DNA from: an uncultured Mitsuokella sp. | GTDB taxonomy: Bacteria > Bacillota > Negativicutes > Selenomonadales > Selenomonadaceae | NCBI GenBank assembly: GCA_945873115.1 | Contig: CAMCBT010000007.1 | Location: 1 to 57,373, forward strand | Direction: 5' to 3' | DNA: 57,373 nucleotides | Shown: positions 1-57,373 of the stretch, piece by piece | How the letters are laid out: each line of letters begins with the position of its first letter | Position numbering within the stretch: the stretch's first letter is position 1 | Made by a program: the position numbers and the translations under genes | The notes under the pieces: generated by a model | Database searches by the model: none | What the model was told of the DNA's origin: nothing | Seen by the model: only the letters and a program-made list of their open reading frames with translations

Positions 1-3000
1 GTTCGTGATGCGGCCCGTCGTATTGCCGGTGAGGGCGTCTGTGGTGTAGAGTACTTTGATGTCCCCGTCGCCATTGATGCCATGGATGGTGACTGTCTTA
101 TTCGGCATGTCATCCCGGCCGTAGACCGTCTTGTAGATGTTGTTGCCATCCACCGGGGTCTTGCCGTTCCCATCCACGATGTAGGGCTTCGTCGGATCCA
201 TCGGGTTCGCCAGGTCCTTGGGGTCCACGGAGATGGAGGGAATGACGATCTGGGCCTTCTTGACGGTGGAGGTACCATTCTCGATGGTGATCTTGTAGTT
301 CTTCAGATCGTTCTTCGCCAGGTCCCCACCCTTCCGGCCGGTGACATCATAGGTGCCGGCGTCCTTCGTCTTCTGGCCCTTGGAGGCATCGCCCTTGCCG
401 CCATTGACGGCGGTGATGTCGCCATTCTTCTTGATATCTTTTTTTATCTTGTCGAAGCTGTCGCCATTGACCGCATTGTCCTGGACCGTGTACTCCGAGG
501 GGCTATAGGGGCTGAAGTCGCCGCCATAGGTGGCCTCGGTATCGCCCATATTGACCTTGAGCTCGGCCTTGTCCACAACGACATTGCCGCCACCATTATT
601 GTTGATGGTGATGTCGTAGTCGTCGTTGATGTCCCGGCCGGTGCCCGGGTTATTCGTAATAGTGGTCTTGACGGAGCCCCCGTAGGTGCCGGCATCCGGG
701 GTCTTCACCTTGTCCGGATCGCCGCCATTGTCCTTGTAGGTCTTCTTGGCGACTTCCTTTGCCTTGTCGTAGCCACCGCCGGGGATGACCGTATCGTTGT
801 AGGTGATATTGCCCTCGTCCCCATTGACGAAGCCGCCGCCACCAACCTTGTGCTCGTTGGTGATGTTGCCATCGCCATAGGTGGTCTTGCCCGTGGTATC
901 GACAGTGACCTTCCGCTTGTTGATGGTGAGCTCGCTATCGGTGATGTCCACCTTGTAGCCGTTGGTGGTCTTAACCTTGGCATCCGTGGTGTCGTCCGCC
1001 GTCACCTTGTAGACGGCGTTCTTGCCGTCGGCTGCCGTCTTGCCGGCATCGCCGCCGGTGCGGGTGGCCGTGGCGGGCAGGCCCTTGCTGCTATAGGTGA
1101 TGTCCTTGCCAGAGGAGTCCTTCACGTAGACGCGGCCACTCCCATCGATGTTGTTCGAGTCCACATAGTCCTTGTTCGTCTTGCCGTTTGCGTCCTCCTG
1201 GAAGGCCTTCGTGTAGGGGGTCTCCGAGACGGTCTTCGTGGTGCCGTCCTTCGCCTTGAAGGTCGCGACAGAGGTATCCACCTTGTTGTTTATCTCCGAG
1301 GAGTCCTTCACATCGCCGTAGGTCTTCTCGGAGGCCTCCGTCACCGCCTTGATGACGGGCTGGACCTGGAAGATGTACTTGTTGCCGGACTTTGCCGTGT
1401 CGTAGGTGTCGATAGCGTCCGTATTGCGGGTGCCCGCGCTATTGGTGGTGTCACCGGTGGAGCTGGCATGCCACTGGGCATTCGTATGGCTGTTGAGATT
1501 CGTGCCGAACTCGTTGCGATCCGGCGAGGCGGAATAAATCTTCCAGCTGCCTCCAGTGCCCGTGGTGATGCCCGCTGTGCCCGTGGTCTGATTGTAAAAA
1601 TGGCCGTCGGAGCCCTGCTCGTCGATGATGACAGCATTATTCGCCGTGCTCTTCGTGGTGATGGTGCCGTCGTCGTCCGTCTTCGAGGCGAGGGTGATGG
1701 AGCCGTCGTGGCCCGTAGAGGCGAGGCGCACCGTCCCATCTGCCGTGATGCCATGGACTGTGACGGAGGAGCCGGTGATATCCACCCCATCCAGGGCGCG
1801 GCTGCGGCCTACGGTGCCATCCATGTTGACGATGCCGGAGGCGTTGATCTTCAGGGTAGAGGCTGCCAGGTTTTTCTCCTGAGTGAAGCCCATGGTGGTG
1901 CCTGCCAAGTTGTACACATCATCCCACTTGGAGTCATAGCCATAGCCGATGGTGAGGTAGGAGCCAGAGCCATCCGGCTGGGCCGTGTTCGAAACAGACT
2001 GGTCACCCCACTTTGTGTAGTAGCCAGCAAAGGCGTTGCCTGCCGCATCCGTAAAGCGCTGGCCGAGGCTGCTATTGGCACTGGCCGCCTCGGGACCGCT
2101 GGTCCAGTAGAAGCCATTGGTCCTGCTGGCATCCGCAGGCGAGGCCACCGTATCGCCTGTCGTATCGAAGCGGGCGCTTCCCTGGCCGCCGACGAAGGTC
2201 GGCATCGATCTGCCCTGGGAGACGACGGAGTTTTCGAGGGCGGAGGTGATGGTCGCCAGATACGTATCCCCCACTTCGCTACCCGATCCGCTGGTGGCCA
2301 GAGCCTCAGAGCCCTGAAACCAAAGGGCGAAGCTTCGGCCCATGAGCTTTGTCGCAAGGGAGCCATCCTTGTCATTGGCGAGAATGGCATCGGCGAACTT
2401 GTGAATCCACCGCAGGCGTCCTGCATCGTCGCCGTCCGCAGCACCCACCCTGTACTTTTGCCAGAGGGCCTCGACCTTTGCCCGGGCCGTTGCATCCGTA
2501 TTATAGCTGGGGTCGCTCCAATCGATGCCATCCGTCAAGGACGCCCGGTCGGCTCCGGTATAGATGTAGCCGTACTGGACGAGAGCTGCCTTCACATCCT
2601 CCGGCGTCACATTGTAGGTGCCATCCGCATTCTTCGTGAAGCCGAAGTACTTGATGACATTGGCAAGACCCAATGTGATGTTTCCATGGCTATCGCGCTT
2701 GAAATCATCGAACAAGGTGGAGGGGAATTTCAGCAGGAGCGCATCGAAGGCCTTCTTGTCTGACATAAGCTTCTTGACGAGATCCAGATACTCCCCCGAC
2801 ATGGCAGCCGCGCTGTCGGTCTCGCTGTAGACATAGGTGTGATAGGCATTGCCGGAATCCACCGTTCCATGGACACGGACATTGCCTACCCCCGTGCCGC
2901 CCGTCGTATCGATGGAGAAGGTCTTTCCAGCGAGGGCGACGGCCGTCTTGCCGTAGATATTCACATCGCCGCCCTTCGTGGTGATGGAGCGGTTGCTGGT

Positions 3001-4569
3001 GGCAGCATCGGTATCATGGGTCAGAGGATTGTGCCCCACATAGAGGCCGGTGGAGCCATCGGTGAGATTCTTGCCGCTGCCGATATTGACGGCACCGCCA
3101 TTGGTGGAGATGTTGCCATCCAGAATGACGGCTCCTACCTCGTCCCCATCCGTATCCGAATGGAGGGTAAGCCCCAGCTTCCCGGCCCTGGACTTGATGT
3201 CGCCATTGATGACGATGTTGCGCTGGGCCTCCAGCGTCAGGGTCGCGTCGCCACCTGCCGTCTTCTCGATGGCATTGCCAGTGTTATCGCTCTTGGGCTC
3301 CACGGTGATGGCGGCAACCTTGTTCTTGTCCTGGGCCGTCACCGTGACGGAGGTACCCGCATTGAGGAGGGTTTCCAGCTTGGTGGTATTCACCCAGGTC
3401 TTCTTATCATCATTCGAATTGTTGGAAAGGGCGGTGGCAGCTGAGGTGCTAGCAGGATCGAAGCCTGTGGGCTGCTTGTCGCTGATGACGACCTCCAGCG
3501 GGTCGATCGTCCACGATCCAGCCTTTCCGGTCTTGCCCTTTGCGGAGAGAGAGAAGTCGCCAAAGTGCACCACGTCGCCGCTGGTGTCGATGCTGCCGCC
3601 GTTCACCTGGCCATCTGCCGTGAGCGTTGCGCCGTCTGCCACGGTGGTGTCTGCGCCGTTCACCTGGATGGAGCCGCCGCTAGTGCCAGCTGCCTTGCCC
3701 TCGGCGGAAAGCATGCCGCCGGCCACCGTGGTGCCGTCGCTTTCCAGGACAATCTGCCCCTCTGCGCCCTCGCGAGCCGTATTGGCTTCCACGACGCCTT
3801 CGTTATTGACGACGGAGCTCATGGCATCCCCTGCCGCCTTTGCCGTCATGAGGACGTAGCCGCTGTCAGCCGAGAGGGCTCCGGTATTGAGCACCTTGGC
3901 ATTTGCCAGCTTGCCGTCCACCCGGAAGTTGATCTTGTTTGCCTCGTCGGCGGAGAGGTCGATTTCCTTTGCGGCGGCGAGGGCAATCTTTCCCCCCTCG
4001 TTCGTGATGGTACCCTTGTTTTCCACCGTTGCCGCATGGAGTGCCACCAGGCCGCCCTGGGCGCGAATCTCGCCCTCATTGATGATGGGCGCGGTGCTCG
4101 CCCCAAGGGCCAGGGAGAAGGGGCTCTTGCCATTGGCAAAGTCCGCCATCTGGGCATTCGTCAGCTCTGCCGTGGAGGCCACGAGGCCGCCCACGTCCAC
4201 CCGGGCGCCATGGCCGAAGAGGACGCCGTTGGGGTTCACCAGGAAAATGTTGCCGTTGGCAAAGAGGGAGCCATCGATATGGGATGCAAAGCCCCCGGTG
4301 ATGCGGTTGAGGGCGATGGAGTCCAGGCCCGGCTGATTGAAGCGCACGGCCTCGTCCCTGGCGATATCAAAGGACTTCCAATCGATGGCCAGGCGATCCG
4401 TCTTCTGGTCGATGACCATGTTCTTGCCGTTTTCCGTGATATTTGCTGCGCCCGACTGGACGGAGCCATCCTGGGGCATTGCCTGGACGGCGCCGCCGAA
4501 GAGGCCAACGAGCACGGCCCCGAGGAGCGTACTCTTCTTCTGATACGTTCTGCGAATCCTTCTCTTCAT
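1..4569 (-). CDS. Haemagglutinin-like exoprotein (two-partner secretion, MBG repeats), 3' end outside window
   Basis: The frame is open from an ATG at 4569 (ribosome site AAGGAAGGA just upstream) to base 1, giving 1523 codons without a stop, so the C-terminus is missing. The N-terminus is basic (MKRRIRR) followed by a hydrophobic stretch ending GGAVQA, a signal peptide with likely cleavage near residue 30. Residues about 31-290 match the TPS/haemagglutination-activity domain: the hallmark NPNGVLFG begins near residue 112, followed by a VGGLVAST stretch. The middle is a Gly/Asn/Thr/Asp-rich beta-helix-like region. From about residue 1070 there are repeated MBG-type modules with KTYGD, TTYGDG, ATYGGD and VYGRDD cores. 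Proteins of this family are exported to the cell surface through an outer-membrane TpsB partner and act in adhesion. No TpsB gene is visible here; it may lie to the left. The family is clear; the ligand is unknown. Confidence 0.9.
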   Translation of the reverse strand, partial: MKRRIRRTYQKKSTLLGAVLVGLFGGAVQAMPQDGSVQSGAANITENGKNMVIDQKTDRLAIDWKSFDIARDEAVRFNQPGLDSIALNRITGGFASHIDGSLFANGNIFLVNPNGVLFGHGARVDVGGLVASTAELTNAQMADFANGKSPFSLALGASTAPIINEGEIRAQGGLVALHAATVENKGTITNEGGKIALAAAKEIDLSADEANKINFRVDGKLANAKVLNTGALSADSGYVLMTAKAAGDAMSSVVNNEGVVEANTAREGAEGQIVLESDGTTVAGGMLSAEGKAAGTSGGSIQVNGADTTVADGATLTADGQVNGGSIDTSGDVVHFGDFSLSAKGKTGKAGSWTIDPLEVVISDKQPTGFDPASTSAATALSNNSNDDKKTWVNTTKLETLLNAGTSVTVTAQDKNKVAAITVEPKSDNTGNAIEKTAGGDATLTLEAQRNIVINGDIKSRAGKLGLTLHSDTDGDEVGAVILDGNISTNGGAVNIGSGKNLTDGSTGLYVGHNPLTHDTDAATSNRSITTKGGDVNIYGKTAVALAGKTFSIDTTGGTGVGNVRVHGTVDSGNAYHTYVYSETDSAAAMSGEYLDLVKKLMSDKKAFDALLLKFPSTLFDDFKRDSHGNITLGLANVIKYFGFTKNADGTYNVTPEDVKAALVQYGYIYTGADRASLTDGIDWSDPSYNTDATARAKVEALWQKYRVGAADGDDAGRLRWIHKFADAILANDKDGSLATKLMGRSFALWFQGSEALATSGSGSEVGDTYLATITSALENSVVSQGRSMPTFVGGQGSARFDTTGDTVASPADASRTNGFYWTSGPEAASANSSLGQRFTDAAGNAFAGYYTKWGDQSVSNTAQPDGSGSYLTIGYGYDSKWDDVYNLAGTTMGFTQEKNLAASTLKINASGIVNMDGTVGRSRALDGVDITGSSVTVHGITADGTVRLASTGHDGSITLASKTDDDGTITTKSTANNAVIIDEQGSDGHFYNQTTGTAGITTGTGGSWKIYSASPDRNEFGTNLNSHTNAQWHASSTGDTTNSAGTRNTDAIDTYDTAKSGNKYIFQVQPVIKAVTEASEKTYGDVKDSSEINNKVDTSVATFKAKDGTTKTVSETPYTKAFQEDANGKTNKDYVDSNNIDGSGRVYVKDSSGKDITYSSKGLPATATRTGGDAGKTAADGKNAVYKVTADDTTDAKVKTTNGYKVDITDSELTINKRKVTVDTTGKTTYGDGNITNEHKVGGGGFVNGDEGNITYNDTVIPGGGYDKAKEVAKKTYKDNGGDPDKVKTPDAGTYGGSVKTTITNNPGTGRDINDDYDITINNNGGGNVVVDKAELKVNMGDTEATYGGDFSPYSPSEYTVQDNAVNGDSFDKIKKDIKKNGDITAVNGGKGDASKGQKTKDAGTYDVTGRKGGDLAKNDLKNYKITIENGTSTVKKAQIVIPSISVDPKDLANPMDPTKPYIVDGNGKTPVDGNNIYKTVYGRDDMPNKTVTIHGINGDGDIKVLYTTDALTGNTTGRITN

Positions 4570-4666
4570 ATAATTTCCTTCCTTGTCCTTTGGAATCCTT
4601 TGAGAACTCCTGCTGGCCTATCTGGGGCTTCCCGCCGACCTTTGGCAGACGCTCCCCCAAGATATC

Positions 4667-4695
4667 CTAGTAAACTACTCTATAGGCTAATACAA
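4667..4695 (-). promoter_or_regulatory. Possible promoter of the adhesin gene
   Basis: On the minus strand TTGTAT (4690-4695) and TACTAG (4667-4672) are separated by 17 bases and lie about 100 bases before the adhesin start, in the gap after tadA. The -10 is imperfect. An overlapping alternative, TTGACG followed by TAGCCT, lies slightly further upstream. Position is sensible but the match is weak. Confidence 0.35.
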
Positions 4696-4700
4696 ACGTC

Positions 4701-5213
4701 CTATTTCGTCAAGATGTCTTCTCTAAAAATTTTCGGGGTTTTGCGACATCTATCGACTTTTCGCCGGGCCCGAAAGAAATCCTTCATAATCTGCCGACAC
4801 TCCTCTGCCAGCACCCCTGCCGTCACCTCCGGCGTATGGTTGAGGGCCGGGTGGCCTGGGATGTTGAAGATGGACTCGCAGGCCCCCGCCCGGCTGTCGG
4901 TGCTGCCGTAGACGATCCGATCCAGGCGGCTCATGACGATGGCCCCAGCGCACATGGGACAGGGCTCTATGGTCACATAGAGGGTAAGGCCCGTCAGGCG
5001 CCAGCGGCCGAGCTTCTCGCAGGCGGCACGGATGGCCACCATTTCCGCGTGGGCGGTGGCGTCGTGCTCTGTCTCCCGGAGATTATACCCAGTAGACACA
5101 ATTTCGCCCTCGCCATCCACGAGGACTGCGCCGATGGGAACCTCTCCCAGCTCATGCGCACGCCTCGCCTCGGCAAGGGCGAGCTTCATATAGTATTCAT
5201 CCGATTCTTTCAT
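4701..5213 (-). CDS. tadA: tRNA-specific adenosine deaminase TadA
   Basis: 170 aa. TadA converts adenosine-34 to inosine in the anticodon of tRNA-Arg(ACG), a cytoplasmic essential function. The zinc-dependent deaminase signature is intact: HAE at 55-57 (zinc ligand plus proton-shuttling glutamate) and PCPMC at 84-88 (two zinc cysteines). Length is normal for TadA. The start overlaps the last 17 bases of the small upstream gene, so the two are probably transcribed together and translationally coupled. The adhesin gene follows after a 131-base gap that may hold its own promoter. Confidence 0.93.
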   Translation of the reverse strand: MKESDEYYMKLALAEARRAHELGEVPIGAVLVDGEGEIVSTGYNLRETEHDATAHAEMVAIRAACEKLGRWRLTGLTLYVTIEPCPMCAGAIVMSRLDRIVYGSTDSRAGACESIFNIPGHPALNHTPEVTAGVLAEECRQIMKDFFRARRKVDRCRKTPKIFREDILTK

Positions 5214-5469
5214 TCTGCCTTACCTTATCCCGGACACCGTCGATGCGAGCCTTGCCCGTATAGAAGAGGGACTGGGTAGGCCGAAGGCTTGGGATATAGG
5301 CATCCCGCTCGCTATCCGGCTCCTCCTTCTTTTCCAGCTCCTTTTTCAGCACGTAGGAGAAGTTCTCTTTCTTCTCCTTGTGCGCATATCCCTGCTTGCG
5401 GGAAAAGGATTCCTCCGGATTCAGGTACACGCCTTTCGTACGCTCCACGCGCTCCACTCTATCCATCAT
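5197..5469 (-). CDS. Small charged protein of unknown function, upstream of tadA
   Basis: About 90 aa, rich in Lys, Glu and Arg, with no signal peptide or membrane segment; I do not recognise the family. The frame is open from 5520, but AAGGAGG at 5478-5484 sits 8 bases before the ATG at 5469 (reading MMDRVERVE), so I place the start there. The stop overlaps the tadA start. The central part (KKENFSYVLKKELEKKEE) looks helical. A TATAAT lies at 5537-5542, giving the pair its own promoter. A role linked to tadA is only suggested by the overlap. Confidence 0.6.
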   Translation of the reverse strand: MMDRVERVERTKGVYLNPEESFSRKQGYAHKEKKENFSYVLKKELEKKEEPDSERDAYIPSLRPTQSLFYTGKARIDGVRDKVRQNERIG

Positions 5470-5536
5470 AGCCATCCCCTCCTTCTCTCTTTTTCCAATT
5501 TCATGCCATAGAGATTTCAAAATCTTCTCTTTTCTA

Positions 5537-5580
5537 ATTATATCGGAGAATCACTCCAAATCATAAGTGATTTTCTCACA
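5537..5580 (-). promoter_or_regulatory. Promoter with TGTGA...TCAC palindrome before the tadA pair
   Basis: Minus-strand TATAAT at 5537-5542 has no good -35. Instead TGTGA (5580-5576) and TCAC (5570-5567), separated by five bases, are centred about 43 bases before the expected start point. This resembles activator-type promoters of the Crp/Fnr family, though the spacing is one base shorter than the classic six. The -10 is convincing; the activator site is an inference. Confidence 0.45.
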
Positions 5581-5660
5581 AAGAGGAAAAACGACTTGAA
5601 ATACATTCTTGTCCCGTCCCAACAGGTCTGCATTACACCTTTCTCGCAGACTCCCCCTTC

Positions 5661-5830
5661 TGAAGGCCTCCCTCCAGAAGGGGGCGAGGCAAGCTCAACA
5701 GGCTCGCAATGGATTTGCTTCCGAGAAACCTGTCCGGCCCAATGTATGAGCAAGCTTACTGTGGCAATCCATTGCGACCGAGGAAGTCTAGCTTGCCTCC
5801 CTCTCGAGGGAGGTAGCACGCGAAGCGTGA
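5661..5830. repeat. Palindromic intergenic repeat element (REP/MITE-like)
   Basis: This noncoding stretch between recX and the tadA promoter is built of nested inverted repeats. CGCAATGGATT (5705-5715) pairs with AATCCATTGCG (5766-5776). GAGGCAAGCT (5686-5695) pairs with AGCTTGCCTC (5790-5799). CCTCCCT/AGGGAGG (5796-5802 / 5807-5813) closes on a 4-base loop. CACGC/GCGTG (5817-5821 / 5825-5829) closes on GAA. Such structure is typical of dispersed palindromic elements. No second copy is visible in this window, so dispersal in the genome is untested. ORFs reading through it look like artefacts. Confidence 0.6.
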
Positions 5831-5885
5831 GGTCGGGAGTCTTGGTGCTGGCAGTTTCGACTTGGAAGCCCCCGCTAACCAAGAA

Positions 5886-5908
5886 GGAGGAGCCCTTAGG
5901 GCTCCTCC
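5886..5908 (-). terminator. Terminator hairpin containing the recX stop codon
   Basis: On the minus strand GGAGGAGCCC and GGGCTCCTCC form a 10-base stem whose TAA loop is the recX stop codon (5898-5896). The downstream sequence TTCTTGG is only weakly T-rich, so this may be a terminator or an RNA 3'-end stabiliser. Confidence 0.6.
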
Positions 5909-6465
5909 TCATTTTCCTGCTCTGTCTCCTCCCGGAAGCGGCGGACGGCGTCTCTGGCGATGGAGGCGTCGAAGCCGCTGCGGAAGAGGCTGGCGAGCAT
6001 CTTTTTTTCGTCGGCACCCTGCCGGTACTTGACCCGAAGCGTCCGGTAGGCTGCGCGTCCTTCCCGCTCCCCCGTGCTCTTTGGTACGCAGCTCGTCACG
6101 AGGGCGACGGGAAAGCCCTGCTTGATGAGCTTTGCCACAATCTGGCGCACGGAGCTCCGGCTCTCCTCGTAGAGATAGGCGAACTGCCTCTCGCAGGCGG
6201 CCTCGTCATTCAGATAGTGGAGCTCCTGAAGACGCTTGATGGCCGCGACGATTTCCTCCCGGCCGTAGCCCTTCCGCAGGAGCTTTTCCACCAGGCGGCG
6301 GGTGCTATACTCCTGCCGGGCCAGGATATCCGTGGCCGCCACGAGGGCCGTGGGCTTTGGCCGTTCGCTTCGCTCCCGCCGCTTTTCCCCCTTCGGGGTC
6401 CCGGTGGCCTCGTCCACCTCACCCGCTGGCTTTCTCGGACGCTTACTCCACATCTGCCTGGGCAT
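5896..6465 (-). CDS. recX: RecA regulatory protein RecX
   Basis: 189 aa from the ATG at 6465 (an in-frame ATG at 6453 is an alternative). RecX binds RecA filaments and limits their extension. The sequence has the three-helix repeats of the family: [19 protein letters not shown], then [12 protein letters not shown], then [14 protein letters not shown] and YRTLRVKY. The gene overlaps the 3' end of recA by 23 bases, the usual recA-recX arrangement, so translation is probably coupled. The C-terminus is very acidic ([10 protein letters not shown]), partly because those codons also form the terminator stem. Confidence 0.9.
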
Positions 6466-7558
6466 CCATCATGATCTGCTCGAGCATCTCGTCCTCCGAG
6501 GGCTCCTTTTCCTCCTCGTCGGATCCCACCACAAGCGGCAGGGCTCCCTCGTCCTCGGCAATTTTTGCCCGGACCTTCTTGTCCAGCTCGTCCACGAGGC
6601 CCGGAGTCTCGGCGATGGTCTTCTTGGCATTTTCCTTGCCCTGGCCCAAGCGGATATCCCCGTAGGAGAACCAGGCGCCGCTCTTGTTGACGATGTCCAT
6701 CTCCACCGCCATATCGAGGATGCAGGAGAGGCGCGACACGCCCTCGCCGTACATGATGTCGAACTCCGCCGCCCGGAAGGGAGGGGCCACCTTGTTCTTC
6801 ACGACTTTCGCCCGGGTGTGGTTGCCGATGAGCTGATCCCCCTGCTTCAGAACATCCTTCTTGCGGATATCGATGCGGACGGAGGAGTAGAACTTCAGCG
6901 CCCGGCCGCCGGTGGTCACCTCGGGGCTGCCGAACATGACGCCCACCTTCTCGCGGATCTGGTTGATGAAGACGGCGACGGTGCGGGACTTGGCGATGAC
7001 GCCCGTGAGCTTGCGCATGGCCTGGCTCATGAGACGGGCGTGGAGGCCCACATGGCTATCCCCCATCTCCCCCTCGATTTCCGCCTTCGGCACCAGGGCG
7101 GCGACGGAGTCTACCACCACGATGTCGATGGCGCCGCTGCGCACGAGAGCATCCACGATGTCGAGAGCCTGCTCGCCGGTATCCGGCTGGGACACGAGGA
7201 GATCATCGATATTGACCCCCAGCTTTGCGGCGTAGACCGGGTCCAGTGCGTGCTCCGCGTCGATGAAGGCGGCGACGCCCCCATTTTTCTGGGCCTCGGC
7301 AATCATGTGGAGGGTGACCGTCGTCTTGCCGGAGGACTCAGGGCCGTAGACCTCCACGATGCGGCCCCGGGGGAGTCCCCCGACGCCTAGGGCAATATCC
7401 AGGGGCAGGATACCCGTGGAGATGACCTCCACGTTCATATTCGCCTTCGCCTCGCCAAGCCGCATGATAGATCCCTTGCCAAAGTCCTTCTCAATCTGCT
7501 TCAGGGCCTGCTCCAGTGCCTCTTCCCTTGTCTTCGGCTTTCCCTTGTCTGCTGCCAT
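6443..7558 (-). CDS. recA: Recombinase RecA
   Basis: 371 aa. RecA is the ATP-dependent strand-exchange protein of homologous recombination and the co-protease that triggers LexA cleavage. Visible signatures: Walker A GPESSGKT near residues 72-79, the Walker B region [10 protein letters not shown], the L2-adjacent [13 protein letters not shown], and an acidic C-terminal tail ([11 protein letters not shown]). Length and start are standard, with GGGAGGA about 9 bases before the ATG. recX overlaps downstream. A strong TTGCAT-17-TATAAT promoter and a hairpin leader precede the gene. Confidence 0.98.
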
Positions 7559-7610
7559 GTAAATATCCTCCCTGTTCTATGTTTGTGATGGCTTATACTC
7601 ACAAAAGACA

Positions 7611-7644
7611 GCGCATAGCCTCCGTAAGTCCGGCGTCTATGCGC
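7611..7644 (-). promoter_or_regulatory. Hairpin in the recA leader
   Basis: GCGCATAG (7611-7618) and CTATGCGC (7637-7644) are a perfect 8-base inverted repeat in the transcribed leader between the recA promoter and its ribosome site. After the stem the minus strand reads TGTCTTTTG, a weak T-tract. It could be a leaky terminator of upstream transcription or a 5' stabilising stem. Confidence 0.5.
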
Positions 7645-7657
7645 ATCAGCTAGTCTT

Positions 7658-7686
7658 ATTATAGTAGATATGTTCTCTTTATGCAA
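7658..7686 (-). promoter_or_regulatory. recA promoter with GAACATAT in the spacer
   Basis: TTGCAT (7686-7681) and a perfect TATAAT (7663-7658) are separated by 17 bases. The spacer contains GAACATAT (7675-7668), which equals one half plus the centre of the Firmicute LexA box (GAAC-N4-GTTC); the second half is not conserved. Promoter call is strong; SOS control is likely on general grounds but only half supported here. Confidence 0.7.
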
Positions 7687-7713
7687 GCAAAAGAATTCTT
7701 GACTTCCGAAAAA

Positions 7714-8787
7714 TCATCGGCCACATTTTTTCCGAAGGGTCGCGAGGGACTCCTCATAGGGAGCCCGCAGGATGCCCCACTCCGTAATAATCGCCGTGAT
7801 GTGGGAGGCCTCTGTCACATCAAAGGCCGGGTTGAATACCTTGACATCCTTCGGTGCCATCCGCTCCCGATACCAGAGCTCCGTGACCTCCTCGCCGGGG
7901 CGCCCCTCAATGGGGATATCCGCCCCCGTCTGCGCGCTGAAATCAATGGTCGAGGAGGGAGCGCAGACGTAGAAGGGGATGCCGTAGTGCTTCGCGAGTA
8001 TCGCCACGCCGGAGGTGCCGATCTTGTTTGCCGCGTCCCCATTGGCCGCCACCCGGTCGCAACCCACGAAGATCGCCTGCACCCAGCCATTCTTCATGAC
8101 GGTGGAGGCCATGTTGTCGCAGATAAGGGTCACATCGAGGCCCGCCGACTGGAGCTCGTAGGCCGTGAGGCGCGCCCCCTGCAGCAGGGGCCGGGTCTCG
8201 TCGCAGAAAACCTTGAAGCCATAGCCCTTTTTCTGCCCCAGATACATGGGGGCCGTGGCCGTGCCATACTTTGCCGTGGCCAGCTGCCCCGCATTGCAGT
8301 GGGTGAGGAGCCCGTCCCCCTTCTTGACGAGGGAGAGTCCGTACTCCCCGATTTTCTCGCAGATGTCCATGTCCTCCTGCTTGATGCGAAGGGCCTCCCG
8401 GCGAAGCACCTCGAGGATGGCCGCCACCCCCTGACCCTTTGCGCCCTCGGCTGCCCGCTCCATGCGCTCCGTCGCCCACATAAGATTGACCGCCGTGGGC
8501 CGAGAGGAGTCGAGATAGGCCCTTGCCTCCCGGAGGTGCTGGAAGAAGTCCGCCTCCTCTGCGCCCTCCGCCTCCAAAGCCGCCAGATACATTCCGATAG
8601 CCGCCGCATCCCCGATGGCCGGTGCCCCGCGCACCTTCAGCTTCCGGATGGCCTCCCAGATTTCCTCCTGGGTCTTTAGATGAAGAAGCTCCGTCCGCCC
8701 CGGCAGTCTTGTCTGGTCGATGATGACGAGGGCCCGCTCCCCCTCGTCGAGGGCCAGCGTCTCATAGTCAAGTATGCTCTTTTCCAT
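7714..8787 (-). CDS. mtnA: S-methyl-5-thioribose-1-phosphate isomerase
   Basis: 357 aa. MtnA converts 5-methylthioribose-1-phosphate (and in some organisms 5-deoxyribose-1-phosphate) to the ribulose-1-phosphate form. Family features: RGAPAIG near residue 53, THCNAG with the catalytic Cys at 164, and GCDRVAANGD with the catalytic Asp at 244, followed by NKIGT. Ribosome site AAAGGAG precedes the ATG. It lies 52 bases downstream of a class II aldolase. That pairing, rather than the full methionine salvage set, suggests the shunt that cleaves the product to DHAP plus an aldehyde. No mtnK or nucleoside phosphorylase is adjacent. Confidence 0.93.
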   Translation of the reverse strand: MEKSILDYETLALDEGERALVIIDQTRLPGRTELLHLKTQEEIWEAIRKLKVRGAPAIGDAAAIGMYLAALEAEGAEEADFFQHLREARAYLDSSRPTAVNLMWATERMERAAEGAKGQGVAAILEVLRREALRIKQEDMDICEKIGEYGLSLVKKGDGLLTHCNAGQLATAKYGTATAPMYLGQKKGYGFKVFCDETRPLLQGARLTAYELQSAGLDVTLICDNMASTVMKNGWVQAIFVGCDRVAANGDAANKIGTSGVAILAKHYGIPFYVCAPSSTIDFSAQTGADIPIEGRPGEEVTELWYRERMAPKDVKVFNPAFDVTEASHITAIITEWGILRAPYEESLATLRKKCGR

Positions 8788-8839
8788 ATAGTTCTCCTTT
8801 GGAAGATGCCCGTGCTTCCCGCAGCCTCGCCGCAGGCTT

Positions 8840-9490
8840 TCAGCGGATTTCCTTTGGGTAGGCCCACTTCGCCAGCTCCTCGGCAGGGATGGTCTCCGGC
8901 TCGTGCCCCAGCACCGTCAGCGTCTTGTAGTAGATTTCCGCCAGCTCCTCCACATAGCTCGCCTTGAGGAGCGCCTCCTTGAGATTTTCTGCCACCGCAA
9001 TAACCCCATGGGCCGCCATGAGGGCCACATCCGACTCCAGCAGCGGCTCCACCACCGACTCCGCGAGCTCCCTTGTCCCCGGCCGGGCATAGGGCGCCAC
9101 AGGAATCACGCCCTTTTTGCAGCCCAGCACGAAGAGCTCGTAGACAATGGCAGGGATGGGCTTTCGCATGACCGCAAAGGCTGTGGCATTCTTCGAATGG
9201 GTATGACAGACGGCCCCCACATCGGGCCGCGCCCGATAGACAGCCAGATGCATCATGGCCTCGCTCGTGGGCTTCATCCCCGTGAGCGCCTCGACCGTCC
9301 TCCCCTCCCGGTCGATGACAACGATATCCTCCGGCAGGAGCTCCGCTCGGTCCTTCCCCGTGGGCGTGATGGCGATGAGCCCATTTTCGCGGCTCAGCGC
9401 GCTGAAATTCCCCGACCGATGCCGGCAAAGCCCGCTCCTCTCCGCCTCCTGCGCAAACCGCAGCACCTCCCGCTTCTCCTTCTCCAGCAT
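8840..9490 (-). CDS. Class II aldolase/adducin-family protein (Ald2- or FucA-like)
   Basis: 216 aa, the normal size of fuculose-phosphate-type aldolases. The zinc ligands are present (H96 and H98 in CHTHS, H161 in AAHG) together with the glutamate of PTSE (E77), the catalytic base position in FucA. Relatives cleave L-fuculose-1-P, or 5-deoxy- and 5-methylthio-ribulose-1-P, to DHAP and an aldehyde; others (MtnB) dehydrate methylthioribulose-1-P. Because mtnA follows in the same operon and no mtnC/mtnD is seen, I favour the DHAP-producing aldolase role. Promoter TTGACA-16-TATGCT lies upstream; GGAGGG precedes the ATG. Confidence 0.82.
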   Translation of the reverse strand: MLEKEKREVLRFAQEAERSGLCRHRSGNFSALSRENGLIAITPTGKDRAELLPEDIVVIDREGRTVEALTGMKPTSEAMMHLAVYRARPDVGAVCHTHSKNATAFAVMRKPIPAIVYELFVLGCKKGVIPVAPYARPGTRELAESVVEPLLESDVALMAAHGVIAVAENLKEALLKASYVEELAEIYYKTLTVLGHEPETIPAEELAKWAYPKEIR

Positions 9491-9544
9491 AGACTCCCTC
9501 CTGTTTGCAGATTTCCTATTGATGGCTCGTGTTTCTCTAGAAAA

Positions 9545-9572
9545 AGCATACTATACTACGGCAAATTGTCAA
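9545..9572 (-). promoter_or_regulatory. Promoter of the aldolase-mtnA operon
   Basis: Perfect TTGACA (9572-9567), 16-base spacer, TATGCT (9550-9545) on the minus strand, about 55 bases before the aldolase ATG. Confidence 0.7.
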
Positions 9573-9682
9573 GAAATTTTCTGATTCTAGCAAAAGCATT
9601 GGCTTGTGAAAGAGAATTTTTGTTCTTTCTTCTCTTCCTTTTTCCTCTACGATTAGTATTGCCTAAACACGTAAGCGCTATG

Positions 9683-9724
9683 AAAGCAGCCCACAATCTT
9701 GAAAACCAAGATGTGGGCTGCTTT
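9683..9724 (-). terminator. Terminator at the end of the sugar operon
   Basis: AAAGCAGCCCACA (9683-9695) pairs exactly with TGTGGGCTGCTTT (9712-9724); the stem continues through ATCTTG/CAAGAT. It lies just after the last permease stop. Symmetrical A/T ends let it work in either direction. Confidence 0.85.
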
Positions 9725-9734
9725 GGATTCCCTG

Positions 9735-10739
9735 TTATTTGCTAGCTTTTTTCTTTTCCCGTTCGCTGACGACATAATTGTAGATAAGAACCAGGATAAG
9801 GAGTACACCCCATATAATCTGCCGATAGAAGTTGGAAATGCCTTCATACATATTCAGCCAGCTGGAAATCATTTGAACAATGAATATCGCTATAATCACG
9901 CCCTTCATGTTCCCTTTGCCGCCATAGGGATCCACACCACCCAAGACAGCAATCAAGATGACCTCCATAACATACGAAGCACCATAATCCGCCTTTGCTG
10001 AATTAAACCGCCCCAGCATCACAAGTCCTGCCACTGCACTCAAGAAACCACTTATCATGTAATTTGCAAGGAAAAGACGAACATTGTTGAACCCAGAAAA
10101 AGTCGAGGCTTTCACACTGGTACCGAGCATACGCAGCTTGTAGCCAAGTGTTGATTTTTCCATAACAAACACAGAAAGCAACGCAAATACTGCAAAAATT
10201 ATAAATGGAACAGGCAGGCCCAATACATTTGCTCCCATTCCATTTGCTACTTCTTTGGGAAGACCGCCAAGTGTCGAACCATTCGTAAGCACGATTGCAC
10301 ACCCTGTAAAAAGTGCTTGTGTGCCTAGCGTTGCCAAGATTGGCGTAATACCGACCCAGCCAATCAGAAATCCGTTAATGGCTCCGCACAATGTCCCAAA
10401 CAACAAGGCTCCTATAAAAGCAAGGAACAAAATAACAAGAACCATTTCCGGCGATGTCTCCGGCGTAATCACTGCCGGCAGGATTTTTGCCACAAGGACT
10501 GCGGAAAGGTTTGCTACTGCAACGACACTTAAATCAATACCAGCCGTATACAGTGTAAAGGCCATTGCAATTGCGAGCAGACCAAACTCAGGGAACTGTT
10601 TTCCTATCGACTGGAAATTCGATACACTAAGAAACAAAGACCCCTTCATAAAGGCACATACGGCAAAGACGGCAAGAAACACGACAATGAGCCGTGAAAG
10701 ATTCTTGTCCTTATTGAAGACTCGTTGTATCGCCCCCAT
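9735..10739 (-). CDS. Sugar ABC transporter permease (RbsC/LsrD-type), second subunit
   Basis: 334 aa, very hydrophobic with eight to ten membrane segments and the BPD_transp_2 family pattern: GIDLSVVAVANLSAV near residue 67, ITPILATLGT near 140, VLGGVDPYGGKGN near 270. It forms the inner-membrane channel with the permease encoded immediately upstream (2-base gap), powered by the fused ATPase. Last gene of the operon, ended by the strong hairpin at 9683-9724. Its base composition is noticeably more AT-rich than flanking chromosomal genes, like the rest of the operon. Substrate not determinable from sequence. Confidence 0.9.
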   Translation of the reverse strand: MGAIQRVFNKDKNLSRLIVVFLAVFAVCAFMKGSLFLSVSNFQSIGKQFPEFGLLAIAMAFTLYTAGIDLSVVAVANLSAVLVAKILPAVITPETSPEMVLVILFLAFIGALLFGTLCGAINGFLIGWVGITPILATLGTQALFTGCAIVLTNGSTLGGLPKEVANGMGANVLGLPVPFIIFAVFALLSVFVMEKSTLGYKLRMLGTSVKASTFSGFNNVRLFLANYMISGFLSAVAGLVMLGRFNSAKADYGASYVMEVILIAVLGGVDPYGGKGNMKGVIIAIFIVQMISSWLNMYEGISNFYRQIIWGVLLILVLIYNYVVSEREKKKASK

Positions 10740-10741
10740 TC

Positions 10742-11749
10742 TTAACTCCTCCCCTCATCCACCTGCACAGTCAGTTTCTGTGCATCGCGTTTCGACTGGA
10801 TAGCAGAAACTGCTGTGCCTATGATGATGATGGCACCAACGAACACTTTCTGCCACGTCGTATTGATTTCAAGAAGAATCAGGCTGTTATCCACAACGGT
10901 CAGCAAGGCCATTCCAAGGAGCGCCCCCAAGACACTTCCTTTTCCGCCCTCCATACGGACGCCTCCAAGAACACAGGCAGCAATCACTGTCATTTCCATG
11001 CCCATCAAATTATTGGGATGAACAGCGAGCAGCATCGTTGACCGCAGCACACCAATCAATCCTGCCATGCATCCAGAGAAAGCATAAATGAACATCAACG
11101 TCCGAAACACATGGAATCCTGCACGCTGGGCAGCCTTTTCATCTCCGCCGATGGCATAAATGCCACGTCCCAGCATTGTCTTGTTCAGAATAAACCATCC
11201 AACGAAAATCAGCAGAAGCATCAGGATAATCCCGACGGGCATGTCCGATGTAAGCCCTGACACAGGGTTTGTCACAGAGAAAAGCTTCGTCTGGCCCAGC
11301 TCATACAGCGGTGCGCACAGCGGATATTCCCTTGACTTGAAAACGCCTTGCATGATGCCGAAGCAAATACTGCTCGTCCCCAGCGTCACGATAAGCGCCG
11401 GGAATTTGAATCGTGCAATAATATAACCGTTTACCAATCCGACAACCAGTCCTATAAGCATCGCCGCCAGGAAGAAAAGAAGCGGATTCGATGTAAGGGC
11501 TTCCATTTTCGAGCATACGATAAACATTGCCATGGAGGCTATTGCCGGGAAGGAAACATCGACGCCTTTCGTGATGATGACAAACATCTCTCCAATGCAA
11601 AACATTGCAGGAATCGAAAACGCCCGAACTAAATCCACAAGGTTATTGCCCGAAAAGAATTGTCCGCTTTTCAGCTGGATTGCAATGCATAGCAGGGCTA
11701 AAACAAGACCGACATAAAACTCTGTTGATTTAAAAAACCGCCTTTTCAC
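10742..11749 (-). CDS. Sugar ABC transporter permease (RbsC/LsrC-type), first subunit
   Basis: About 335 aa. The open frame extends to 11860, but the extra 37 residues are non-hydrophobic and overlap the ATPase gene. GGGAGG lies 8-9 bases before a GTG at 11749 that overlaps the ATPase stop (GTGA), giving a protein the same size as the partner permease. The sequence has the family motifs GVDVSFPAIASMAMFI, FPALIVTLGTSSI and VLGGVRMEGGKG. Two different permease genes in tandem imply a heterodimeric channel, as in the rhamnose and AI-2 importers. Confidence 0.88.
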   Translation of the reverse strand: MKRRFFKSTEFYVGLVLALLCIAIQLKSGQFFSGNNLVDLVRAFSIPAMFCIGEMFVIITKGVDVSFPAIASMAMFIVCSKMEALTSNPLLFFLAAMLIGLVVGLVNGYIIARFKFPALIVTLGTSSICFGIMQGVFKSREYPLCAPLYELGQTKLFSVTNPVSGLTSDMPVGIILMLLLIFVGWFILNKTMLGRGIYAIGGDEKAAQRAGFHVFRTLMFIYAFSGCMAGLIGVLRSTMLLAVHPNNLMGMEMTVIAACVLGGVRMEGGKGSVLGALLGMALLTVVDNSLILLEINTTWQKVFVGAIIIIGTAVSAIQSKRDAQKLTVQVDEGRS

Positions 11750-13248
11750 TCTTGCCGACCTCCCTTGTGCGCCAGCTCTGCCAGCTCTGTCTCTTCCAGG
11801 CCATCGGTTGGCAAGCTTGCCACCAAGCGCCCAGAGCGCATGACCATGACACGGTTGCAATTTGTCAGCACCTCAGGAAGATCATCTGAAATGAGCAAAA
11901 CTGACAAACCTCTTCTTGCCAGCCCCTTTACCAGCTCATAAATATCAAATTTCGCCCCAATATCAACGCCGACCGTCGGCCCATTGAGAATAAGCAGCTT
12001 CAAATCCAGAGCAAGCCATTTGGCCAGAACACACTTTTGCTGGTTTCCTCCTGAAAGCGTACTGACAGGATCATTTATATCATGCAGTGCAATCGACAGT
12101 TCTTTGGCCCAACGATTTGTCAATTCTTCAATTTTATCTCGATTGACGTTGCCAACAGGGCTTGCATACTCCTCCCATTTTTCAATGGATATATTATCAG
12201 CAATCGACTGAATCAAGAACAGGCCCTCGGTGACCCGATCAGCAGGAAGATAACCAATGCCATTATCTATTGCATCCTTGATAGAATGAATTTCTACCTT
12301 CTTTCCATCAATCTTGATTCCACCAGACTCCGCCTGATGATGACCAAAAAGCGTCTCTGCCAATTCCGTTCGTCCAGATCCCAAAAGACCTGTGATACCG
12401 ACAATTTCTCCTTTTTTTAGAGAAAAGCTCACATCTCGGAATCCATTCGTAAGACTGAGCTTCTGAACCTCCAGCAGCGTCGGTGCATTCTTTTCCTCAT
12501 ACAAGAACCTCTTGGAAACAATCTCACGCCCTGTCATATAGAATGTGAACTTGTCTTGCGTAAGATCCTGTGTATACCCTGTTGCTACATTATGCCCGCT
12601 ACGGAAAATAGTATATCGCTCCGCAATTTCAAAGACTTCATCCAGCTTGTGGGAAACAAATAGGATTGCAATGCCTCTTGACTGAAGCTCACGAATCAGA
12701 TCAAAAAGAATTTTTACCTCTTTTTTTGTCAGACCTGTCGTCGGTTCGTCCATGATAATAAGTTTGGCATCATTAAGGAGCGCCCTGCTTATTGCAATCA
12801 TTTGGCGCATGCCAAAGGTCAGGTTCTCTACGGTCTCATCCAAATCAACCTCGAGGTTCACACGCTTCAGGGCTTCAGAAGCCAAGGCACGCATCCTTTT
12901 TTTATTGACAAAAGTCCGGCCCTTCGCTACTTCCATATTGAGTGCAATATTTTCCATGACAGACAGGTTCGGAAAAAGCGACAAGTCCTGATATATGACC
13001 TGGATACCATTGGCGATAGCTTCTGGGGGTGTCATCCTATCGTACATTTTCCCACCAATTTCCAGATGACCAGCATCCGGCGCGTAAAATCCAGAAATGA
13101 TGTTTATTATTGTCGATTTTCCGCATCCATTTTCTCCGGCGAGACAGTGCACCTCGCCTTTTTTTATGGAAAGATCCACGCCATCAAGTGCCTTGACGCC
13201 ACCAAAGTATTTTTTGATATCCACAGCTTTGATGATATAATCCGACAC
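11746..13248 (-). CDS. Sugar ABC transporter ATP-binding protein (RbsA-type, two nucleotide-binding domains)
   Basis: 500 aa when started at the GTG at 13248, which has AGGAGG 7 bases upstream; the frame upstream is open to 13329 but lacks a ribosome site. The first domain has Walker A GENGCGKST near residues 38-46, an imperfect signature (VENLTFGMRQ) and Walker B LIIMDEPT. The second domain has a degenerate Walker A (GLLGSGRTE), a good signature (LSGGNQQ) and LLILNGPTVGVD in place of LLILDEPT, so Asn-Gly replaces the Asp-Glu pair. This asymmetry is usual for RbsA/MglA-type proteins. It energises import of the sugar delivered by the lipoprotein encoded upstream. Confidence 0.93.
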   Translation of the reverse strand: MSDYIIKAVDIKKYFGGVKALDGVDLSIKKGEVHCLAGENGCGKSTIINIISGFYAPDAGHLEIGGKMYDRMTPPEAIANGIQVIYQDLSLFPNLSVMENIALNMEVAKGRTFVNKKRMRALASEALKRVNLEVDLDETVENLTFGMRQMIAISRALLNDAKLIIMDEPTTGLTKKEVKILFDLIRELQSRGIAILFVSHKLDEVFEIAERYTIFRSGHNVATGYTQDLTQDKFTFYMTGREIVSKRFLYEEKNAPTLLEVQKLSLTNGFRDVSFSLKKGEIVGITGLLGSGRTELAETLFGHHQAESGGIKIDGKKVEIHSIKDAIDNGIGYLPADRVTEGLFLIQSIADNISIEKWEEYASPVGNVNRDKIEELTNRWAKELSIALHDINDPVSTLSGGNQQKCVLAKWLALDLKLLILNGPTVGVDIGAKFDIYELVKGLARRGLSVLLISDDLPEVLTNCNRVMVMRSGRLVASLPTDGLEETELAELAHKGGRQE

Positions 13249-13287
13249 ATCCACCCCTCCTTGCGAGGAACCCAAGAAAAGCAAGCA

Positions 13288-13321
13288 AAAGCGCAGGGCA
13301 GCACCAGCTTCCCCGCGCTTT
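13288..13321 (-). terminator. Leaky terminator/attenuator between binding protein and ATPase
   Basis: AAAGCGC...GCGCTTT arms (13315-13321 and 13288-13294) plus an inner GGG/CCC extension form a hairpin followed on the minus strand by TTTTGCTTGCTTTTC. It sits in the 84-base gap between the binding-protein stop and ATPase start, where many importers reduce read-through so that the binding protein is made in excess. Confidence 0.6.
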
Positions 13322-13332
13322 CGCCGCAAAGA

Positions 13333-14409
13333 TCAGAAGTTATATTTGTCCACATTGTCCTTGTTGATTGCAATCCAGCCGGCACCCATGAAAAGATGCG
13401 GATTGTCCTTGCTCACAACAAGATTCTCATAGGATTTCAGGCCGAGATTTGTTCCATTCTCAATGGTCTTCCCTTCCAGAATCATACGCGCCATAACGCA
13501 CATCGCGTAACCTGCCTCTGCAGGATCCCAAAGGGTGATGTAGGAAAGAGAGCCATCTTGAATCAGCGAGCGGCACTCATTCGGCATGCCTGTACCAACG
13601 ACAAAGACCTTTCCCTTCAAGCCAAGCTCATTGATTGCACGTGCAATGCCCGGGGTATCCATGGAACTTGTTCCGACAAAGCCAGTGACTTCAGGATGAG
13701 ACTTCAAAACCTCTTTTGCAACCTGATACGCTTTTTCCGAGTTGTTTTCAGACTCTACGCGTTTTGGGTTGTCCAGCAGGTGCAGCCCCGGATATTTTGC
13801 TTCCTGCTCAGCAACTGCGCCATTTGCCCATTCATTCTGAGAGGCATTCGTCAAATGTGCCACCATTGTAGTATAGGTACCCTGGCCTCCCATGGATTCC
13901 TGAAGCTTATCCATGATAAATGCGCCATAGCCTGCATTGTTAAAGGCTTCCAAATCATAATCCGAATTCTTGCAGGTGGAGCCCTCATGCGTTATGACGA
14001 CAATTCCCTTATTGCGTGCCTCCTGAAGCACAGGATCGACAGCGGCCGGATCAACAGGGACGACGCACAGGGCGTTGATATCCTGATTGATGACATCCTG
14101 GATTACCTGGACCTGCTGGGCTGCATCTGTAGAAACGGGCCCCTTCTGATACGCATTGATGCCTGTATCAGCTGCGTATTGCTTGACACCCTGCTCCATA
14201 CGAGCGAACCAGCCATTGGAAGAATCCTTTACAACGACAGCAATCTTCCAATCCTTTTTTGCACCTTGTGTTGCAACATCGGTTGTCTCTACTACGTGCT
14301 CAGCAGAGTCATTGGAAGCTGCCTGCTCGCCGCCACCTCCACAGCCTGCCACCGTGACACACAGAAGTGCTCCCAATACAGCAGTAACCAGCTTGTTCTT
14401 GAGTTTCAT
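13333..14409 (-). CDS. Sugar-binding lipoprotein of ABC importer (LsrB/RhaS-like)
   Basis: 358 aa. Lipoprotein signal peptide with lipobox VAGC, the Cys at residue 23, then a Gly/Ser/Glu linker. The mature part is a periplasmic-binding-protein fold with KIAVVVKDSSNGWF, a QVQVIQDVI helix, VPVDPAAVDPVLQEA and a C-terminus WIAINKDNVDKYNF that closely resembles the end of LsrB/RhaS. Against LsrB as I remember it, residues that contact AI-2 differ (the DQNQW segment is SQNEW here; WDSD is HEGS), so AI-2 is unlikely. The ligand is probably a monosaccharide handled by the kinases and isomerase encoded upstream. Confidence 0.87.
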   Translation of the reverse strand: MKLKNKLVTAVLGALLCVTVAGCGGGGEQAASNDSAEHVVETTDVATQGAKKDWKIAVVVKDSSNGWFARMEQGVKQYAADTGINAYQKGPVSTDAAQQVQVIQDVINQDINALCVVPVDPAAVDPVLQEARNKGIVVITHEGSTCKNSDYDLEAFNNAGYGAFIMDKLQESMGGQGTYTTMVAHLTNASQNEWANGAVAEQEAKYPGLHLLDNPKRVESENNSEKAYQVAKEVLKSHPEVTGFVGTSSMDTPGIARAINELGLKGKVFVVGTGMPNECRSLIQDGSLSYITLWDPAEAGYAMCVMARMILEGKTIENGTNLGLKSYENLVVSKDNPHLFMGAGWIAINKDNVDKYNF

Positions 14410-14426
14410 AGCGATACCTCCTTAGG

Positions 14427-14873
14427 TTACATGACACCTTTTTGCAAAATCACACATCCATAGGGCTGACGTTCACCCGTAGAGATTGTGACAAACGCCG
14501 TTTTTCCTTTTTCATAGAAACTGAACCGGTCAATGAAGCCTACACAGGACTCGCCTTTTGGCTCATGCTTTTTCACAGCCTCTATGAAATCATCCCATAC
14601 CTTCGGCCGCCCGATTTCAGCACGCTTTTCTTCCATTACATCCATTATCAAAACAGGATGCTCCTCGTAATCCGTGTCAAGCGGCATCAGCTGAAGAATG
14701 CCATCGAGCATTTCGGCTGCGCCGATTCCATCGGCATCAACCGTTATGCCATTCTTAGCCATAGATACCGACGGATAAAAATCATCCGCTATTACCAAAA
14801 GATCTCCATGTCCCATGTCCGCCAGCGCCTTCAAAAGTGTCGGACTGATACATTTAGGAATTCCCTTCAACAT
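14427..14873 (-). CDS. RbsD/FucU-family sugar mutarotase
   Basis: 148 aa. The family interconverts sugar anomers in the cytoplasm, speeding entry into catabolism. Recognisable FucU/RbsD pattern: MLKGIPKCISPTLLKALADMGHGD at the start with the conserved His, then VIADDFYPS, GIGAAEMLDGILQLMPLD, and a C-terminal Tyr-containing stretch before the end. The FucU-like length and LDGILQLMPLD helix favour FucU over RbsD. It sits 17 bases upstream of the binding-protein gene and 20 bases after the SIS gene, clearly within the sugar operon. The actual sugar is unknown. Confidence 0.87.
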   Translation of the reverse strand: MLKGIPKCISPTLLKALADMGHGDLLVIADDFYPSVSMAKNGITVDADGIGAAEMLDGILQLMPLDTDYEEHPVLIMDVMEEKRAEIGRPKVWDDFIEAVKKHEPKGESCVGFIDRFSFYEKGKTAFVTISTGERQPYGCVILQKGVM

Positions 14874-14893
14874 GTTGCCAACCTCCTGTCAAA

Positions 14894-15457
14894 TCATTCT
14901 ATATTGCGATGACGCATCTCCATTTGCTCTGGCGCAATGTGCATTCTGTCAATCAGCATCATAATAATCAAATCAAACAACAGAAACAGATGTTGTTCAA
15001 ACAGATTGCCCATTGGCTGTTCCGAGGGGACACATCGAGCATCCTTTCCTTTGTACACGGCCGCGGGCACGAAAAGCACATGCTCTGCTTCCTGCGGCGT
15101 GCGCTCCATAGGTGCCCCCGTTATGACAAATCTTGATGCTCCGCGTTTTCCTGCCTCATCCAGCAGATAATCTATGTGGCCGATTCGTCCAGAGCCATTC
15201 ACCGCCACAAAGAGATCTCCCTCCCCCATTCCTGGCGTTGTATCATCCCAAAGCCAATGCACTTCCTTGCCTAGATGCATCAGCCTCATGGAAAAGGCTC
15301 GAGCTGCAATTCCCTCCCTTCCTGCTCCAGTAACAAAAATCCTTGTATGTTGCTCAAAGAGGTTCAGAGCTGCCTCAATATCTTCCTGAGGCTGCGCTGC
15401 AAAAACCGCTTCATGCTCCTTTAAAAGCTTTTTGTATAAAATTTCATACTGTTCCAT
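14894..15457 (-). CDS. SIS-domain sugar isomerase (6-phospho-3-hexuloisomerase-like)
   Basis: 187 aa from the ATG at 15457 (reading MEQYEILYKK), preceded by GGAGA at about 8 bases; the frame upstream overlaps lacI. The Rossmann-like SIS fold is visible: IFVTGAGREGIAARAFSMRLMHLG, then GDLFVAVNGSGRIGHIDYLLDEA, FVITG and a C-terminal LFEQHLFLLFDLIIMML helix. Size and layout match HxlB/PHI, which interconverts arabino-3-hexulose-6-P and fructose-6-P. In this operon it most likely isomerises the phosphorylated imported sugar. Other SIS functions cannot be excluded. Confidence 0.8.
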   Translation of the reverse strand: MEQYEILYKKLLKEHEAVFAAQPQEDIEAALNLFEQHTRIFVTGAGREGIAARAFSMRLMHLGKEVHWLWDDTTPGMGEGDLFVAVNGSGRIGHIDYLLDEAGKRGASRFVITGAPMERTPQEAEHVLFVPAAVYKGKDARCVPSEQPMGNLFEQHLFLLFDLIIMMLIDRMHIAPEQMEMRHRNIE

Positions 15458-16484
15458 GTGACCGTCTCCACTTCTCCGAACCACGTAATATGAGCTTTGT
15501 TGGCATGTATATTTCACTTGCTGCCGTATCGTCTTCGCCGGCTTTGTGCATTCTCCGGATCAAGAGCTTCATGGCCTTCCAGCCCATTTGAGACGTGTCT
15601 CGGTCAACGACGCTCAGCTGAATCCCAACTGCCTGCAGCAACTCGATATCATCAAATCCGATAAGAGAAATATCCTCCCCAATGGAAAGCCCATGCTCCA
15701 GCGCATAGCGGATGCATCCAAGGGACGTCAGATTATTTGATGAAAACACAGCCGTAGGCGGATGCTCCATACACATCAATTCTGCCATAGCGTCATATGC
15801 ACGCTCCTGATGGAAATCTCCTTGCTTCACATATTGCATTTGAAGCGGAATCTCCCATTTGGAAAGGGCTTCTTTATAGCCTCGCCAACGTTCATTTCCC
15901 GGCCTGGAATTCTCTGGGCCATTGATGATTGCAATGCGTCTATGCCCCTCCTCCAAGAAGCATGAAACCGCTTGCATAGACCCAAAAAAATCCTCCGAGT
16001 AGACCCCATCAAAGCGGCCATCACGCAAATCCCGATCCACTAACACGACCGGCACGCCATCCTGGACAAAGGATCTGAGTTGCTTGTAGGTAGTCTCATT
16101 CCTTGAGTCGACCGGTATGACGAGCAGGCCGCGCAGCCGCTCTGCCCGTGCTGCCTCCAAAAACCGGCATTCCTTTCCAGCATCATCTGCGGTATTGAAT
16201 ATAAAGATGTTGTATCCATATTCATCTGCAGCCTTTGATATTCCGCTCAGAATCATCGAAAAGAAAGGATTCTCGATATCTGGAACGAGAAAACCTATGT
16301 TATGGGTATCGCCTGTACTCAAATTACGTGCCAATGCACTTGGGGTATAGCCCAGTGCTTTGATAGACTGCATCACCTTTGCTTTCGTTTCTTCTCTTAC
16401 ATGAGGGCTTCCATTGATAACGCGGGAAACAGTTGCCGAGGACACTTTGGCATTTTGCGCCACATCGTATATATTGATTCCCAT
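15444..16484 (-). CDS. LacI-family transcriptional regulator of the sugar operon
   Basis: About 346 aa from the ATG at 16484 (MGINIYDVAQ), preceded by AGGGG; the ATG at 16502 lacks a ribosome site. The N-terminal helix-turn-helix and hinge helix are standard (VSSATVSRVINGSPHVREETKAKV, then YTPSALARNLSTG). The C-terminal sugar-sensing domain has VPDIENPFFSMILSGI, VVLVDRD, IAIINGPENSRPGNERWRGY and LIGFDDIELLQAV. It has its own promoter inside the operon and probably represses the kinase-led transcript as well, with a sugar or sugar phosphate as inducer. The stop overlaps the SIS start by 14 bases. Confidence 0.9.
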   Translation of the reverse strand: MGINIYDVAQNAKVSSATVSRVINGSPHVREETKAKVMQSIKALGYTPSALARNLSTGDTHNIGFLVPDIENPFFSMILSGISKAADEYGYNIFIFNTADDAGKECRFLEAARAERLRGLLVIPVDSRNETTYKQLRSFVQDGVPVVLVDRDLRDGRFDGVYSEDFFGSMQAVSCFLEEGHRRIAIINGPENSRPGNERWRGYKEALSKWEIPLQMQYVKQGDFHQERAYDAMAELMCMEHPPTAVFSSNNLTSLGCIRYALEHGLSIGEDISLIGFDDIELLQAVGIQLSVVDRDTSQMGWKAMKLLIRRMHKAGEDDTAASEIYMPTKLILRGSEKWRRSHGTV

Positions 16485-16522
16485 ATCTGATGCACCCCTC
16501 ATGGAAGCGATTTCATATTGTA

Positions 16523-16551
16523 AGTGTATTCCATCTTGTCCGAATTGTCAA
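16523..16551 (-). promoter_or_regulatory. Internal promoter before lacI and transporter genes
   Basis: Minus-strand TTGACA (16551-16546), 17-base spacer, TACACT (16528-16523), in the 124-base gap after the FGGY kinase. It would drive the regulator, isomerase, mutarotase and importer independently of the kinases. A loose AT-rich palindrome centred on the CG at 16573-16574 just upstream could be an operator. Confidence 0.7.
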
Positions 16552-16608
16552 TATATTTATTATTGATTTTAACGATTTATGGATATTACAACACAAAGTC
16601 CATGCCAT

Positions 16609-18195
16609 TCAATGGGAAATCGCGCTTTTTTCTACAAACAGCCCTTGTTTATACCTCTCCATATAATCGTTTGCCCCCTTGCTTTCTTCCTGCTTCGGAT
16701 AGCATACCGAAAAGGCCTCCTCGGGAAAAATATACGCATCAAGGTACTGCTCCAAGGTCATGTCCGCAGAATGTTCCTTTGCATATTGAGCCAGAACTGC
16801 CATTCCCCAGGGGCCGCCTTCACTAGACGTTTCCATAACTGCAATTGGCGTGTCGAGAATATTTGCCATAACCTGCTGCACAATGACAGGCGTGCGCAGC
16901 AAGCCCCCCTGGGCAACCATGCGATTCATGTGAACGCCGTCTTCTACCAGAACATCCATCCCGATTCGCAAGGGTGCAAAGGCTGCGTAGAGAAGCGATT
17001 TCATGAAATTGGGCAAGGAAAACTCATTCACGGAATCTCGCAGGAAGAACGGCCGGCCTCTCTTCAGATTCAAATTATGCTCACCCGATACACAGCTGAA
17101 ATGCAACAGTCCTCCAGCATCCGCCCTACCTTCTGATGAGGCTTCCAGCAGCAGCCGATAGTACTCATCCATCGTCATTTCAAGCCCTGCCCGTTTGCCA
17201 AATTCGACAAAAAGACGTACCCATGCGTCTATATCAGATGCGCAATTATTTGTATGAACCATCGCAACAGGGAGCCCATGCGGTGTCATCACAAGGTCAA
17301 TTTCTTTCCGCATACGCTTTAGAGGAGAATCCAAAACATTCATCGAAAAGGCAGATGTCCCAATCGAGATATTGCCCGTATTGCGGCGAATCGAGTTTGT
17401 GCTTACCATGCCGGTGCCGGCATCCCCCTCCGGCGGGGCCATCAAACACCCTGGCTGCAAATCCCCAGTCGGATCAAGCAGCGCAGCTCCTCGTTTCGTC
17501 AAGTGCCCTGCAGGGCTGCCTGCGAGAAGGACTTGCGGAAGGATATCCGCGATATCCCATGCAAAACCGCTGACCTTGTCCATAGTACGGAATTTTTGCA
17601 GATATTCCGAATGAAATGTTGTCCCGTTTTGCGCCAATGGAAACATGCCAGATGCGTCGGAAGCGCCAAGCACTTTTTCACCGCTAAGACAACAGTGTAT
17701 ATACCCCGACAGAGTAGTCATATAAGCAATACTGCCGACATGCGGCTCCCCATCCAGAATTGCTTGATATAAATGCGCAATACTCCATCGCTGGGGGATA
17801 TGAAATGAGAATGCTTCTGTCAGAGCATCAGCGGCTTTCTCCGTTGTGGTATTTCGCCATGTCTTGAAAAAGGATAGCTGATTTCCGGCACTGTCAAAGA
17901 CAAGATACCCATGCATCATGCCGCTGATCCCCAACGCACCAAGCTTTTTTATTTTTTCATGGTACTGTCCTTCTACATTCTTGCAAAGGTCTGCATAGCA
18001 GGCTTGTATGCCCTTCCATACATCCTTAAGAGAGTAGGTCCAAATACCATCTTTTAACTGATTCTCCCATAGAAAGCTCCCTGTCGCCAATACTTTGCAG
18101 GATGAATCGACCAAAACAGCCTTGATACGTGTAGAGCCTAATTCTATTCCCAAGGCAGTCCTGCCCTCTCGGATTTTTGCGCTCGCTTCCTCCAT
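16609..18195 (-). CDS. FGGY-family carbohydrate kinase
   Basis: 528 aa from the ATG at 18195, with AGGAGG 8 bases upstream (the frame is open to 18216). FGGY kinases phosphorylate free sugars, usually ketoses or polyols. N-terminal nucleotide fold ALGIELGSTRIKAVLVD, GISGMMHGYLVFD, central LMAPPEGDAGTGMVSTNS with the likely catalytic Asp, NISIGTSAFSM, and the C-terminal MVAQGGLLRTPVIVQQVMANIL and SSEGGPWGMAVLA. Longer than xylulokinase and closer in style to ribulokinase-like proteins, but I cannot name the substrate. It overlaps no neighbour: 22 bases after the ribokinase-like gene, 124 before lacI. Confidence 0.88.
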   Translation of the reverse strand: MEEASAKIREGRTALGIELGSTRIKAVLVDSSCKVLATGSFLWENQLKDGIWTYSLKDVWKGIQACYADLCKNVEGQYHEKIKKLGALGISGMMHGYLVFDSAGNQLSFFKTWRNTTTEKAADALTEAFSFHIPQRWSIAHLYQAILDGEPHVGSIAYMTTLSGYIHCCLSGEKVLGASDASGMFPLAQNGTTFHSEYLQKFRTMDKVSGFAWDIADILPQVLLAGSPAGHLTKRGAALLDPTGDLQPGCLMAPPEGDAGTGMVSTNSIRRNTGNISIGTSAFSMNVLDSPLKRMRKEIDLVMTPHGLPVAMVHTNNCASDIDAWVRLFVEFGKRAGLEMTMDEYYRLLLEASSEGRADAGGLLHFSCVSGEHNLNLKRGRPFFLRDSVNEFSLPNFMKSLLYAAFAPLRIGMDVLVEDGVHMNRMVAQGGLLRTPVIVQQVMANILDTPIAVMETSSEGGPWGMAVLAQYAKEHSADMTLEQYLDAYIFPEEAFSVCYPKQEESKGANDYMERYKQGLFVEKSAISH

Positions 18196-18216
18196 AACAG
18201 AGTCCTCCTGTTCCAC

Positions 18217-19134
18217 TTATGCGTGGTTTATGAAGTTTTCCAATTCCTCGGAAGATGGATATGACATCTGCGTGCCTTTCTTCGTCACGCTTAATGCAGC
18301 AAATGCACTTGCACGCTTCATTGCCTCTACCACTGACGATGCATTTATGCAACCGCTTGCAAAACATCCAATAAAAGCATCACCAGCGCCAGATGTATCC
18401 ACAGCAGAAACTTTATAGGGCTTCACATATTCCTTCTTATCCTTTGTCATCCACAAGGAGCCTCGCCCCCCCAAAGTGACAATGATATTTGTAAATCCAC
18501 TTCCTAGAAGCTTCTTTGCGGCCTTTTCAACCTCCTCATCGGTTTCTGTTGGCATGTCGGTCAAAATGCTCAGCTCTGTTTCATTCGGCATAAAGAAATC
18601 ACATGCAGCGACACGTGTCAGATCAAGCTCTCGGACAGCCGGAGCCGGATTCAACAGTACGGGGATATGATGCTTCTTTCCATATTCAACAGCATAATAG
18701 ACCGTTTCCAGCGGTATTTCCAGTTGCAACAGAATCATATCACATTTATCCAGTGCCTCTTTCGCATCATCCACGTCGCATGGCAGAAGACTTTCATTTG
18801 CACCTTTCACAATCAATATACTATTCTGACCATTTTTGTCCACAAAAATCGGAGCAACTCCACTTGATGTTCCAGGAACCTTTTCCACATAATCCGTATG
18901 TATCCCCTGCAACTGGAAATTTCGTATCGTATTGTCTGCAAAGGGATCATCACCAACCTTTGTAACCATCCAGACATCAGCACCACACCGCGATGCTGCA
19001 ACTGCCTGGTTTGCTCCTTTTCCACCGCACCCCATTGCAAAGGATGGCGCGGCGAGCGTTTCTCCCGCCATCGGCATGCGATCAATGTACGTTGTGAGAT
19101 CCACCATATTCGATCCAATAACACAAAGTTTCAT
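18217..19134 (-). CDS. Ribokinase-like PfkB-family sugar kinase
   Basis: 305 aa from the ATG at 19134, with AGGTGG upstream; a GTG at 19146 is less likely because the ribosome site would fall inside the gene. Both PfkB signatures are present: GCGGKGANQAVAASR near residue 36 and VDTSGAGDAFIGCFA near 246, with the catalytic Asp in the second. NPAPAVREL and NETELSIL match the ribokinase subgroup. It is the first gene of the sugar operon, so two different kinases (this one and the FGGY one) serve one importer. A second phosphorylation or two substrates are both possible. Confidence 0.9.
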   Translation of the reverse strand: MKLCVIGSNMVDLTTYIDRMPMAGETLAAPSFAMGCGGKGANQAVAASRCGADVWMVTKVGDDPFADNTIRNFQLQGIHTDYVEKVPGTSSGVAPIFVDKNGQNSILIVKGANESLLPCDVDDAKEALDKCDMILLQLEIPLETVYYAVEYGKKHHIPVLLNPAPAVRELDLTRVAACDFFMPNETELSILTDMPTETDEEVEKAAKKLLGSGFTNIIVTLGGRGSLWMTKDKKEYVKPYKVSAVDTSGAGDAFIGCFASGCINASSVVEAMKRASAFAALSVTKKGTQMSYPSSEELENFINHA

Positions 19135-19191
19135 GAAAATCCCCACCTCTCAAAACTCATTCATTTTCCTTGTACAAAGCGCGTGCTCCAC

Positions 19192-19206
19192 AGTAATCGA
19201 TAACAT
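19192..19206. promoter_or_regulatory. Palindromic LacI/CcpA-type operator candidate
   Basis: Minus strand ATGTTATCGATTACT matches the cre consensus WTGNAANCGNWNNCW at all but one fixed position and is nearly palindromic around ATCGAT. It lies about 58 bases before the first kinase start. It could bind the operon's own LacI-type regulator or a CcpA-like protein. Confidence 0.5.
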
Positions 19207-19335
19207 ATCGCTGCTGGATCTAATGCTCCCCTGACAGCAGTCCTTTCAGCCTCTACAAAAGGGAGCCATAAAGTTTATTGTTGTCTATACATCACCTTAC
19301 CCTGCTTGACTGTTCCATAGCGTTTTTTCTATATC

Positions 19336-19392
19336 AAAAAAGGTGAGCTATCTTCTCTAAACTTGACTGTACTACAGAAAGACAGCCCACCT
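19336..19392 (-). terminator. Terminator of the chemoreceptor gene
   Basis: On the minus strand AGGTGGGCTGTCTT (19392-19379) pairs with AAGATAGCTCACCT (19354-19341) through 14 positions including two G-U pairs, followed by a run of T at 19341-19336. Confidence 0.8.
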
Positions 19393-19399
19393 GATTTGC

Positions 19400-21358
19400 T
19401 TACAGCTTGAACTTCTGCACCTCGTTCTGCAGGCTCTGGGCGAGATCTGCCAGCTGGTGGCTGGCGGCGGCGATTTCCTCGGTGGAGGCAGCCTGCTCCT
19501 CCGAGACGGCGGAGACGTTTGTCGCCTGTTCCTGCACGACGGCGGAGGCGTCCTTTATGCGGCCCACCTGGTCGACGGTGGCCTTGCAGTCCGTCTGGAT
19601 CTTTGCGCTGACGGAGGCGATGGTCGCGATCTCTCCCGCGAGGCCATTGATGAGGCCTGCGATGCTGTCGAATTTGTCGCCGGCCTCCTTGACCTGCGCG
19701 AGGTTCTGCCGGACCTCCTCCTGCTGGGTCTTCGTGAGGTCGAAGGCCACCTGGATCTCGCCGGAGTTCTTCTGGATGACGCCGTTGATTTTCTGGGCGG
19801 CGGCCTCCGACTCCTCGGCGAGCTTCCTTACCTCGTCGGCCACGACGGCAAAGCCGCGGCCCTGCTCGCCGGCCCTTGCGGCCTCGATGGCAGCATTGAG
19901 GGCGAGTAGCTTCGTCTGGCCTGCGATGTCCGTGACGGTCTTGTTGATTTCGGCAATGTTCTTCGAGCCGTCATAGAGGGCCTGGACGGCTCCGCCCACC
20001 TCGACGGCGCCCTTGGCGAGGCTCTCGACGCCGTCCACCACCTTGTCGAGGACGGCGCGGCCCTCCTTCGTGGCCGCTGTCGTGGAGTCGGCGGACTCGG
20101 TGACGGAGGTCACGGCCTTCATGACGCTATCCATCTGCTCGTTCATGCCGGAGACGGTGCCGGAGGCCTCCTCCACGATATTCGACTGTGAGGCGGACTG
20201 CTCCGCTATCTTCATGACGGAGTCAGCAGCGGACTGGGAGGCGTTTGCCGTCTCGTTGGCACTGGCCGTGAGCTCCTCGGAGGAGGAGGATATCTGGTCG
20301 GCCGCCTTGCCGGTGCTCGATACCATGCTGTGGAGGAAGTCAATCATCTGGGCGCAGCTGTTCTGGAGCTCGCCTATCTCATCGGCCCGATTCGTCTTCG
20401 AGAGCTTCGTGGAGAGGTCGCCTGCGGCAACCTTTTTCGCCGTCTCCGTCAGATACTGGATCGGGTTGATGGCGTTCGTCAGGAAGTAGTAGACGATGGC
20501 GCTGAGGATGAGGATGGCGAGGATGCTGACGATGAGGATGAGCCGCGAGATATGGCCGACGGCTGCAAAGGCCTCCTCCTGGGGGAGCTCCACGGCGATG
20601 GACCACCCGGTGGAGCCTACGGGGCTTGCAGCGTAGAACTTGTCAACGCCGCCGAAGTTACTCTCAAAGGAGGTGGTCTTGCCGCTCATGATGTTTTTCG
20701 CCACGTCGCCGATGCCCTCGAGGTCTGTGAGCTTGTCCTGAATCGTATACTTCTTATGATAGAGGAATTCACCAGTCTTTGCCACGAGGAAGACGGATCC
20801 CGACTCGCCCACCTTCGCCTCCTGGAGGGCTGCGGCAAAGACGGAGGCATCCAGGTCGCCGCCCAGCACGCCGATGACCTGGCCGTTATGAAGGACGGCG
20901 CGGCTGATGGTCAGGCATGGCTTTCCGGTGCCCGCATCGATGTAGACATCGCTGACGACGATCTCATTCGGCTTTACGAGGGAGGCCTTGTACCAGTCCC
21001 GCTTTGTCGGATTCCAGTCCGCCGGGAAGGGGTGGGTCGATACGTAGGTGCCATCCGGGCGGCCGTAGTAGGTATTCATGAAGCCCTGGGCCGTCAGCTT
21101 GTCGATGGTCTCCTTCAGGGCGGCGCTGTCCGGATTGTCCGCACCGAAGGCCTGTGCCGCGATCTCGATGGACTTCTTATCGGAGGAGTAGAGCGTATCG
21201 ATCTGGTTTGCGTAGTTCAGCGTCGTCTGCTCCAGTGCCGTCGACGTGGTCTCATGGAGCGCGGAGCTCGCCATGGAGTAGATGGCAATGGCCATGATGA
21301 AAAATGTGATGACGAGGGGGATGCCAATCCCCAGCATCATCTTTGGTTTCATTTTCAT
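19400..21358 (-). CDS. Methyl-accepting chemotaxis protein with dCache sensor
   Basis: 652 aa. A transmembrane helix near residues 10-30 ([18 protein letters not shown]) is followed by a periplasmic double-Cache-like sensor (about 35-270) containing [39 protein letters not shown] and [12 protein letters not shown], typical of amino-acid or small-molecule receptors. A second helix ([21 protein letters not shown]) leads to HAMP and a cytoplasmic signalling domain with the hairpin tip [30 protein letters not shown]. It implies a motile cell. The gene stands alone, with GGAGAG before the ATG and a terminator after it. The ligand is unknown; proximity to the sugar operon is suggestive only. Confidence 0.93.
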
Positions 21359-21519
21359 AGAAATCTCTCCCTAAAATATGCAGATCCGGCTCTTGCCAAG
21401 CATCCTCTTTGCTGCCAGCCTCTGCCGAATCCCGATTGCCTGAAATATTTGTCCGTCCAGGAGAGGGGAGCTCCCCTTGTCATCATCTCTTTTCAAAATG
21501 CGTGCCACCCGATGGGCTC

Positions 21520-21906
21520 TCAGCCCTCCAGCTTCCGGAGCGTGCGGGCTTCTTCCAGCCTTGCTGCCACCTCTTCTATGGAGCCTCCTGCCTGGGACTC
21601 CAGGGCAGCGAGGACGGCACCCTCCACGAGGGGAGCGTCTATGAGGCGGATGTCCTCGTCCTCCAGTGCCTCCACCACCATCTCTGCCGTCATGACGGCG
21701 CTGCCCATGTCCATGAGGAGGACGCAGCCCTCGCCCTGGTCGGCCTCGCCTGCGGCCTCCGCTATCTTTTCGAAGCTGGTGCCGAGGCTGCCATCCTCCA
21801 GGCCGCCTGCGGCGTAGATGGGGGCGTCCTTTGCCATCATCTTGGCGAGCTCCACGACGCCTCTTGCGAGGGTCTCGCTATGGGATACGATTACAATGCC
21901 AACCAT
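21520..21906 (-). CDS. dhaM: PTS-dependent dihydroxyacetone kinase, phosphotransferase subunit DhaM (EIIA domain only)
   Basis: 128 aa, a single mannose-type EIIA domain: MVGIVIVSHSETLARGVVELA with the phosphorylatable His at residue 9, then GTSFEKIAEA and VLLMDMGSAVMTAEM. DhaM carries phosphate from HPr to the ADP bound in DhaL. The HPr and EI-like extensions of E. coli DhaM are absent, so general PTS proteins encoded elsewhere must supply phosphate. Third gene of dhaKLM, 18 bases after dhaL. Confidence 0.92.
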   Translation of the reverse strand: MVGIVIVSHSETLARGVVELAKMMAKDAPIYAAGGLEDGSLGTSFEKIAEAAGEADQGEGCVLLMDMGSAVMTAEMVVEALEDEDIRLIDAPLVEGAVLAALESQAGGSIEEVAARLEEARTLRKLEG

Positions 21907-21924
21907 GGAGATCTCCTCCCATTT

Positions 21925-22545
21925 TCATGAAATTGTACTTGCGATTGCCTCCAGCATATAGAGGGCGGAGGTGGCGCCGGGATCCTGATGGCCTAGGCTC
22001 CTCTCGCCCAGGTAGCTGGCCCGGCCCTTCGTGGCGATGATATCCTTCGTATGCTCGGCGCCCGCCCTGGCAGCGGCGATGGCAGCGGCGAGGATTTCCT
22101 TCGGTGCCTTGCCCTCCCCTGCCGCGGTCTTTGCAGCGGCTAGGGCAGGGCAGAGGGCGTCCAACATGGTCTTTTCGCCCTCGGTCGCCTTGCCCCGCAT
22201 TTTGATTCCTTTGAGGGCGGCCTCGGCGGCGGCGAGGAGGTCCTCTGCCGTGGCCTCGGTCTTGCCCTTTAGGGCGTTTCCTGCCTTCATGAAGGCGGTG
22301 CCGTAGAGGGGGCCGGAGGCGCCGCCCACGGTGGAGACGAGGGTCATGCCCACGGCCTTAAGCGTTGCCCCCAGGTCGCCTGTGAGGCCCGGCAGCTTTT
22401 CTGCCACGGCGGAAAAGCCCCTCGCCAGGTTGATGCCATGGTCGCCATCGCCAATGGCATTGTCGAGCTCCGTGAGCTCGTCCTTCGTCTCCTCAATACG
22501 CGCAATAACGGCCTTTAACGCCCTATGCAATTCTTCATTTGTCAT
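21925..22545 (-). CDS. dhaL: Dihydroxyacetone kinase subunit DhaL
   Basis: 206 aa. Eight-helix ADP-binding subunit in which the nucleotide is a permanent phosphate carrier. The Mg-ADP motif LDNAIGDGDHGINLARG is intact near residue 26, and GGASGPLYGTAFMKAG, then SYLGERSLGHQDPGATS follow as in characterised DhaL. Gap to dhaK is 6 bases, so the two are co-translated. Works between DhaM and DhaK in the cytoplasm. Confidence 0.93.
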   Translation of the reverse strand: MTNEELHRALKAVIARIEETKDELTELDNAIGDGDHGINLARGFSAVAEKLPGLTGDLGATLKAVGMTLVSTVGGASGPLYGTAFMKAGNALKGKTEATAEDLLAAAEAALKGIKMRGKATEGEKTMLDALCPALAAAKTAAGEGKAPKEILAAAIAAARAGAEHTKDIIATKGRASYLGERSLGHQDPGATSALYMLEAIASTIS

Positions 22546-22551
22546 AGTATC

Positions 22552-23544
22552 TCATCCTTTATGGATAGCCGCTGTATCTGCTGGCGCATCATAGAGGGTC
22601 TTTAGCTCCTCGTCAAGGCGCAAAAGTGTCAGGGAGAGGCCGGCCATTTCGATGGAGGTCATATAATTGCCCACCATGGTGGAGTAGACTCTTACGCCCT
22701 TTTCCTTCAGGTAGTCCTGCACGAAGTCATTGATGATATAAAGCTCCATGAGGGGGGTGGCACCCATGCCGTTGACGAGAAGGACTGTCTCGCTGTCCTT
22801 GTAGTCGATGTCAGCGAGGATCTTGTCCAGGAGCTGTCTCGCGATTTCATTGGCACTCTGGAGCTTTTCCCGATGGGTGCCGGGCTCCCCGTGGATGCCG
22901 ATGCCAATCTCCATCTCGTCCTCGGCGAGGGTGAAGCCAGGCTTTCCTGCGGCGGGGACAGTGCAGGGGGAGATGGCCATGCCCATGGTGCGGACATTTG
23001 CAATGGTCTTCTCCGCCACCCGCTTGACCTCCTCGAGGCTCGCCCCCTGCTCCGCCTTAGCACCGGCGATTTTATGGACGAGGACGGTGCCTGCCACGCC
23101 CCGGCGGCCGGTGGTGTAGAGGCTGTCCTTCACGGCCACATCGTCGTTTACGACCACATAGTCCGCCTTGAGGTCCTCATCCTTTGCCATGTCGATGGCC
23201 ATCTCGAAGTTCATGACGTCGCCGGTGTAGTTCTTAACGATGCAGAGGACACCCTCGGGATTTTCCACGTGCTCGATGGCGGCGAGAATCTTATCCGGCG
23301 TAGGGGAGGTAAAGACGGGGCCTGCCACGGCGGCATCCAGCATGCCGGGGCCCACATAGCCCCCATGGGCAGGCTCGTGGCCGCTGCCACCGCCCGAGAC
23401 GAGGGCGACTCTCCCCTGCTTCTTCTCCCTCCGCACGACGATGTTGCCCTCGTCCAGTTTTTCTAGGAGCTCCGGCCGGGATTTGACGAGGCCACGGATC
23501 ATCTGCTCTTCCACATCCTCCGGGTTATTGATGAGTTTTTTCAT
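22552..23544 (-). CDS. dhaK: Dihydroxyacetone kinase subunit DhaK
   Basis: 330 aa. Binds dihydroxyacetone covalently as a hemiaminal through a His and produces DHAP. Visible: ALVSGGGSGHEPAHGGYVGPGMLDAAVAG near residue 48, FTSPTPDKIL, NYTGDVMNFEMA, and the substrate His in GIGIHGEPG near residue 220. First gene of the operon, with AGGAGGG upstream and a TTGAAT-17-TATACT promoter. No glycerol dehydrogenase gene is adjacent, so the dihydroxyacetone source is not shown. Confidence 0.95.
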   Translation of the reverse strand: MKKLINNPEDVEEQMIRGLVKSRPELLEKLDEGNIVVRREKKQGRVALVSGGGSGHEPAHGGYVGPGMLDAAVAGPVFTSPTPDKILAAIEHVENPEGVLCIVKNYTGDVMNFEMAIDMAKDEDLKADYVVVNDDVAVKDSLYTTGRRGVAGTVLVHKIAGAKAEQGASLEEVKRVAEKTIANVRTMGMAISPCTVPAAGKPGFTLAEDEMEIGIGIHGEPGTHREKLQSANEIARQLLDKILADIDYKDSETVLLVNGMGATPLMELYIINDFVQDYLKEKGVRVYSTMVGNYMTSIEMAGLSLTLLRLDEELKTLYDAPADTAAIHKG

Positions 23545-23589
23545 TTCTTCCCTCCTGTGCGATTTATCTGAATTCTTCTTGTATTTTCA

Positions 23590-23618
23590 AGTATATCAGG
23601 AATTTGTGGAAGATTCAA
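23590..23618 (-). promoter_or_regulatory. dhaKLM promoter
   Basis: Minus-strand TTGAAT (23618-23613), 17-base spacer, TATACT (23595-23590), about 45 bases before the dhaK ATG and just after the cbiK terminator. Confidence 0.65.
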
Positions 23619-23632
23619 TAAAATTCCGTCTA

Positions 23633-23670
23633 GAAAAACGGTGCTCGCTCAAGAGAGCGGGCACCGCCGT
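23633..23670 (-). terminator. Terminator of cbiK
   Basis: Minus-strand ACGGCGGTGCCCGCTC and GAGCGAGCACCGT arms (23670-23655 and 23650-23638) form a long stem with loop TCTT, followed by TTTTTC at 23637-23632. Confidence 0.85.
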
Positions 23671-23707
23671 TGCATTCGGGGTATGGAATTGTGTTTCGGG
23701 TCGCTTC

Positions 23708-24697
23708 TTACTTCTCGAGGGCCTCCCAGGCGTCGCCCACGCGCTGGACGTAGAGCTTCTGGATGGCCTGGTTCTCGCCGATGCCGTGAATGTAGGGGGT
23801 GACCTTGTAGCCAGCAGCCTCCAGGATGGACTTATGGGAGTCGGAATCCTTTCCGGCCATGTCGTTATTGGCATGGTCGCCTGCCACCATCATGAAGGGC
23901 ATGAGGGTGATATTCTTCACGCCGGCTGCCTTGAGCTTCGGCAGGATGGTCTCGAGGCTTGGCCAGCCCTCCACCGTATAGACGTAGACATTTTTGAGGC
24001 CCATCTCATTTATCTTCGCCTGGATGACGGAATAGTAGGCGTTGGAGACCTGGGGCGTGCCGTGGGCCATAAGGAGCACGGCATCGTCGGGCCCCTGCTT
24101 CGGGAACTGGGTCTCGAGGGCTTTCAGCGTCTCCGTCACGTCGTCTGCCTGGCCCTCCTGGCCCTGCCAGTACATGAGGGGGGTGCCCAGCGTCATCTTC
24201 TTGAATTTGTCCTTGTAGCTCTGGTAGACGCCCTTGTCGTAGTCGTACTCCATGCCAGGGATGACATCGAGGGAGGCAATGGCCACCCGGGTGTAGCCCT
24301 CCGCCTTCAGCTGATCCAGGGCCTCCTCCGGCGTTGGGAAGGTGATGCCCTCCTTCGCCTTAACCCGGTCGATGATGATGTGGCTCGTGTAGGCCGTCAC
24401 CACCTTGATGCCGGGATGGGCCGCCTTGATGGCATCGACGGTGGCATCGATGGTCTTTGCCCGGGTGTCCTTGAAGGTGGTGCCGAAGGTCATGACGACA
24501 ATGGCATCCTTGTTTTCAAGATTCGCGAGGGCCGGGTTCTCGTTCTTCAGCACGCCGATCTCGGCGGCAGTCTTCAGGGCCATGGTGGCCGTCTTGACCT
24601 CCGGGTTCAGCTCATAGGCCGCCTCGGTCGTAGCACTTACACCAGCAAGGGTAGAGCACGCCAGGGCACAGACGAGCATTTTCTTCCAGTTTTTCAT
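23708..24697 (-). CDS. cbiK: Exported sirohydrochlorin cobaltochelatase CbiK
   Basis: 329 aa from the ATG at 24697 (TAGGAGGAA upstream); the frame extends to 24928 but that part overlaps the riboswitch. CbiK inserts Co2+ (or Fe2+) into sirohydrochlorin in the anaerobic cobalamin pathway. The chelatase fold is recognisable: IVVMTFGTTFKDTRAKTID, VTAYTSHIIIDRV, LLMAHGTPQ and PFMMVAGDHANNDMAG, with candidate metal-binding His residues in the last two. An N-terminal signal peptide (KKMLVCALACSTLAGVSATTEA) predicts a periplasmic enzyme like the CbiK-P form of Desulfovibrio; export suggests a role in metal or haem handling as well. Expression is gated by the cobalamin riboswitch upstream. Confidence 0.92.
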   Translation of the reverse strand: MKNWKKMLVCALACSTLAGVSATTEAAYELNPEVKTATMALKTAAEIGVLKNENPALANLENKDAIVVMTFGTTFKDTRAKTIDATVDAIKAAHPGIKVVTAYTSHIIIDRVKAKEGITFPTPEEALDQLKAEGYTRVAIASLDVIPGMEYDYDKGVYQSYKDKFKKMTLGTPLMYWQGQEGQADDVTETLKALETQFPKQGPDDAVLLMAHGTPQVSNAYYSVIQAKINEMGLKNVYVYTVEGWPSLETILPKLKAAGVKNITLMPFMMVAGDHANNDMAGKDSDSHKSILEAAGYKVTPYIHGIGENQAIQKLYVQRVGDAWEALEK

Positions 24698-24741
24698 CAA
24701 ATTCCTCCTATGATTTGACACGAAATGCCCAAACGGGCACC

Positions 24742-24772
24742 AAAAAAGCCTTTCTGCGGATGCAGAAAGGCC
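24742..24772 (-). terminator. Leader terminator (expression platform) of the cobalamin riboswitch
   Basis: GCCTTTCTGC (24771-24762 on the minus strand) pairs with GCAGAAAGGC (24757-24748), 4-base loop, then six T (24747-24742). It lies between the aptamer and the cbiK start, so ligand binding most likely favours this terminator. Confidence 0.85.
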
Positions 24773-24841
24773 GTACAAATTCATTTTGCCGGAATCCCCT
24801 CCCCATCTCTCGCAGGTACGCGCAATTTGCGCACGGTGATT

Positions 24842-25016
24842 TTCGGGCAGGCAGTTCTCCTGGCTCGGTTCATTGCTGCTCTGCGCCTTCCCGGAATTTC
24901 CTCCAGTGACCTGTCGATGGCTGCCCATCCAGCAGAGCGGCTCCCCTTACAGTGGCGGGACCGCGCCGGCTTATACCGGCTTCTCTTTTTAGCCTCGATA
25001 TCGAGGCACCTGCTCC
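24842..25016 (-). promoter_or_regulatory. Cobalamin (adenosylcobalamin) riboswitch
   Basis: On the minus strand the aptamer begins near GGTGCC and AAAAAGAGAAGCCGG (about 24995-24970) and contains the conserved core GCGGTCCCGCCACTGTAA (about 24966-24949). It ends with the B12 box GAGCCAGGAGAACTGCC (24866-24850). These are the diagnostic blocks of the class. It precedes cbiK and is followed by an intrinsic terminator, so high cobalamin should shut off the chelatase. Confidence 0.93.
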
Positions 25017-25041
25017 CTATGAATTTCTATCAACGAAATAT

Positions 25042-25070
25042 ATGATACCATTATGGATTTGTGCTGTCAA
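25042..25070 (-). promoter_or_regulatory. Promoter of the riboswitch-cbiK transcript
   Basis: TTGACA (25070-25065), 17-base spacer, TATCAT (25047-25042). The -35 overlaps the sigH stop codon. Confidence 0.7.
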
Positions 25071-25813
25071 CCCTTTGGAACCGTTATGTCCTCATCCGCA
25101 CTGAGGCGACGGTTGATGGAGGAAAGGCCTCGGTATATGGTGCCGAGGTCTATCTCGTCCCCGCGGCTCTCCATATACTTCTCCAGCTTCCGCTTGACCC
25201 GCTGGAGAGCATTGTCGATGGACTTCACGTGGCGATGGAGCACAGCGGCAATCTCCTGATAGGACTTGCCGTCGAGGTAGCTCATGAGCACCTTCCACTC
25301 CAGATTTGAGAGAATCTGCTCCATCTTCTTTTCGATGCTGGCAAACTCCTCCTGGCTGATGACGAGATCTTCGGGATTCGCTGCCTTCGCCCCGGAGATG
25401 ACATCGAGGAGCGTGCGATCCGAGTCCTCATCGTATATGGGCTTGTTCAGTGAGATATACGTATTGAGGGGGATGTGCTTCTGCCGCGTGGCCGTCTTGA
25501 TGGCGGTGATGATCTGCCGCGTGACGCAGAGCTCCGCAAAGGCCCGGAAGGAGGCCAGCTTGTCCGTGCGGAAGTCGCGTATCGCCTTGTAGAAGCCGAT
25601 CATCCCCTCCTGGATGATGTCCTCCCGATCCGCTCCGATGAGAAAGTAGGAGCGGGCCTTTGACCGGACGAAGCTCCGATATTTGCATATGAGGTACTCC
25701 AGGGCAATCTGGTCGTCCTTTTCCTTGATTTCCAGCAGGATCTCCTCATCCGTCCTGTTCTCGTAGGGCGCGTAGAGCTCCTCCATGGGGTCCATATTCG
25801 GCTCTGCTTCCAT
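25067..25813 (-). CDS. sigH: RNA polymerase sigma factor SigH (sigma-30/Spo0H family)
   Basis: 248 aa from the ATG at 25813, 8 bases after AGGAG; the upstream-extended frame lacks a ribosome site. Region 2 is clear: ALEYLICKYRSFVRSKARSYFLIGADREDIIQEGMIGFYKAIRDF and FRAFAELCVTRQIITAIKTA. Region 4 is EWKVLMSYLDGKSYQEIAAVLHRHVKSIDNALQRVKRKLEKY. This is the pattern of SigH, which in Bacillus drives early sporulation and competence and is kept in many non-sporulating Negativicutes. No anti-sigma gene is next to it. A TTGACG-18-TATAAT promoter precedes it. Confidence 0.88.
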   Translation of the reverse strand: MEAEPNMDPMEELYAPYENRTDEEILLEIKEKDDQIALEYLICKYRSFVRSKARSYFLIGADREDIIQEGMIGFYKAIRDFRTDKLASFRAFAELCVTRQIITAIKTATRQKHIPLNTYISLNKPIYDEDSDRTLLDVISGAKAANPEDLVISQEEFASIEKKMEQILSNLEWKVLMSYLDGKSYQEIAAVLHRHVKSIDNALQRVKRKLEKYMESRGDEIDLGTIYRGLSSINRRLSADEDITVPKG

Positions 25814-25898
25814 CAAAAAGACTCCTATCTCCAAGCATGTCTGCGCCGGTGCCCTTCGCAAAGCCAGCTGTTTCTTTTCCTTCTTAATTATATGAGCA

Positions 25899-25928
25899 AT
25901 TATAACGCAGGAAAATGAGTATCGTCAA
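25899..25928 (-). promoter_or_regulatory. sigH promoter
   Basis: TTGACG (25928-25923), 18-base spacer, perfect TATAAT (25904-25899) on the minus strand; a second TATAAT-like sequence follows closely downstream. Confidence 0.65.
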
Positions 25929-25992
25929 GGGAAGGACGAAGAATGGAAATTGTGTAATTTTTTATTCTATTATTTAATAATTATCCTCCATT

Positions 25993-26035
25993 TGTGACTT
26001 CTATCACAGTTTTGGTGTGTAAATCACGCTATACT
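25993..26035 (+). promoter_or_regulatory. Rubrerythrin promoter with perfect TGTGA-N6-TCACA activator site
   Basis: TGTGA (25993-25997) and TCACA (26004-26008) are separated by exactly six bases, the classic Crp-type operator. TATACT (26030-26035) is the -10 and there is no good -35. With initiation about 7 bases after the -10, the palindrome centre falls at about -41.5, the class II activator position. A Crp/Fnr-family activator is therefore inferred; which regulator is unknown. Confidence 0.65.
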
Positions 26036-26098
26036 TACATCATCGAAGCGATTCAGTGAGCACGCATCGCAGTGCAAAGATCTTAGGAGGAAGATACC

Positions 26099-26647
26099 AT
26101 GGCAGAAAAGAAGAATCCGTACGCAGGCACCCAGACAGAGAAGAATCTTCTCGCCGCATTCGCAGGCGAGAGCCAGGCCACGAACAAATACACCTATTTC
26201 GCTTCCCGGGCGAAGAAGGATGGCTTCGAGCAGATTGCTGCCCTCTTCCTGAAGACGGCAGGCAACGAGCGGGAGCACGCAAAGCTCTGGTTCAAGGAGC
26301 TGGGCGGCCTGAACGGCACCCTGGAGAACCTCGGCGATGCCGCTGACGGCGAGAACTACGAGTGGACGGATATGTACGAGGGCTTCGCCAAGACGGCAGA
26401 GGAGGAGGGCTTCAAGGTCCTCGCCCAGAAGTTCCGCCTCGTGGGTGCCATCGAGAAGCACCACGAGGAGCGCTATCGGAAGCTCATCAAGAACGTGGAG
26501 ACCTCCCAGGTCTTCGAGAAGAGCGAGGTCAAGGTATGGGAGTGCCGCAACTGCGGTCACATCGTCGTGGGCACGAAGGCCCCGGACGTCTGCCCCACCT
26601 GCGCCCATCCCCAGAGCTTCTTCGAGGTGCATGAGGAAAACTACTGA
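26099..26647 (+). CDS. Rubrerythrin
   Basis: 182 aa. Non-haem di-iron peroxidase that protects anaerobes from hydrogen peroxide in the cytoplasm. Ferritin-like domain with ExxH iron ligands ([25 protein letters not shown]) over residues about 10-140, then a C-terminal rubredoxin domain with CRNCG and CPTC cysteine pairs. Length is slightly short of classical rubrerythrin but complete. AGGAGG lies 8 bases before the ATG. Single-gene transcript with an activator-type promoter before it and a hairpin terminator at 26664. Confidence 0.96.
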
Positions 26648-26663
26648 GCAAAGCATATTTCCC

Positions 26664-26686
26664 AAAGACCCTTCGGGGTCTTTTTT
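26664..26686 (+). terminator. Terminator of rubrerythrin
   Basis: AAAGACCC (26664-26671), loop TTCG, GGGTCTTT (26676-26683), run of T to 26686. Confidence 0.9.
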
Positions 26687-26780
26687 CTATGCGAACCAAA
26701 AATCCTGCCCGAGGGGCATAGATGCTGGGTCTGGCATTTTCCCAAGACCCGTAAGCCGGCATTTGTGCATGTCGTTTTAT

Positions 26781-26809
26781 TTGCGTAAATCATAAATCTT
26801 CGCTACAAT
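26781..26809 (+). promoter_or_regulatory. rmlC promoter
   Basis: TTGCGT (26781-26786), 17-base spacer, TACAAT (26804-26809), 30 bases before the rmlC ATG. Confidence 0.7.
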
Positions 26810-26839
26810 AAGGGAAATAGCTGAAGTGGAGGAAATCCG

Positions 26840-27400
26840 ATGAACGTAATCAAGACAAAGATCTCTGGACTCTATATCCTGGAGCCCCGCGTCTTTGGGG
26901 ATGAGCGGGGCTGGTTTATGGAAAGCTGGTCGAAGAGGATCATGGACGAGGCGGGAATCCATGTGGACTTCGTGCAGGACAACCAGTCCTACTCTGCCGA
27001 TAAGGGGACGCTTCGGGGGATGCACTACCAGTGCGGCGACAAGTGCCAGGCAAAGCTCCTGCGGGCCACCCGGGGCTCCATCTTCGATGTGGCTGTAGAT
27101 CTCCGGGAAGGCTCCCCCACCTTCGGCCAGTGGGAGGGGGTGGAGCTCTCGGCAGAGAACAAGCGCCAGTTCTTCATCCCCCGGGGCTTCGCCCATGGCT
27201 TTCTGACCATCACGGACGATGTGGAGGTCCAGTACAAGGCGGACAACTACTACGCCCCCGAGGCAGACGCCGGCATCCGCTGGGACGACCCCACCATCAA
27301 AATCGAATGGCCCTTCGCCCCCACCATCCTCTCGGACAAGGACGAAAAGGCCCCCCACCTGGAAAGCCGCCGGGACATCGGCATCCGCTACGAGGGCTAA
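26840..27400 (+). CDS. rmlC: dTDP-4-dehydrorhamnose 3,5-epimerase
   Basis: 186 aa. Third step of dTDP-L-rhamnose synthesis for surface polysaccharide. RmlC cupin features: DERGWFMESW near residue 21, FVQDNQSYS near 44, LRGMHYQ with the catalytic His near residue 62, RGSIFDVAVDLR, IPRGFAHGFLT and QYKADNYYAP with the conserved Tyr. Normal length. The gene stands alone with its own promoter and a bidirectional terminator; rmlA, rmlB and rmlD are not in this window, so the pathway is split in the genome. Confidence 0.95.
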   Translation: MNVIKTKISGLYILEPRVFGDERGWFMESWSKRIMDEAGIHVDFVQDNQSYSADKGTLRGMHYQCGDKCQAKLLRATRGSIFDVAVDLREGSPTFGQWEGVELSAENKRQFFIPRGFAHGFLTITDDVEVQYKADNYYAPEADAGIRWDDPTIKIEWPFAPTILSDKDEKAPHLESRRDIGIRYEG

Positions 27401-27402
27401 AA

Positions 27403-27439
27403 TACAAAAGCACGTTTCAGCGCGAAACGTGCTTTTGTA
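27403..27439. terminator. Bidirectional terminator between rmlC and recO
   Basis: TACAAAAGCACGTTTC (27403-27418) pairs perfectly over 16 bases with GAAACGTGCTTTTGTA (27424-27439). A/T-rich outer ends provide a T-tract on either strand; both convergent genes stop next to it. Confidence 0.9.
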
Positions 27440-28171
27440 CTATAGCTGACGGATAAAGCGCAAAGCGTTGAGCTCTCGACCTAGAAGGTGGTGGATGTGG
27501 TTCAGGAGGAGGCGTTCGGCCTCCAGGAGATCCTTGACTGTGATTCTGAGCGGCGACTCGTCCTTCCAGTCCAGGTCCCGAAGGCGGAGGATGAGCCTTC
27601 GGACACTCTCGGGGAAGGGCTCGGTGCCGGGCAGGGCTTCGCAGGACTCGCAGATGGCTCCGCCGGCCCCCTCGTGGAAGCGGGCATCTCCCTCGATTTT
27701 CCTGCTGCAGCGGATGCAGCGCTCGACGGAGAGCTGCATGCCCGTGAACTCCAAGAGCTGCCAGACGGCGGCCAGGGCCGTGACCCGGGGATTTCGCGTC
27801 TCAAAGGCCTCCAGCACCATAGAGAGCGTCTCATAGGCCTGCGGATCGGGCTGGCCCTCCGGAAGGAACTCCCGAACGAACTCCGCCACAAAGGAGGCGT
27901 AGGCCATGGCGGTGAGATCCTCCGTGAGCTTTCGCGGGACGCGGACGATATTTGCCTGCTTGACGGTGTCCACCTTCCCCCCCTCCGCGAGCTGCATGTC
28001 GAGCGTCAGCAGCAGCTGCATGGAGGCAGCAAGGGGGCTCCGGGGCCGGCGGCAGCCAAAGGCAATGGCCCGGACCGTGCCCCGCTCCCGGGTAAAGAGC
28101 GTGACACTCTTGTCCGCATCCCCAAAGGCCGTCATCCCCACGACAATGGCCCGCACATTGTATAGTGCCAT
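27440..28171 (-). CDS. recO: DNA repair protein RecO
   Basis: 243 aa. RecO helps RecA load on SSB-coated single-strand DNA in the RecFOR pathway. N-terminal OB fold (YNVRAIVVGMTAFGDADKSVTLFTRERGTVRAIAFGCRRPRSPL), a helical middle, and a C-terminal zinc site with CIRCSRK near residue 152 and CESC near 173. Normal length. Downstream gene of phoH, ybeY-era, recO; gap of 3 bases from the fusion gene. Confidence 0.93.
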   Translation of the reverse strand: MALYNVRAIVVGMTAFGDADKSVTLFTRERGTVRAIAFGCRRPRSPLAASMQLLLTLDMQLAEGGKVDTVKQANIVRVPRKLTEDLTAMAYASFVAEFVREFLPEGQPDPQAYETLSMVLEAFETRNPRVTALAAVWQLLEFTGMQLSVERCIRCSRKIEGDARFHEGAGGAICESCEALPGTEPFPESVRRLILRLRDLDWKDESPLRITVKDLLEAERLLLNHIHHLLGRELNALRFIRQL

Positions 28172-28174
28172 AAT

Positions 28175-29608
28175 TTACCGCTCGTTTCCAAAGCCCAGAT
28201 TATGCAGGATGCCGTCTCGGTTGCGCCAGTCCTTCTTGACCTTTACCCAGAGGTCGAGAAACACCCGGGAGCCTAGGAGCGTCTCGATGTCCTGCCGGGC
28301 GAGGGCTCCGATTTGGCGAAGCATGGCTCCTTTCGCGCCGATGACAATGCCCTTCTGGGAGTCCCGCTCCACGAAAATAGTGGCCCGGATGTACATATCC
28401 CCATTGGACCTTGCTGTCATCTCGTCCGTCTCCACGGCGATGGCGTGGGGCACCTCGTCCCGGGTGAGCTCCAGCACCTTCTCCCGGATGAGCTCCGCCA
28501 CGATGAGCCTTTCGGGCTGATCCGTCACCATGTCGGCGGGATAGTAGGCCGGGCCCTTTGGCAGGTACTTCTTGACCTCCGTCAGCAGGGAGTCGAGATT
28601 CACGGCATCCTTTGCGGACACCGGCACGATTCCCGCGAAGTCGTACTTGTCCTTGTAGCTCTCGATGATAGGCAGGGCCTGCTCCCGCTCAATCTTGTCA
28701 ATCTTGTTCACCACGAGGATGACGGGCCGCTTCGTGGCGGCGAGGCGCTCCAGGATATACCGCTCCCCAGGCCCCATCTTCTCCGTGGCATCCACCACGA
28801 AGAGGATGGCATCCACTTCCTTCAGCGTCCCCTCCGCCGCCTTCACCATGTACTCCCCCAGCTTATGCTTCGGCTTGTGGATGCCGGGGGTATCGAGAAA
28901 GACAATCTGAGCATCCGGCTCCGTGAGGATGCAGAGAATCTTCGTCTGGGTGGTCTGGGGCTTGTCGCTCATGATGGCGATTTTCTGTCCGATGAGGGTA
29001 TTGATGAGGGTGGATTTCCCCACGTTCGGCCGTCCGATGACGGCGAGGAAGCCGCTTTTATGATCCTCCGATACCGGCTCCATGGACAGGGCTGCCTTCT
29101 GTGCCTTCTCCGATGCCGGTGCCTGTCCCAGAGGCAACGTGTCATCGTCCTCCCGGGAAATTCCCAGGGCTTCCATGATGTAGCGCTGCTCCTCCTCCAT
29201 CTCGATGCGGTCCTGCTCCTCCATATGGTCGTAGCCCAGGAGGTGCAGCATCCCATGAACCGTCAGGAAAGCCAGCTCCCGCCGAAGGCTATGGCCGTAC
29301 TCCTCCGCCTGTTCCCTTGCCCGCTCAACGGAAATGATGATGTCCCCCAGGGTCTCCCCCTCGGCCCCCGTCACCTCCGGCTCCTCGCTTTCGCTGAAGG
29401 CAAAGGAGAGCACATCCGTTGGCCGGTCGATGCCCCGGTATTTCTTGTTGAGCGCATGGATATGGGCGTTGTCCGTCAGGGTGATGCTGACCTCCGACTC
29501 CGTCACATCGTAGAGCATCGATACCTTCTTTGCCGCAGCCGCGACGATTTTGATACATTCCGATGAGGCTTCCAGCTCCTCCGGCAAATTGCTGATGATG
29601 ACTTCCAA
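28175..29608 (-). CDS. Fused rRNA maturation factor YbeY and GTPase Era
   Basis: 477 aa, one uninterrupted frame. Residues about 1-155 are YbeY, the zinc-dependent endoribonuclease acting in 16S rRNA 3'-end maturation and ribosome quality control, with HGMLHLLGYDH at 118-128. After a polar linker (about 156-183), residues 184-477 are Era: G1 GRPNVGKST at 192-200, DTPG at 239-242, NKID at 301-304, SAKD at 331-334, and a C-terminal KH domain with VIGAKGAML near 422. Era binds the 16S 3' end and 30S subunit. An internal ATG at residue 176 lacks a clear ribosome site, so a true fusion is more likely than two proteins. In related genomes the genes are usually neighbours. It sits between phoH and recO, the usual gene order. 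Confidence 0.93.
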   Translation of the reverse strand: MEVIISNLPEELEASSECIKIVAAAAKKVSMLYDVTESEVSITLTDNAHIHALNKKYRGIDRPTDVLSFAFSESEEPEVTGAEGETLGDIIISVERAREQAEEYGHSLRRELAFLTVHGMLHLLGYDHMEEQDRIEMEEEQRYIMEALGISREDDDTLPLGQAPASEKAQKAALSMEPVSEDHKSGFLAVIGRPNVGKSTLINTLIGQKIAIMSDKPQTTQTKILCILTEPDAQIVFLDTPGIHKPKHKLGEYMVKAAEGTLKEVDAILFVVDATEKMGPGERYILERLAATKRPVILVVNKIDKIEREQALPIIESYKDKYDFAGIVPVSAKDAVNLDSLLTEVKKYLPKGPAYYPADMVTDQPERLIVAELIREKVLELTRDEVPHAIAVETDEMTARSNGDMYIRATIFVERDSQKGIVIGAKGAMLRQIGALARQDIETLLGSRVFLDLWVKVKKDWRNRDGILHNLGFGNER

Positions 29609-29610
29609 GT

Positions 29611-30666
29611 TTACTCCCCTTCTGCCGTCTGCGGCCTCGTCTGCGTCCTCTTTGCCTGCCTCTCTCGGTGCTCTCTCTGCCTCTCCCTCCGCTGTGCCTC
29701 TTGCTCCTCGTAGGCGTCGTAGGCCTCCACGATACGGGTCACCACGTCGTGGCGGATGACATCCGCGCTCTTCATGCGGATAATGCCGATGCCCCTTACT
29801 CCCTCAAGGATCTGGGCCGCCACGCCGAGACCGGAGTCCACACCCCGGGGGAGATCCACCTGGCTAAGATCCCCCGTCACCACCATGCGGGAGCCGAAGC
29901 CCAGACGGGTCAAGAACATCTTCATCTGCTTTGCCGTCGTATTCTGCCCCTCGTCCAGGATGACGAAGGCATCCTCCAGGGTCCGACCTCGCATATAGGC
30001 GAGAGGCGCTATCTCGATGATGCCCTTCGCCATGAACTTCTGGTAGGTGTCGAGGCCCAGGATATCCTGCAGGGCATCGTAGAGAGGCCTGAGATACGGA
30101 TCCACCTTCTCCTGCAGGTCGCCTGGCAGGAAGCCCAGCCGCTCCCCCGCCTCCACGGCGGGCCGAGTCAGGATGATGCGGCGCACCTGCTTTCCGCGGA
30201 GGGCGGCGACGGCCATGACCACGGCAAGGTAGGTCTTTCCTGTTCCTGCGGGGCCGATGGCGATGGTGACCTCGTTTTTCCGGATGGTATCCAGATACTC
30301 CTTCTGCCCCACGGTCTTCGGCCGCACGTGGCGCCCCTGGGAGGTCACCAGGATGGTTTCCCCGAAGAGATTGTGAAGCTCCTCCGTCTTCCCCTCCTGC
30401 ACCAGCCCTATGGCATAGCGCACCTCGTGCATGGTGATGCGGGTCCCCTTCCGATGGAGGTACTGGAGCTCCTCGAAGAGGGCGATGACCTTCTTGACCT
30501 CAGCTAAATCCCCCAGCACATCGATTTCATCCCCGCGGCTCACAATCTGGCAGGGAAAGCTCTCACGAATCGCCTCGAGAAAGGTGTCGTTTTCCCCCAG
30601 GAGCGCATAGGCCTCCTGTCGATCTTCCAGAATGATTTTCTGTTCCAATGCTTCCTGCAAAAACAT
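29611..30666 (-). CDS. phoH: PhoH-family ATPase
   Basis: 351 aa. N-terminal small KH-like region (IVSRGDEIDVLGDLAEVKKVIALFEEL), then the RecA-like PhoH ATPase: IGPAGTGKTYLAV Walker A near residue 137, RPAVEAGERLGFLPGDL, FVILDEGQNTT Walker B, MVVTGDLSQVDLP. The Arg/Gln-rich C-terminal tail is basic. PhoH proteins are found next to ybeY in many bacteria and are thought to act in RNA metabolism, though the exact role is unsettled. Its stop lies 2 bases before the ybeY-era start. Promoter TTGACA-16-TACAAT upstream. Confidence 0.92.
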   Translation of the reverse strand: MFLQEALEQKIILEDRQEAYALLGENDTFLEAIRESFPCQIVSRGDEIDVLGDLAEVKKVIALFEELQYLHRKGTRITMHEVRYAIGLVQEGKTEELHNLFGETILVTSQGRHVRPKTVGQKEYLDTIRKNEVTIAIGPAGTGKTYLAVVMAVAALRGKQVRRIILTRPAVEAGERLGFLPGDLQEKVDPYLRPLYDALQDILGLDTYQKFMAKGIIEIAPLAYMRGRTLEDAFVILDEGQNTTAKQMKMFLTRLGFGSRMVVTGDLSQVDLPRGVDSGLGVAAQILEGVRGIGIIRMKSADVIRHDVVTRIVEAYDAYEEQEAQRRERQREHRERQAKRTQTRPQTAEGE

Positions 30667-30700
30667 TTCACCTCAATATATATAAAGACTTGCTGATTTC

Positions 30701-30728
30701 ATTGTACAAGAAAGCCGCCGTTTGTCAA
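30701..30728 (-). promoter_or_regulatory. Promoter of phoH-ybeY/era-recO
   Basis: Perfect TTGACA (30728-30723), 16-base spacer, TACAAT (30706-30701) on the minus strand, about 35 bases before the phoH ATG. Confidence 0.75.
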
Positions 30729-30748
30729 TGGATACCGTCTCTCCCATG

Positions 30749-30773
30749 AAAAAAGCCCCCAGAGTCGGGGCTT
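30749..30773 (-). terminator. Terminator of the diguanylate cyclase gene
   Basis: Minus-strand GAAGCCCC, short loop, GGGGGCTTTTTT (30773-30749), 8 bases after the stop. Confidence 0.85.
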
Positions 30774-30780
30774 CTTGTCA

Positions 30781-31971
30781 CTAGCGAAGGATTCGTGAGC
30801 CGCGCTTGACCTTTCTCACACGCTTCTCCTGGTAGAGGGCCTTGTCGGCCAGCTCCATGAGATGGGGAATGGCTATGGTCTGTCCTGGGGGCACGAGGGC
30901 TACGCCGATGCTAACCTGGATGTCGTAGGGAAGACCATGTTGGGCCGCAAGAGAAGAGAGGGCCGAGCGGATGGCCACCTTTGCCCCGAGAATCTCCGGA
31001 TCGGATTGGCACTCGCCGATGACAAGGAACTCGTCACCGCCGAAGCGGGCTGGGAAAAAGGAGTATCCCGTCTTCCACCGGGACTCTGCGACACGCAGTG
31101 CATCGGCAAGGACACGAAGGGCCCTGTCGCCCTCCATATGGCCGAAGGTATCATTGATGCCCTTGAAGTCGTCGAGATCCATCATAAAGAGGAACAGCAT
31201 CCTGTCCGGCAACGGTTTCTCCAGCTTCCGGGCCAGGAAGTTCATCAGCTCGTTCCGGTTCGCAAGCTGGGTCAGCGTATCCTTCGAAATGAGGCTCTCC
31301 AGGAGCAAGAGATACGTGAAGACCACGGAGGCCGTCATGGCATAGCACATCATGGGCACCGTCCAGAAGACAACCTGCACCATAGACGCAAGCGTCGGCG
31401 TTATGGCGAAGAGGGCGAAGGACATGAAAAGAATCCGCTCCTCATAGTGGGTCAATGCATAGCGGAAGCACCGCCAGCTGGCATATATGACATAGCCAGT
31501 CGGCACGCAAAGAAGGAGACAAAAGGACACATTGAGGAAATTGAACTCCTCCATATGCGCCAAGTCGAAGCCCGTTCCATAGTAGATGGCGAAGGCGAAG
31601 CAGGTCAGGATGATGGGCAGCTGCACCCGCCAACGATGCCTGCCCCGCAGAATGTCATCCTCATGGACCATGCCCTTGCAAAAGCAGAACCACTGATAGC
31701 CGGCAATCGAAATCAAAATGACATTGGCCGTTGTGGAAAGGTAGTTCATCGTCGGCGTGGCCACTTCTGGATAGGCCTGTATCCATACCCAGGCGGAGTC
31801 ATTGATGAAAAAACAGATGAGGACACCGATGAGCCGCTTCAAGGACGAAAATGAGGCCGGAAGATTGACGCCGAAGGAACTACGATAAAGAATGATTCCC
31901 ATAATAAAGATACACGCCAGATTTCCGAGGGCGTACGATACGACGTATTCGGTCTCGCTTGTCAAATCCAC
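30781..31971 (-). CDS. Membrane-bound diguanylate cyclase (GGDEF)
   Basis: 396 aa from a GTG at 31971, 8 bases after AAGGAGG; the ATG at 31995 would place the ribosome site inside the gene. Seven or eight membrane helices fill residues about 10-225, including WFCFCKGM and PIILTCFAFAIYYGTGF, an integral sensor I do not recognise. The C-terminal GGDEF domain begins near DTLTQLANRNEL; MDLDDFKGINDTFGHMEGD and ARFGGDEFLV are intact, so c-di-GMP synthesis is expected. No EAL domain, and no RxxD autoinhibition motif is obvious. Transcribed alone. Confidence 0.92.
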   Translation of the reverse strand: MDLTSETEYVVSYALGNLACIFIMGIILYRSSFGVNLPASFSSLKRLIGVLICFFINDSAWVWIQAYPEVATPTMNYLSTTANVILISIAGYQWFCFCKGMVHEDDILRGRHRWRVQLPIILTCFAFAIYYGTGFDLAHMEEFNFLNVSFCLLLCVPTGYVIYASWRCFRYALTHYEERILFMSFALFAITPTLASMVQVVFWTVPMMCYAMTASVVFTYLLLLESLISKDTLTQLANRNELMNFLARKLEKPLPDRMLFLFMMDLDDFKGINDTFGHMEGDRALRVLADALRVAESRWKTGYSFFPARFGGDEFLVIGECQSDPEILGAKVAIRSALSSLAAQHGLPYDIQVSIGVALVPPGQTIAIPHLMELADKALYQEKRVRKVKRGSRILR

Positions 31972-32245
31972 TTGTTTTTCCTCCTTTCTTGGCATTAAGC
32001 ACCCGGAAGAGAGCCTGCCGGCATAGGTCAGGCAATAACTGCGCTAAAATAGAGACGTCTTTCTCATCATTTCACCTTCTCCTGGGAGAGATGGCACAAG
32101 GGAACCTTTCCCAAGGGACAAAATAAATCCTCATTCGCACTCTGCTGCAACACGCGAGCTATTGCTTCTGAAGCCTCTTTCCAGTATACACCTTTCGATG
32201 TCTCTTGCCTAGGTCGTTTGGCAAGACTTTATGACATTTTACTAT

Positions 32246-32346
32246 GAAACCCCAAGAAGTCAAGCCGTAGGCGCAGACTGATTGGCTGGTTTCTTGCAAG
32301 GGCGGCGCACAATGTCCACAAAGTGGACGTTTGTGCGTGTAGTTTG
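32246..32346 (+). ncRNA. Candidate structured RNA, copy A
   Basis: Noncoding. Reading the plus strand: outer stem GAAACC (32246-32251) with GGTTTC (32288-32293); inner stem AGTC/GACT; mini-hairpin GCC-GTA-GGC; then CTTGCAAGGGCGG; then a long hairpin CGCACAA (32306-32312) with TTGTGCG (32331-32337) capped by GTCCAC-AAA-GTGGAC. The same layout occurs at 39648-39750 with compensating changes. A TTGGCA-16-TACTAT promoter-like sequence (32218-32245) precedes it, but its predicted start would clip the outer stem. On the plus strand it runs antisense into the M48 gene end; on the minus strand the same hairpin could act as that gene's terminator. Function unknown. Confidence 0.5.
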
Positions 32347-34143
32347 TTAAGAAAATTTTTTCTCCGCCGATTTTTTCGCCTCTGCCCTGGCCTTTTGCTG
32401 CTCTTCCCTCTCCCGTTGGAGGATTTTCCAGTCCTTCTCCGAGATTTCCTTCAGATAGTCCTCCGGTATGACGCGGAAGCCCTCCGGCGACAGTTTTTCG
32501 TACTTCCTGTACCAGTCGAGGGCCGCAGCCTGATCATTCATCTGGTCGTAAATCTCCGCCGTCAAGAGGAGCGAGGTGGGATTTTTCCCGTCGAGGGAAA
32601 CCGCCTGCTCCGCCGCTTTGGCCGCACCAGCCGTGTCCCCCGCCATGCGCCTGGCATCGGCGAGATTGAGAAGATTGTTCACACTGGCCCCATCGAGTCG
32701 CACTGCCTCCTCCGCCTCGGCCAGGCCTTCCCTGTAGGTGCCGAGGGCCGCCTTGGCCCGGCCCCGCACGGAGAGGGCTGCCGCCCGCTGTTTATCCGTG
32801 AGGTTTTCCAGGGCAAAGACTCGGGCAATCTGCTTCATTGCCTGCTCCGGCGCCCCCGCATCCACGAAGGCATCGGCGCTCTCCGTGAGCTTCTTTACCG
32901 CCGTATCCTCCTTCGGTTGGGCCGCCCCCCGGGCGGCGGACAGATCTGTTTGCCGGGCCTCCTCCCGATGCCTCAATGCCTCCCGCGCACCCGAGGTGCG
33001 TTCCTTCTCATAGGCCGCCGCCACGAGGGACTGGAGCTTTTCAAAGCGGCCGGCCCTTGCGACAAAGGTCTTCAGGGGCCCATAGACGGGGTCTGTCGTC
33101 AGGAAGTCCTTCGTCTCCGGGCGAAAATTCCAGCCAAGGGCAGAGTCATAGTCGTGGAAGGCCTTGGCGAGCCCCCCCGCCACGAGATAGGCATTTTCTG
33201 CCGTGTCGTCATAGTCGTAGCTGGTCCAGTCCACGGTGAGGAGGGGCACACTATCGATGCAGATGGTCTTGCCGCTCTCGAGGGTCACGTGATCCGCGCC
33301 GTAGTCCGTCATCATCTTCGCCAGCCGCTTTTCCCGAAGCCCTGTCTCCGGGTGATCGGAGAAATTGTCCTCCCCGATTTTGTCCGGATCCTCGTACTCA
33401 TTCGTATCCCGGGTCTCGTAGGTCATGTAGTAGGCCATGCGGGCCATGGCCGCCGCAGGCCCCCCGGGGTTGAAGCCTGCATCCGTCATAAGCTGGAAGC
33501 CCCCCGCATCCGCCTCGTACTCGGAGGGGAGCGTCACATTCTTCGCGATGGCATAGCCGGAGAGGCCATTGAGCTTGTTCCAGTCCATGACCCCCGTCTG
33601 CATATTGAGAAAGGTCATGCCGTAGTAGGCGGCCACCGCCTTGGCATAGTCCTTCGCCGCGTGCTGGCGGATGCCGTGGGTCATCTCATGGGCGAGAACG
33701 GCGGCAATCTCATCCTCATTCAGGTGCAGCACCCGCACGAGCCCCCGGTTTACGCTGATATAGTCCGTGGGGTAGCAGGAAGCGTTGAAGATGGAGGAAT
33801 CATTTACCTGCCAGGCAAAGGGCAGGGAATTTGCCGAAAGCACAAAGTCCCCCGTGGAAATCAGCCGATGCATGATACCGTCCACAAGGGCCGTGTCATT
33901 GCCATTGGTATCCCGCCCATTTTCCCGCACGTCTGCATAGCGGCTCCTCACCTGCTCTATGGGGTCCGCCCCATAGGCTAGCAGAGAGGAGAGCGTCGAT
34001 TGATACGCCGCATAGATCCCCAAGGCCTGGGCCGCAATCGCCCAGGCATCCGCCGCCAGCACGCGGCTGGGAACGAGTATCGAATGCACCGCAAGAAGCG
34101 ACGCGACAGCATAGACCTTCCACCTTTGGACAAATCGAAGCAT
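32347..34143 (-). CDS. Secreted M48-family zinc metalloprotease with TPR repeats
   Basis: 598 aa from the ATG at 34143 (GGAGG 8 bases upstream; the ATG at 34158 is inside the ribosome site). Signal peptide YAVASLLAVHSILVPSRVLA predicts export to the periplasm. M48 catalytic motif HEMTH near residues 152-156 and the third ligand in SEYEADAGG downstream. C-terminal third contains TPR-like repeats (AAALSVRGRAKAALGTYREGLAEAEEAVRL and two more) and ends with a Lys/Glu-rich helix. This resembles BepA/YfgC, which checks outer-membrane protein assembly, so a role in envelope quality control fits a diderm. Diverges from the glucosaminidase gene. Confidence 0.9.
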   Translation of the reverse strand: MLRFVQRWKVYAVASLLAVHSILVPSRVLAADAWAIAAQALGIYAAYQSTLSSLLAYGADPIEQVRSRYADVRENGRDTNGNDTALVDGIMHRLISTGDFVLSANSLPFAWQVNDSSIFNASCYPTDYISVNRGLVRVLHLNEDEIAAVLAHEMTHGIRQHAAKDYAKAVAAYYGMTFLNMQTGVMDWNKLNGLSGYAIAKNVTLPSEYEADAGGFQLMTDAGFNPGGPAAAMARMAYYMTYETRDTNEYEDPDKIGEDNFSDHPETGLREKRLAKMMTDYGADHVTLESGKTICIDSVPLLTVDWTSYDYDDTAENAYLVAGGLAKAFHDYDSALGWNFRPETKDFLTTDPVYGPLKTFVARAGRFEKLQSLVAAAYEKERTSGAREALRHREEARQTDLSAARGAAQPKEDTAVKKLTESADAFVDAGAPEQAMKQIARVFALENLTDKQRAAALSVRGRAKAALGTYREGLAEAEEAVRLDGASVNNLLNLADARRMAGDTAGAAKAAEQAVSLDGKNPTSLLLTAEIYDQMNDQAAALDWYRKYEKLSPEGFRVIPEDYLKEISEKDWKILQREREEQQKARAEAKKSAEKKFS

Positions 34144-34229
34144 TTCCGGCACCTCCATATTTTTTCCTCTTCATTCTATCGGACAAAGCATAGAGAAGCG
34201 TAAGAGGAAATGAAAAATTTCAAAAGGAA

Positions 34230-34255
34230 AGGCCTGCCCGAAATCGGGCAAGCCT
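34230..34255. other. Hairpin in the divergent intergenic region
   Basis: AGGCCTGCCCG (34230-34240) and CGGGCAAGCCT (34245-34255) pair with one mismatch. It lies between the divergent protease and glucosaminidase starts, where no gene needs a terminator. On the minus strand it is followed by TTTCCTTTTG, so it could end a short minus-strand transcript or be a regulatory site. Confidence 0.4.
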
Positions 34256-34417
34256 AGGTGTACAATACGGAATGACTTCTATATCATTATTCTTCTTACA
34301 TTCATTCTTTCGGGTTTTCTCAAGCCTATCTGTATGATAGAATCTCGTAAATTTCCTATTCCTGCGGTATAATGAAAATACTTGACACAACCCAAACAGC
34401 AAGGAGAAAAATACTCT

Positions 34418-35830
34418 ATGAAACGAAACATGCTCGCCGCCTCCATCGCTGCTGCGCTTCTCATCGCCGGCACCTCCCCCATCGCCCTAGCCGGCACAGG
34501 AAAGGCGGCCCCACCCCCCGCAGCCGTGTCCGCCTCCACCAAGGAGAAAACACAGGCCTCCGTGCTCCCGAAGAAGGAAAAGAAAGCGGTCAGGAGCCTG
34601 CCCGCCAAATCCGCTGCCCCCTCAGCAAAAGCCTCCGCCTCCGACAGCGAGGCCCTGAAGCGCACGATACCGAGCCGCCCGACCTTCGCACTGGCACTGC
34701 CCGGCCCCGTGAATGAAAAGGCCATATCGGCCGTCCGCTTCCGCCTGGCCCCTGCCTATACCGCTCCTCTCCAGCGTCCGGCCTCGGCGGAGACGAGCAT
34801 CCTCGGTGCCTCTGAGGCCACCCGGGAGCAGATGGTCGCCTTCATCAAAAGGCGGAACCCGGAGCCAAAGCTTACCTGCTCCGTGGAGGATATCGTCCGC
34901 TACTACTATGAGGAGGGCGCCCGGGAGGGCATCCGGGGAGATATCGCCCTCTGCCAAGCCCTGAAGGAAACGGGCTTCTTCGGCTATGGCGGGGATGTCT
35001 CCCCCAGCCAAAACAACTTCTGCGGCCTCGGGGCCACAGGGAACCGGGAGAAGGGTGCCTCCTTCCCCACAGCCCAGATTGGCGTCCGTGCCCATATCCA
35101 GCACCTGAAGGCCTACGCCAGCACCGAGGCCCCGAAAAGCGCCATCGTGGATCCCCGCTATACGCTTCTCAAAACAAACCGCCGGGATGTCTTTGGCAAA
35201 ATCACCCGGTGGACGGGCCTTAACGGAGTCTGGGCTGTGCCCGGCACCTACTACGGCCAGGATATCCTGCATCTCTGGAAGACAGCCCAGGCCCCGGATG
35301 ATAGCGACGAGTCCCTGCGCCTCGCCCTGAAAAAGGTGGAGCACAGCCCAAAGGCTGCGGATGTCTACCTCTACCGGGGAGCCGTCTACTACGCCCGAGG
35401 CGACTACGAAAGGGCCGTCACGGACTTCCAGCAGGCAGCGGATCTGGATAAGAAGTGCGACGAGGCCCTCTATGACCTTTCCCTTGCCCAGGTGCAGCAA
35501 GGGAAAGGGAAAGAGGCCAAGAATACCTACGAGGAGCTTTTGAAGAAAAAGCCTGCCCTCTCCGAGGCCTATTATAATGCAGCCCTTCTCGCCATGGAGG
35601 TGAAAGACTACCGGGCGGCAGAGAATAACCTCGCGGAGGTCCTGCGCCTCGTGCCCCAGCAGGCGGACGCCCAGAACGCCATTGCCCTCTGCCTCCTCCG
35701 CCAGAAAAAGTACAAGGAGGCCTGGGAGGCCCTGGGGCGAGCTGCCACCATCAACTCCGCCAACTGGAACGTGCTGGCCAACCAGCTCATCTTCGAGGCC
35801 TGTCTGGAGGCTCCGAGAGAGAAACGATAA
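34418..35830 (+). CDS. Secreted glucosaminidase-domain protein with TPR repeats
   Basis: 470 aa from the ATG at 34418 (AAGGAG upstream; TATAAT at 34368-34373). Signal peptide [21 protein letters not shown], then a Pro/Ala/Lys-rich linker. Residues about 130-275 resemble the Flg_new/mannosyl-glycoprotein glucosaminidase domain: [27 protein letters not shown] with the expected catalytic Glu, [31 protein letters not shown]. The C-terminal half carries TPR repeats ([29 protein letters not shown] and following). Predicted to cut peptidoglycan glycan strands. It diverges from the M48 protease, also TPR-bearing, so the two may share envelope-remodelling work. Confidence 0.85.
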
Positions 35831-35843
35831 TTTTTCTCCTCAC

Positions 35844-35885
35844 TGTGACGAAGTTACTTCCCCATGGGCCACATCCTCCTATACT
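35844..35885 (+). promoter_or_regulatory. Glutathione peroxidase promoter with TGTGA half-site
   Basis: TATACT at 35880-35885 with no good -35; TGTGA at 35844-35848 lies 36 bases before it, almost the same distance (37) as in the rubrerythrin promoter. The second half-site (TACTT) is poor. Weak evidence for shared control of the two peroxidase genes. Confidence 0.35.
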
Positions 35886-35933
35886 AGGCACATAAGAAAA
35901 TTTCAAGCAGACAAAAACAAAGGAGCATACATC

Positions 35934-36479
35934 ATGGGTGTTTATGATTTTACGGTCAAGACAAATCGGGGCGAGGAAAAGAATCTTTCGGACTATCGCG
36001 GGAAGGTTCTCCTCATCGTCAACACGGCCAGCAAGTGCGGCTTTACGCCCCAGTATGAAGGGCTCGAGGCGCTCTACAAGAAGTACAAAGACAAGGGTCT
36101 CGAGATTCTCGGCTTCCCCTGCAACCAGTTCGCCGAGCAGGATCCCGGCTCCAATGAGGAAATCCAGCAGTTCTGCCGCCTGAACTACGGCGTCACCTTC
36201 CAGCTCTTCGAGAAGGGCGATGTCCGCGGCGAGAATGCCCAGCCCCTCTTCAAGTACCTCACGAGCCAGAAGGCCTTCAAGGGCTTCGATCCGAACCACA
36301 AGAATACGCCGATTCTCAATAAGGTGCTGAAGGAAAAATTCCCCGAGTACCTCGAGGGCGACTCCATCAAGTGGAACTTCACGAAGTTCCTCGTGGACAA
36401 GGAGGGCAATGTGGTAGACCGCTTCGAGCCCACCACGGAGCCCAGCGCCATCGAGCCCGCCATCGAGAAGCTCCTCTGA
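35934..36479 (+). CDS. Glutathione peroxidase (thiol peroxidase, Cys type)
   Basis: 181 aa from the ATG at 35934, preceded by AAAGGAG; longer readings of the frame run back into the previous gene. Active-site triad visible: Cys35 in [12 protein letters not shown] (cysteine, not selenocysteine), Gln in FPCNQF near residue 65, and Trp in [10 protein letters not shown] near 140. Bacterial relatives usually take electrons from thioredoxin to reduce peroxides. Cytoplasmic, no signal peptide. Single gene ended by a hairpin at 36494. Confidence 0.95.
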
Positions 36480-36493
36480 TACTGACACGCCAG

Positions 36494-36528
36494 CGCGGCA
36501 GCGACAGAAATGTTGCTGCCGCGTTCTT
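36494..36528 (+). terminator. Terminator of glutathione peroxidase
   Basis: CGCGGCAGC (36494-36502) pairs with GCTGCCGCG (36515-36523), followed by TTCTT. Confidence 0.75.
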
Positions 36529-36575
36529 GCATTCCCATGGTATACTAGTAGGAAAACGACAGAGGAGAATGCCCT

Positions 36576-37295
36576 ATGAAACGAATTGCAATCGGTGGAA
36601 ATATAGATTTTATGCGGGACGGCATGTTCCCAGGCTACGCGAAGGCCTATGTCAATGAGGACTATATCGCGGCAGTGGAGGCGGCGGGGGCTGCCCCCAT
36701 CGTACTGCCCGTCGTCCACTCGAGGCGCCTCGTGCGGGAGCAGCTGGAGTGCACGGATGGCCTCATCCTCTCCGGCGGCTGGGACGTGGATCCCCTGCGC
36801 TTTGGCGAGGAGCCCCATGAAAAGCTCGGCGAGACCCTCCCCGAAAGGGACGCGCACGACCTATGGCTCATCGAGATGGCCCTGGACCTCAAACTCCCCA
36901 TTTTCGGCATCTGCCGCGGCATCCAGATCCTGAACGTGGCCCTAGGCGGCACCCTCTACCAGGATATGAGCGAAAAGGAGGGGCCCCGCGTCCGCCACTG
37001 GCAGGGAGCCCACCCGGACCAGGCCACCCATACGGTGGAGACGGCGGAGGGAAGCCTCATGCGCTCCATCCTCGGGAAGGAGCACGTGACGAACTCCTTC
37101 CACCACATGGCCATCAAGGAGCTCGCCCCCTCCCTCTTTGCCACCGCCATCGCAAAGGACGGCACCATCGAGGCCGTGGAGTACAAGGAGAGCTTTCCGC
37201 CGGTCTATGCGGTCCAGTGGCATCCGGAGATGATGCACCGGAAGGATGGGGCCATGCTGGCCCTCTTCCGCTGCCTCATTGAGTGGGATTCGTGA
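36576..37295 (+). CDS. Class I glutamine amidotransferase (gamma-glutamyl-GABA hydrolase family, PuuD-like)
   Basis: 239 aa. Peptidase C26 fold: LILSGGWDVDPLRFGE near residue 64, nucleophile Cys in GICRGIQILNVALGGTLYQD, VTNSFHHMAIKEL, and the catalytic His in VQWHPE. These enzymes hydrolyse gamma-glutamyl amides such as gamma-glutamyl-GABA in polyamine breakdown, or act on related conjugates. No other puu genes are nearby, so the substrate is open. The MATE gene starts 8 bases after the stop, so the two form an operon; export of a product or related toxic amine is a possible link. Confidence 0.9.
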   Translation: MKRIAIGGNIDFMRDGMFPGYAKAYVNEDYIAAVEAAGAAPIVLPVVHSRRLVREQLECTDGLILSGGWDVDPLRFGEEPHEKLGETLPERDAHDLWLIEMALDLKLPIFGICRGIQILNVALGGTLYQDMSEKEGPRVRHWQGAHPDQATHTVETAEGSLMRSILGKEHVTNSFHHMAIKELAPSLFATAIAKDGTIEAVEYKESFPPVYAVQWHPEMMHRKDGAMLALFRCLIEWDS

Positions 37296-37302
37296 GGCTG
37301 CC

Positions 37303-38667
37303 GTGAAGCAAGGAACCCGCGAAATCAACATGCTGGAGGGCTCCCTCGTGCGGGGGCTCTTCCTCTTTGCCCTGCCTGTGGCCCTGACGGTTCTCCTGGA
37401 GCAGCTCATCAACAGCGCCGATGTCTTCTTTCTCGGCCACTTTGTGGGCACGGCGGAAATGGCCGCCGTGGGGAATAATGTCATCATCCTCTCTCTCACC
37501 GTCGCCCTCTTTGCTGGGCTCTCCCTCGGAGCGAACGTCCGCATTGCCTACTATCTGGGGGCGCGGAATCGGAAGGGCGCCGTGCGGACAGTGCATACCT
37601 CTTTCCTCTTTGCCCTCGCCATCGGCTTTGTCATCACCATCCTCGGGGAAATCGTCGCCACCACCGCCCTCGCCAGCCTCGGCGTGCCAGAGGAGGTGTT
37701 GCCTGCTGCAGAGGCCTACCTGCGCATCTATCTTCTCGCCATGGCGCCCCTATCCATCTACAATTTCGGTGCCGCCATCCTACGGAGCAATGGGGATGCC
37801 AGGACGCCTCTCTACATCCTGATGGCCGCGAGCCTAACGAATATCCTGCTGGATTTCCTCTCCGTCACCCTGCTGGGGCTCGGCATCGCAGGCGTAGCTG
37901 CTGCCACCGTCCTTTCCTATGCCCTCGCGGCACTTCTCATCCTGCGGGCCCTGCGCCAGGCCCCCGGTGTTCTGCGGCTCGATGGCAGGCAGCTCGTCCT
38001 GCGCCTTGATGTCCTCCGGCCGGTACTCGCCATCGGCATCCCCGCCGCCATCCAGGGCATGGTCTTCTGCCTTGCCAATATCGTCATCCAATCCGCCATC
38101 AACAGCCTGGGGGCCGAGGTCATGGCGGCCTCCGCGGCAGCTTTTACCATCGAGGTCGCGATTTACTCCGTGGTGCTGGGCTTCCAGCAGGCCACCACCA
38201 CCTTCGTCAGCCAGAACTACGGTGCCCGCAATCTTCCCCGCTGCCGGGAGGTGGTGCGCACGGCCCTTACCATCGTCGTCCTCCTCATGCTAGCCCTGGG
38301 AGGCCTCATCTACCTCACGAAGGGCCTGCTCCTCACCTTCTTCACCAGCGACCCTGCCGTTCTCGCCAATGGCATCATCCGCCTGGACTATGTGGTGGTG
38401 CCCGAGGTCCTCTGCGTCTTCTTCGACATCTTCTCCGGGGCGCTTCGGGGCTACGGCGAGTCCCTGCGCCCCGCCCTCATCACCCTCGTCGCCATCTGCG
38501 GCAGCCGCCTCACCTGGATCTATACGGTCTTCCCCGTCCACCACGATTTTGCCACCATCATGCTCATCTACCCCCTGAGCTGGATTCTCACCTCCTTCCT
38601 CATCTTCGCCCTCTACCGCCTCTACACCCGCCATCTGCCGGCAATGATGAATGACAATGCCGTATAG
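37303..38667 (+). CDS. MATE-family efflux transporter
   Basis: 454 aa from the GTG at 37303 (GAGG five bases upstream, immediately after the previous stop); the ATG at 37330, reading MLEGSLVRGLFLFALPVAL, is an equally plausible start by homology. Twelve membrane segments in two six-helix halves; family pattern LEQLINSADVFFLGHFVGTAEMAAVG in the first half and AIQGMVFCLANIVIQSAINSLGAE in the second. Such carriers exchange Na+ or H+ for drugs or metabolites across the inner membrane. Operon partner of the amidotransferase. Confidence 0.92.
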   Translation: MKQGTREINMLEGSLVRGLFLFALPVALTVLLEQLINSADVFFLGHFVGTAEMAAVGNNVIILSLTVALFAGLSLGANVRIAYYLGARNRKGAVRTVHTSFLFALAIGFVITILGEIVATTALASLGVPEEVLPAAEAYLRIYLLAMAPLSIYNFGAAILRSNGDARTPLYILMAASLTNILLDFLSVTLLGLGIAGVAAATVLSYALAALLILRALRQAPGVLRLDGRQLVLRLDVLRPVLAIGIPAAIQGMVFCLANIVIQSAINSLGAEVMAASAAAFTIEVAIYSVVLGFQQATTTFVSQNYGARNLPRCREVVRTALTIVVLLMLALGGLIYLTKGLLLTFFTSDPAVLANGIIRLDYVVVPEVLCVFFDIFSGALRGYGESLRPALITLVAICGSRLTWIYTVFPVHHDFATIMLIYPLSWILTSFLIFALYRLYTRHLPAMMNDNAV

Positions 38668-38706
38668 TCGCAAAATAACATTTTACAAAATAAGGGAGGA
38701 ACTCGT

Positions 38707-38973
38707 ATGGCTATGGCTGTTCATATCAACGATGCAAATGCGCATATTCTGGAAAACTATGCAAAACTTCGTAATGTCTCCATCGAAGAATGTGTCAATG
38801 ATTTGATTGCTAGGTTGCAAAGAGAAGAGCAAAATGACTATCTCGCAATGCTCAAACAAAGCAATGACGATTTGCTCCACGGAAGGACTGTCACGAAGAC
38901 CTTTACGGAATCCTGTAATGGGCTGATACAAGCTCATCAAAAAAGCTGTTATCTGAGAGAGCTTCTCGGATAA
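38707..38973 (+). CDS. Orphan antitoxin-like small protein (ribbon-helix-helix type)
   Basis: 88 aa with GGGAGGA before the ATG. The start (MAMAVHINDANAHILENYAKLRNVSIEECVNDLI) has the beta-strand plus two helices of RHH antitoxins (RelB/DinJ-like). No toxin gene follows: the last eleven codons run through the hairpin at 38941-38982 and the stop codon lies in its 3' arm. The C-terminus (SCYLRELLG) may therefore be a read-out into a terminator after loss of the original end. Could be an orphan regulator or the remains of a toxin-antitoxin pair. More AT-rich than its neighbours. Confidence 0.65.
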   Translation: MAMAVHINDANAHILENYAKLRNVSIEECVNDLIARLQREEQNDYLAMLKQSNDDLLHGRTVTKTFTESCNGLIQAHQKSCYLRELLG

Positions 38974-38982
38974 CAGCTTTTT
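38941..38982 (+). terminator. Terminator overlapping the end of the antitoxin-like gene
   Basis: AAAAGCTGTTATC (38941-38953) pairs with GATAACAGCTTTT (38969-38981), T-run to 38982. On the minus strand it also lies just beyond the DUF3298-like gene stop, so it may serve both. Confidence 0.85.
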
Positions 38983-38998
38983 GCTTGCGTCTATGCGA

Positions 38999-39631
38999 TT
39001 ACTGATTCTTGCGGTTCATATAGTCGATGAACTGGGCATCCATGGTGATGTAGGTCATGCCGGCGGCGTAGGCGGCCAGGTCATAGGGCTGGTAGATGAG
39101 GGAAATCTTTCCGCCGCCCTGGAGGAAGTAGTTGCCGCTGATGGGCGTGTCTGCGTAGTTCGAGTTCAGCTCGCTCTCCGAAAGCTTATCCCCGTTGGCG
39201 CTATAGATGGGAAGGCCGTAGATATAGGCCGAGTCCGCCGGGCGAAGCTTTGCGAAGAAGGGGAGCGGCAGTGCCTGGCCTGTCTTCTTGTAGTAGGTGA
39301 GGCCGATGTAGTTCGGCGTGCCATGGGCGCCGCCATTGTAGCGGTAGTCCGTCAGAAGGAGGGAGACGAAGTTGTCATCCTCGTACTTCAATGCATAGGA
39401 AATGCTGCCGCTGATGAAGCTTCCGGCCTGATAGGCCGAGCGGAAATCTGCCAGATAGCGATAGATGTCCTTGTTGATAGCATCCTGCACTGCCTCGTTG
39501 TCCGTGTAGACGATGGGATAGTCCATCTGGTAGTTGATTTGCTCGTCGTGACCCGTGCCGACACTGGCAAATGCAGAGGCCGAGAAGGCGAGAAGTGCGC
39601 AGGCTGTAAGGATTCCCTTTTTGATGAACAA
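38999..39631 (-). CDS. Secreted DUF3298/RsiV-like protein
   Basis: 210 aa from a TTG at 39631, 7 bases after AAGGAGG; the longer frame to 39715 would translate the structured leader. Signal peptide KKGILTACALLAFSASAFA. The mature part resembles the DUF4163/DUF3298 modules of RsiV and PdaC: INYQMDYPIVYTDNEAVQDAINKDI, LTDYRYNGGAHGTPNYIGLTYYKKTG with the conserved GGAHG, and YDLAAYAAGMTYITM near the end. No sigma factor is next to it and there is no membrane anchor after the signal peptide, so it is not an anti-sigma factor of the usual kind. Possibly lysozyme or glycan binding; unproven. Its 5' leader is RNA copy B. Confidence 0.8.
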   Translation of the reverse strand: MFIKKGILTACALLAFSASAFASVGTGHDEQINYQMDYPIVYTDNEAVQDAINKDIYRYLADFRSAYQAGSFISGSISYALKYEDDNFVSLLLTDYRYNGGAHGTPNYIGLTYYKKTGQALPLPFFAKLRPADSAYIYGLPIYSANGDKLSESELNSNYADTPISGNYFLQGGGKISLIYQPYDLAAYAAGMTYITMDAQFIDYMNRKNQ

Positions 39632-39647
39632 AATAATTCCTCCTTCA

Positions 39648-39750
39648 GAAACAAAGCTACACGCACAAGCGTCCCCGGAGGCCCTTGTGCGCCGCTCTTG
39701 CAAGAAACCGGTCAATCGGTCTGCCCTTCGGCTTGACCTATCGGGGTTTC
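39648..39750 (-). ncRNA. Candidate structured leader RNA, copy B
   Basis: Minus strand, just before the DUF3298-like gene. Outer stem GAAACC/GGTTTC (39750-39745 / 39708-39703); inner stem GGTC/GACC where copy A has AGTC/GACT, a compensating change; mini-hairpin GCC-GAA-GGGC; then CTTGCAAGAGCGG; then GCACAAG/CTTGTGC hairpin with a different GC-rich tip; then GTAGCTTTGTT and the ribosome site AAGGAGG. Position between the phosphatase stop and the gene suggests a cis-regulatory leader. I recognise no known riboswitch class in it. Confidence 0.55.
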
Positions 39751-39775
39751 TTTGGAAAACGGATTCTCCTCTATT

Positions 39776-40246
39776 TTACACGATTTTTTCGCTTTTTTCC
39801 ACAATAGAATGAAAAAGAGCCTGGCAGCCGGCGAGGACATCCCGATAGGTGGTCTCAAAATCCCCCGTGTACCAGGGGTCGGCCACCTCCCGCGCCTCAC
39901 CGGCGTACTCCATGAGCAGGTGGCACTTTCCCGCTGGATCTCCACCTGTCAGGCGGGAAAGGTCGTGCATGTTCTCTTCATCCATGGCGATGACGAGGTC
40001 GTAGGCCTCGTAGTCCGCCCGTTCGATTCGCCGAGCCTGTCGCCGGGTGAAGGGCACCCCATGGGCCCGCAGCACCTGCTTCGTCCCCGGGTGGGTATCG
40101 CTTCCTATCTCATCGGAGCGGCAGGCCATGGAGGCGATGGTGAAATGCTCCTTCTCCCCAGCCTGCTCCACGATATGCTTCATGACGAATTCCGCCATGG
40201 TGGAGCGACAGATGTTGCCGTGGCACACAAAAAGTATCTTAGTCAT
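39776..40246 (-). CDS. Low-molecular-weight protein-tyrosine phosphatase
   Basis: 156 aa. P-loop VCHGNICRSTMAEF with nucleophile Cys8 and Arg14, and the general-acid Asp in VADPWYTGDFETTY near residue 122. Complete and of normal size. Bacterial relatives dephosphorylate tyrosine kinases of capsule synthesis or arginine-phosphorylated proteins; no kinase gene is beside it. GAAGGAG precedes the ATG. It is the last chromosomal gene before the prophage. Confidence 0.95.
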   Translation of the reverse strand: MTKILFVCHGNICRSTMAEFVMKHIVEQAGEKEHFTIASMACRSDEIGSDTHPGTKQVLRAHGVPFTRRQARRIERADYEAYDLVIAMDEENMHDLSRLTGGDPAGKCHLLMEYAGEAREVADPWYTGDFETTYRDVLAGCQALFHSIVEKSEKIV

Positions 40247-40384
40247 AGCGATTCTCCTTCCAGATATGCCCCGATACGCCGTGAAATGCCCAGTTATGCC
40301 GCCCTTGCCAAAGACGTGTCTGAATTATCGGAAAGTGTAGAAGTGGCATAATAGGGCAAATCAGGGCATATTAAGTCCCTCAAA

Positions 40385-40423
40385 AGTAGTAAAAACGTAG
40401 TAGGAATTGGGTGTTTTACTACT
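40385..40423. repeat. Inverted repeat at the prophage edge, possible attL region
   Basis: AGTAGTAAAA (40385-40394) and TTTTACTACT (40414-40423) are perfect inverted repeats about 160 bases beyond the integrase stop. Integrase core sites are usually closer together, so this may be a core, a protein-binding site or chance. Comparison with the right end is needed to fix the core. Confidence 0.35.
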
Positions 40424-40517
40424 CCCGCAAGCCCCTGAAAATGTCGGCGGCAAACGTACACTTTTCTTATCATAGCAGGGGAAATGGCGAATCACAATAT
40501 CCTTACATCCTTGCAAC

Positions 40518-40551
40518 AAAAAATAGGCAGGCTCCCCGAAGGAAACCTGCC
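40518..40551 (-). terminator. Integrase terminator
   Basis: GGCAGG/CCTGCC stem (40551-40546 with 40531-40526), 14-base loop, followed on the minus strand by TATTTTTTG. Confidence 0.75.
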
Positions 40552-40564
40552 GTCATTGCCCTAT

Positions 40565-41839
40565 TCATACTAGCCGGAGCATCCGCTGTGTCAGTCCTGC
40601 CTCCCTATGGGGACGGTCGCCTCGCTCGATTTCTTGCCTTGCCCTCTCCTCCAGTTTCTTAATTTCATCCACGGCATCCTCCAATCCGAGATGTGTGTAG
40701 GTGTTAAGCGTCACGCCGATTTCGCTGTGCCCCATGAGGTACTGGAGCGTTTTGGGGTTCATGCCCGACCGTGCCATGTTGCTGCAGTAGGTGTGGCGGC
40801 AGACATGGGGCGTGATGTTGGGAAGCTGGATACGGAAAATCTCGTTGTATCTTGCCACCATGTGATTGAACCGATGCTCCCAGTGCATGGCAACCAAGGG
40901 GAGCCCCTTCTTGTCCAGGAACAGAAATCCACTGTAACCGTCCACGATGCGCTCCACCCTTGGCTTCTCCCTATCCTCCAAGATTGCTTGGAAACATTCT
41001 GCTACATCCTCCGTGATGGGAATACGCCTCGTCCCGGCATGAGTCTTGGTGGGTTGTATGGTGTATCGCATATCTGCCCCTCGCTGAAGCTGATGGTCGA
41101 TGTTCACCACCCGATGCTCCAGGTCGATGTCACGCACAGTAAGCCCGCAGAACTCTGAGATTCTCATGCCCGTATGGAAGAGAATGTACACCACCTCGTA
41201 ATACTTGCAGTATACGTTATCATCATGAATGAACTTGAGGAATTTCCGCATCTGGTCTTTCGTGATAGCTTCCCTCGTCACACTGTCGTTCACAACCACG
41301 GTCGCCAACTGAAAATCGAAGGGGTTCTTCCGAAGGACATCATCGTCCACAGCCATCTGAAAGGCTGGACGAAGAACGCCCCTCACGGTCTTGACCGTAC
41401 TGTACCTCCTGCCGCTCTCCTGCAGCTTGATGAAGTATATCTTGGCATCCGATGTCCTGATGTCGCTTATCTTTTTGCCGCTGAACTCCGTCTGCTCCAG
41501 GAGTTTCTGCACGAAATTGTAGCCTTGCTTGGTGGTGCTGCGCACCCCCGTCTTGGTGGAAACATACCGCGCCACCAGTTCCCCTACGGTCATGTTCTTC
41601 CCCGCAGGGTCAAGCTGGCTGTCGAGGTCGTAGCCAATCTGCTTTTCCAGTTCCCGGAGGGAGAGGCATGGCTTCTTGCCGGCGGGCAACTTGTCAGTGG
41701 GTTCCAGCCGCCAGCTGTAGACGAACCTGGGTTTTCCGTCCACATGGTACTTGAACTGGTACTTCCCGTCTGCCCGTATGGATTCCCCACGCCGGAGGAC
41801 ACGGTGCTTGCTGTCACGTCTTTTTCCTAGGCTTGCCAT
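40565..41839 (-). CDS. int: Tyrosine-type phage integrase
   Basis: 424 aa from the ATG at 41839 (GGGAGG upstream). N-terminal arm-binding region (FKYHVDGKPRFVYSWRLEPTDKL), a SAM-like core-binding domain, and a catalytic domain with Arg in FHTGMRISEFCGL, HVCRHTY (His-x-x-Arg) and nucleophile Tyr in TLNTYTHLG. Organisation resembles the Tn916/phage integrase subfamily. It catalyses site-specific insertion and, with excisionase, excision. Its start overlaps the 3' end of the HTH gene by 26 bases. Confidence 0.95.
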   Translation of the reverse strand: MASLGKRRDSKHRVLRRGESIRADGKYQFKYHVDGKPRFVYSWRLEPTDKLPAGKKPCLSLRELEKQIGYDLDSQLDPAGKNMTVGELVARYVSTKTGVRSTTKQGYNFVQKLLEQTEFSGKKISDIRTSDAKIYFIKLQESGRRYSTVKTVRGVLRPAFQMAVDDDVLRKNPFDFQLATVVVNDSVTREAITKDQMRKFLKFIHDDNVYCKYYEVVYILFHTGMRISEFCGLTVRDIDLEHRVVNIDHQLQRGADMRYTIQPTKTHAGTRRIPITEDVAECFQAILEDREKPRVERIVDGYSGFLFLDKKGLPLVAMHWEHRFNHMVARYNEIFRIQLPNITPHVCRHTYCSNMARSGMNPKTLQYLMGHSEIGVTLNTYTHLGLEDAVDEIKKLEERARQEIERGDRPHREAGLTQRMLRLV

Positions 41840-42044
41840 TTGCCATCGCCTCCCTCTCATCCGGGTGCCGGAGGAAATACCGTTCCAGTTCTGCCCTCAG
41901 GATGATTTTCCTCGTTCTGAAATACGCCACAAACCCGTGTGGCTCTTCCAGCCAGCGGTAAAACTTTCTCTTGCTGAGTCCGAAGTGACGAGTTGCCTCC
42001 TCCGGTGTCAGGATGTCTTTCGTCGCCAATGGTATCGGCTTCAT
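41814..42044 (-). CDS. Small helix-turn-helix DNA-binding protein (excisionase-like)
   Basis: 76 aa from the ATG at 42044, 8 bases after AAGGAG. MerR/excisionase-like winged helix: LTPEEATRHFGLSKRKFYRWLEEPHGFVAYFRTRKIILRAELERYF. It overlaps the integrase start, so it is co-expressed with it and may act as a directionality factor or repressor of int. Two such proteins (this and the next gene) precede int. Confidence 0.75.
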   Translation of the reverse strand: MKPIPLATKDILTPEEATRHFGLSKRKFYRWLEEPHGFVAYFRTRKIILRAELERYFLRHPDEREAMANGKPRKKT

Positions 42045-42109
42045 CTGCATCGCTCCTTCCGTTTTTTTCATACCTATCTATCACTCGCCGTGGCAAATAA
42101 GTCAACGCC

Positions 42110-42763
42110 TTACGGCAAATAAAAGGAATTTATATCGTGGTAGATTCGTCCAGAAACTTCTCGAACTCGGGCCGGATAATCATGTAGCGGCTGCCGTTGT
42201 AGACAGAAAATCCTTCCGTGTTCTCTTCGGCGAGCCTGCGGAAATGCTTGATGCCGAGATTGAAGTAGGCCGATGCCTCTCGGATGGTGAGCATATATTT
42301 CTCTGGGATAGGGACGCTGATACTCCGCTTCTCTTGTTCCTTTTCCATTGGAAAGATTTCCATCATTTATCCCCCTTTCCTTTAGCTGCCTCATGACCTC
42401 ATTCAACTTCTCCGGCACGGGTAAGCCTATCCGAGAGGCGTTTTCCACAATGGAGATGCCTTCATTGGCGCAATAGAAGAAGATGACAGCGGAGCGAAGG
42501 ACGCATCCGCCGCCTACCACGTGGACATCGAGGACATTCGCCACGCCTACCAAGGCAAGGATAAACACCTTCTAGCAGATGCCCTTGAAACCAATGGCCG
42601 AGGACAGGTTTCGCTCCACGATAGCGCAGAGGACTCCGGTGATGTAATCCGTCACGATAAAAGCCACCAATGCGTAAAGCAGGCTGTCGAAGGAGCCAAG
42701 ATACTCCCCAATAGCAGCTCCTGCTCCTGCCGACCAAACTCTGATATCCAAAATTGCATCCAT
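42110..42763 (-). pseudogene. Phage holin family protein, interrupted by an in-frame TAG
   Basis: Starting at 42763, 63 residues read MDAILDIRVWSAGAG with a membrane stretch YALVAFIVTDYITGVLCAIVE and SAIGFKGIC. A TAG (42574-42572) then interrupts, and the same frame continues KVFILALVGVANVLDV, then SAVIFFYCANEGISIVENASRIGLPVPEKLNEVMRQLKERG, the normal second half of a phage_holin_4/toxin-secretion holin. The conserved part ends near 42366; beyond that the frame just reads through xis. One base change (for example AAG or CAG to TAG) explains it. Unless the amber is suppressed the holin is truncated. Confidence 0.8.
42130..42366 (-). CDS. xis: Excisionase (Xis, Tn916-like)
   Basis: 78 aa. Family pattern after a variable start: SVPIPEKYMLTIREASAYFNLGIKHFRRLAEEN, then SVYNGSRYMIIRPEFEKFLDE, the winged-helix excisionase that binds attachment sites and directs the integrase to excision. 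GGGGG lies 7 bases before the ATG. Lies in a different frame inside the 3' read-through of the damaged holin frame. Confidence 0.87.
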   Translation of the reverse strand: MMEIFPMEKEQEKRSISVPIPEKYMLTIREASAYFNLGIKHFRRLAEENTEGFSVYNGSRYMIIRPEFEKFLDESTTI

Positions 42764-42766
42764 AAA

Positions 42767-44038
42767 TCATTCCCCCTTCATCCATTCCTTAAAATTCTTC
42801 ATAGACCGCAAGCGAGCGTTGCGGTGATTGTAGTCACCCTCAATCAACTTCTTCTCGCCGTTTTTGACACGGTAAAGTTTGCCCTCAAAAGCCACTAGCC
42901 ATGTCCTTGGGCGCAACTTGCAGGCCAGCATTCTTTGTCCTGGCTCATAGCCATCGACATCACAGATTTTCTGCCCCTGTGGTGATTTCAGTTCATAGCT
43001 GTAGGAATCCGGCTCATAGCCCGTGTACTCAATTCGCTCCCTGTTGCTGCGGCTCATGTTCACCTTAAAACCGTCCGGCAAGCGCAGGTCTGTACTTTTA
43101 ATGAAATCCACAAAATGATATGGGTCACCATACTCTTCGTCCAAGGGCAGATACGTCAAACGCCAGCTACCATTGTTGTTATGTCGACCTCGCAATACGG
43201 TAATCCCCTTCGGTGTAGCCACCATTTCTAACAGGTACTCAACTGCAAAGGAATAGAATGTGCAAAAATCAGCCTGCCAGCATCGTTCCCTGTCATCATA
43301 GATGCCAAGATTTCTGCCCGATATGTATAACGCCTGTGCATTCCCTTCCAAAAATAAACAGTAATCCTGCTCTGATTCATACCAGCCACCGGTTATCCTG
43401 CATTCTTTTTCCGGAAGGACGGTCATCGATTCCCCCTCACCAGACGGAGCCTGCTTTTCCAGTTCCAGCAAAGCCCGTTCTGCCGTCTGCTTTGCACCCT
43501 CCTGCAATACTTGGGCATATTTCATTTGCTCAAACGCAGTTTCTGTTTCGGCCAACCAATAATGGTCTTGTGGTTCCCATTCAAAGTAAATCCCCAACTT
43601 TGCCCCTATGCTTCCACCATAATCCTTGAACCAATAGCCCAATGCGCCATTTCTATGAGAATACCGCTCGTATTTGAGTTCCTGCACTTCCCCCGAGGTA
43701 CCTACGGATACATCCAGCACCCTGTAGGCATCCGAGAACACGACCTTACTGCCACGATTTGCCATAAGTTTATGCTTTGCATCTTTTCTGCCAGTTTTCA
43801 ATTTGTCATTGTGATAAAGGCAATGCGTACCGTCTTCCATGAAAATCGGTACATACGGCTCACTGCTATTGATAACAGGAGTCGCGCCTCCTCCTTCGGA
43901 GATATTACCGTAGATACATCTGCCGTCTGTCCAGATAAAATCTCCGACAGCAATAGCTTTATTTCCGATTATGTTCAGCCACTTACCATCAGCCTGTGCC
44001 TTGGTATTGCCGACTGCCGTCACTCTTGCCCTGTGCAT
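42767..44038 (-). CDS. Phage tail-region protein, family not recognised
   Basis: 423 aa. Begins MHRARVTAVGNTKAQADGKW and contains several Gly/Trp/Tyr-rich stretches, a short coiled segment (TAFEQMKYAQVLQEGAKQTAERALLELEKQ) and GLGIYDDRERCWQ-like loops in the second half. No enzymatic motif seen. Its position after the tail-tip genes and before the holin fits a minor tail, baseplate or host-recognition protein. The stop lies 4 bases before the holin start. Confidence 0.6.
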   Translation of the reverse strand: MHRARVTAVGNTKAQADGKWLNIIGNKAIAVGDFIWTDGRCIYGNISEGGGATPVINSSEPYVPIFMEDGTHCLYHNDKLKTGRKDAKHKLMANRGSKVVFSDAYRVLDVSVGTSGEVQELKYERYSHRNGALGYWFKDYGGSIGAKLGIYFEWEPQDHYWLAETETAFEQMKYAQVLQEGAKQTAERALLELEKQAPSGEGESMTVLPEKECRITGGWYESEQDYCLFLEGNAQALYISGRNLGIYDDRERCWQADFCTFYSFAVEYLLEMVATPKGITVLRGRHNNNGSWRLTYLPLDEEYGDPYHFVDFIKSTDLRLPDGFKVNMSRSNRERIEYTGYEPDSYSYELKSPQGQKICDVDGYEPGQRMLACKLRPRTWLVAFEGKLYRVKNGEKKLIEGDYNHRNARLRSMKNFKEWMKGE

Positions 44039-44042
44039 AGCA

Positions 44043-44276
44043 TCACGCTCCTACAATTACAGCTGTCCCGCTCTTGGCCAGCTGCACCCAGACCAGACTG
44101 CCCTCATCGGTATTCACATCTACCGCCGCTTTCATGGGATAGCTATGAGCACCGATATGCACTCTGCCACCTTGGATAACGCCACGCTGGGCTTTCTGCT
44201 CGGATTGCTTCTTTGCCCGCTTCATGCCAGCCTTGATGGATTCAGCCAGCCCGTCTACTCCGTTCATCAAAACCAC
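44043..44276 (-). CDS. Small phage tail-region protein
   Basis: 77 aa. Basic N-terminal half (SIKAGMKRAKKQSEQKAQRG) followed by a beta-rich C-terminus (VNTDEGSLVWVQLAKSGTAVIVGA). Overlaps the upstream tail gene by 10 bases and precedes the 423-aa gene by 4. Family not recognised. Confidence 0.6.
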   Translation of the reverse strand: MVLMNGVDGLAESIKAGMKRAKKQSEQKAQRGVIQGGRVHIGAHSYPMKAAVDVNTDEGSLVWVQLAKSGTAVIVGA

Positions 44277-46387
44277 CTCGTCATTTTTATTGTCTGCCGT
44301 AATGAACGTGGTGTCAGTTCCACGACATTGGACATCAGGAAATACTCGTTGTCATTGAATTTTATCCGCTCGGTGAAATCCACGATATGCTTTACATCCG
44401 GAACACCATTCCTGACATTAGCTACAACCTCCACGGTGACTGTCTCCTGTATCTTGCGGTTCAGCCACTCTATGGCCTTGGTCAGCTCCCATAGATAATC
44501 CTCGCCTATAACTGGAAACTCTGTGTCGATGAGGGATTCGTACTTAGGGCCGTCATCGTCATCGCCCATATCGTAATCAGCACCAAGACTCAGATTGGAC
44601 TGGTCTATGATGAAACGGCTGGCCTTACCGCCAGGCTTGCCCTGTGACAAGCTGCTACCTTCCAGTTCCCCATTCACATACACCACGGTGGAATACCAGC
44701 CGTAGCCCAAAGGGGCGTGATAGGTTATGCGCTCTGTGGCATCTTTGTTGTTCCAATCTGTCCAGTCATAAATATCATGCTCCTGTCCGTCATCTATCGG
44801 CTCCGTGGTGCGCTCCTTTTCCTCAAAGAGGTAGATATCTCTGTTGGTCTTGGCGTAAAAATATTCTGTCCGGCTGGTGGAGCCGTCCTTGTTGTGCGTG
44901 CTCTTTTCCGACAGGTATTCGCCGTCATAGACATAATCGGTATAGCCCTTTTCGTTGGTTTCGTGGGTCAGAAAACCGTTGGAATAGGATCTGCTGATTT
45001 CCCCCAGCGATATAGTCCCGGTGAAGCCTTTCGGCTCGGTGTCCTCATCATTATGCGCCTTGCCAGCATTTTCCATGGTGCTGTGCCAAATGGAGCGGAC
45101 AAGTTTCCGATCGATGGTCGGCCTGCTATGCGGCCAGTCCGTAATATCTATTACGGAACGCTCCCTGCCTCGCTGAATAATATGCAGGCTATCTCCCCGG
45201 ATGAAGACGTTTATTTGACGCTGTGGCAACTTGGAACTCCAGCCGAACAGCGAAGATATGAAGTCCTGATAAGTCATACCGCTGTCCTCGAAGTTCTGTG
45301 ATGGAATGAAATCATCACAAGCCATATCCAGTTTCAACCCCAGTGCCTTGGCTATGCCCTCGGCGTAGTAGGACACCTCGAACTCATTGACGAAAAAGCT
45401 GATGGCACTGTAGAGCAATTTGTCCTTGGAATACATCCCCTTCACCGTCTGGACCAAATCCCGCTGACTGGTTTCCTCCACAAGAAAATGGAAGTGATAG
45501 TCAAAAATCTGCCCCTGCACAGAATCGTCAATGTTCAATGGCTGCACCGTTTCCAGCTGAAAGCTGTCCGAGAGCGTCAGTTCGCCCAGCGACATGGAGA
45601 ATGAGCGGATGCCATGCTCACGGAAATTATCCATAATGGATGGCAATGTTGCATCCTTGATTTTTCTTGCTCGTGAAGGCTTAATTAAAGGTTCAACATA
45701 CGCCAGTACCACAGGTACCCGAATTGATGTGTCGGCAAGGAGCAACTGTAACTTGATAACCTGTCGCCGTGTATGGCTTACGGCAGGTTCGCCCCAGCCC
45801 AGCTTACGTGAAGTATCTACCATGGACAGACCATCAATACCCAGTCTGCTGATTGTATCAGCCGATATGATTTCAGTTTTCCTTATCTGCCGCAGGCATT
45901 CACTACGCCGTACACAGAAATTCATGGATAGGACCCGAGATGTATCCGCACTGGCTTTGGCGTACTGGCAGTTGAGCAGCCTTGCCGTATCCGCTGAAAC
46001 CTTCTCTGCCGTTACCACCCGTCTGAGCAAATCAGCACTCGTCCATGCTACAGAAGCAGATTCTACCTGCCGTCTGGTGTCAGCAAAAAAATGCTCTGTT
46101 CTGACCAGCCTGCGGTTGGTAACTACAACCACATCATTTTTCTGCACAACCTGCCTTTTTACGTCTGCCGTGACCTTTGCCTGTCCGCTGATTGGTGGCA
46201 CTATGGTGGCGAGAATTTGCATCTTGAGGTGGATTCTCCCCATAGGCACCCAGGCAGCAGCAATCTGCGGTCTAATGCTTATCCTGCCCATAGGCATCCA
46301 TGAGATATAGACATCCGTAGGCTGAAGAATAATTTTTCCGTAAGGAATCCATGAAATATATGCTGTTGGCCTAATGACAATGCCCAT
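44267..46387 (-). CDS. Phage tail protein with two kinds of internal repeats
   Basis: 706 aa. Residues 4-52 are three copies of a 16-17 residue unit with core YISWxPMGRI. Residues about 72-225 carry about ten copies of a 14-16 residue unit with core SADTxRxL (Asp at about 75, 103, 119, 133, 148, 177, 191, 219). The rest (about 240-706) looks like a phage tail-tip/tail-associated domain, with FRGDSLHIIQRGRERSV-like and NEFEVSYYAEGIAKALGLKLDMACDDF segments. Likely part of the tail tip or baseplate. The repeats may form an extended stalk. Exact family not named. Confidence 0.7.
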   Translation of the reverse strand: MGIVIRPTAYISWIPYGKIILQPTDVYISWMPMGRISIRPQIAAAWVPMGRIHLKMQILATIVPPISGQAKVTADVKRQVVQKNDVVVVTNRRLVRTEHFFADTRRQVESASVAWTSADLLRRVVTAEKVSADTARLLNCQYAKASADTSRVLSMNFCVRRSECLRQIRKTEIISADTISRLGIDGLSMVDTSRKLGWGEPAVSHTRRQVIKLQLLLADTSIRVPVVLAYVEPLIKPSRARKIKDATLPSIMDNFREHGIRSFSMSLGELTLSDSFQLETVQPLNIDDSVQGQIFDYHFHFLVEETSQRDLVQTVKGMYSKDKLLYSAISFFVNEFEVSYYAEGIAKALGLKLDMACDDFIPSQNFEDSGMTYQDFISSLFGWSSKLPQRQINVFIRGDSLHIIQRGRERSVIDITDWPHSRPTIDRKLVRSIWHSTMENAGKAHNDEDTEPKGFTGTISLGEISRSYSNGFLTHETNEKGYTDYVYDGEYLSEKSTHNKDGSTSRTEYFYAKTNRDIYLFEEKERTTEPIDDGQEHDIYDWTDWNNKDATERITYHAPLGYGWYSTVVYVNGELEGSSLSQGKPGGKASRFIIDQSNLSLGADYDMGDDDDGPKYESLIDTEFPVIGEDYLWELTKAIEWLNRKIQETVTVEVVANVRNGVPDVKHIVDFTERIKFNDNEYFLMSNVVELTPRSLRQTIKMTRWF

Positions 46388-46390
46388 TGA

Positions 46391-46735
46391 CTACACCTCG
46401 GCTTTCCAGCCTAATTGCATACCTGCCATGTCAGCTATGGTTTTGTTTACGGAGTAACAATCCACTACGCCCATGTTGATGTTAGTGTGGAGTTTCCTGA
46501 TACCGTGCTCGGTTTGGTCGCTACCAGCCTTGGAAATACCTGTAAGCCGCGCCAAATCCTCTCCTGTCCGATAGGCAGGCCTACCGCCAATGGCTATCCC
46601 CGTCACTTTTGATATACCCCCATATTTGTCTATGAGCGATTCCACATCCACTGTCTGCAAAATCTGCTGACCTGTAGCATCGGCAAGATATGTGCCGTCC
46701 TCCTGGGCAGTCATATCCGTCACAACATCTCCCAA
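46391..46735 (-). CDS. C-terminal fragment of a split tail paralogue
   Basis: Up to 114 aa, no good start codon or ribosome site (only a TTG). It aligns with the last 120 residues of the gene at 47352-48281: DGTYLADATGQQILQTVDVESLIDKYG versus DGEYIADTDGQTILQSIDTESLIRDYG, and both end G(W)KA. With the fragment at 46720-47355 it reconstructs one full-length copy separated by a one-base frameshift near 46761. Confidence 0.7.
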   Translation of the reverse strand: MGDVVTDMTAQEDGTYLADATGQQILQTVDVESLIDKYGGISKVTGIAIGGRPAYRTGEDLARLTGISKAGSDQTEHGIRKLHTNINMGVVDCYSVNKTIADMAGMQLGWKAEV

Positions 46736-47355
46736 CGGAACGGCCTGTATTTTTTCTTTAGACTGATTTCCTCATCAAAACTCATGATGATATTGGAAAG
46801 ATAGCATTTGCCATAATTGGGTGTAGCGTAAATGACCAGTTTGCTGATGGCATCCATGTAAATGTGTTTCTGCGTATTTTCCATGATTTTCTCGCCGTTC
46901 ATATAGACCTGGTACTCACCATCGGCAGCAGATGCGCTTCTTGCCTTGAAGTGCATCCAGAAGCTGTTGACGCTGTCGAATTTTAGCGCACCTCCAACCT
47001 TATACTCCACATATTTGTCATACGATGAACTGTTGCCGATAATAACCTGTGGGTCAAGGTCACTAGAATATTTACGAAGTTGCCAGCCATAAAAACCTGT
47101 ATATCCGGAATGATTGCTGTAAAAACCGACTTCGGCCATGATGCCATCGGACATTTCTGACCATGGTGGAATATAGACGTCGAACTTTGCATAGAAATGT
47201 GTCGGTGCGGTTTCCAAGGTAATATCAATTCCCTCATTGGCTTTCGGCTGATATAAGGCTACGCCATTGTCGGGATTGAATTTTGTTCCTTTCACGGTCG
47301 TGCCGTCTTCCACATCCAGAAACTCCGCTAAGCCCGGATTGATATATCTCATCAC
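46720..47355 (-). CDS. N-terminal fragment of a split tail paralogue
   Basis: 211 aa, starting MMRYINPGLAEFLDVEDGTTV, a clear paralogue of the next gene (MSFKYINPGYAEFLDVAGGTTI). The middle is a concanavalin-like beta-rich pattern (FYAKFDVYIPPWSEM, YQVYMNGEKI). The final residues (LKKKYRPFRWEML) do not match the paralogue, whereas the neighbouring frame does. It starts overlapping the stop of the intact paralogue. The frame is lost near 46761. Probably a tail-fibre or decoration-like structural protein. Confidence 0.7.
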   Translation of the reverse strand: MMRYINPGLAEFLDVEDGTTVKGTKFNPDNGVALYQPKANEGIDITLETAPTHFYAKFDVYIPPWSEMSDGIMAEVGFYSNHSGYTGFYGWQLRKYSSDLDPQVIIGNSSSYDKYVEYKVGGALKFDSVNSFWMHFKARSASAADGEYQVYMNGEKIMENTQKHIYMDAISKLVIYATPNYGKCYLSNIIMSFDEEISLKKKYRPFRWEML

Positions 47356-48281
47356 GATGCACCTGCCTTCCAGCCGAATTTGTAGCCTGTTATATCCGAT
47401 ATTTTCAGCGACAGAGCATGACCGTCTGCGACTACTCCCCGTGTACCATGCGGAGCAATTTTCGTGCCATACTCTGTTATAGCTGCTCCATCAGATTGAA
47501 TCGCCGTAAGGTTGGACAGCCCTTCTGCCGTGCGGCAAACAGGATTGCCGATAACGGCAATACCCTTAATGACTGTGTCTGCTCCATAGTCGCGTATAAG
47601 GCTTTCGGTATCTATACTTTGCAAAATGGTCTGACCATCCGTATCGGCTATGTATTCCCCATCCTCTCCTGCCGCCATGGTGGTTTCCGTTGCAGCAACA
47701 GGGAGAAGCACCACCTGCTCCTTGGGGTCAATCTCTGTATCGGACAGAATGAGATTGGAAATCGCGCCATAAGCACTATCAGCGTAGACCACCAATGTTT
47801 TGGATTTGCCAAATTTGATATCATAGTCATACTTTTCTACAGACAGACCATTGGCATAGATTTGCACATATCCGTCCACGCCTGTCTTAATATGAAATAA
47901 GAATGTATTTATGGCCTCCAGCTTTAGATTCAGTCGCTCTGGCTCGGATAAATAAGCATCTTTACCGCCGGAAGAATTACCGCCATAATACCGCATAAAG
48001 TACATGACATTATCTCTCTTGGCGAAACCCATGCCATCCAACGCATAGCCATTGGTTTCGAGAATGGCAACTTTTATACTAAAGTCGTTACGGTCTTTGG
48101 GAATGTACACATCAAACTTTCCATAAAGTTCTGTGGGTGTTTCGGCAAGTACCAGTCCCTTTTTATCGGTAGGCTGATAGAACATCACCCCTGTCTTGCT
48201 CTTTACCGTATCTGCTATGGTCGTGCCGCCTGCCACATCGAGAAACTCGGCATAGCCCGGATTGATGTATTTGAAGCTCAT
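47352..48281 (-). CDS. Phage tail-region structural protein (intact paralogue)
   Basis: 309 aa. N-terminal domain (about 1-185) with YINPGYAEFLDV and a jelly-roll-like beta pattern (ELYGKFDVYIPKD, GYVQIYANGLSV); C-terminal domain (about 190-309) with GEYIADTDGQTILQSID and FGWKAG at the end. A second, frameshifted copy follows directly. Not recognised beyond phage origin; position between the small tail genes and the 706-aa tail protein suggests a tail appendage. Confidence 0.7.
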   Translation of the reverse strand: MSFKYINPGYAEFLDVAGGTTIADTVKSKTGVMFYQPTDKKGLVLAETPTELYGKFDVYIPKDRNDFSIKVAILETNGYALDGMGFAKRDNVMYFMRYYGGNSSGGKDAYLSEPERLNLKLEAINTFLFHIKTGVDGYVQIYANGLSVEKYDYDIKFGKSKTLVVYADSAYGAISNLILSDTEIDPKEQVVLLPVAATETTMAAGEDGEYIADTDGQTILQSIDTESLIRDYGADTVIKGIAVIGNPVCRTAEGLSNLTAIQSDGAAITEYGTKIAPHGTRGVVADGHALSLKISDITGYKFGWKAGAS

Positions 48282-48694
48282 ACCGCCACCACCAGTCCTT
48301 CTGCCTGAATGTCCACGGAAGTGTCGTTCTGGGGCTTTTCCTCCTTACTACTGGTTGCCTTGACCCAAAAGATGGTGTTCTTGTCCGTTACACCATCCAA
48401 AGCGAGCGTTTCCTGCCAGCTGGCTTTCTTCAATGCCGCGTTCTCATCAGCATAGTTGTTATCGGCAGCTGCCCGCCATTTTGCAGAGCCGTCACCAACA
48501 AACTTGATGGCGGTGCTCCCCTCAATGTAATAACCACTGTCACAGCGGACAGCGCATTTCACGGCTTTCTGCTCCTCCTTGCTGGCATCCAGCGTGACGG
48601 AGATGGGAGAAAGTTCCGTGCCGGAACTGGCCTCCGTGCCGTCCACGCCTCCTGCGGTAGGATTGCCGTAATAGATGTGAAGCTGATTTGCCAT
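48278..48694 (-). CDS. Small phage tail protein
   Basis: 138 aa from the ATG at 48694 (MANQLHIYYGN), with GGAGG upstream; its stop overlaps the next start by 4 bases. Beta-rich with repeated sheets (ELSPISVTLDASKEEQKAVKCAVRCDSGYYIEG and NTIFWVKATSSKEE), which looks like an Ig-like or carbohydrate-binding fold common in tail proteins. No specific family. Confidence 0.65.
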   Translation of the reverse strand: MANQLHIYYGNPTAGGVDGTEASSGTELSPISVTLDASKEEQKAVKCAVRCDSGYYIEGSTAIKFVGDGSAKWRAAADNNYADENAALKKASWQETLALDGVTDKNTIFWVKATSSKEEKPQNDTSVDIQAEGLVVAV

Positions 48695-48696
48695 TG

Positions 48697-49038
48697 TCAT
48701 AACCTCCAAAATTCTAATGTCGCATTTACTGCATGGGGGAAGTGGGGAACATACTGGTAAGATTTGACCACCACCCGCATATTCTCCCAGACCACTCCCG
48801 CCTCGTCGGAAATGTCCACCAATTGACGGCTATCCCAATATCCCTTGATGGTTTCCCAGCCGTCAGCCAAGACCGTGACGGAGCAGGAGACTTTATCTCC
48901 TTCGGTTACATGACCGAAGTCTTGAACCGCCACGCCGCCGACAATCTCCACTTGCTGCTGGCGGTCGTCCGGCGTTATCTGCCAGTTCTCCACTTCAAGG
49001 GTCTGTACATCACCAACTTGAATATGAATTGTCTCCAC
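48697..49038 (-). CDS. Phage tail protein downstream of the tape measure
   Basis: 113 aa: METIHIQVGDVQTLEVENWQIT, then CSVTVLADGWETIKGYWDSRQLVDISDEAG and ATLEFWRL at the end. Short beta-rich protein in the distal-tail position immediately after the tape measure, which it overlaps by 29 bases. Probably structural. Confidence 0.65.
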   Translation of the reverse strand: METIHIQVGDVQTLEVENWQITPDDRQQQVEIVGGVAVQDFGHVTEGDKVSCSVTVLADGWETIKGYWDSRQLVDISDEAGVVWENMRVVVKSYQYVPHFPHAVNATLEFWRL

Positions 49039-51622
49039 CTCCCAGAGCGTTCTCTACGGCTGGTTTGATACGATCTGCCACTTGGTCGGCAAGCATCCGC
49101 ATCCCATCGTTGTCCTGCGTGACGGCATTTTGGATGTTCACCTGGACGGTCACTTGGCGATTGTCCGTGACTTGGTTTTGCCCCTTCACGGGAGTTCCGT
49201 CCTGCGATACGGGAGTCGTTCCGAGTTTATCCATCTGCTGACGGATGCCCTTAAGCTCCGAGTTCATGCTCCCCATAACCTCGTCATAGCTGTACTCCCT
49301 GCCACCCATGCTCATGCGGAAGTTACGCTTCATATTTTCCTGCTCGGCGGCTATGACGGCAGGATCACGGAAGTTGGGCAGAAGGTTTTCAAGCATGGAC
49401 TTCCTGGCCTCCTGAAATCCCATGAGCTGCTCCGGCGTCATGCGAAGGTCATCCATCGTGAGACCGTGCGCGACTTTGTAGTAATCCGCGAGTCCTCGCT
49501 CGCCGCCTTGGAGATAGGCTTGGAACTCTTCTTTTTGGGATTGGAGGACTTGGAGAGAGGCGTTCCTTTTGGCATCAAGTTTTTCTTTCTCTGCCCATTG
49601 CGTCGCCTTGACTTCATCCAGCCCTTTTTGAATCCAAGCCTGTTTCTCACGCTCGATATCATCCAGACGGTTTTGTAGCTCCGTTTTCCATACGGAGTCG
49701 ATTTTTGAAGAAATTTCATTTTCCCATTGCTCCCTGATTTTAGCTTTGCTGGCCTCTGCCCACTGGGCTGCACTGATTTCGTCCAGTCCTTTCTGCCGAT
49801 ATGCTGCCGCCTCTCGGTCGATATTTGCCAGCTGATTTTGTAAATCGGTGCGGTAGACAGCCTGAGTGCTATCCACCACATTACGCTGAAAATCCTCGTA
49901 GACCTTGGCCTGTTTGGCCAGCCTATACTCATCCAGCAAATTGGCATCTGCACCCTTTTCCTTCAGCTGCTGGACTTCCTTATTGATGGAATGCAGGCTA
50001 TTCTCCAGTTCATTATGAGTAAGTTCATACAGAGATTCCGTCAGCTGGGCATTGGCCTTAGCGGCCTCTTCTGTGGCCTTGGCTGCTTTCTTTTCAGCCG
50101 CCGCTCTGGACAGGCTGGCCTTGGTGTTGTCCTCCTGCGCCTTCTTGGCTTTCTCAGCCTCAGCAGCAGCTTGTTTTTCGGCCTTGGCCTTTTCCTGCAG
50201 GGCTTTCTGCTCCGCAAGATAGGCCTTATATTCGTCCCCATACATCTTGTCGAGGATGGCACCACCGACAACAGGAATGCCGATAAGAGGTGCTGCCGCC
50301 GTATGATTTTCCAACAGCCACTTGTTGGCCTTGGCGTGTTCAGCCACCTTGTTGAACTGCTCGCCTACGAAAACCAATCCTTCAGCCACGGTCTTAAGTG
50401 CCCATCCCCAGCCAGAGATAGCATCCTTGATAGTGTCCTTGTTCTCCTGAATCTCAGCAACTAATCCCTTGAAACCTTCTGTTACTTCCGGCAGTAATTC
50501 TGCGGACAAGGGAAGAAGTGCCGTGCCGATGACAGACTTAAGCTGCCCCATCTCCATTTCCATGGCCTTCCATTGGAGCCAGGTCTTGTGGCTTTCCTCC
50601 GGGTCAAGCAGCCCCGTGGTCTTGACATTTCCCGCCACTTCCATCAGTTCATCATATTGCTCAAGGAGCGGAATCAAGGCTGCACCACGAGCTCCGAGGA
50701 CTTCTGCGGTATAGGCTTCTTCCTGCCCGGCCTCCATGGCATTTTTGTAGCCTTTGGCTAACTGGTCGAGCTGTTCGTTAAGCGGCAGCAGATTGCCGGT
50801 CTGGTCGAGAATAGACATCCCAAACCGCTCCATTGCCTGTGTGGTGGCATTTCCTGTTTCGCCTGCAGTTTCCACCTGCTTGTCCAAACGGGCAATCAGC
50901 GGAACTATGGACATAACATCCATGCCAGCCAACTGGAAGGTACGGTTCAGCTTGCCAGCCTCGGCAGTTGTGGTATGGAGCCGCTTGGTCAGCCGATACA
51001 GGTTCTCCCCGGATTCCATGGCTCCCCTGGTCAGATTGAACAGCCCTGCACCTGTAGAAAAGATGGCCATAACTGCCGCCGCTTTGACGGACAGCATGGT
51101 AAAGCCGTCTGTCAGACTGTCCACGCCGCTTTTGGCTTTGCTGATGCCTGCCGCCATGGCGGTTTCAAAGGTTCCTGCTTTGCCAGAGGTATGCTCAATT
51201 GTGCCGCCGAGCTTTGCCATCTCCGCATTGAGCTTGCGGACTTCGGCCTCGGTCTGCGCGACAATCTTCTGTTGTTTCAGCAGGTTTGTCTGCGCCCGTT
51301 GGGCAACCTCGCTATCATTGCCGTTGGTCTTTTGGGCATCTTTTAGAACGGCTGCTAGTATTTCTTCCTTCTGCCGCTGCAAGTCCAGCTGGCGATTGAT
51401 GGCTTCATGCTTAACCTTCAACTTGTCCAGCTCCGAGCCAACGCCCTCCAGCTTGGCAAGGTCAACGTCCATCTTCAGCTTGACCTGATTGGTCTGACTG
51501 TTAAGCCGTGACACCGCCTGTGATATGGTCTTGCCAGCTGTGTCGAAGTCCAGCTGGAGCCGGGCAATGTCCAGGCCAAGGCTGATATACAGTTCATCTA
51601 TCTTCTGCCCACGCTTTGCCAT
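49010..51622 (-). CDS. Phage tail tape measure protein
   Basis: 870 aa, the longest prophage gene. N-terminal coiled coil (about 20-140), a hydrophobic patch near residues 180-205 (VKAAAVMAIFSTGAGLFNL), the TMP pattern TAEAGKLNRTFQLAGMDV and ALGARGAALIPLLEQYDELM, then long Ala/Lys/Glu-rich coiled coils (about 470-700). It sets tail length and helps DNA passage. Directly downstream of the frameshifted chaperone pair, as in lambda-like tails. GGTGG precedes the ATG. Confidence 0.92.
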   Translation of the reverse strand: MAKRGQKIDELYISLGLDIARLQLDFDTAGKTISQAVSRLNSQTNQVKLKMDVDLAKLEGVGSELDKLKVKHEAINRQLDLQRQKEEILAAVLKDAQKTNGNDSEVAQRAQTNLLKQQKIVAQTEAEVRKLNAEMAKLGGTIEHTSGKAGTFETAMAAGISKAKSGVDSLTDGFTMLSVKAAAVMAIFSTGAGLFNLTRGAMESGENLYRLTKRLHTTTAEAGKLNRTFQLAGMDVMSIVPLIARLDKQVETAGETGNATTQAMERFGMSILDQTGNLLPLNEQLDQLAKGYKNAMEAGQEEAYTAEVLGARGAALIPLLEQYDELMEVAGNVKTTGLLDPEESHKTWLQWKAMEMEMGQLKSVIGTALLPLSAELLPEVTEGFKGLVAEIQENKDTIKDAISGWGWALKTVAEGLVFVGEQFNKVAEHAKANKWLLENHTAAAPLIGIPVVGGAILDKMYGDEYKAYLAEQKALQEKAKAEKQAAAEAEKAKKAQEDNTKASLSRAAAEKKAAKATEEAAKANAQLTESLYELTHNELENSLHSINKEVQQLKEKGADANLLDEYRLAKQAKVYEDFQRNVVDSTQAVYRTDLQNQLANIDREAAAYRQKGLDEISAAQWAEASKAKIREQWENEISSKIDSVWKTELQNRLDDIEREKQAWIQKGLDEVKATQWAEKEKLDAKRNASLQVLQSQKEEFQAYLQGGERGLADYYKVAHGLTMDDLRMTPEQLMGFQEARKSMLENLLPNFRDPAVIAAEQENMKRNFRMSMGGREYSYDEVMGSMNSELKGIRQQMDKLGTTPVSQDGTPVKGQNQVTDNRQVTVQVNIQNAVTQDNDGMRMLADQVADRIKPAVENALGGGDNSYSSW

Positions 51623-51633
51623 CTGCCCACCTC

Positions 51634-51837
51634 CTACAGGACATCATCAATGTATTTCTGATGGCGGCTACCATCCATCAAACTGAGTACTATTAGCTGA
51701 TCCAAAAGAAACTCTATGTCATGCCCATCCACCTCCTGCATTGTCCAGCCGTAGGACTGTTGCAGCCGCTCATAGTAGAGCAGCAGATTCTGGTACGGAG
51801 ACAGGTTCACTCCCCTGCCTCCGTTTCCCCGTTTGGG
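51634..51837 (-). CDS. Tail assembly chaperone, frameshift extension (gpT-like)
   Basis: The -1 frame after the slippery site encodes RGNGGRGVNLSPYQNLLLYYERLQQSYG to KYIDDVL, 65 residues, fused to the first 97 residues of the upstream gene to make a predicted 162-aa protein. A GTG at 51810 with GGAGG 7 bases upstream would allow a free 58-aa product as well. Lies immediately before the tape measure, the hallmark place of the lambda G/GT pair. Confidence 0.75.
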   Translation of the reverse strand, partial: PKRGNGGRGVNLSPYQNLLLYYERLQQSYGWTMQEVDGHDIEFLLDQLIVLSLMDGSRHQKYIDDVL

Positions 51838-52121
51838 AGATTTACCAGCTTGGCAAAGGTCTGAGCCTGCAGCCACTCGAAAAGTTTTCTTGCTAAAGGA
51901 ACGACATCGGCAATCTCCAGATTCTCCTCAACCGAATCAACCGTAACCTCCGGCTGATTAAACGCCAAAACAATAAGGGCAACATGCGCCGAGAGGAATT
52001 CCTCCACGCTCATCTTGCCCTTATCTTTGTCGAAGAATGCCAGAAACTCACGCCATACCTTCATCTTGGGCGGAGCCGGCTGGATGATTTTGCCGTTGAT
52101 TTTGATTTGCGGTGTGTCCAT
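51807..52121 (-). CDS. Tail assembly chaperone (gpG-like)
   Basis: 104 aa: KINGKIIQPAPPKMKVWREFLAFFDK, an acidic middle (VDSVEENLEIADVVPLARKLFEWLQ) and a short tail after residue 97. gpG-like proteins coat the tape measure during tail assembly. The stop overlaps the start region of the next frame, with CCCAAAC at 51837-51831 just before it. Confidence 0.8.
   Translation of the reverse strand: MDTPQIKINGKIIQPAPPKMKVWREFLAFFDKDKGKMSVEEFLSAHVALIVLAFNQPEVTVDSVEENLEIADVVPLARKLFEWLQAQTFAKLVNLPNGETEAGE
51831..51837 (-). other. Programmed -1 ribosomal frameshift site CCCAAAC
   Basis: Reading minus strand, the zero frame is CTC CCA AAC GGG, so C CCA AAC is an exact X XXY YYZ slippery heptamer. It lies 22 bases before the gpG-like stop and the -1 frame opens into the chaperone extension. 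Codon phase was checked from both frames. Confidence 0.8.
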
Positions 52122-52134
52122 CTAACGTCCCTCC

Positions 52135-52722
52135 TCAAACCGTGGTGTACCAGTTGGCGGCGGTTTCTGCATCAAAGCCACTGCTTTCGGTATCGGCATA
52201 GGTGTAAGAATTGCCGTCTGACAATCGGTAGATGGCCTTAGCAGTCAAGGTCGGCGTCTGATAGGAAATATTTTCTTCCTTGGTGGAACCTTTGACCGAG
52301 GGTTCCTGGAACATGACTTTGAAGAATTTTGTCAGGCGCTTACTGCCGTTCCGCTTGTCGCTCTGGAACATTACTGCAAAATACGGAGCAACATCGTCCT
52401 TGTTGGCGACCATCACACCATTTTCACAGCTATGCCCCAAAAGGTAAGCCACATACTCCAAGGGCAAAGCCGCCGTATCGAAGGTCAGTTCATAGGATGC
52501 CGTGTTTGAAGCGGTATCGATGGACTGGCCATCTGCGTACAAGTCTGCACTTGAATTTGACGGCTTGATGTCAATGCTCCGCAGTACTCTGCCCATATCC
52601 ACAGGTGTGTCGTAGGTCGCCGTACTCCCGACTTCATCTGTCAGCAGCTTGGCCACATGCAATCGCTGAATATTAATAAACTGTCCGCTGACCATTCTGC
52701 TGGCCGGTTTCATTTCTGCCAT
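52135..52722 (-). CDS. Phage major tail tube protein
   Basis: 195 aa. Pattern of phi13-type tail tube proteins: a variable start, GRVLRSIDIKPSNSSADLYADGQ, TASYELTFDTAALPLEYVAYLLGH, YFAVMFQSDKRNGSKRLTKFFKVMF and KAIYRLSDGNSYTYADTE. Forms the non-contractile tube. Starts where the upstream gene stops (1-base overlap). Confidence 0.85.
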   Translation of the reverse strand: MAEMKPASRMVSGQFINIQRLHVAKLLTDEVGSTATYDTPVDMGRVLRSIDIKPSNSSADLYADGQSIDTASNTASYELTFDTAALPLEYVAYLLGHSCENGVMVANKDDVAPYFAVMFQSDKRNGSKRLTKFFKVMFQEPSVKGSTKEENISYQTPTLTAKAIYRLSDGNSYTYADTESSGFDAETAANWYTTV

Positions 52723-53093
52723 TAGTCATCCACTCCTATTCCAATTCGGTAATCCACGCAGAGCACAAATACATCACGCTCTGCAATATCCACAGACTGA
52801 CCTCGCATAAAGCCCAGCCCCTTCATGATTTGGTTGACCACAGCGTAAATATGGTCGTACTGCCCATCTCTGGTGAGAATCTGAATCCGCATAGTCACGC
52901 GCCGCTCCATTTCCACACCGTCTGCCGTAATGGCTGGCACGTCCGATATGACATTGTAGACAATAATGGGATAGCTGCCCGCATTAGGACTGATGCCGGG
53001 ATAAATGCACCGGCACCGCCTGTCTTTTGCCAGCAGAGTTGTCAGTTCCCGTGAAGTTGACAAGGCTTTATACACCTTTTCCTTGATGTTCAT
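52722..53093 (-). CDS. Phage tail completion/terminator-like protein
   Basis: 123 aa: helical start (EKVYKALSTSRELTTLL), CRCIYPGISPNAGSYPIIVYNVISD, then MRIQILTRDGQYDHIYAVVNQIMKGLGF. DUF3168-like tail completion proteins share the size, the YPxIVYN pattern and the position between gp10-like and tube genes. Overlaps neighbours by 1-4 bases. Confidence 0.75.
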   Translation of the reverse strand: MNIKEKVYKALSTSRELTTLLAKDRRCRCIYPGISPNAGSYPIIVYNVISDVPAITADGVEMERRVTMRIQILTRDGQYDHIYAVVNQIMKGLGFMRGQSVDIAERDVFVLCVDYRIGIGVDD

Positions 53094-53473
53094 TTTCTTC
53101 TGAGTGCCTCCCTTACGGCATCGATTATCTTGCTTTTAATCTCGTCCCGCTTTGCATCCATGGCAGGATACATAAACGGCTTGTTTATCCTGGGACTGAA
53201 TTCCACCAGCTTACCGTAGAAAATGCCATCATGGGATGTAGCGTCAGCAACGATTTTATACTTGGCACCGCCCTTCTGCTTTACGGCATGGATGGAATCC
53301 TGGAGCGCACCTTTTACCACTCTGTGGTCATTGCCTTTATAGACAGGGCAGCGATTTTTTGCCTCCTGCATAATAATTTCCACGCCATCTGCCAGAGCAG
53401 ACTTGGCGGCCTTGGTGGCGTTCTCACCTAATTCCTTGAGAATGTTCTCGGCAGTTTCATAGCGTCTAGCCAT
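53090..53473 (-). CDS. HK97 gp10-like head-tail/tail-completion protein
   Basis: 127 aa from the ATG at 53473, which overlaps the previous stop (ATGGCTAG). RRYETAENILKELGENATKAAKSALADGVEIIMQEAKNRCPV near the start, then GALQDSIHAVKQ and YGKLVEFSPRINKPFMYPAMDAKRDE, which is the gp10 family pattern (VEFGT-like plus PFLRPA-like). Helps join tail to head. Confidence 0.82.
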   Translation of the reverse strand: MARRYETAENILKELGENATKAAKSALADGVEIIMQEAKNRCPVYKGNDHRVVKGALQDSIHAVKQKGGAKYKIVADATSHDGIFYGKLVEFSPRINKPFMYPAMDAKRDEIKSKIIDAVREALRRK

Positions 53474-53804
53474 CTTCCACCAGCTCCTTTGCCTCCATGA
53501 TGAGATATTTCCGCAAGCCATCCAGTAGATATGGTGGGGCTGACATAATTAGCTTCTTACCCTGCCACAGGATAGTGTCCGTAACCTCAATATCTGCTCG
53601 ATAGCGAATTGCTATCCGGTAGGAAACCTCATCCACCTTTTCGGCATAACCATCTGAGATTTTGGCAGCATAGGGCAGTACCTTTGCCCAGACAGTACAG
53701 ACATCTTCCGTGCCATCTTGGATGAGATTGCCCATATCATCTACCGTTGATACTGGCCGTTGGATGGTTACCCGCTGGCGAAGTTCATTCAAATGGACAT
53801 ACAT
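53466..53804 (-). CDS. Phage head closure protein
   Basis: 112 aa: MYVHLNELRQRVTIQRPVSTVDDMGNLIQDG, TVWAKVLPYAAKI, and a beta-rich YRIAIRYRADIEVTDTILWQGKKLIM. Matches the SPP1 gp16/head-tail adaptor (stopper) family in length, start and position after the gp6-like gene. Overlaps both neighbours. Confidence 0.85.
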   Translation of the reverse strand: MYVHLNELRQRVTIQRPVSTVDDMGNLIQDGTEDVCTVWAKVLPYAAKISDGYAEKVDEVSYRIAIRYRADIEVTDTILWQGKKLIMSAPPYLLDGLRKYLIMEAKELVEDG

Positions 53805-54079
53805 CAGAACCCCTCCCGGCGCACTCCCATAAGGAGCGCACGGAGAGTAACCGTCAGCTTCTTATGGTCCGCCTCATCCCTGTGCTCATACAGATATCCC
53901 AATGTGTAGAGCACAGCCGTTTTACCAATTGCCCCGCAGGCTTTGAACTCCTCCACACCAAGCCGCGACACATCTAGGCATAATTGTTCCGATGCCCGAA
54001 GAAGTTTCCTGACCAAAGCATCCTCCGCATCGGTATCAATGCGGAGGTATTCCTTAGCCTTGGGAAGTCCCACAATCAT
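53804..54079 (-). CDS. Phage head-tail connector (gp6-like)
   Basis: 91 aa: KAKEYLRIDTDAEDALVRKLLRASEQLCLD, then a helical C-terminal half ending in TLRALLMGVRREGF. This is the DNA-packaging/gp6 adaptor pattern (KxYLRID and several helices), which sits under the portal. Follows the capsid gene after a 61-base gap containing a leaky hairpin. Confidence 0.85.
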   Translation of the reverse strand: MIVGLPKAKEYLRIDTDAEDALVRKLLRASEQLCLDVSRLGVEEFKACGAIGKTAVLYTLGYLYEHRDEADHKKLTVTLRALLMGVRREGF

Positions 54080-54095
54080 AAGCCATCACTCCCAT

Positions 54096-54127
54096 AAAAA
54101 CAGGGAGATACCCAATAGCATCTCCCT
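54096..54127 (-). terminator. Hairpin after the capsid gene
   Basis: Minus-strand AGGGAGAT (54127-54120) pairs with ATCTCCCT (54109-54102), 10-base loop, then G and five T (54100-54096). Likely a partial terminator that lowers connector expression relative to the capsid. Confidence 0.65.
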
Positions 54128-54140
54128 CACCATATTTACA

Positions 54141-55331
54141 TCAGCCCTTGCCAGCAGTCCCCTTGATTTTCAGCATCTGCACCGCCTCCGGCAGTATCAG
54201 CTTGCCGTCCACACGTTCCTTCATGACAAAGGCAATCATGCCGTTACCGGCAAACAACTCTCTCAGTTCTTGAATGGAACGGGAGCCACGATCACCGATG
54301 TTGTAGTAGCTATAATCGCCAAACACCAGAGCCGCCTTACCGGCTTCTGCCGTGGGCATAAAAGGCGTGGTGTGAATCGGATAGCCCAACAGACGGTCAG
54401 GCTCGCCCATCTGGTAGGAGGGCTGCCACATATACGCCTGGTTGGCATCTTTCATTTTGCGGATTGCCGCCAAGGTCTGGTCGTTGACGATAAAGGCCGC
54501 ACTCTTGCGGTAAGGACGCTTGAGTTTGTAGACCAGTTCAATAAGGTCATCTGCCGTGATGGATGCACCACTGGTGGTGACACCGGTCTGCGCCGTGGTC
54601 AAAAGACCGGTGGGCTTGTGGCTGCCGTCGCCGTTCAGGAAAGCGTCCTCCTCGGCATTGGCGATGGCCTTGCCGAACTGGTCGATGATGTAGTTCTCCA
54701 ACTGGAAAGCATTGTCGTACAGAAGTTCCTCCGTAACCTTGATCGCTACATGGAGCTTGTAGGCGTCCATGATAATCTGGTCGAAGGTGGCATCGCCAAA
54801 GCTAAGTGCCCCACCTTCCTCCATCCACGATGCAGCAGGCTTAGTAGCGGCGATGTTGATTTTGCGCTCACCGCTGGTAGTAATTTTCGTACCGAGGTTA
54901 CGCATAATGCATTCCTCGTTCAGCACATCGATAAGACGGCTGTCGTATTCCTCCGGCACTAAATAACCGCCATCGGTATCAACACCTTCCTGCAGGACGT
55001 TAGACACGTTGCGGAAGTTGCAGCGGATGGCGGCAAGCATAGCCTTGCGGTATTCATCTGTTGCCCTGCCCGTTTTCTCTGGCACCTTAGCGGCAGGCTT
55101 GTTGACAATCGGCTCAGATGTGGGCTTGGCAAGTTCTGCATCAATTGCCATCTGCCGTTCCATGCGCTCGATGTCCTTGCCGAGAGCCACCACATCTGCC
55201 TCCATTTTGTCGTAGGCGGCAGCATTTTCGGCAGAAAGCTTGCCGTCCTTGTCCTGATGGCTGTCCAAAAATGCCTTGGCACCTTCCCACAGCTGTGCCC
55301 GTTTCTTGCGAAGTTCCATAACATTTGCCAT
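54141..55331 (-). CDS. HK97-family major capsid protein
   Basis: 396 aa. N-terminal scaffold-like coiled coil (about 1-85, Lys/Glu/Ala-rich) that the protease should remove, then the HK97 core: GGYLVPEEYDSRLID near residue 120, ASWMEEGGALSFGDATFDQI, YKLHVAIKVTEELLYDN, AFLNGDGSHKPTGLL, and AFVMKERVDGKLILPEAV near the end. Forms the T-number capsid shell. Downstream of the ClpP-type protease with 15 bases between. Confidence 0.95.
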   Translation of the reverse strand: MANVMELRKKRAQLWEGAKAFLDSHQDKDGKLSAENAAAYDKMEADVVALGKDIERMERQMAIDAELAKPTSEPIVNKPAAKVPEKTGRATDEYRKAMLAAIRCNFRNVSNVLQEGVDTDGGYLVPEEYDSRLIDVLNEECIMRNLGTKITTSGERKINIAATKPAASWMEEGGALSFGDATFDQIIMDAYKLHVAIKVTEELLYDNAFQLENYIIDQFGKAIANAEEDAFLNGDGSHKPTGLLTTAQTGVTTSGASITADDLIELVYKLKRPYRKSAAFIVNDQTLAAIRKMKDANQAYMWQPSYQMGEPDRLLGYPIHTTPFMPTAEAGKAALVFGDYSYYNIGDRGSRSIQELRELFAGNGMIAFVMKERVDGKLILPEAVQMLKIKGTAGKG

Positions 55332-55346
55332 AAATTATTCCTCCAA

Positions 55347-56075
55347 TCAGTGAATAAGTAATTTAAGACGGCTCCTGAGAGCGTCTGCAGATACACGATT
55401 GTCCGGCACAGCCGCCTTAACGAATTTCAGCGACTGCGCCTTGATTTTATCGATGAGGGAGTTTGTTACTGCCCGCTGGGAAAACAGCATGGCTTCAACA
55501 CCCTCGGACTGCTTTTCCTCATCCTCGTTGGCGAACAGAATCTTGTCTGCAAAGCCTAACTCCACGGCCTTCTTGGCGTTCATCCAGCTTTCCGCATCCA
55601 TAAGGTCGGACAACTGTTGACGGGGCTGCCCCGTTTTCAGTTCATAGGCATTGAGGATGGATTCCTTCACCTCGTCCAACATCTGAATTGCCGCCTGCAT
55701 TTCCTTGGTGTTGCCAATGACTGCCGTACTGGGATTGTGAATCATCAGCATGCCCACAGGGGACATTTCCACGGTGGTTCCGGCCATGGCAATCACGGAT
55801 GCCGCCGAAGCTGCAAGGCCGTCTATGCGAACGGTTACATCCCCCTTGTAATCCATGAGCATATTGTAAATTTGCGCTGCCGCAAACACATCGCCGCCAG
55901 GGGAGTTAATCCAAACCGTGATGTTGCCCTCGCCCTTCATCAGCTCATCACGGAAGATTCCCGGCGTGACTTCATCGCCAAACCATGAATCCTCGGCAAT
56001 CTGCCCGTTAAGCACAAGGGTGCGCTCGCCTGTATCGGCATCGCGCACCCAGTTCCAAAATTTACGCTTTTTCAT
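55347..56075 (-). CDS. ClpP-type prohead maturation protease
   Basis: 242 aa from the ATG at 56075 (GGAGG five bases upstream; the frame is open to 56132). ClpP fold: WINSPGGDVFAAAQIYNML near residue 73, catalytic Ser in IDGLAASAASVIAMAG, His in VGMLMIHNPS, and the following AMDAESWMNAKKAVELGFADKI pattern. Cleaves the capsid scaffold domain during head maturation. Overlaps portal by 14 bases. Confidence 0.93.
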   Translation of the reverse strand: MKKRKFWNWVRDADTGERTLVLNGQIAEDSWFGDEVTPGIFRDELMKGEGNITVWINSPGGDVFAAAQIYNMLMDYKGDVTVRIDGLAASAASVIAMAGTTVEMSPVGMLMIHNPSTAVIGNTKEMQAAIQMLDEVKESILNAYELKTGQPRQQLSDLMDAESWMNAKKAVELGFADKILFANEDEEKQSEGVEAMLFSQRAVTNSLIDKIKAQSLKFVKAAVPDNRVSADALRSRLKLLIH

Positions 56076-57315
56076 TTGTACCTCCAGTCTTCCCAAATAG
56101 CCCCGCATCGTGGAGCTTGCAAAGGTTACCATTTATCAGGTAGAGATTGCCTCCTTCCTCTTCCGGGATAGGATTCATGTTTTCCATCTCGCGGATATCA
56201 TTGGCTGACAGCCAGCCATTCTGCCTGCCCACTGCATAGCCAGCCATGCGACTTTGATAGTCTCCACGGAGCAAACCATCCACATTGAACTTGATGAAAT
56301 ACCTTTTTTGCTCAGTAGAATTGAGCAGGGCTTTCTGCAAGGACTGTTCCCAGCGCACTACCCACGGATTCAGCGTGTATTTTACGAACTCCAATGACTG
56401 CTGCTCAATGTTATTGAAGGAGCTTTTTTCAAGGTCGCCAATCATATGCGGTGGCACACGATAAAGTCGTGCAATCTCATCAATTTGAAATTTGCGAGTT
56501 TCAAGGAACTGCGCCTCCTCCGGCGGTATGGATATCTGCTGATAATCTACACCTTCCTCCAAGACCACTACCTTGCCTGTATTGGCTGTGCCGCCATAAA
56601 CGGCTTGCCAGCTTTCACGGAGTTTCGATGGGTCTTTGAGAACTCCCGGATGCTTCAACACGCCCCCTGGTCTTGCCCCATTGGCGAAGAAGGACGAGCC
56701 GTACTCCTCACAGGCCAGTGTCATGCCTACGGCATTACGCGCCATGGCTATGGGAGAGTAACCGACAAGTCCATCAAAGCCCAGCCCTGGAATATGCAGG
56801 ACATCCTGCCGCCGTAGCTTTATCTGACTACCGCCTTTGATTTTGGGATTGCTATCCGTCATAGGCGTGTAGGTGTAGACAATCTCACCATGCTCATTCC
56901 GGCCAACGCTCATGCGGTTAGGCAGAAGCGGATACAGCCCCACCACTCGTCCAAGGCCGTCCCTGATAATCTGTGAGTAGAAATCCCCCCACAAAAGCAG
57001 GTGAATCATGGCTGTCTCTCGAAATATAAAAGAAGTCATTTCAGGATTGGGCGAATCATGGAGCAGGAAATACAGCGGATGCTGCGGCACACGCTCCTTG
57101 CCCTGACTTTTGTACTCATAAACATGAAGCGGCAGTCCGGCAATAGACTCAGCCAGGATGCGGACACATGCATACACCGCCGTGGTCTGCATGGCTGTAA
57201 ATTCATTGACCATCTGCTTGCTGGCAGACTTGCCGAAAACAAACGGCCAACCGCTGAAGTGATAGAGGTTTTGGGGCTTGTCCCGTGAACGGAAAAGTTT
57301 TGTGAAGAAATTCAT
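56062..57315 (-). CDS. HK97-family portal protein
   Basis: 417 aa from the ATG at 57315, about 10 bases after AGGAG (a GTG at 57324 is too close to it). Portal features: SASKQMVNEFTAMQTTAVYACVRILAESIAGLPLHVY near the start, GDFYSQIIRDGLGRVVGLYPL, VLHIPGLGFDGLVGYSPIAMARNAVGMT, and PPHMIGDLEKSSFNNIEQQSLEF. It forms the dodecameric DNA-entry ring. The terminase gene expected upstream would lie to the right; the last 58 bases of the window are too short to call it. Confidence 0.95.
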   Translation of the reverse strand: MNFFTKLFRSRDKPQNLYHFSGWPFVFGKSASKQMVNEFTAMQTTAVYACVRILAESIAGLPLHVYEYKSQGKERVPQHPLYFLLHDSPNPEMTSFIFRETAMIHLLLWGDFYSQIIRDGLGRVVGLYPLLPNRMSVGRNEHGEIVYTYTPMTDSNPKIKGGSQIKLRRQDVLHIPGLGFDGLVGYSPIAMARNAVGMTLACEEYGSSFFANGARPGGVLKHPGVLKDPSKLRESWQAVYGGTANTGKVVVLEEGVDYQQISIPPEEAQFLETRKFQIDEIARLYRVPPHMIGDLEKSSFNNIEQQSLEFVKYTLNPWVVRWEQSLQKALLNSTEQKRYFIKFNVDGLLRGDYQSRMAGYAVGRQNGWLSANDIREMENMNPIPEEEGGNLYLINGNLCKLHDAGLFGKTGGTNEKA

Positions 57316-57373
57316 GGATATCACGCTCCTATAGAAAATGAATGAGGTGAGAAACTTGAAAATTGTACCTTAC

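Follow-up and report, generated by a model that had tools for sequence, protein, structure and literature searches.

Short mobile hairpin repeats shape many bacterial genomes, and the only known engines for such repeats, to our knowledge, are Y1 transposases and RAYTs. IS200/IS605-type single-strand elements and integron cassettes both insert conservatively by a single exchange, and the attC core boxes read RYYYAAC...GTTRRRY. The REP family is defined by a 20–40 bp palindrome with a GTAG foot, together with a RAYT gene, and CGTC REPs occur without a dedicated transposase (PMC3733652). The same survey of GTAG and CGTC REPs mentions no Firmicutes, Clostridia or Selenomonas (PMC3733652), and Selenomonas is unmentioned in a survey of the HUH superfamily (PMC6006769). 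Here we describe a high-copy, recently active family of hairpin elements with exact empty sites and with a core sequence common to two classes of gut bacteria. No description of it was found in the open-access literature, which was searched with literal sequence stretches included; a prior description in subscription papers or preprints is possible.

The window analyzed is a stretch of 57,373 bp from a Mitsuokella genome (G000; 2.2 Mb in 109 contigs). An earlier note on this DNA had described two hairpin-rich sequences, copy A on the plus strand and copy B on the minus strand, and both sequences and their stems are present. The interval then assigned to copy A, 32246–32346, contains the sequence but leaves out the element's first five bases. 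Based on alignment of the genome's own copies and on empty sites in relatives, the complete 105-bp S-type element (ACTATG...GTAGTTT) occupies 32241–32345 (+). The TTT on its left flank (32238–32240, +) is attributed to the target from left-flank base frequencies and empty sites, although this shared triplet could equally be assigned to the element. Hairpin 1 (H1; 32246–32293, +) consists of an outer stem, CCAA/TTGG, a tandem GA, an inner stem and a GCC-GTA-GGC tip, as supported by the fold, by covariation over 51 sequences and by a covariance model score of 68.1 bits. It is followed by the linker TTGCAAGGGCG (32294–32304, +), which has the consensus TGYAAGG... in the S-type alignment; by hairpin 2 (H2; 32305–32338, +), with the form GCGCACAA..GTCCAC-AAA-GTGGAC..TTTGTGCGT, identified from the fold and pair counts; and by the right end GTAGTTT (32339–32345, +), delimited by own-copy alignment, flank frequencies and empty sites.

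Copy A folds far more stably than dinucleotide shuffles on both strands and as RNA and DNA alike (RNA, −46.2 kcal/mol, z −4.5; plus-strand DNA, −23.8, z −4.0). It abuts the stop codon of a minus-strand gene (32347–34158), consistent with the earlier observation that no plus-strand gene follows it. Copy B (about 39653–39755, −), located just upstream of a gene start, is a decayed S-type element with 82% identity to A, in which several core positions are broken (26.5 bits in the covariance model versus 68.1 for copy A).

What had been presented as a two-copy feature is far more abundant, with B as a degenerate member. Searching the window's own genome with copy A returned at least 47 dispersed places, and 12 copies, A included, are identical over all 107 bp searched. 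Some are head-to-tail dimers sharing the boundary GTAGTTT|ACTATG. Further copies were found in G001, which belongs to the same genus, in G005 and G020, and in other members of the window's family. A covariance model search detected H1 in 68 of the 151 genomes of this family, and the complete genomes G080 and G059 contain 98 and 110 H1 copies, respectively. Among 84,980 species genomes, the H1 core pattern matched at least 97 stretches. These lie in Selenomonadaceae (Selenomonas bovis and others) and Megasphaera micronuciformis, and in Clostridia such as Konateibacter, Mogibacterium, Clostridium sp. MSJ-8, Ohessyouella and metagenome-assembled genomes of Lachnospiraceae, Oscillospiraceae and Peptococcaceae. 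The pattern was absent from the viral contigs scanned, and copy A matched nothing in the phage and plasmid collections. The earlier note had recognized no known class, and this holds for Rfam: neither copy A nor any H1 hairpin at ten public loci reached a gathering score.

The core of H1 reads CCAAGA-stem-RA-GCC-NNA-GGC-stem'-GATTGG, with CCAA pairing with TTGG and leaving a tandem GA/GA. The 51 non-redundant H1 hairpins align without gaps, and 92.8% of cells pair across them. Sequence varies freely in both the outer stem and the 4-bp inner stem, yet pairing is retained. At pair 16-35, for example, all four Watson-Crick pairs occur (CG 16, GC 15, AT 8, TA 8). The covariation score is 0.463, whereas shuffles give 0.132 and slid registers no more than 0.087. 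This confirms the compensating base changes first noticed between two copies and shows them to extend far beyond what that pair could reveal; the stem covariation is seen in Selenomonadaceae and in many Clostridia. Invariance of the core was partly imposed by the search pattern, which fixed parts of it, whereas pairs 16-35, 17-34, 6-47 and 7-46, which hold most of the covariation, were left free.

Three element types share this hairpin. S-type elements are ordered as left end, H1, TGYAAGG linker, H2 and right end. K-type elements carry the CCAAGA..GATTGG core in both of their two hairpins. T-type elements (L233, L239, L242 and L243 in G080) join an S-type left end and H1 to a wholly different, long right hairpin, GGACATATGT..ACATATGTCC (z −9.2), which is followed by ..AGTTT. 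The right hairpin is exchangeable; H1 and the termini are retained. A longer autonomous element bearing both ends was sought and rejected, since the one-ended matches examined proved to be decayed copies or other H1 types. Two contig ends located upstream of copies have a 52-bp sequence in common, which yielded short related matches only.

The elements resemble REPs and REPINs with their RAYTs in being short, high-copy hairpin repeats of the chromosome, mostly extragenic, that occur singly and in tandem. However, they measure 105–190 bp rather than 20–40 bp and have no RAYT, and their GTAG sits at the 3' end, where the K-type does not share it. By palindrome length, GTAG foot and RAYT gene they fall outside that family, given their length, their architecture and the lack of a Y1 domain.

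To define the insertion site, flanks of insertions in two related complete genomes, G059 and G080, were joined, and both genomes were searched for empty sites. Several sites occupied in one were uninterrupted in the other. In the aligned pairs, 105–106 bp had been inserted cleanly, with neither duplication nor loss of target sequence; the L246 pair contains an additional, unrelated 10-bp indel. The insertion point is preceded by TTT and followed by a weak RYTATG. At 47 single insertions, a set that still includes a few tandem copies, the left flank is TTT (0.91–0.98 per base) followed by the element's R-CTATG, and on the right side GTAGTTT is followed by target N-C(.60)-T(.74)-A(.68)-T(.72)-G(.45). 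This arrangement is not a duplication, since the left core is constant but the right one varies. Terminal inverted repeats are absent beyond ACTA/TAGT, which is itself not kept in the G080 and S. bovis types. These footprints bear out the mobile repeat that the earlier note had listed third among its options, given the many copies and clean insertions at empty sites. An IS or MITE end with transposition footprints, which the note had named as a refutation of its RNA reading, is borne out in part: insertion is clean, yet the elements lack both the inverted repeats and the target duplication that mark a classical MITE.

Left boundaries lay directly behind a hairpin of at least 9 bp in 17 of 46 cases; the corresponding figures are 2 of 46 for right boundaries and 6% for control TTTRY sites. 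This excess shows a preference for the T-tract of intrinsic terminators. Group IIC introns likewise insert directly behind transcription-terminator hairpins; in contrast to them, the element is far too short and matches no intron in Rfam, and G000 has no reverse transcriptase. Retrotransposition by a group II intron, retron or DGR was accordingly rejected on the absence of RVT_1 from G000. A second dispersed repeat of ~165 bp (L275–L282) is present in ~30 uninterrupted copies in G059 and G080. It is a frequent target of S-type and K-type elements, with an S-type element at one exact position (L235) and a related 119-bp K-type element at another (L279 and L281).

We consider it probable that A and B are short, non-autonomous mobile DNA elements of Bacillota chromosomes whose hairpins are read in DNA by a trans-acting recombinase. 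The copy number with its recent identical copies, the conserved H1 fold and the clean insertion are observed directly. A recombinase supplied in trans would recognize the hairpins at the DNA level, probably in a folded single strand or in extruded form, and movement may proceed through a single-stranded intermediate. One conservative exchange at TTT|R could then connect the TTT of the target with the left end ACTATG... and the remaining target with the right end ...GTAGTTT. The topology of such an exchange would be that of IS200/IS605-type single-strand elements and integron cassettes. Two of the alternatives weighed below overlap in part with this explanation: movement by a Y1 enzyme and movement by a tyrosine recombinase would both be special cases of it.

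The first of these alternatives is a classical IS200/IS605 or RAYT satellite, PATE-like or REP-like, moved in trans by a Y1 enzyme. IS200/IS605-derived palindrome-associated elements (PATEs) resemble the element in carrying a pair of subterminal hairpins on the same strand, in inserting 3' of a short T-rich motif and in lacking both target duplication and inverted repeats; the exchangeable right hairpin also fits a Y1 satellite. Y1 genes are present in some H1 carriers, including six Y1 copies in G059. However, Y1_Tnp (PF01797) is absent from six copy-bearing genomes, G000, G001, G077, G080 (with its 98 copies), G151 and G129, as well as from Selenomonas bovis DSM 23594, and several of these contain identical or near-identical copies. 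The element also differs from PATEs in its long sequence-conserved hairpin core and in a weak RYTATG at the target's far side, a motif unexpected for a Y1 satellite. On this evidence, movement by a Y1 enzyme appears unlikely, though it deserves serious consideration.

The second alternative is that a tyrosine recombinase, either integron-integrase-like or the host XerC/XerD, moves the element as a cassette via a folded strand. As in attC sites and integron cassettes, the fold is more conserved than the sequence, units occur in head-to-tail tandem, and exchange takes place without duplication at a fixed point in a short core, here one common to the element end and the target (TTT|RYTATG), with the left core contributed by the element and the right core by the target. 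Recruitment of a tyrosine recombinase would also explain why no dedicated gene was detected. Yet the element ends lack the attC core RYYYAAC/GTTRRRY, there is no cargo gene, the copies are dispersed over the chromosome rather than gathered in one array, and no integrase recurs beside them among the matches listed (first 25 families). A comparison with dif-like cores yielded no unambiguous dif with the consensus used. We regard a tyrosine recombinase as doubtful, albeit a serious candidate.

More broadly, of the gene families listed as recurring beside H1 in the 97 public stretches, none bears a transposase signature. We tentatively propose, as a possibility short of an expectation, that H1 is what a so far undescribed recombination system of Bacillota recognizes: small cassette-like elements forming a superfamily would have their common core read as folded DNA and would insert without target duplication, by means of an enzyme other than a Y1 transposase or a reverse transcriptase. 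Given that several carrier genomes lack the known engine, a search for the enzyme is a concrete experiment.

The preferred reading of the earlier note was a selected RNA fold, acting as a small RNA or orphan leader. On such an account, the pairs would be selected in a functional structured RNA, either a small RNA or a cis-regulatory leader, and the multitude of copies would be a by-product. The strong fold and covariation of H1 would suit this, as would the position of copy B ahead of a gene. A selected RNA helix is expected to contain more G·U than A·C. In the 51 H1 hairpins, G·T and A·C are equally rare across all stem pairs (15 versus 13), and 142 distinct H1 copies with stem pairs unconstrained gave 37 G·T and 50 A·C, the outer-stem A·C count stemming partly from copies with a 3-nt bulge that shifts the register. 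The inner stem alone, at 26 G·T versus 13 A·C in the same 142 copies, would fit RNA-level selection. Because G·T is overall no more common than A·C, against the expectation for an RNA helix, the data lean towards DNA.

The genomic context points the same way. Dozens of copies occur in either orientation relative to neighboring genes, and the 107 proteins near the G000 copies belong to different ordinary families, none of which recurs. Together with the clean, transposition-like insertions and the lack of a matching Rfam family, these observations make a functional RNA improbable. Since the neighboring genes have no common function or orientation and G·T does not exceed A·C overall, we lean towards a DNA-level hairpin as more likely than an RNA one. 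Compensating base pairs in intergenic repeats, then, need not signify a functional RNA. With respect to replication, about 38 of 51 copies in G080 and 28 of 49 in G059 lie on one strand, as counted by hand with the origin assumed at position 1; these two genomes show no consistent bias, and the strand preference is thus not robust.

By analogy with RAYT and REP, an Rpn (PD-(D/E)XK) nuclease might act as the mover. An Rpn gene (L014:1148-2086, −) sits between element copies in G000, and Rpn is found in about 63 of 68 H1-positive versus 59 of 83 H1-negative family members. Yet Rpn is common without H1, and H1 lies nearby in 3 of ~45 Rpn neighborhoods, about as copy density predicts, so that this role seems very improbable. 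An Rpn-associated repeat was likewise rejected, as H1 is not enriched beside Rpn genes and about 42 of 45 neighborhoods lack it. An ordinary DDE-transposase MITE would be short, dispersed and high in copy number, as these elements are, but is hardly credible and was refuted by the empty sites, given the lack of target-site duplication, inverted repeats confined to ACTA/TAGT, and a fixed target and orientation to terminators.

Several further features were noted around individual copies. At L266 (G059:C1:1181250-1181800), an H1 element is directly adjoined at its right end by an IS200/IS605-like element. In the Peptococcaceae genome Lapin-032 bin47 (L090, L105, L115, L118 and L121), H1 lies beside or nested among GAGGGGTACCC repeats and further H1-like hairpins, which gives the appearance of a mosaic produced by insertion of elements into one another. 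Within the window itself, inspection by eye points to a tyrosine integrase with an excisionase-like small ORF at 40565–42071 (−), followed by phage-like genes on towards 57373; the region from 40565, ~0.8 kb from copy B, is probably a prophage or integrative element. Finally, the window's only Rfam match is a cobalamin riboswitch at 24833–25028 (−), which scored 103 bits.
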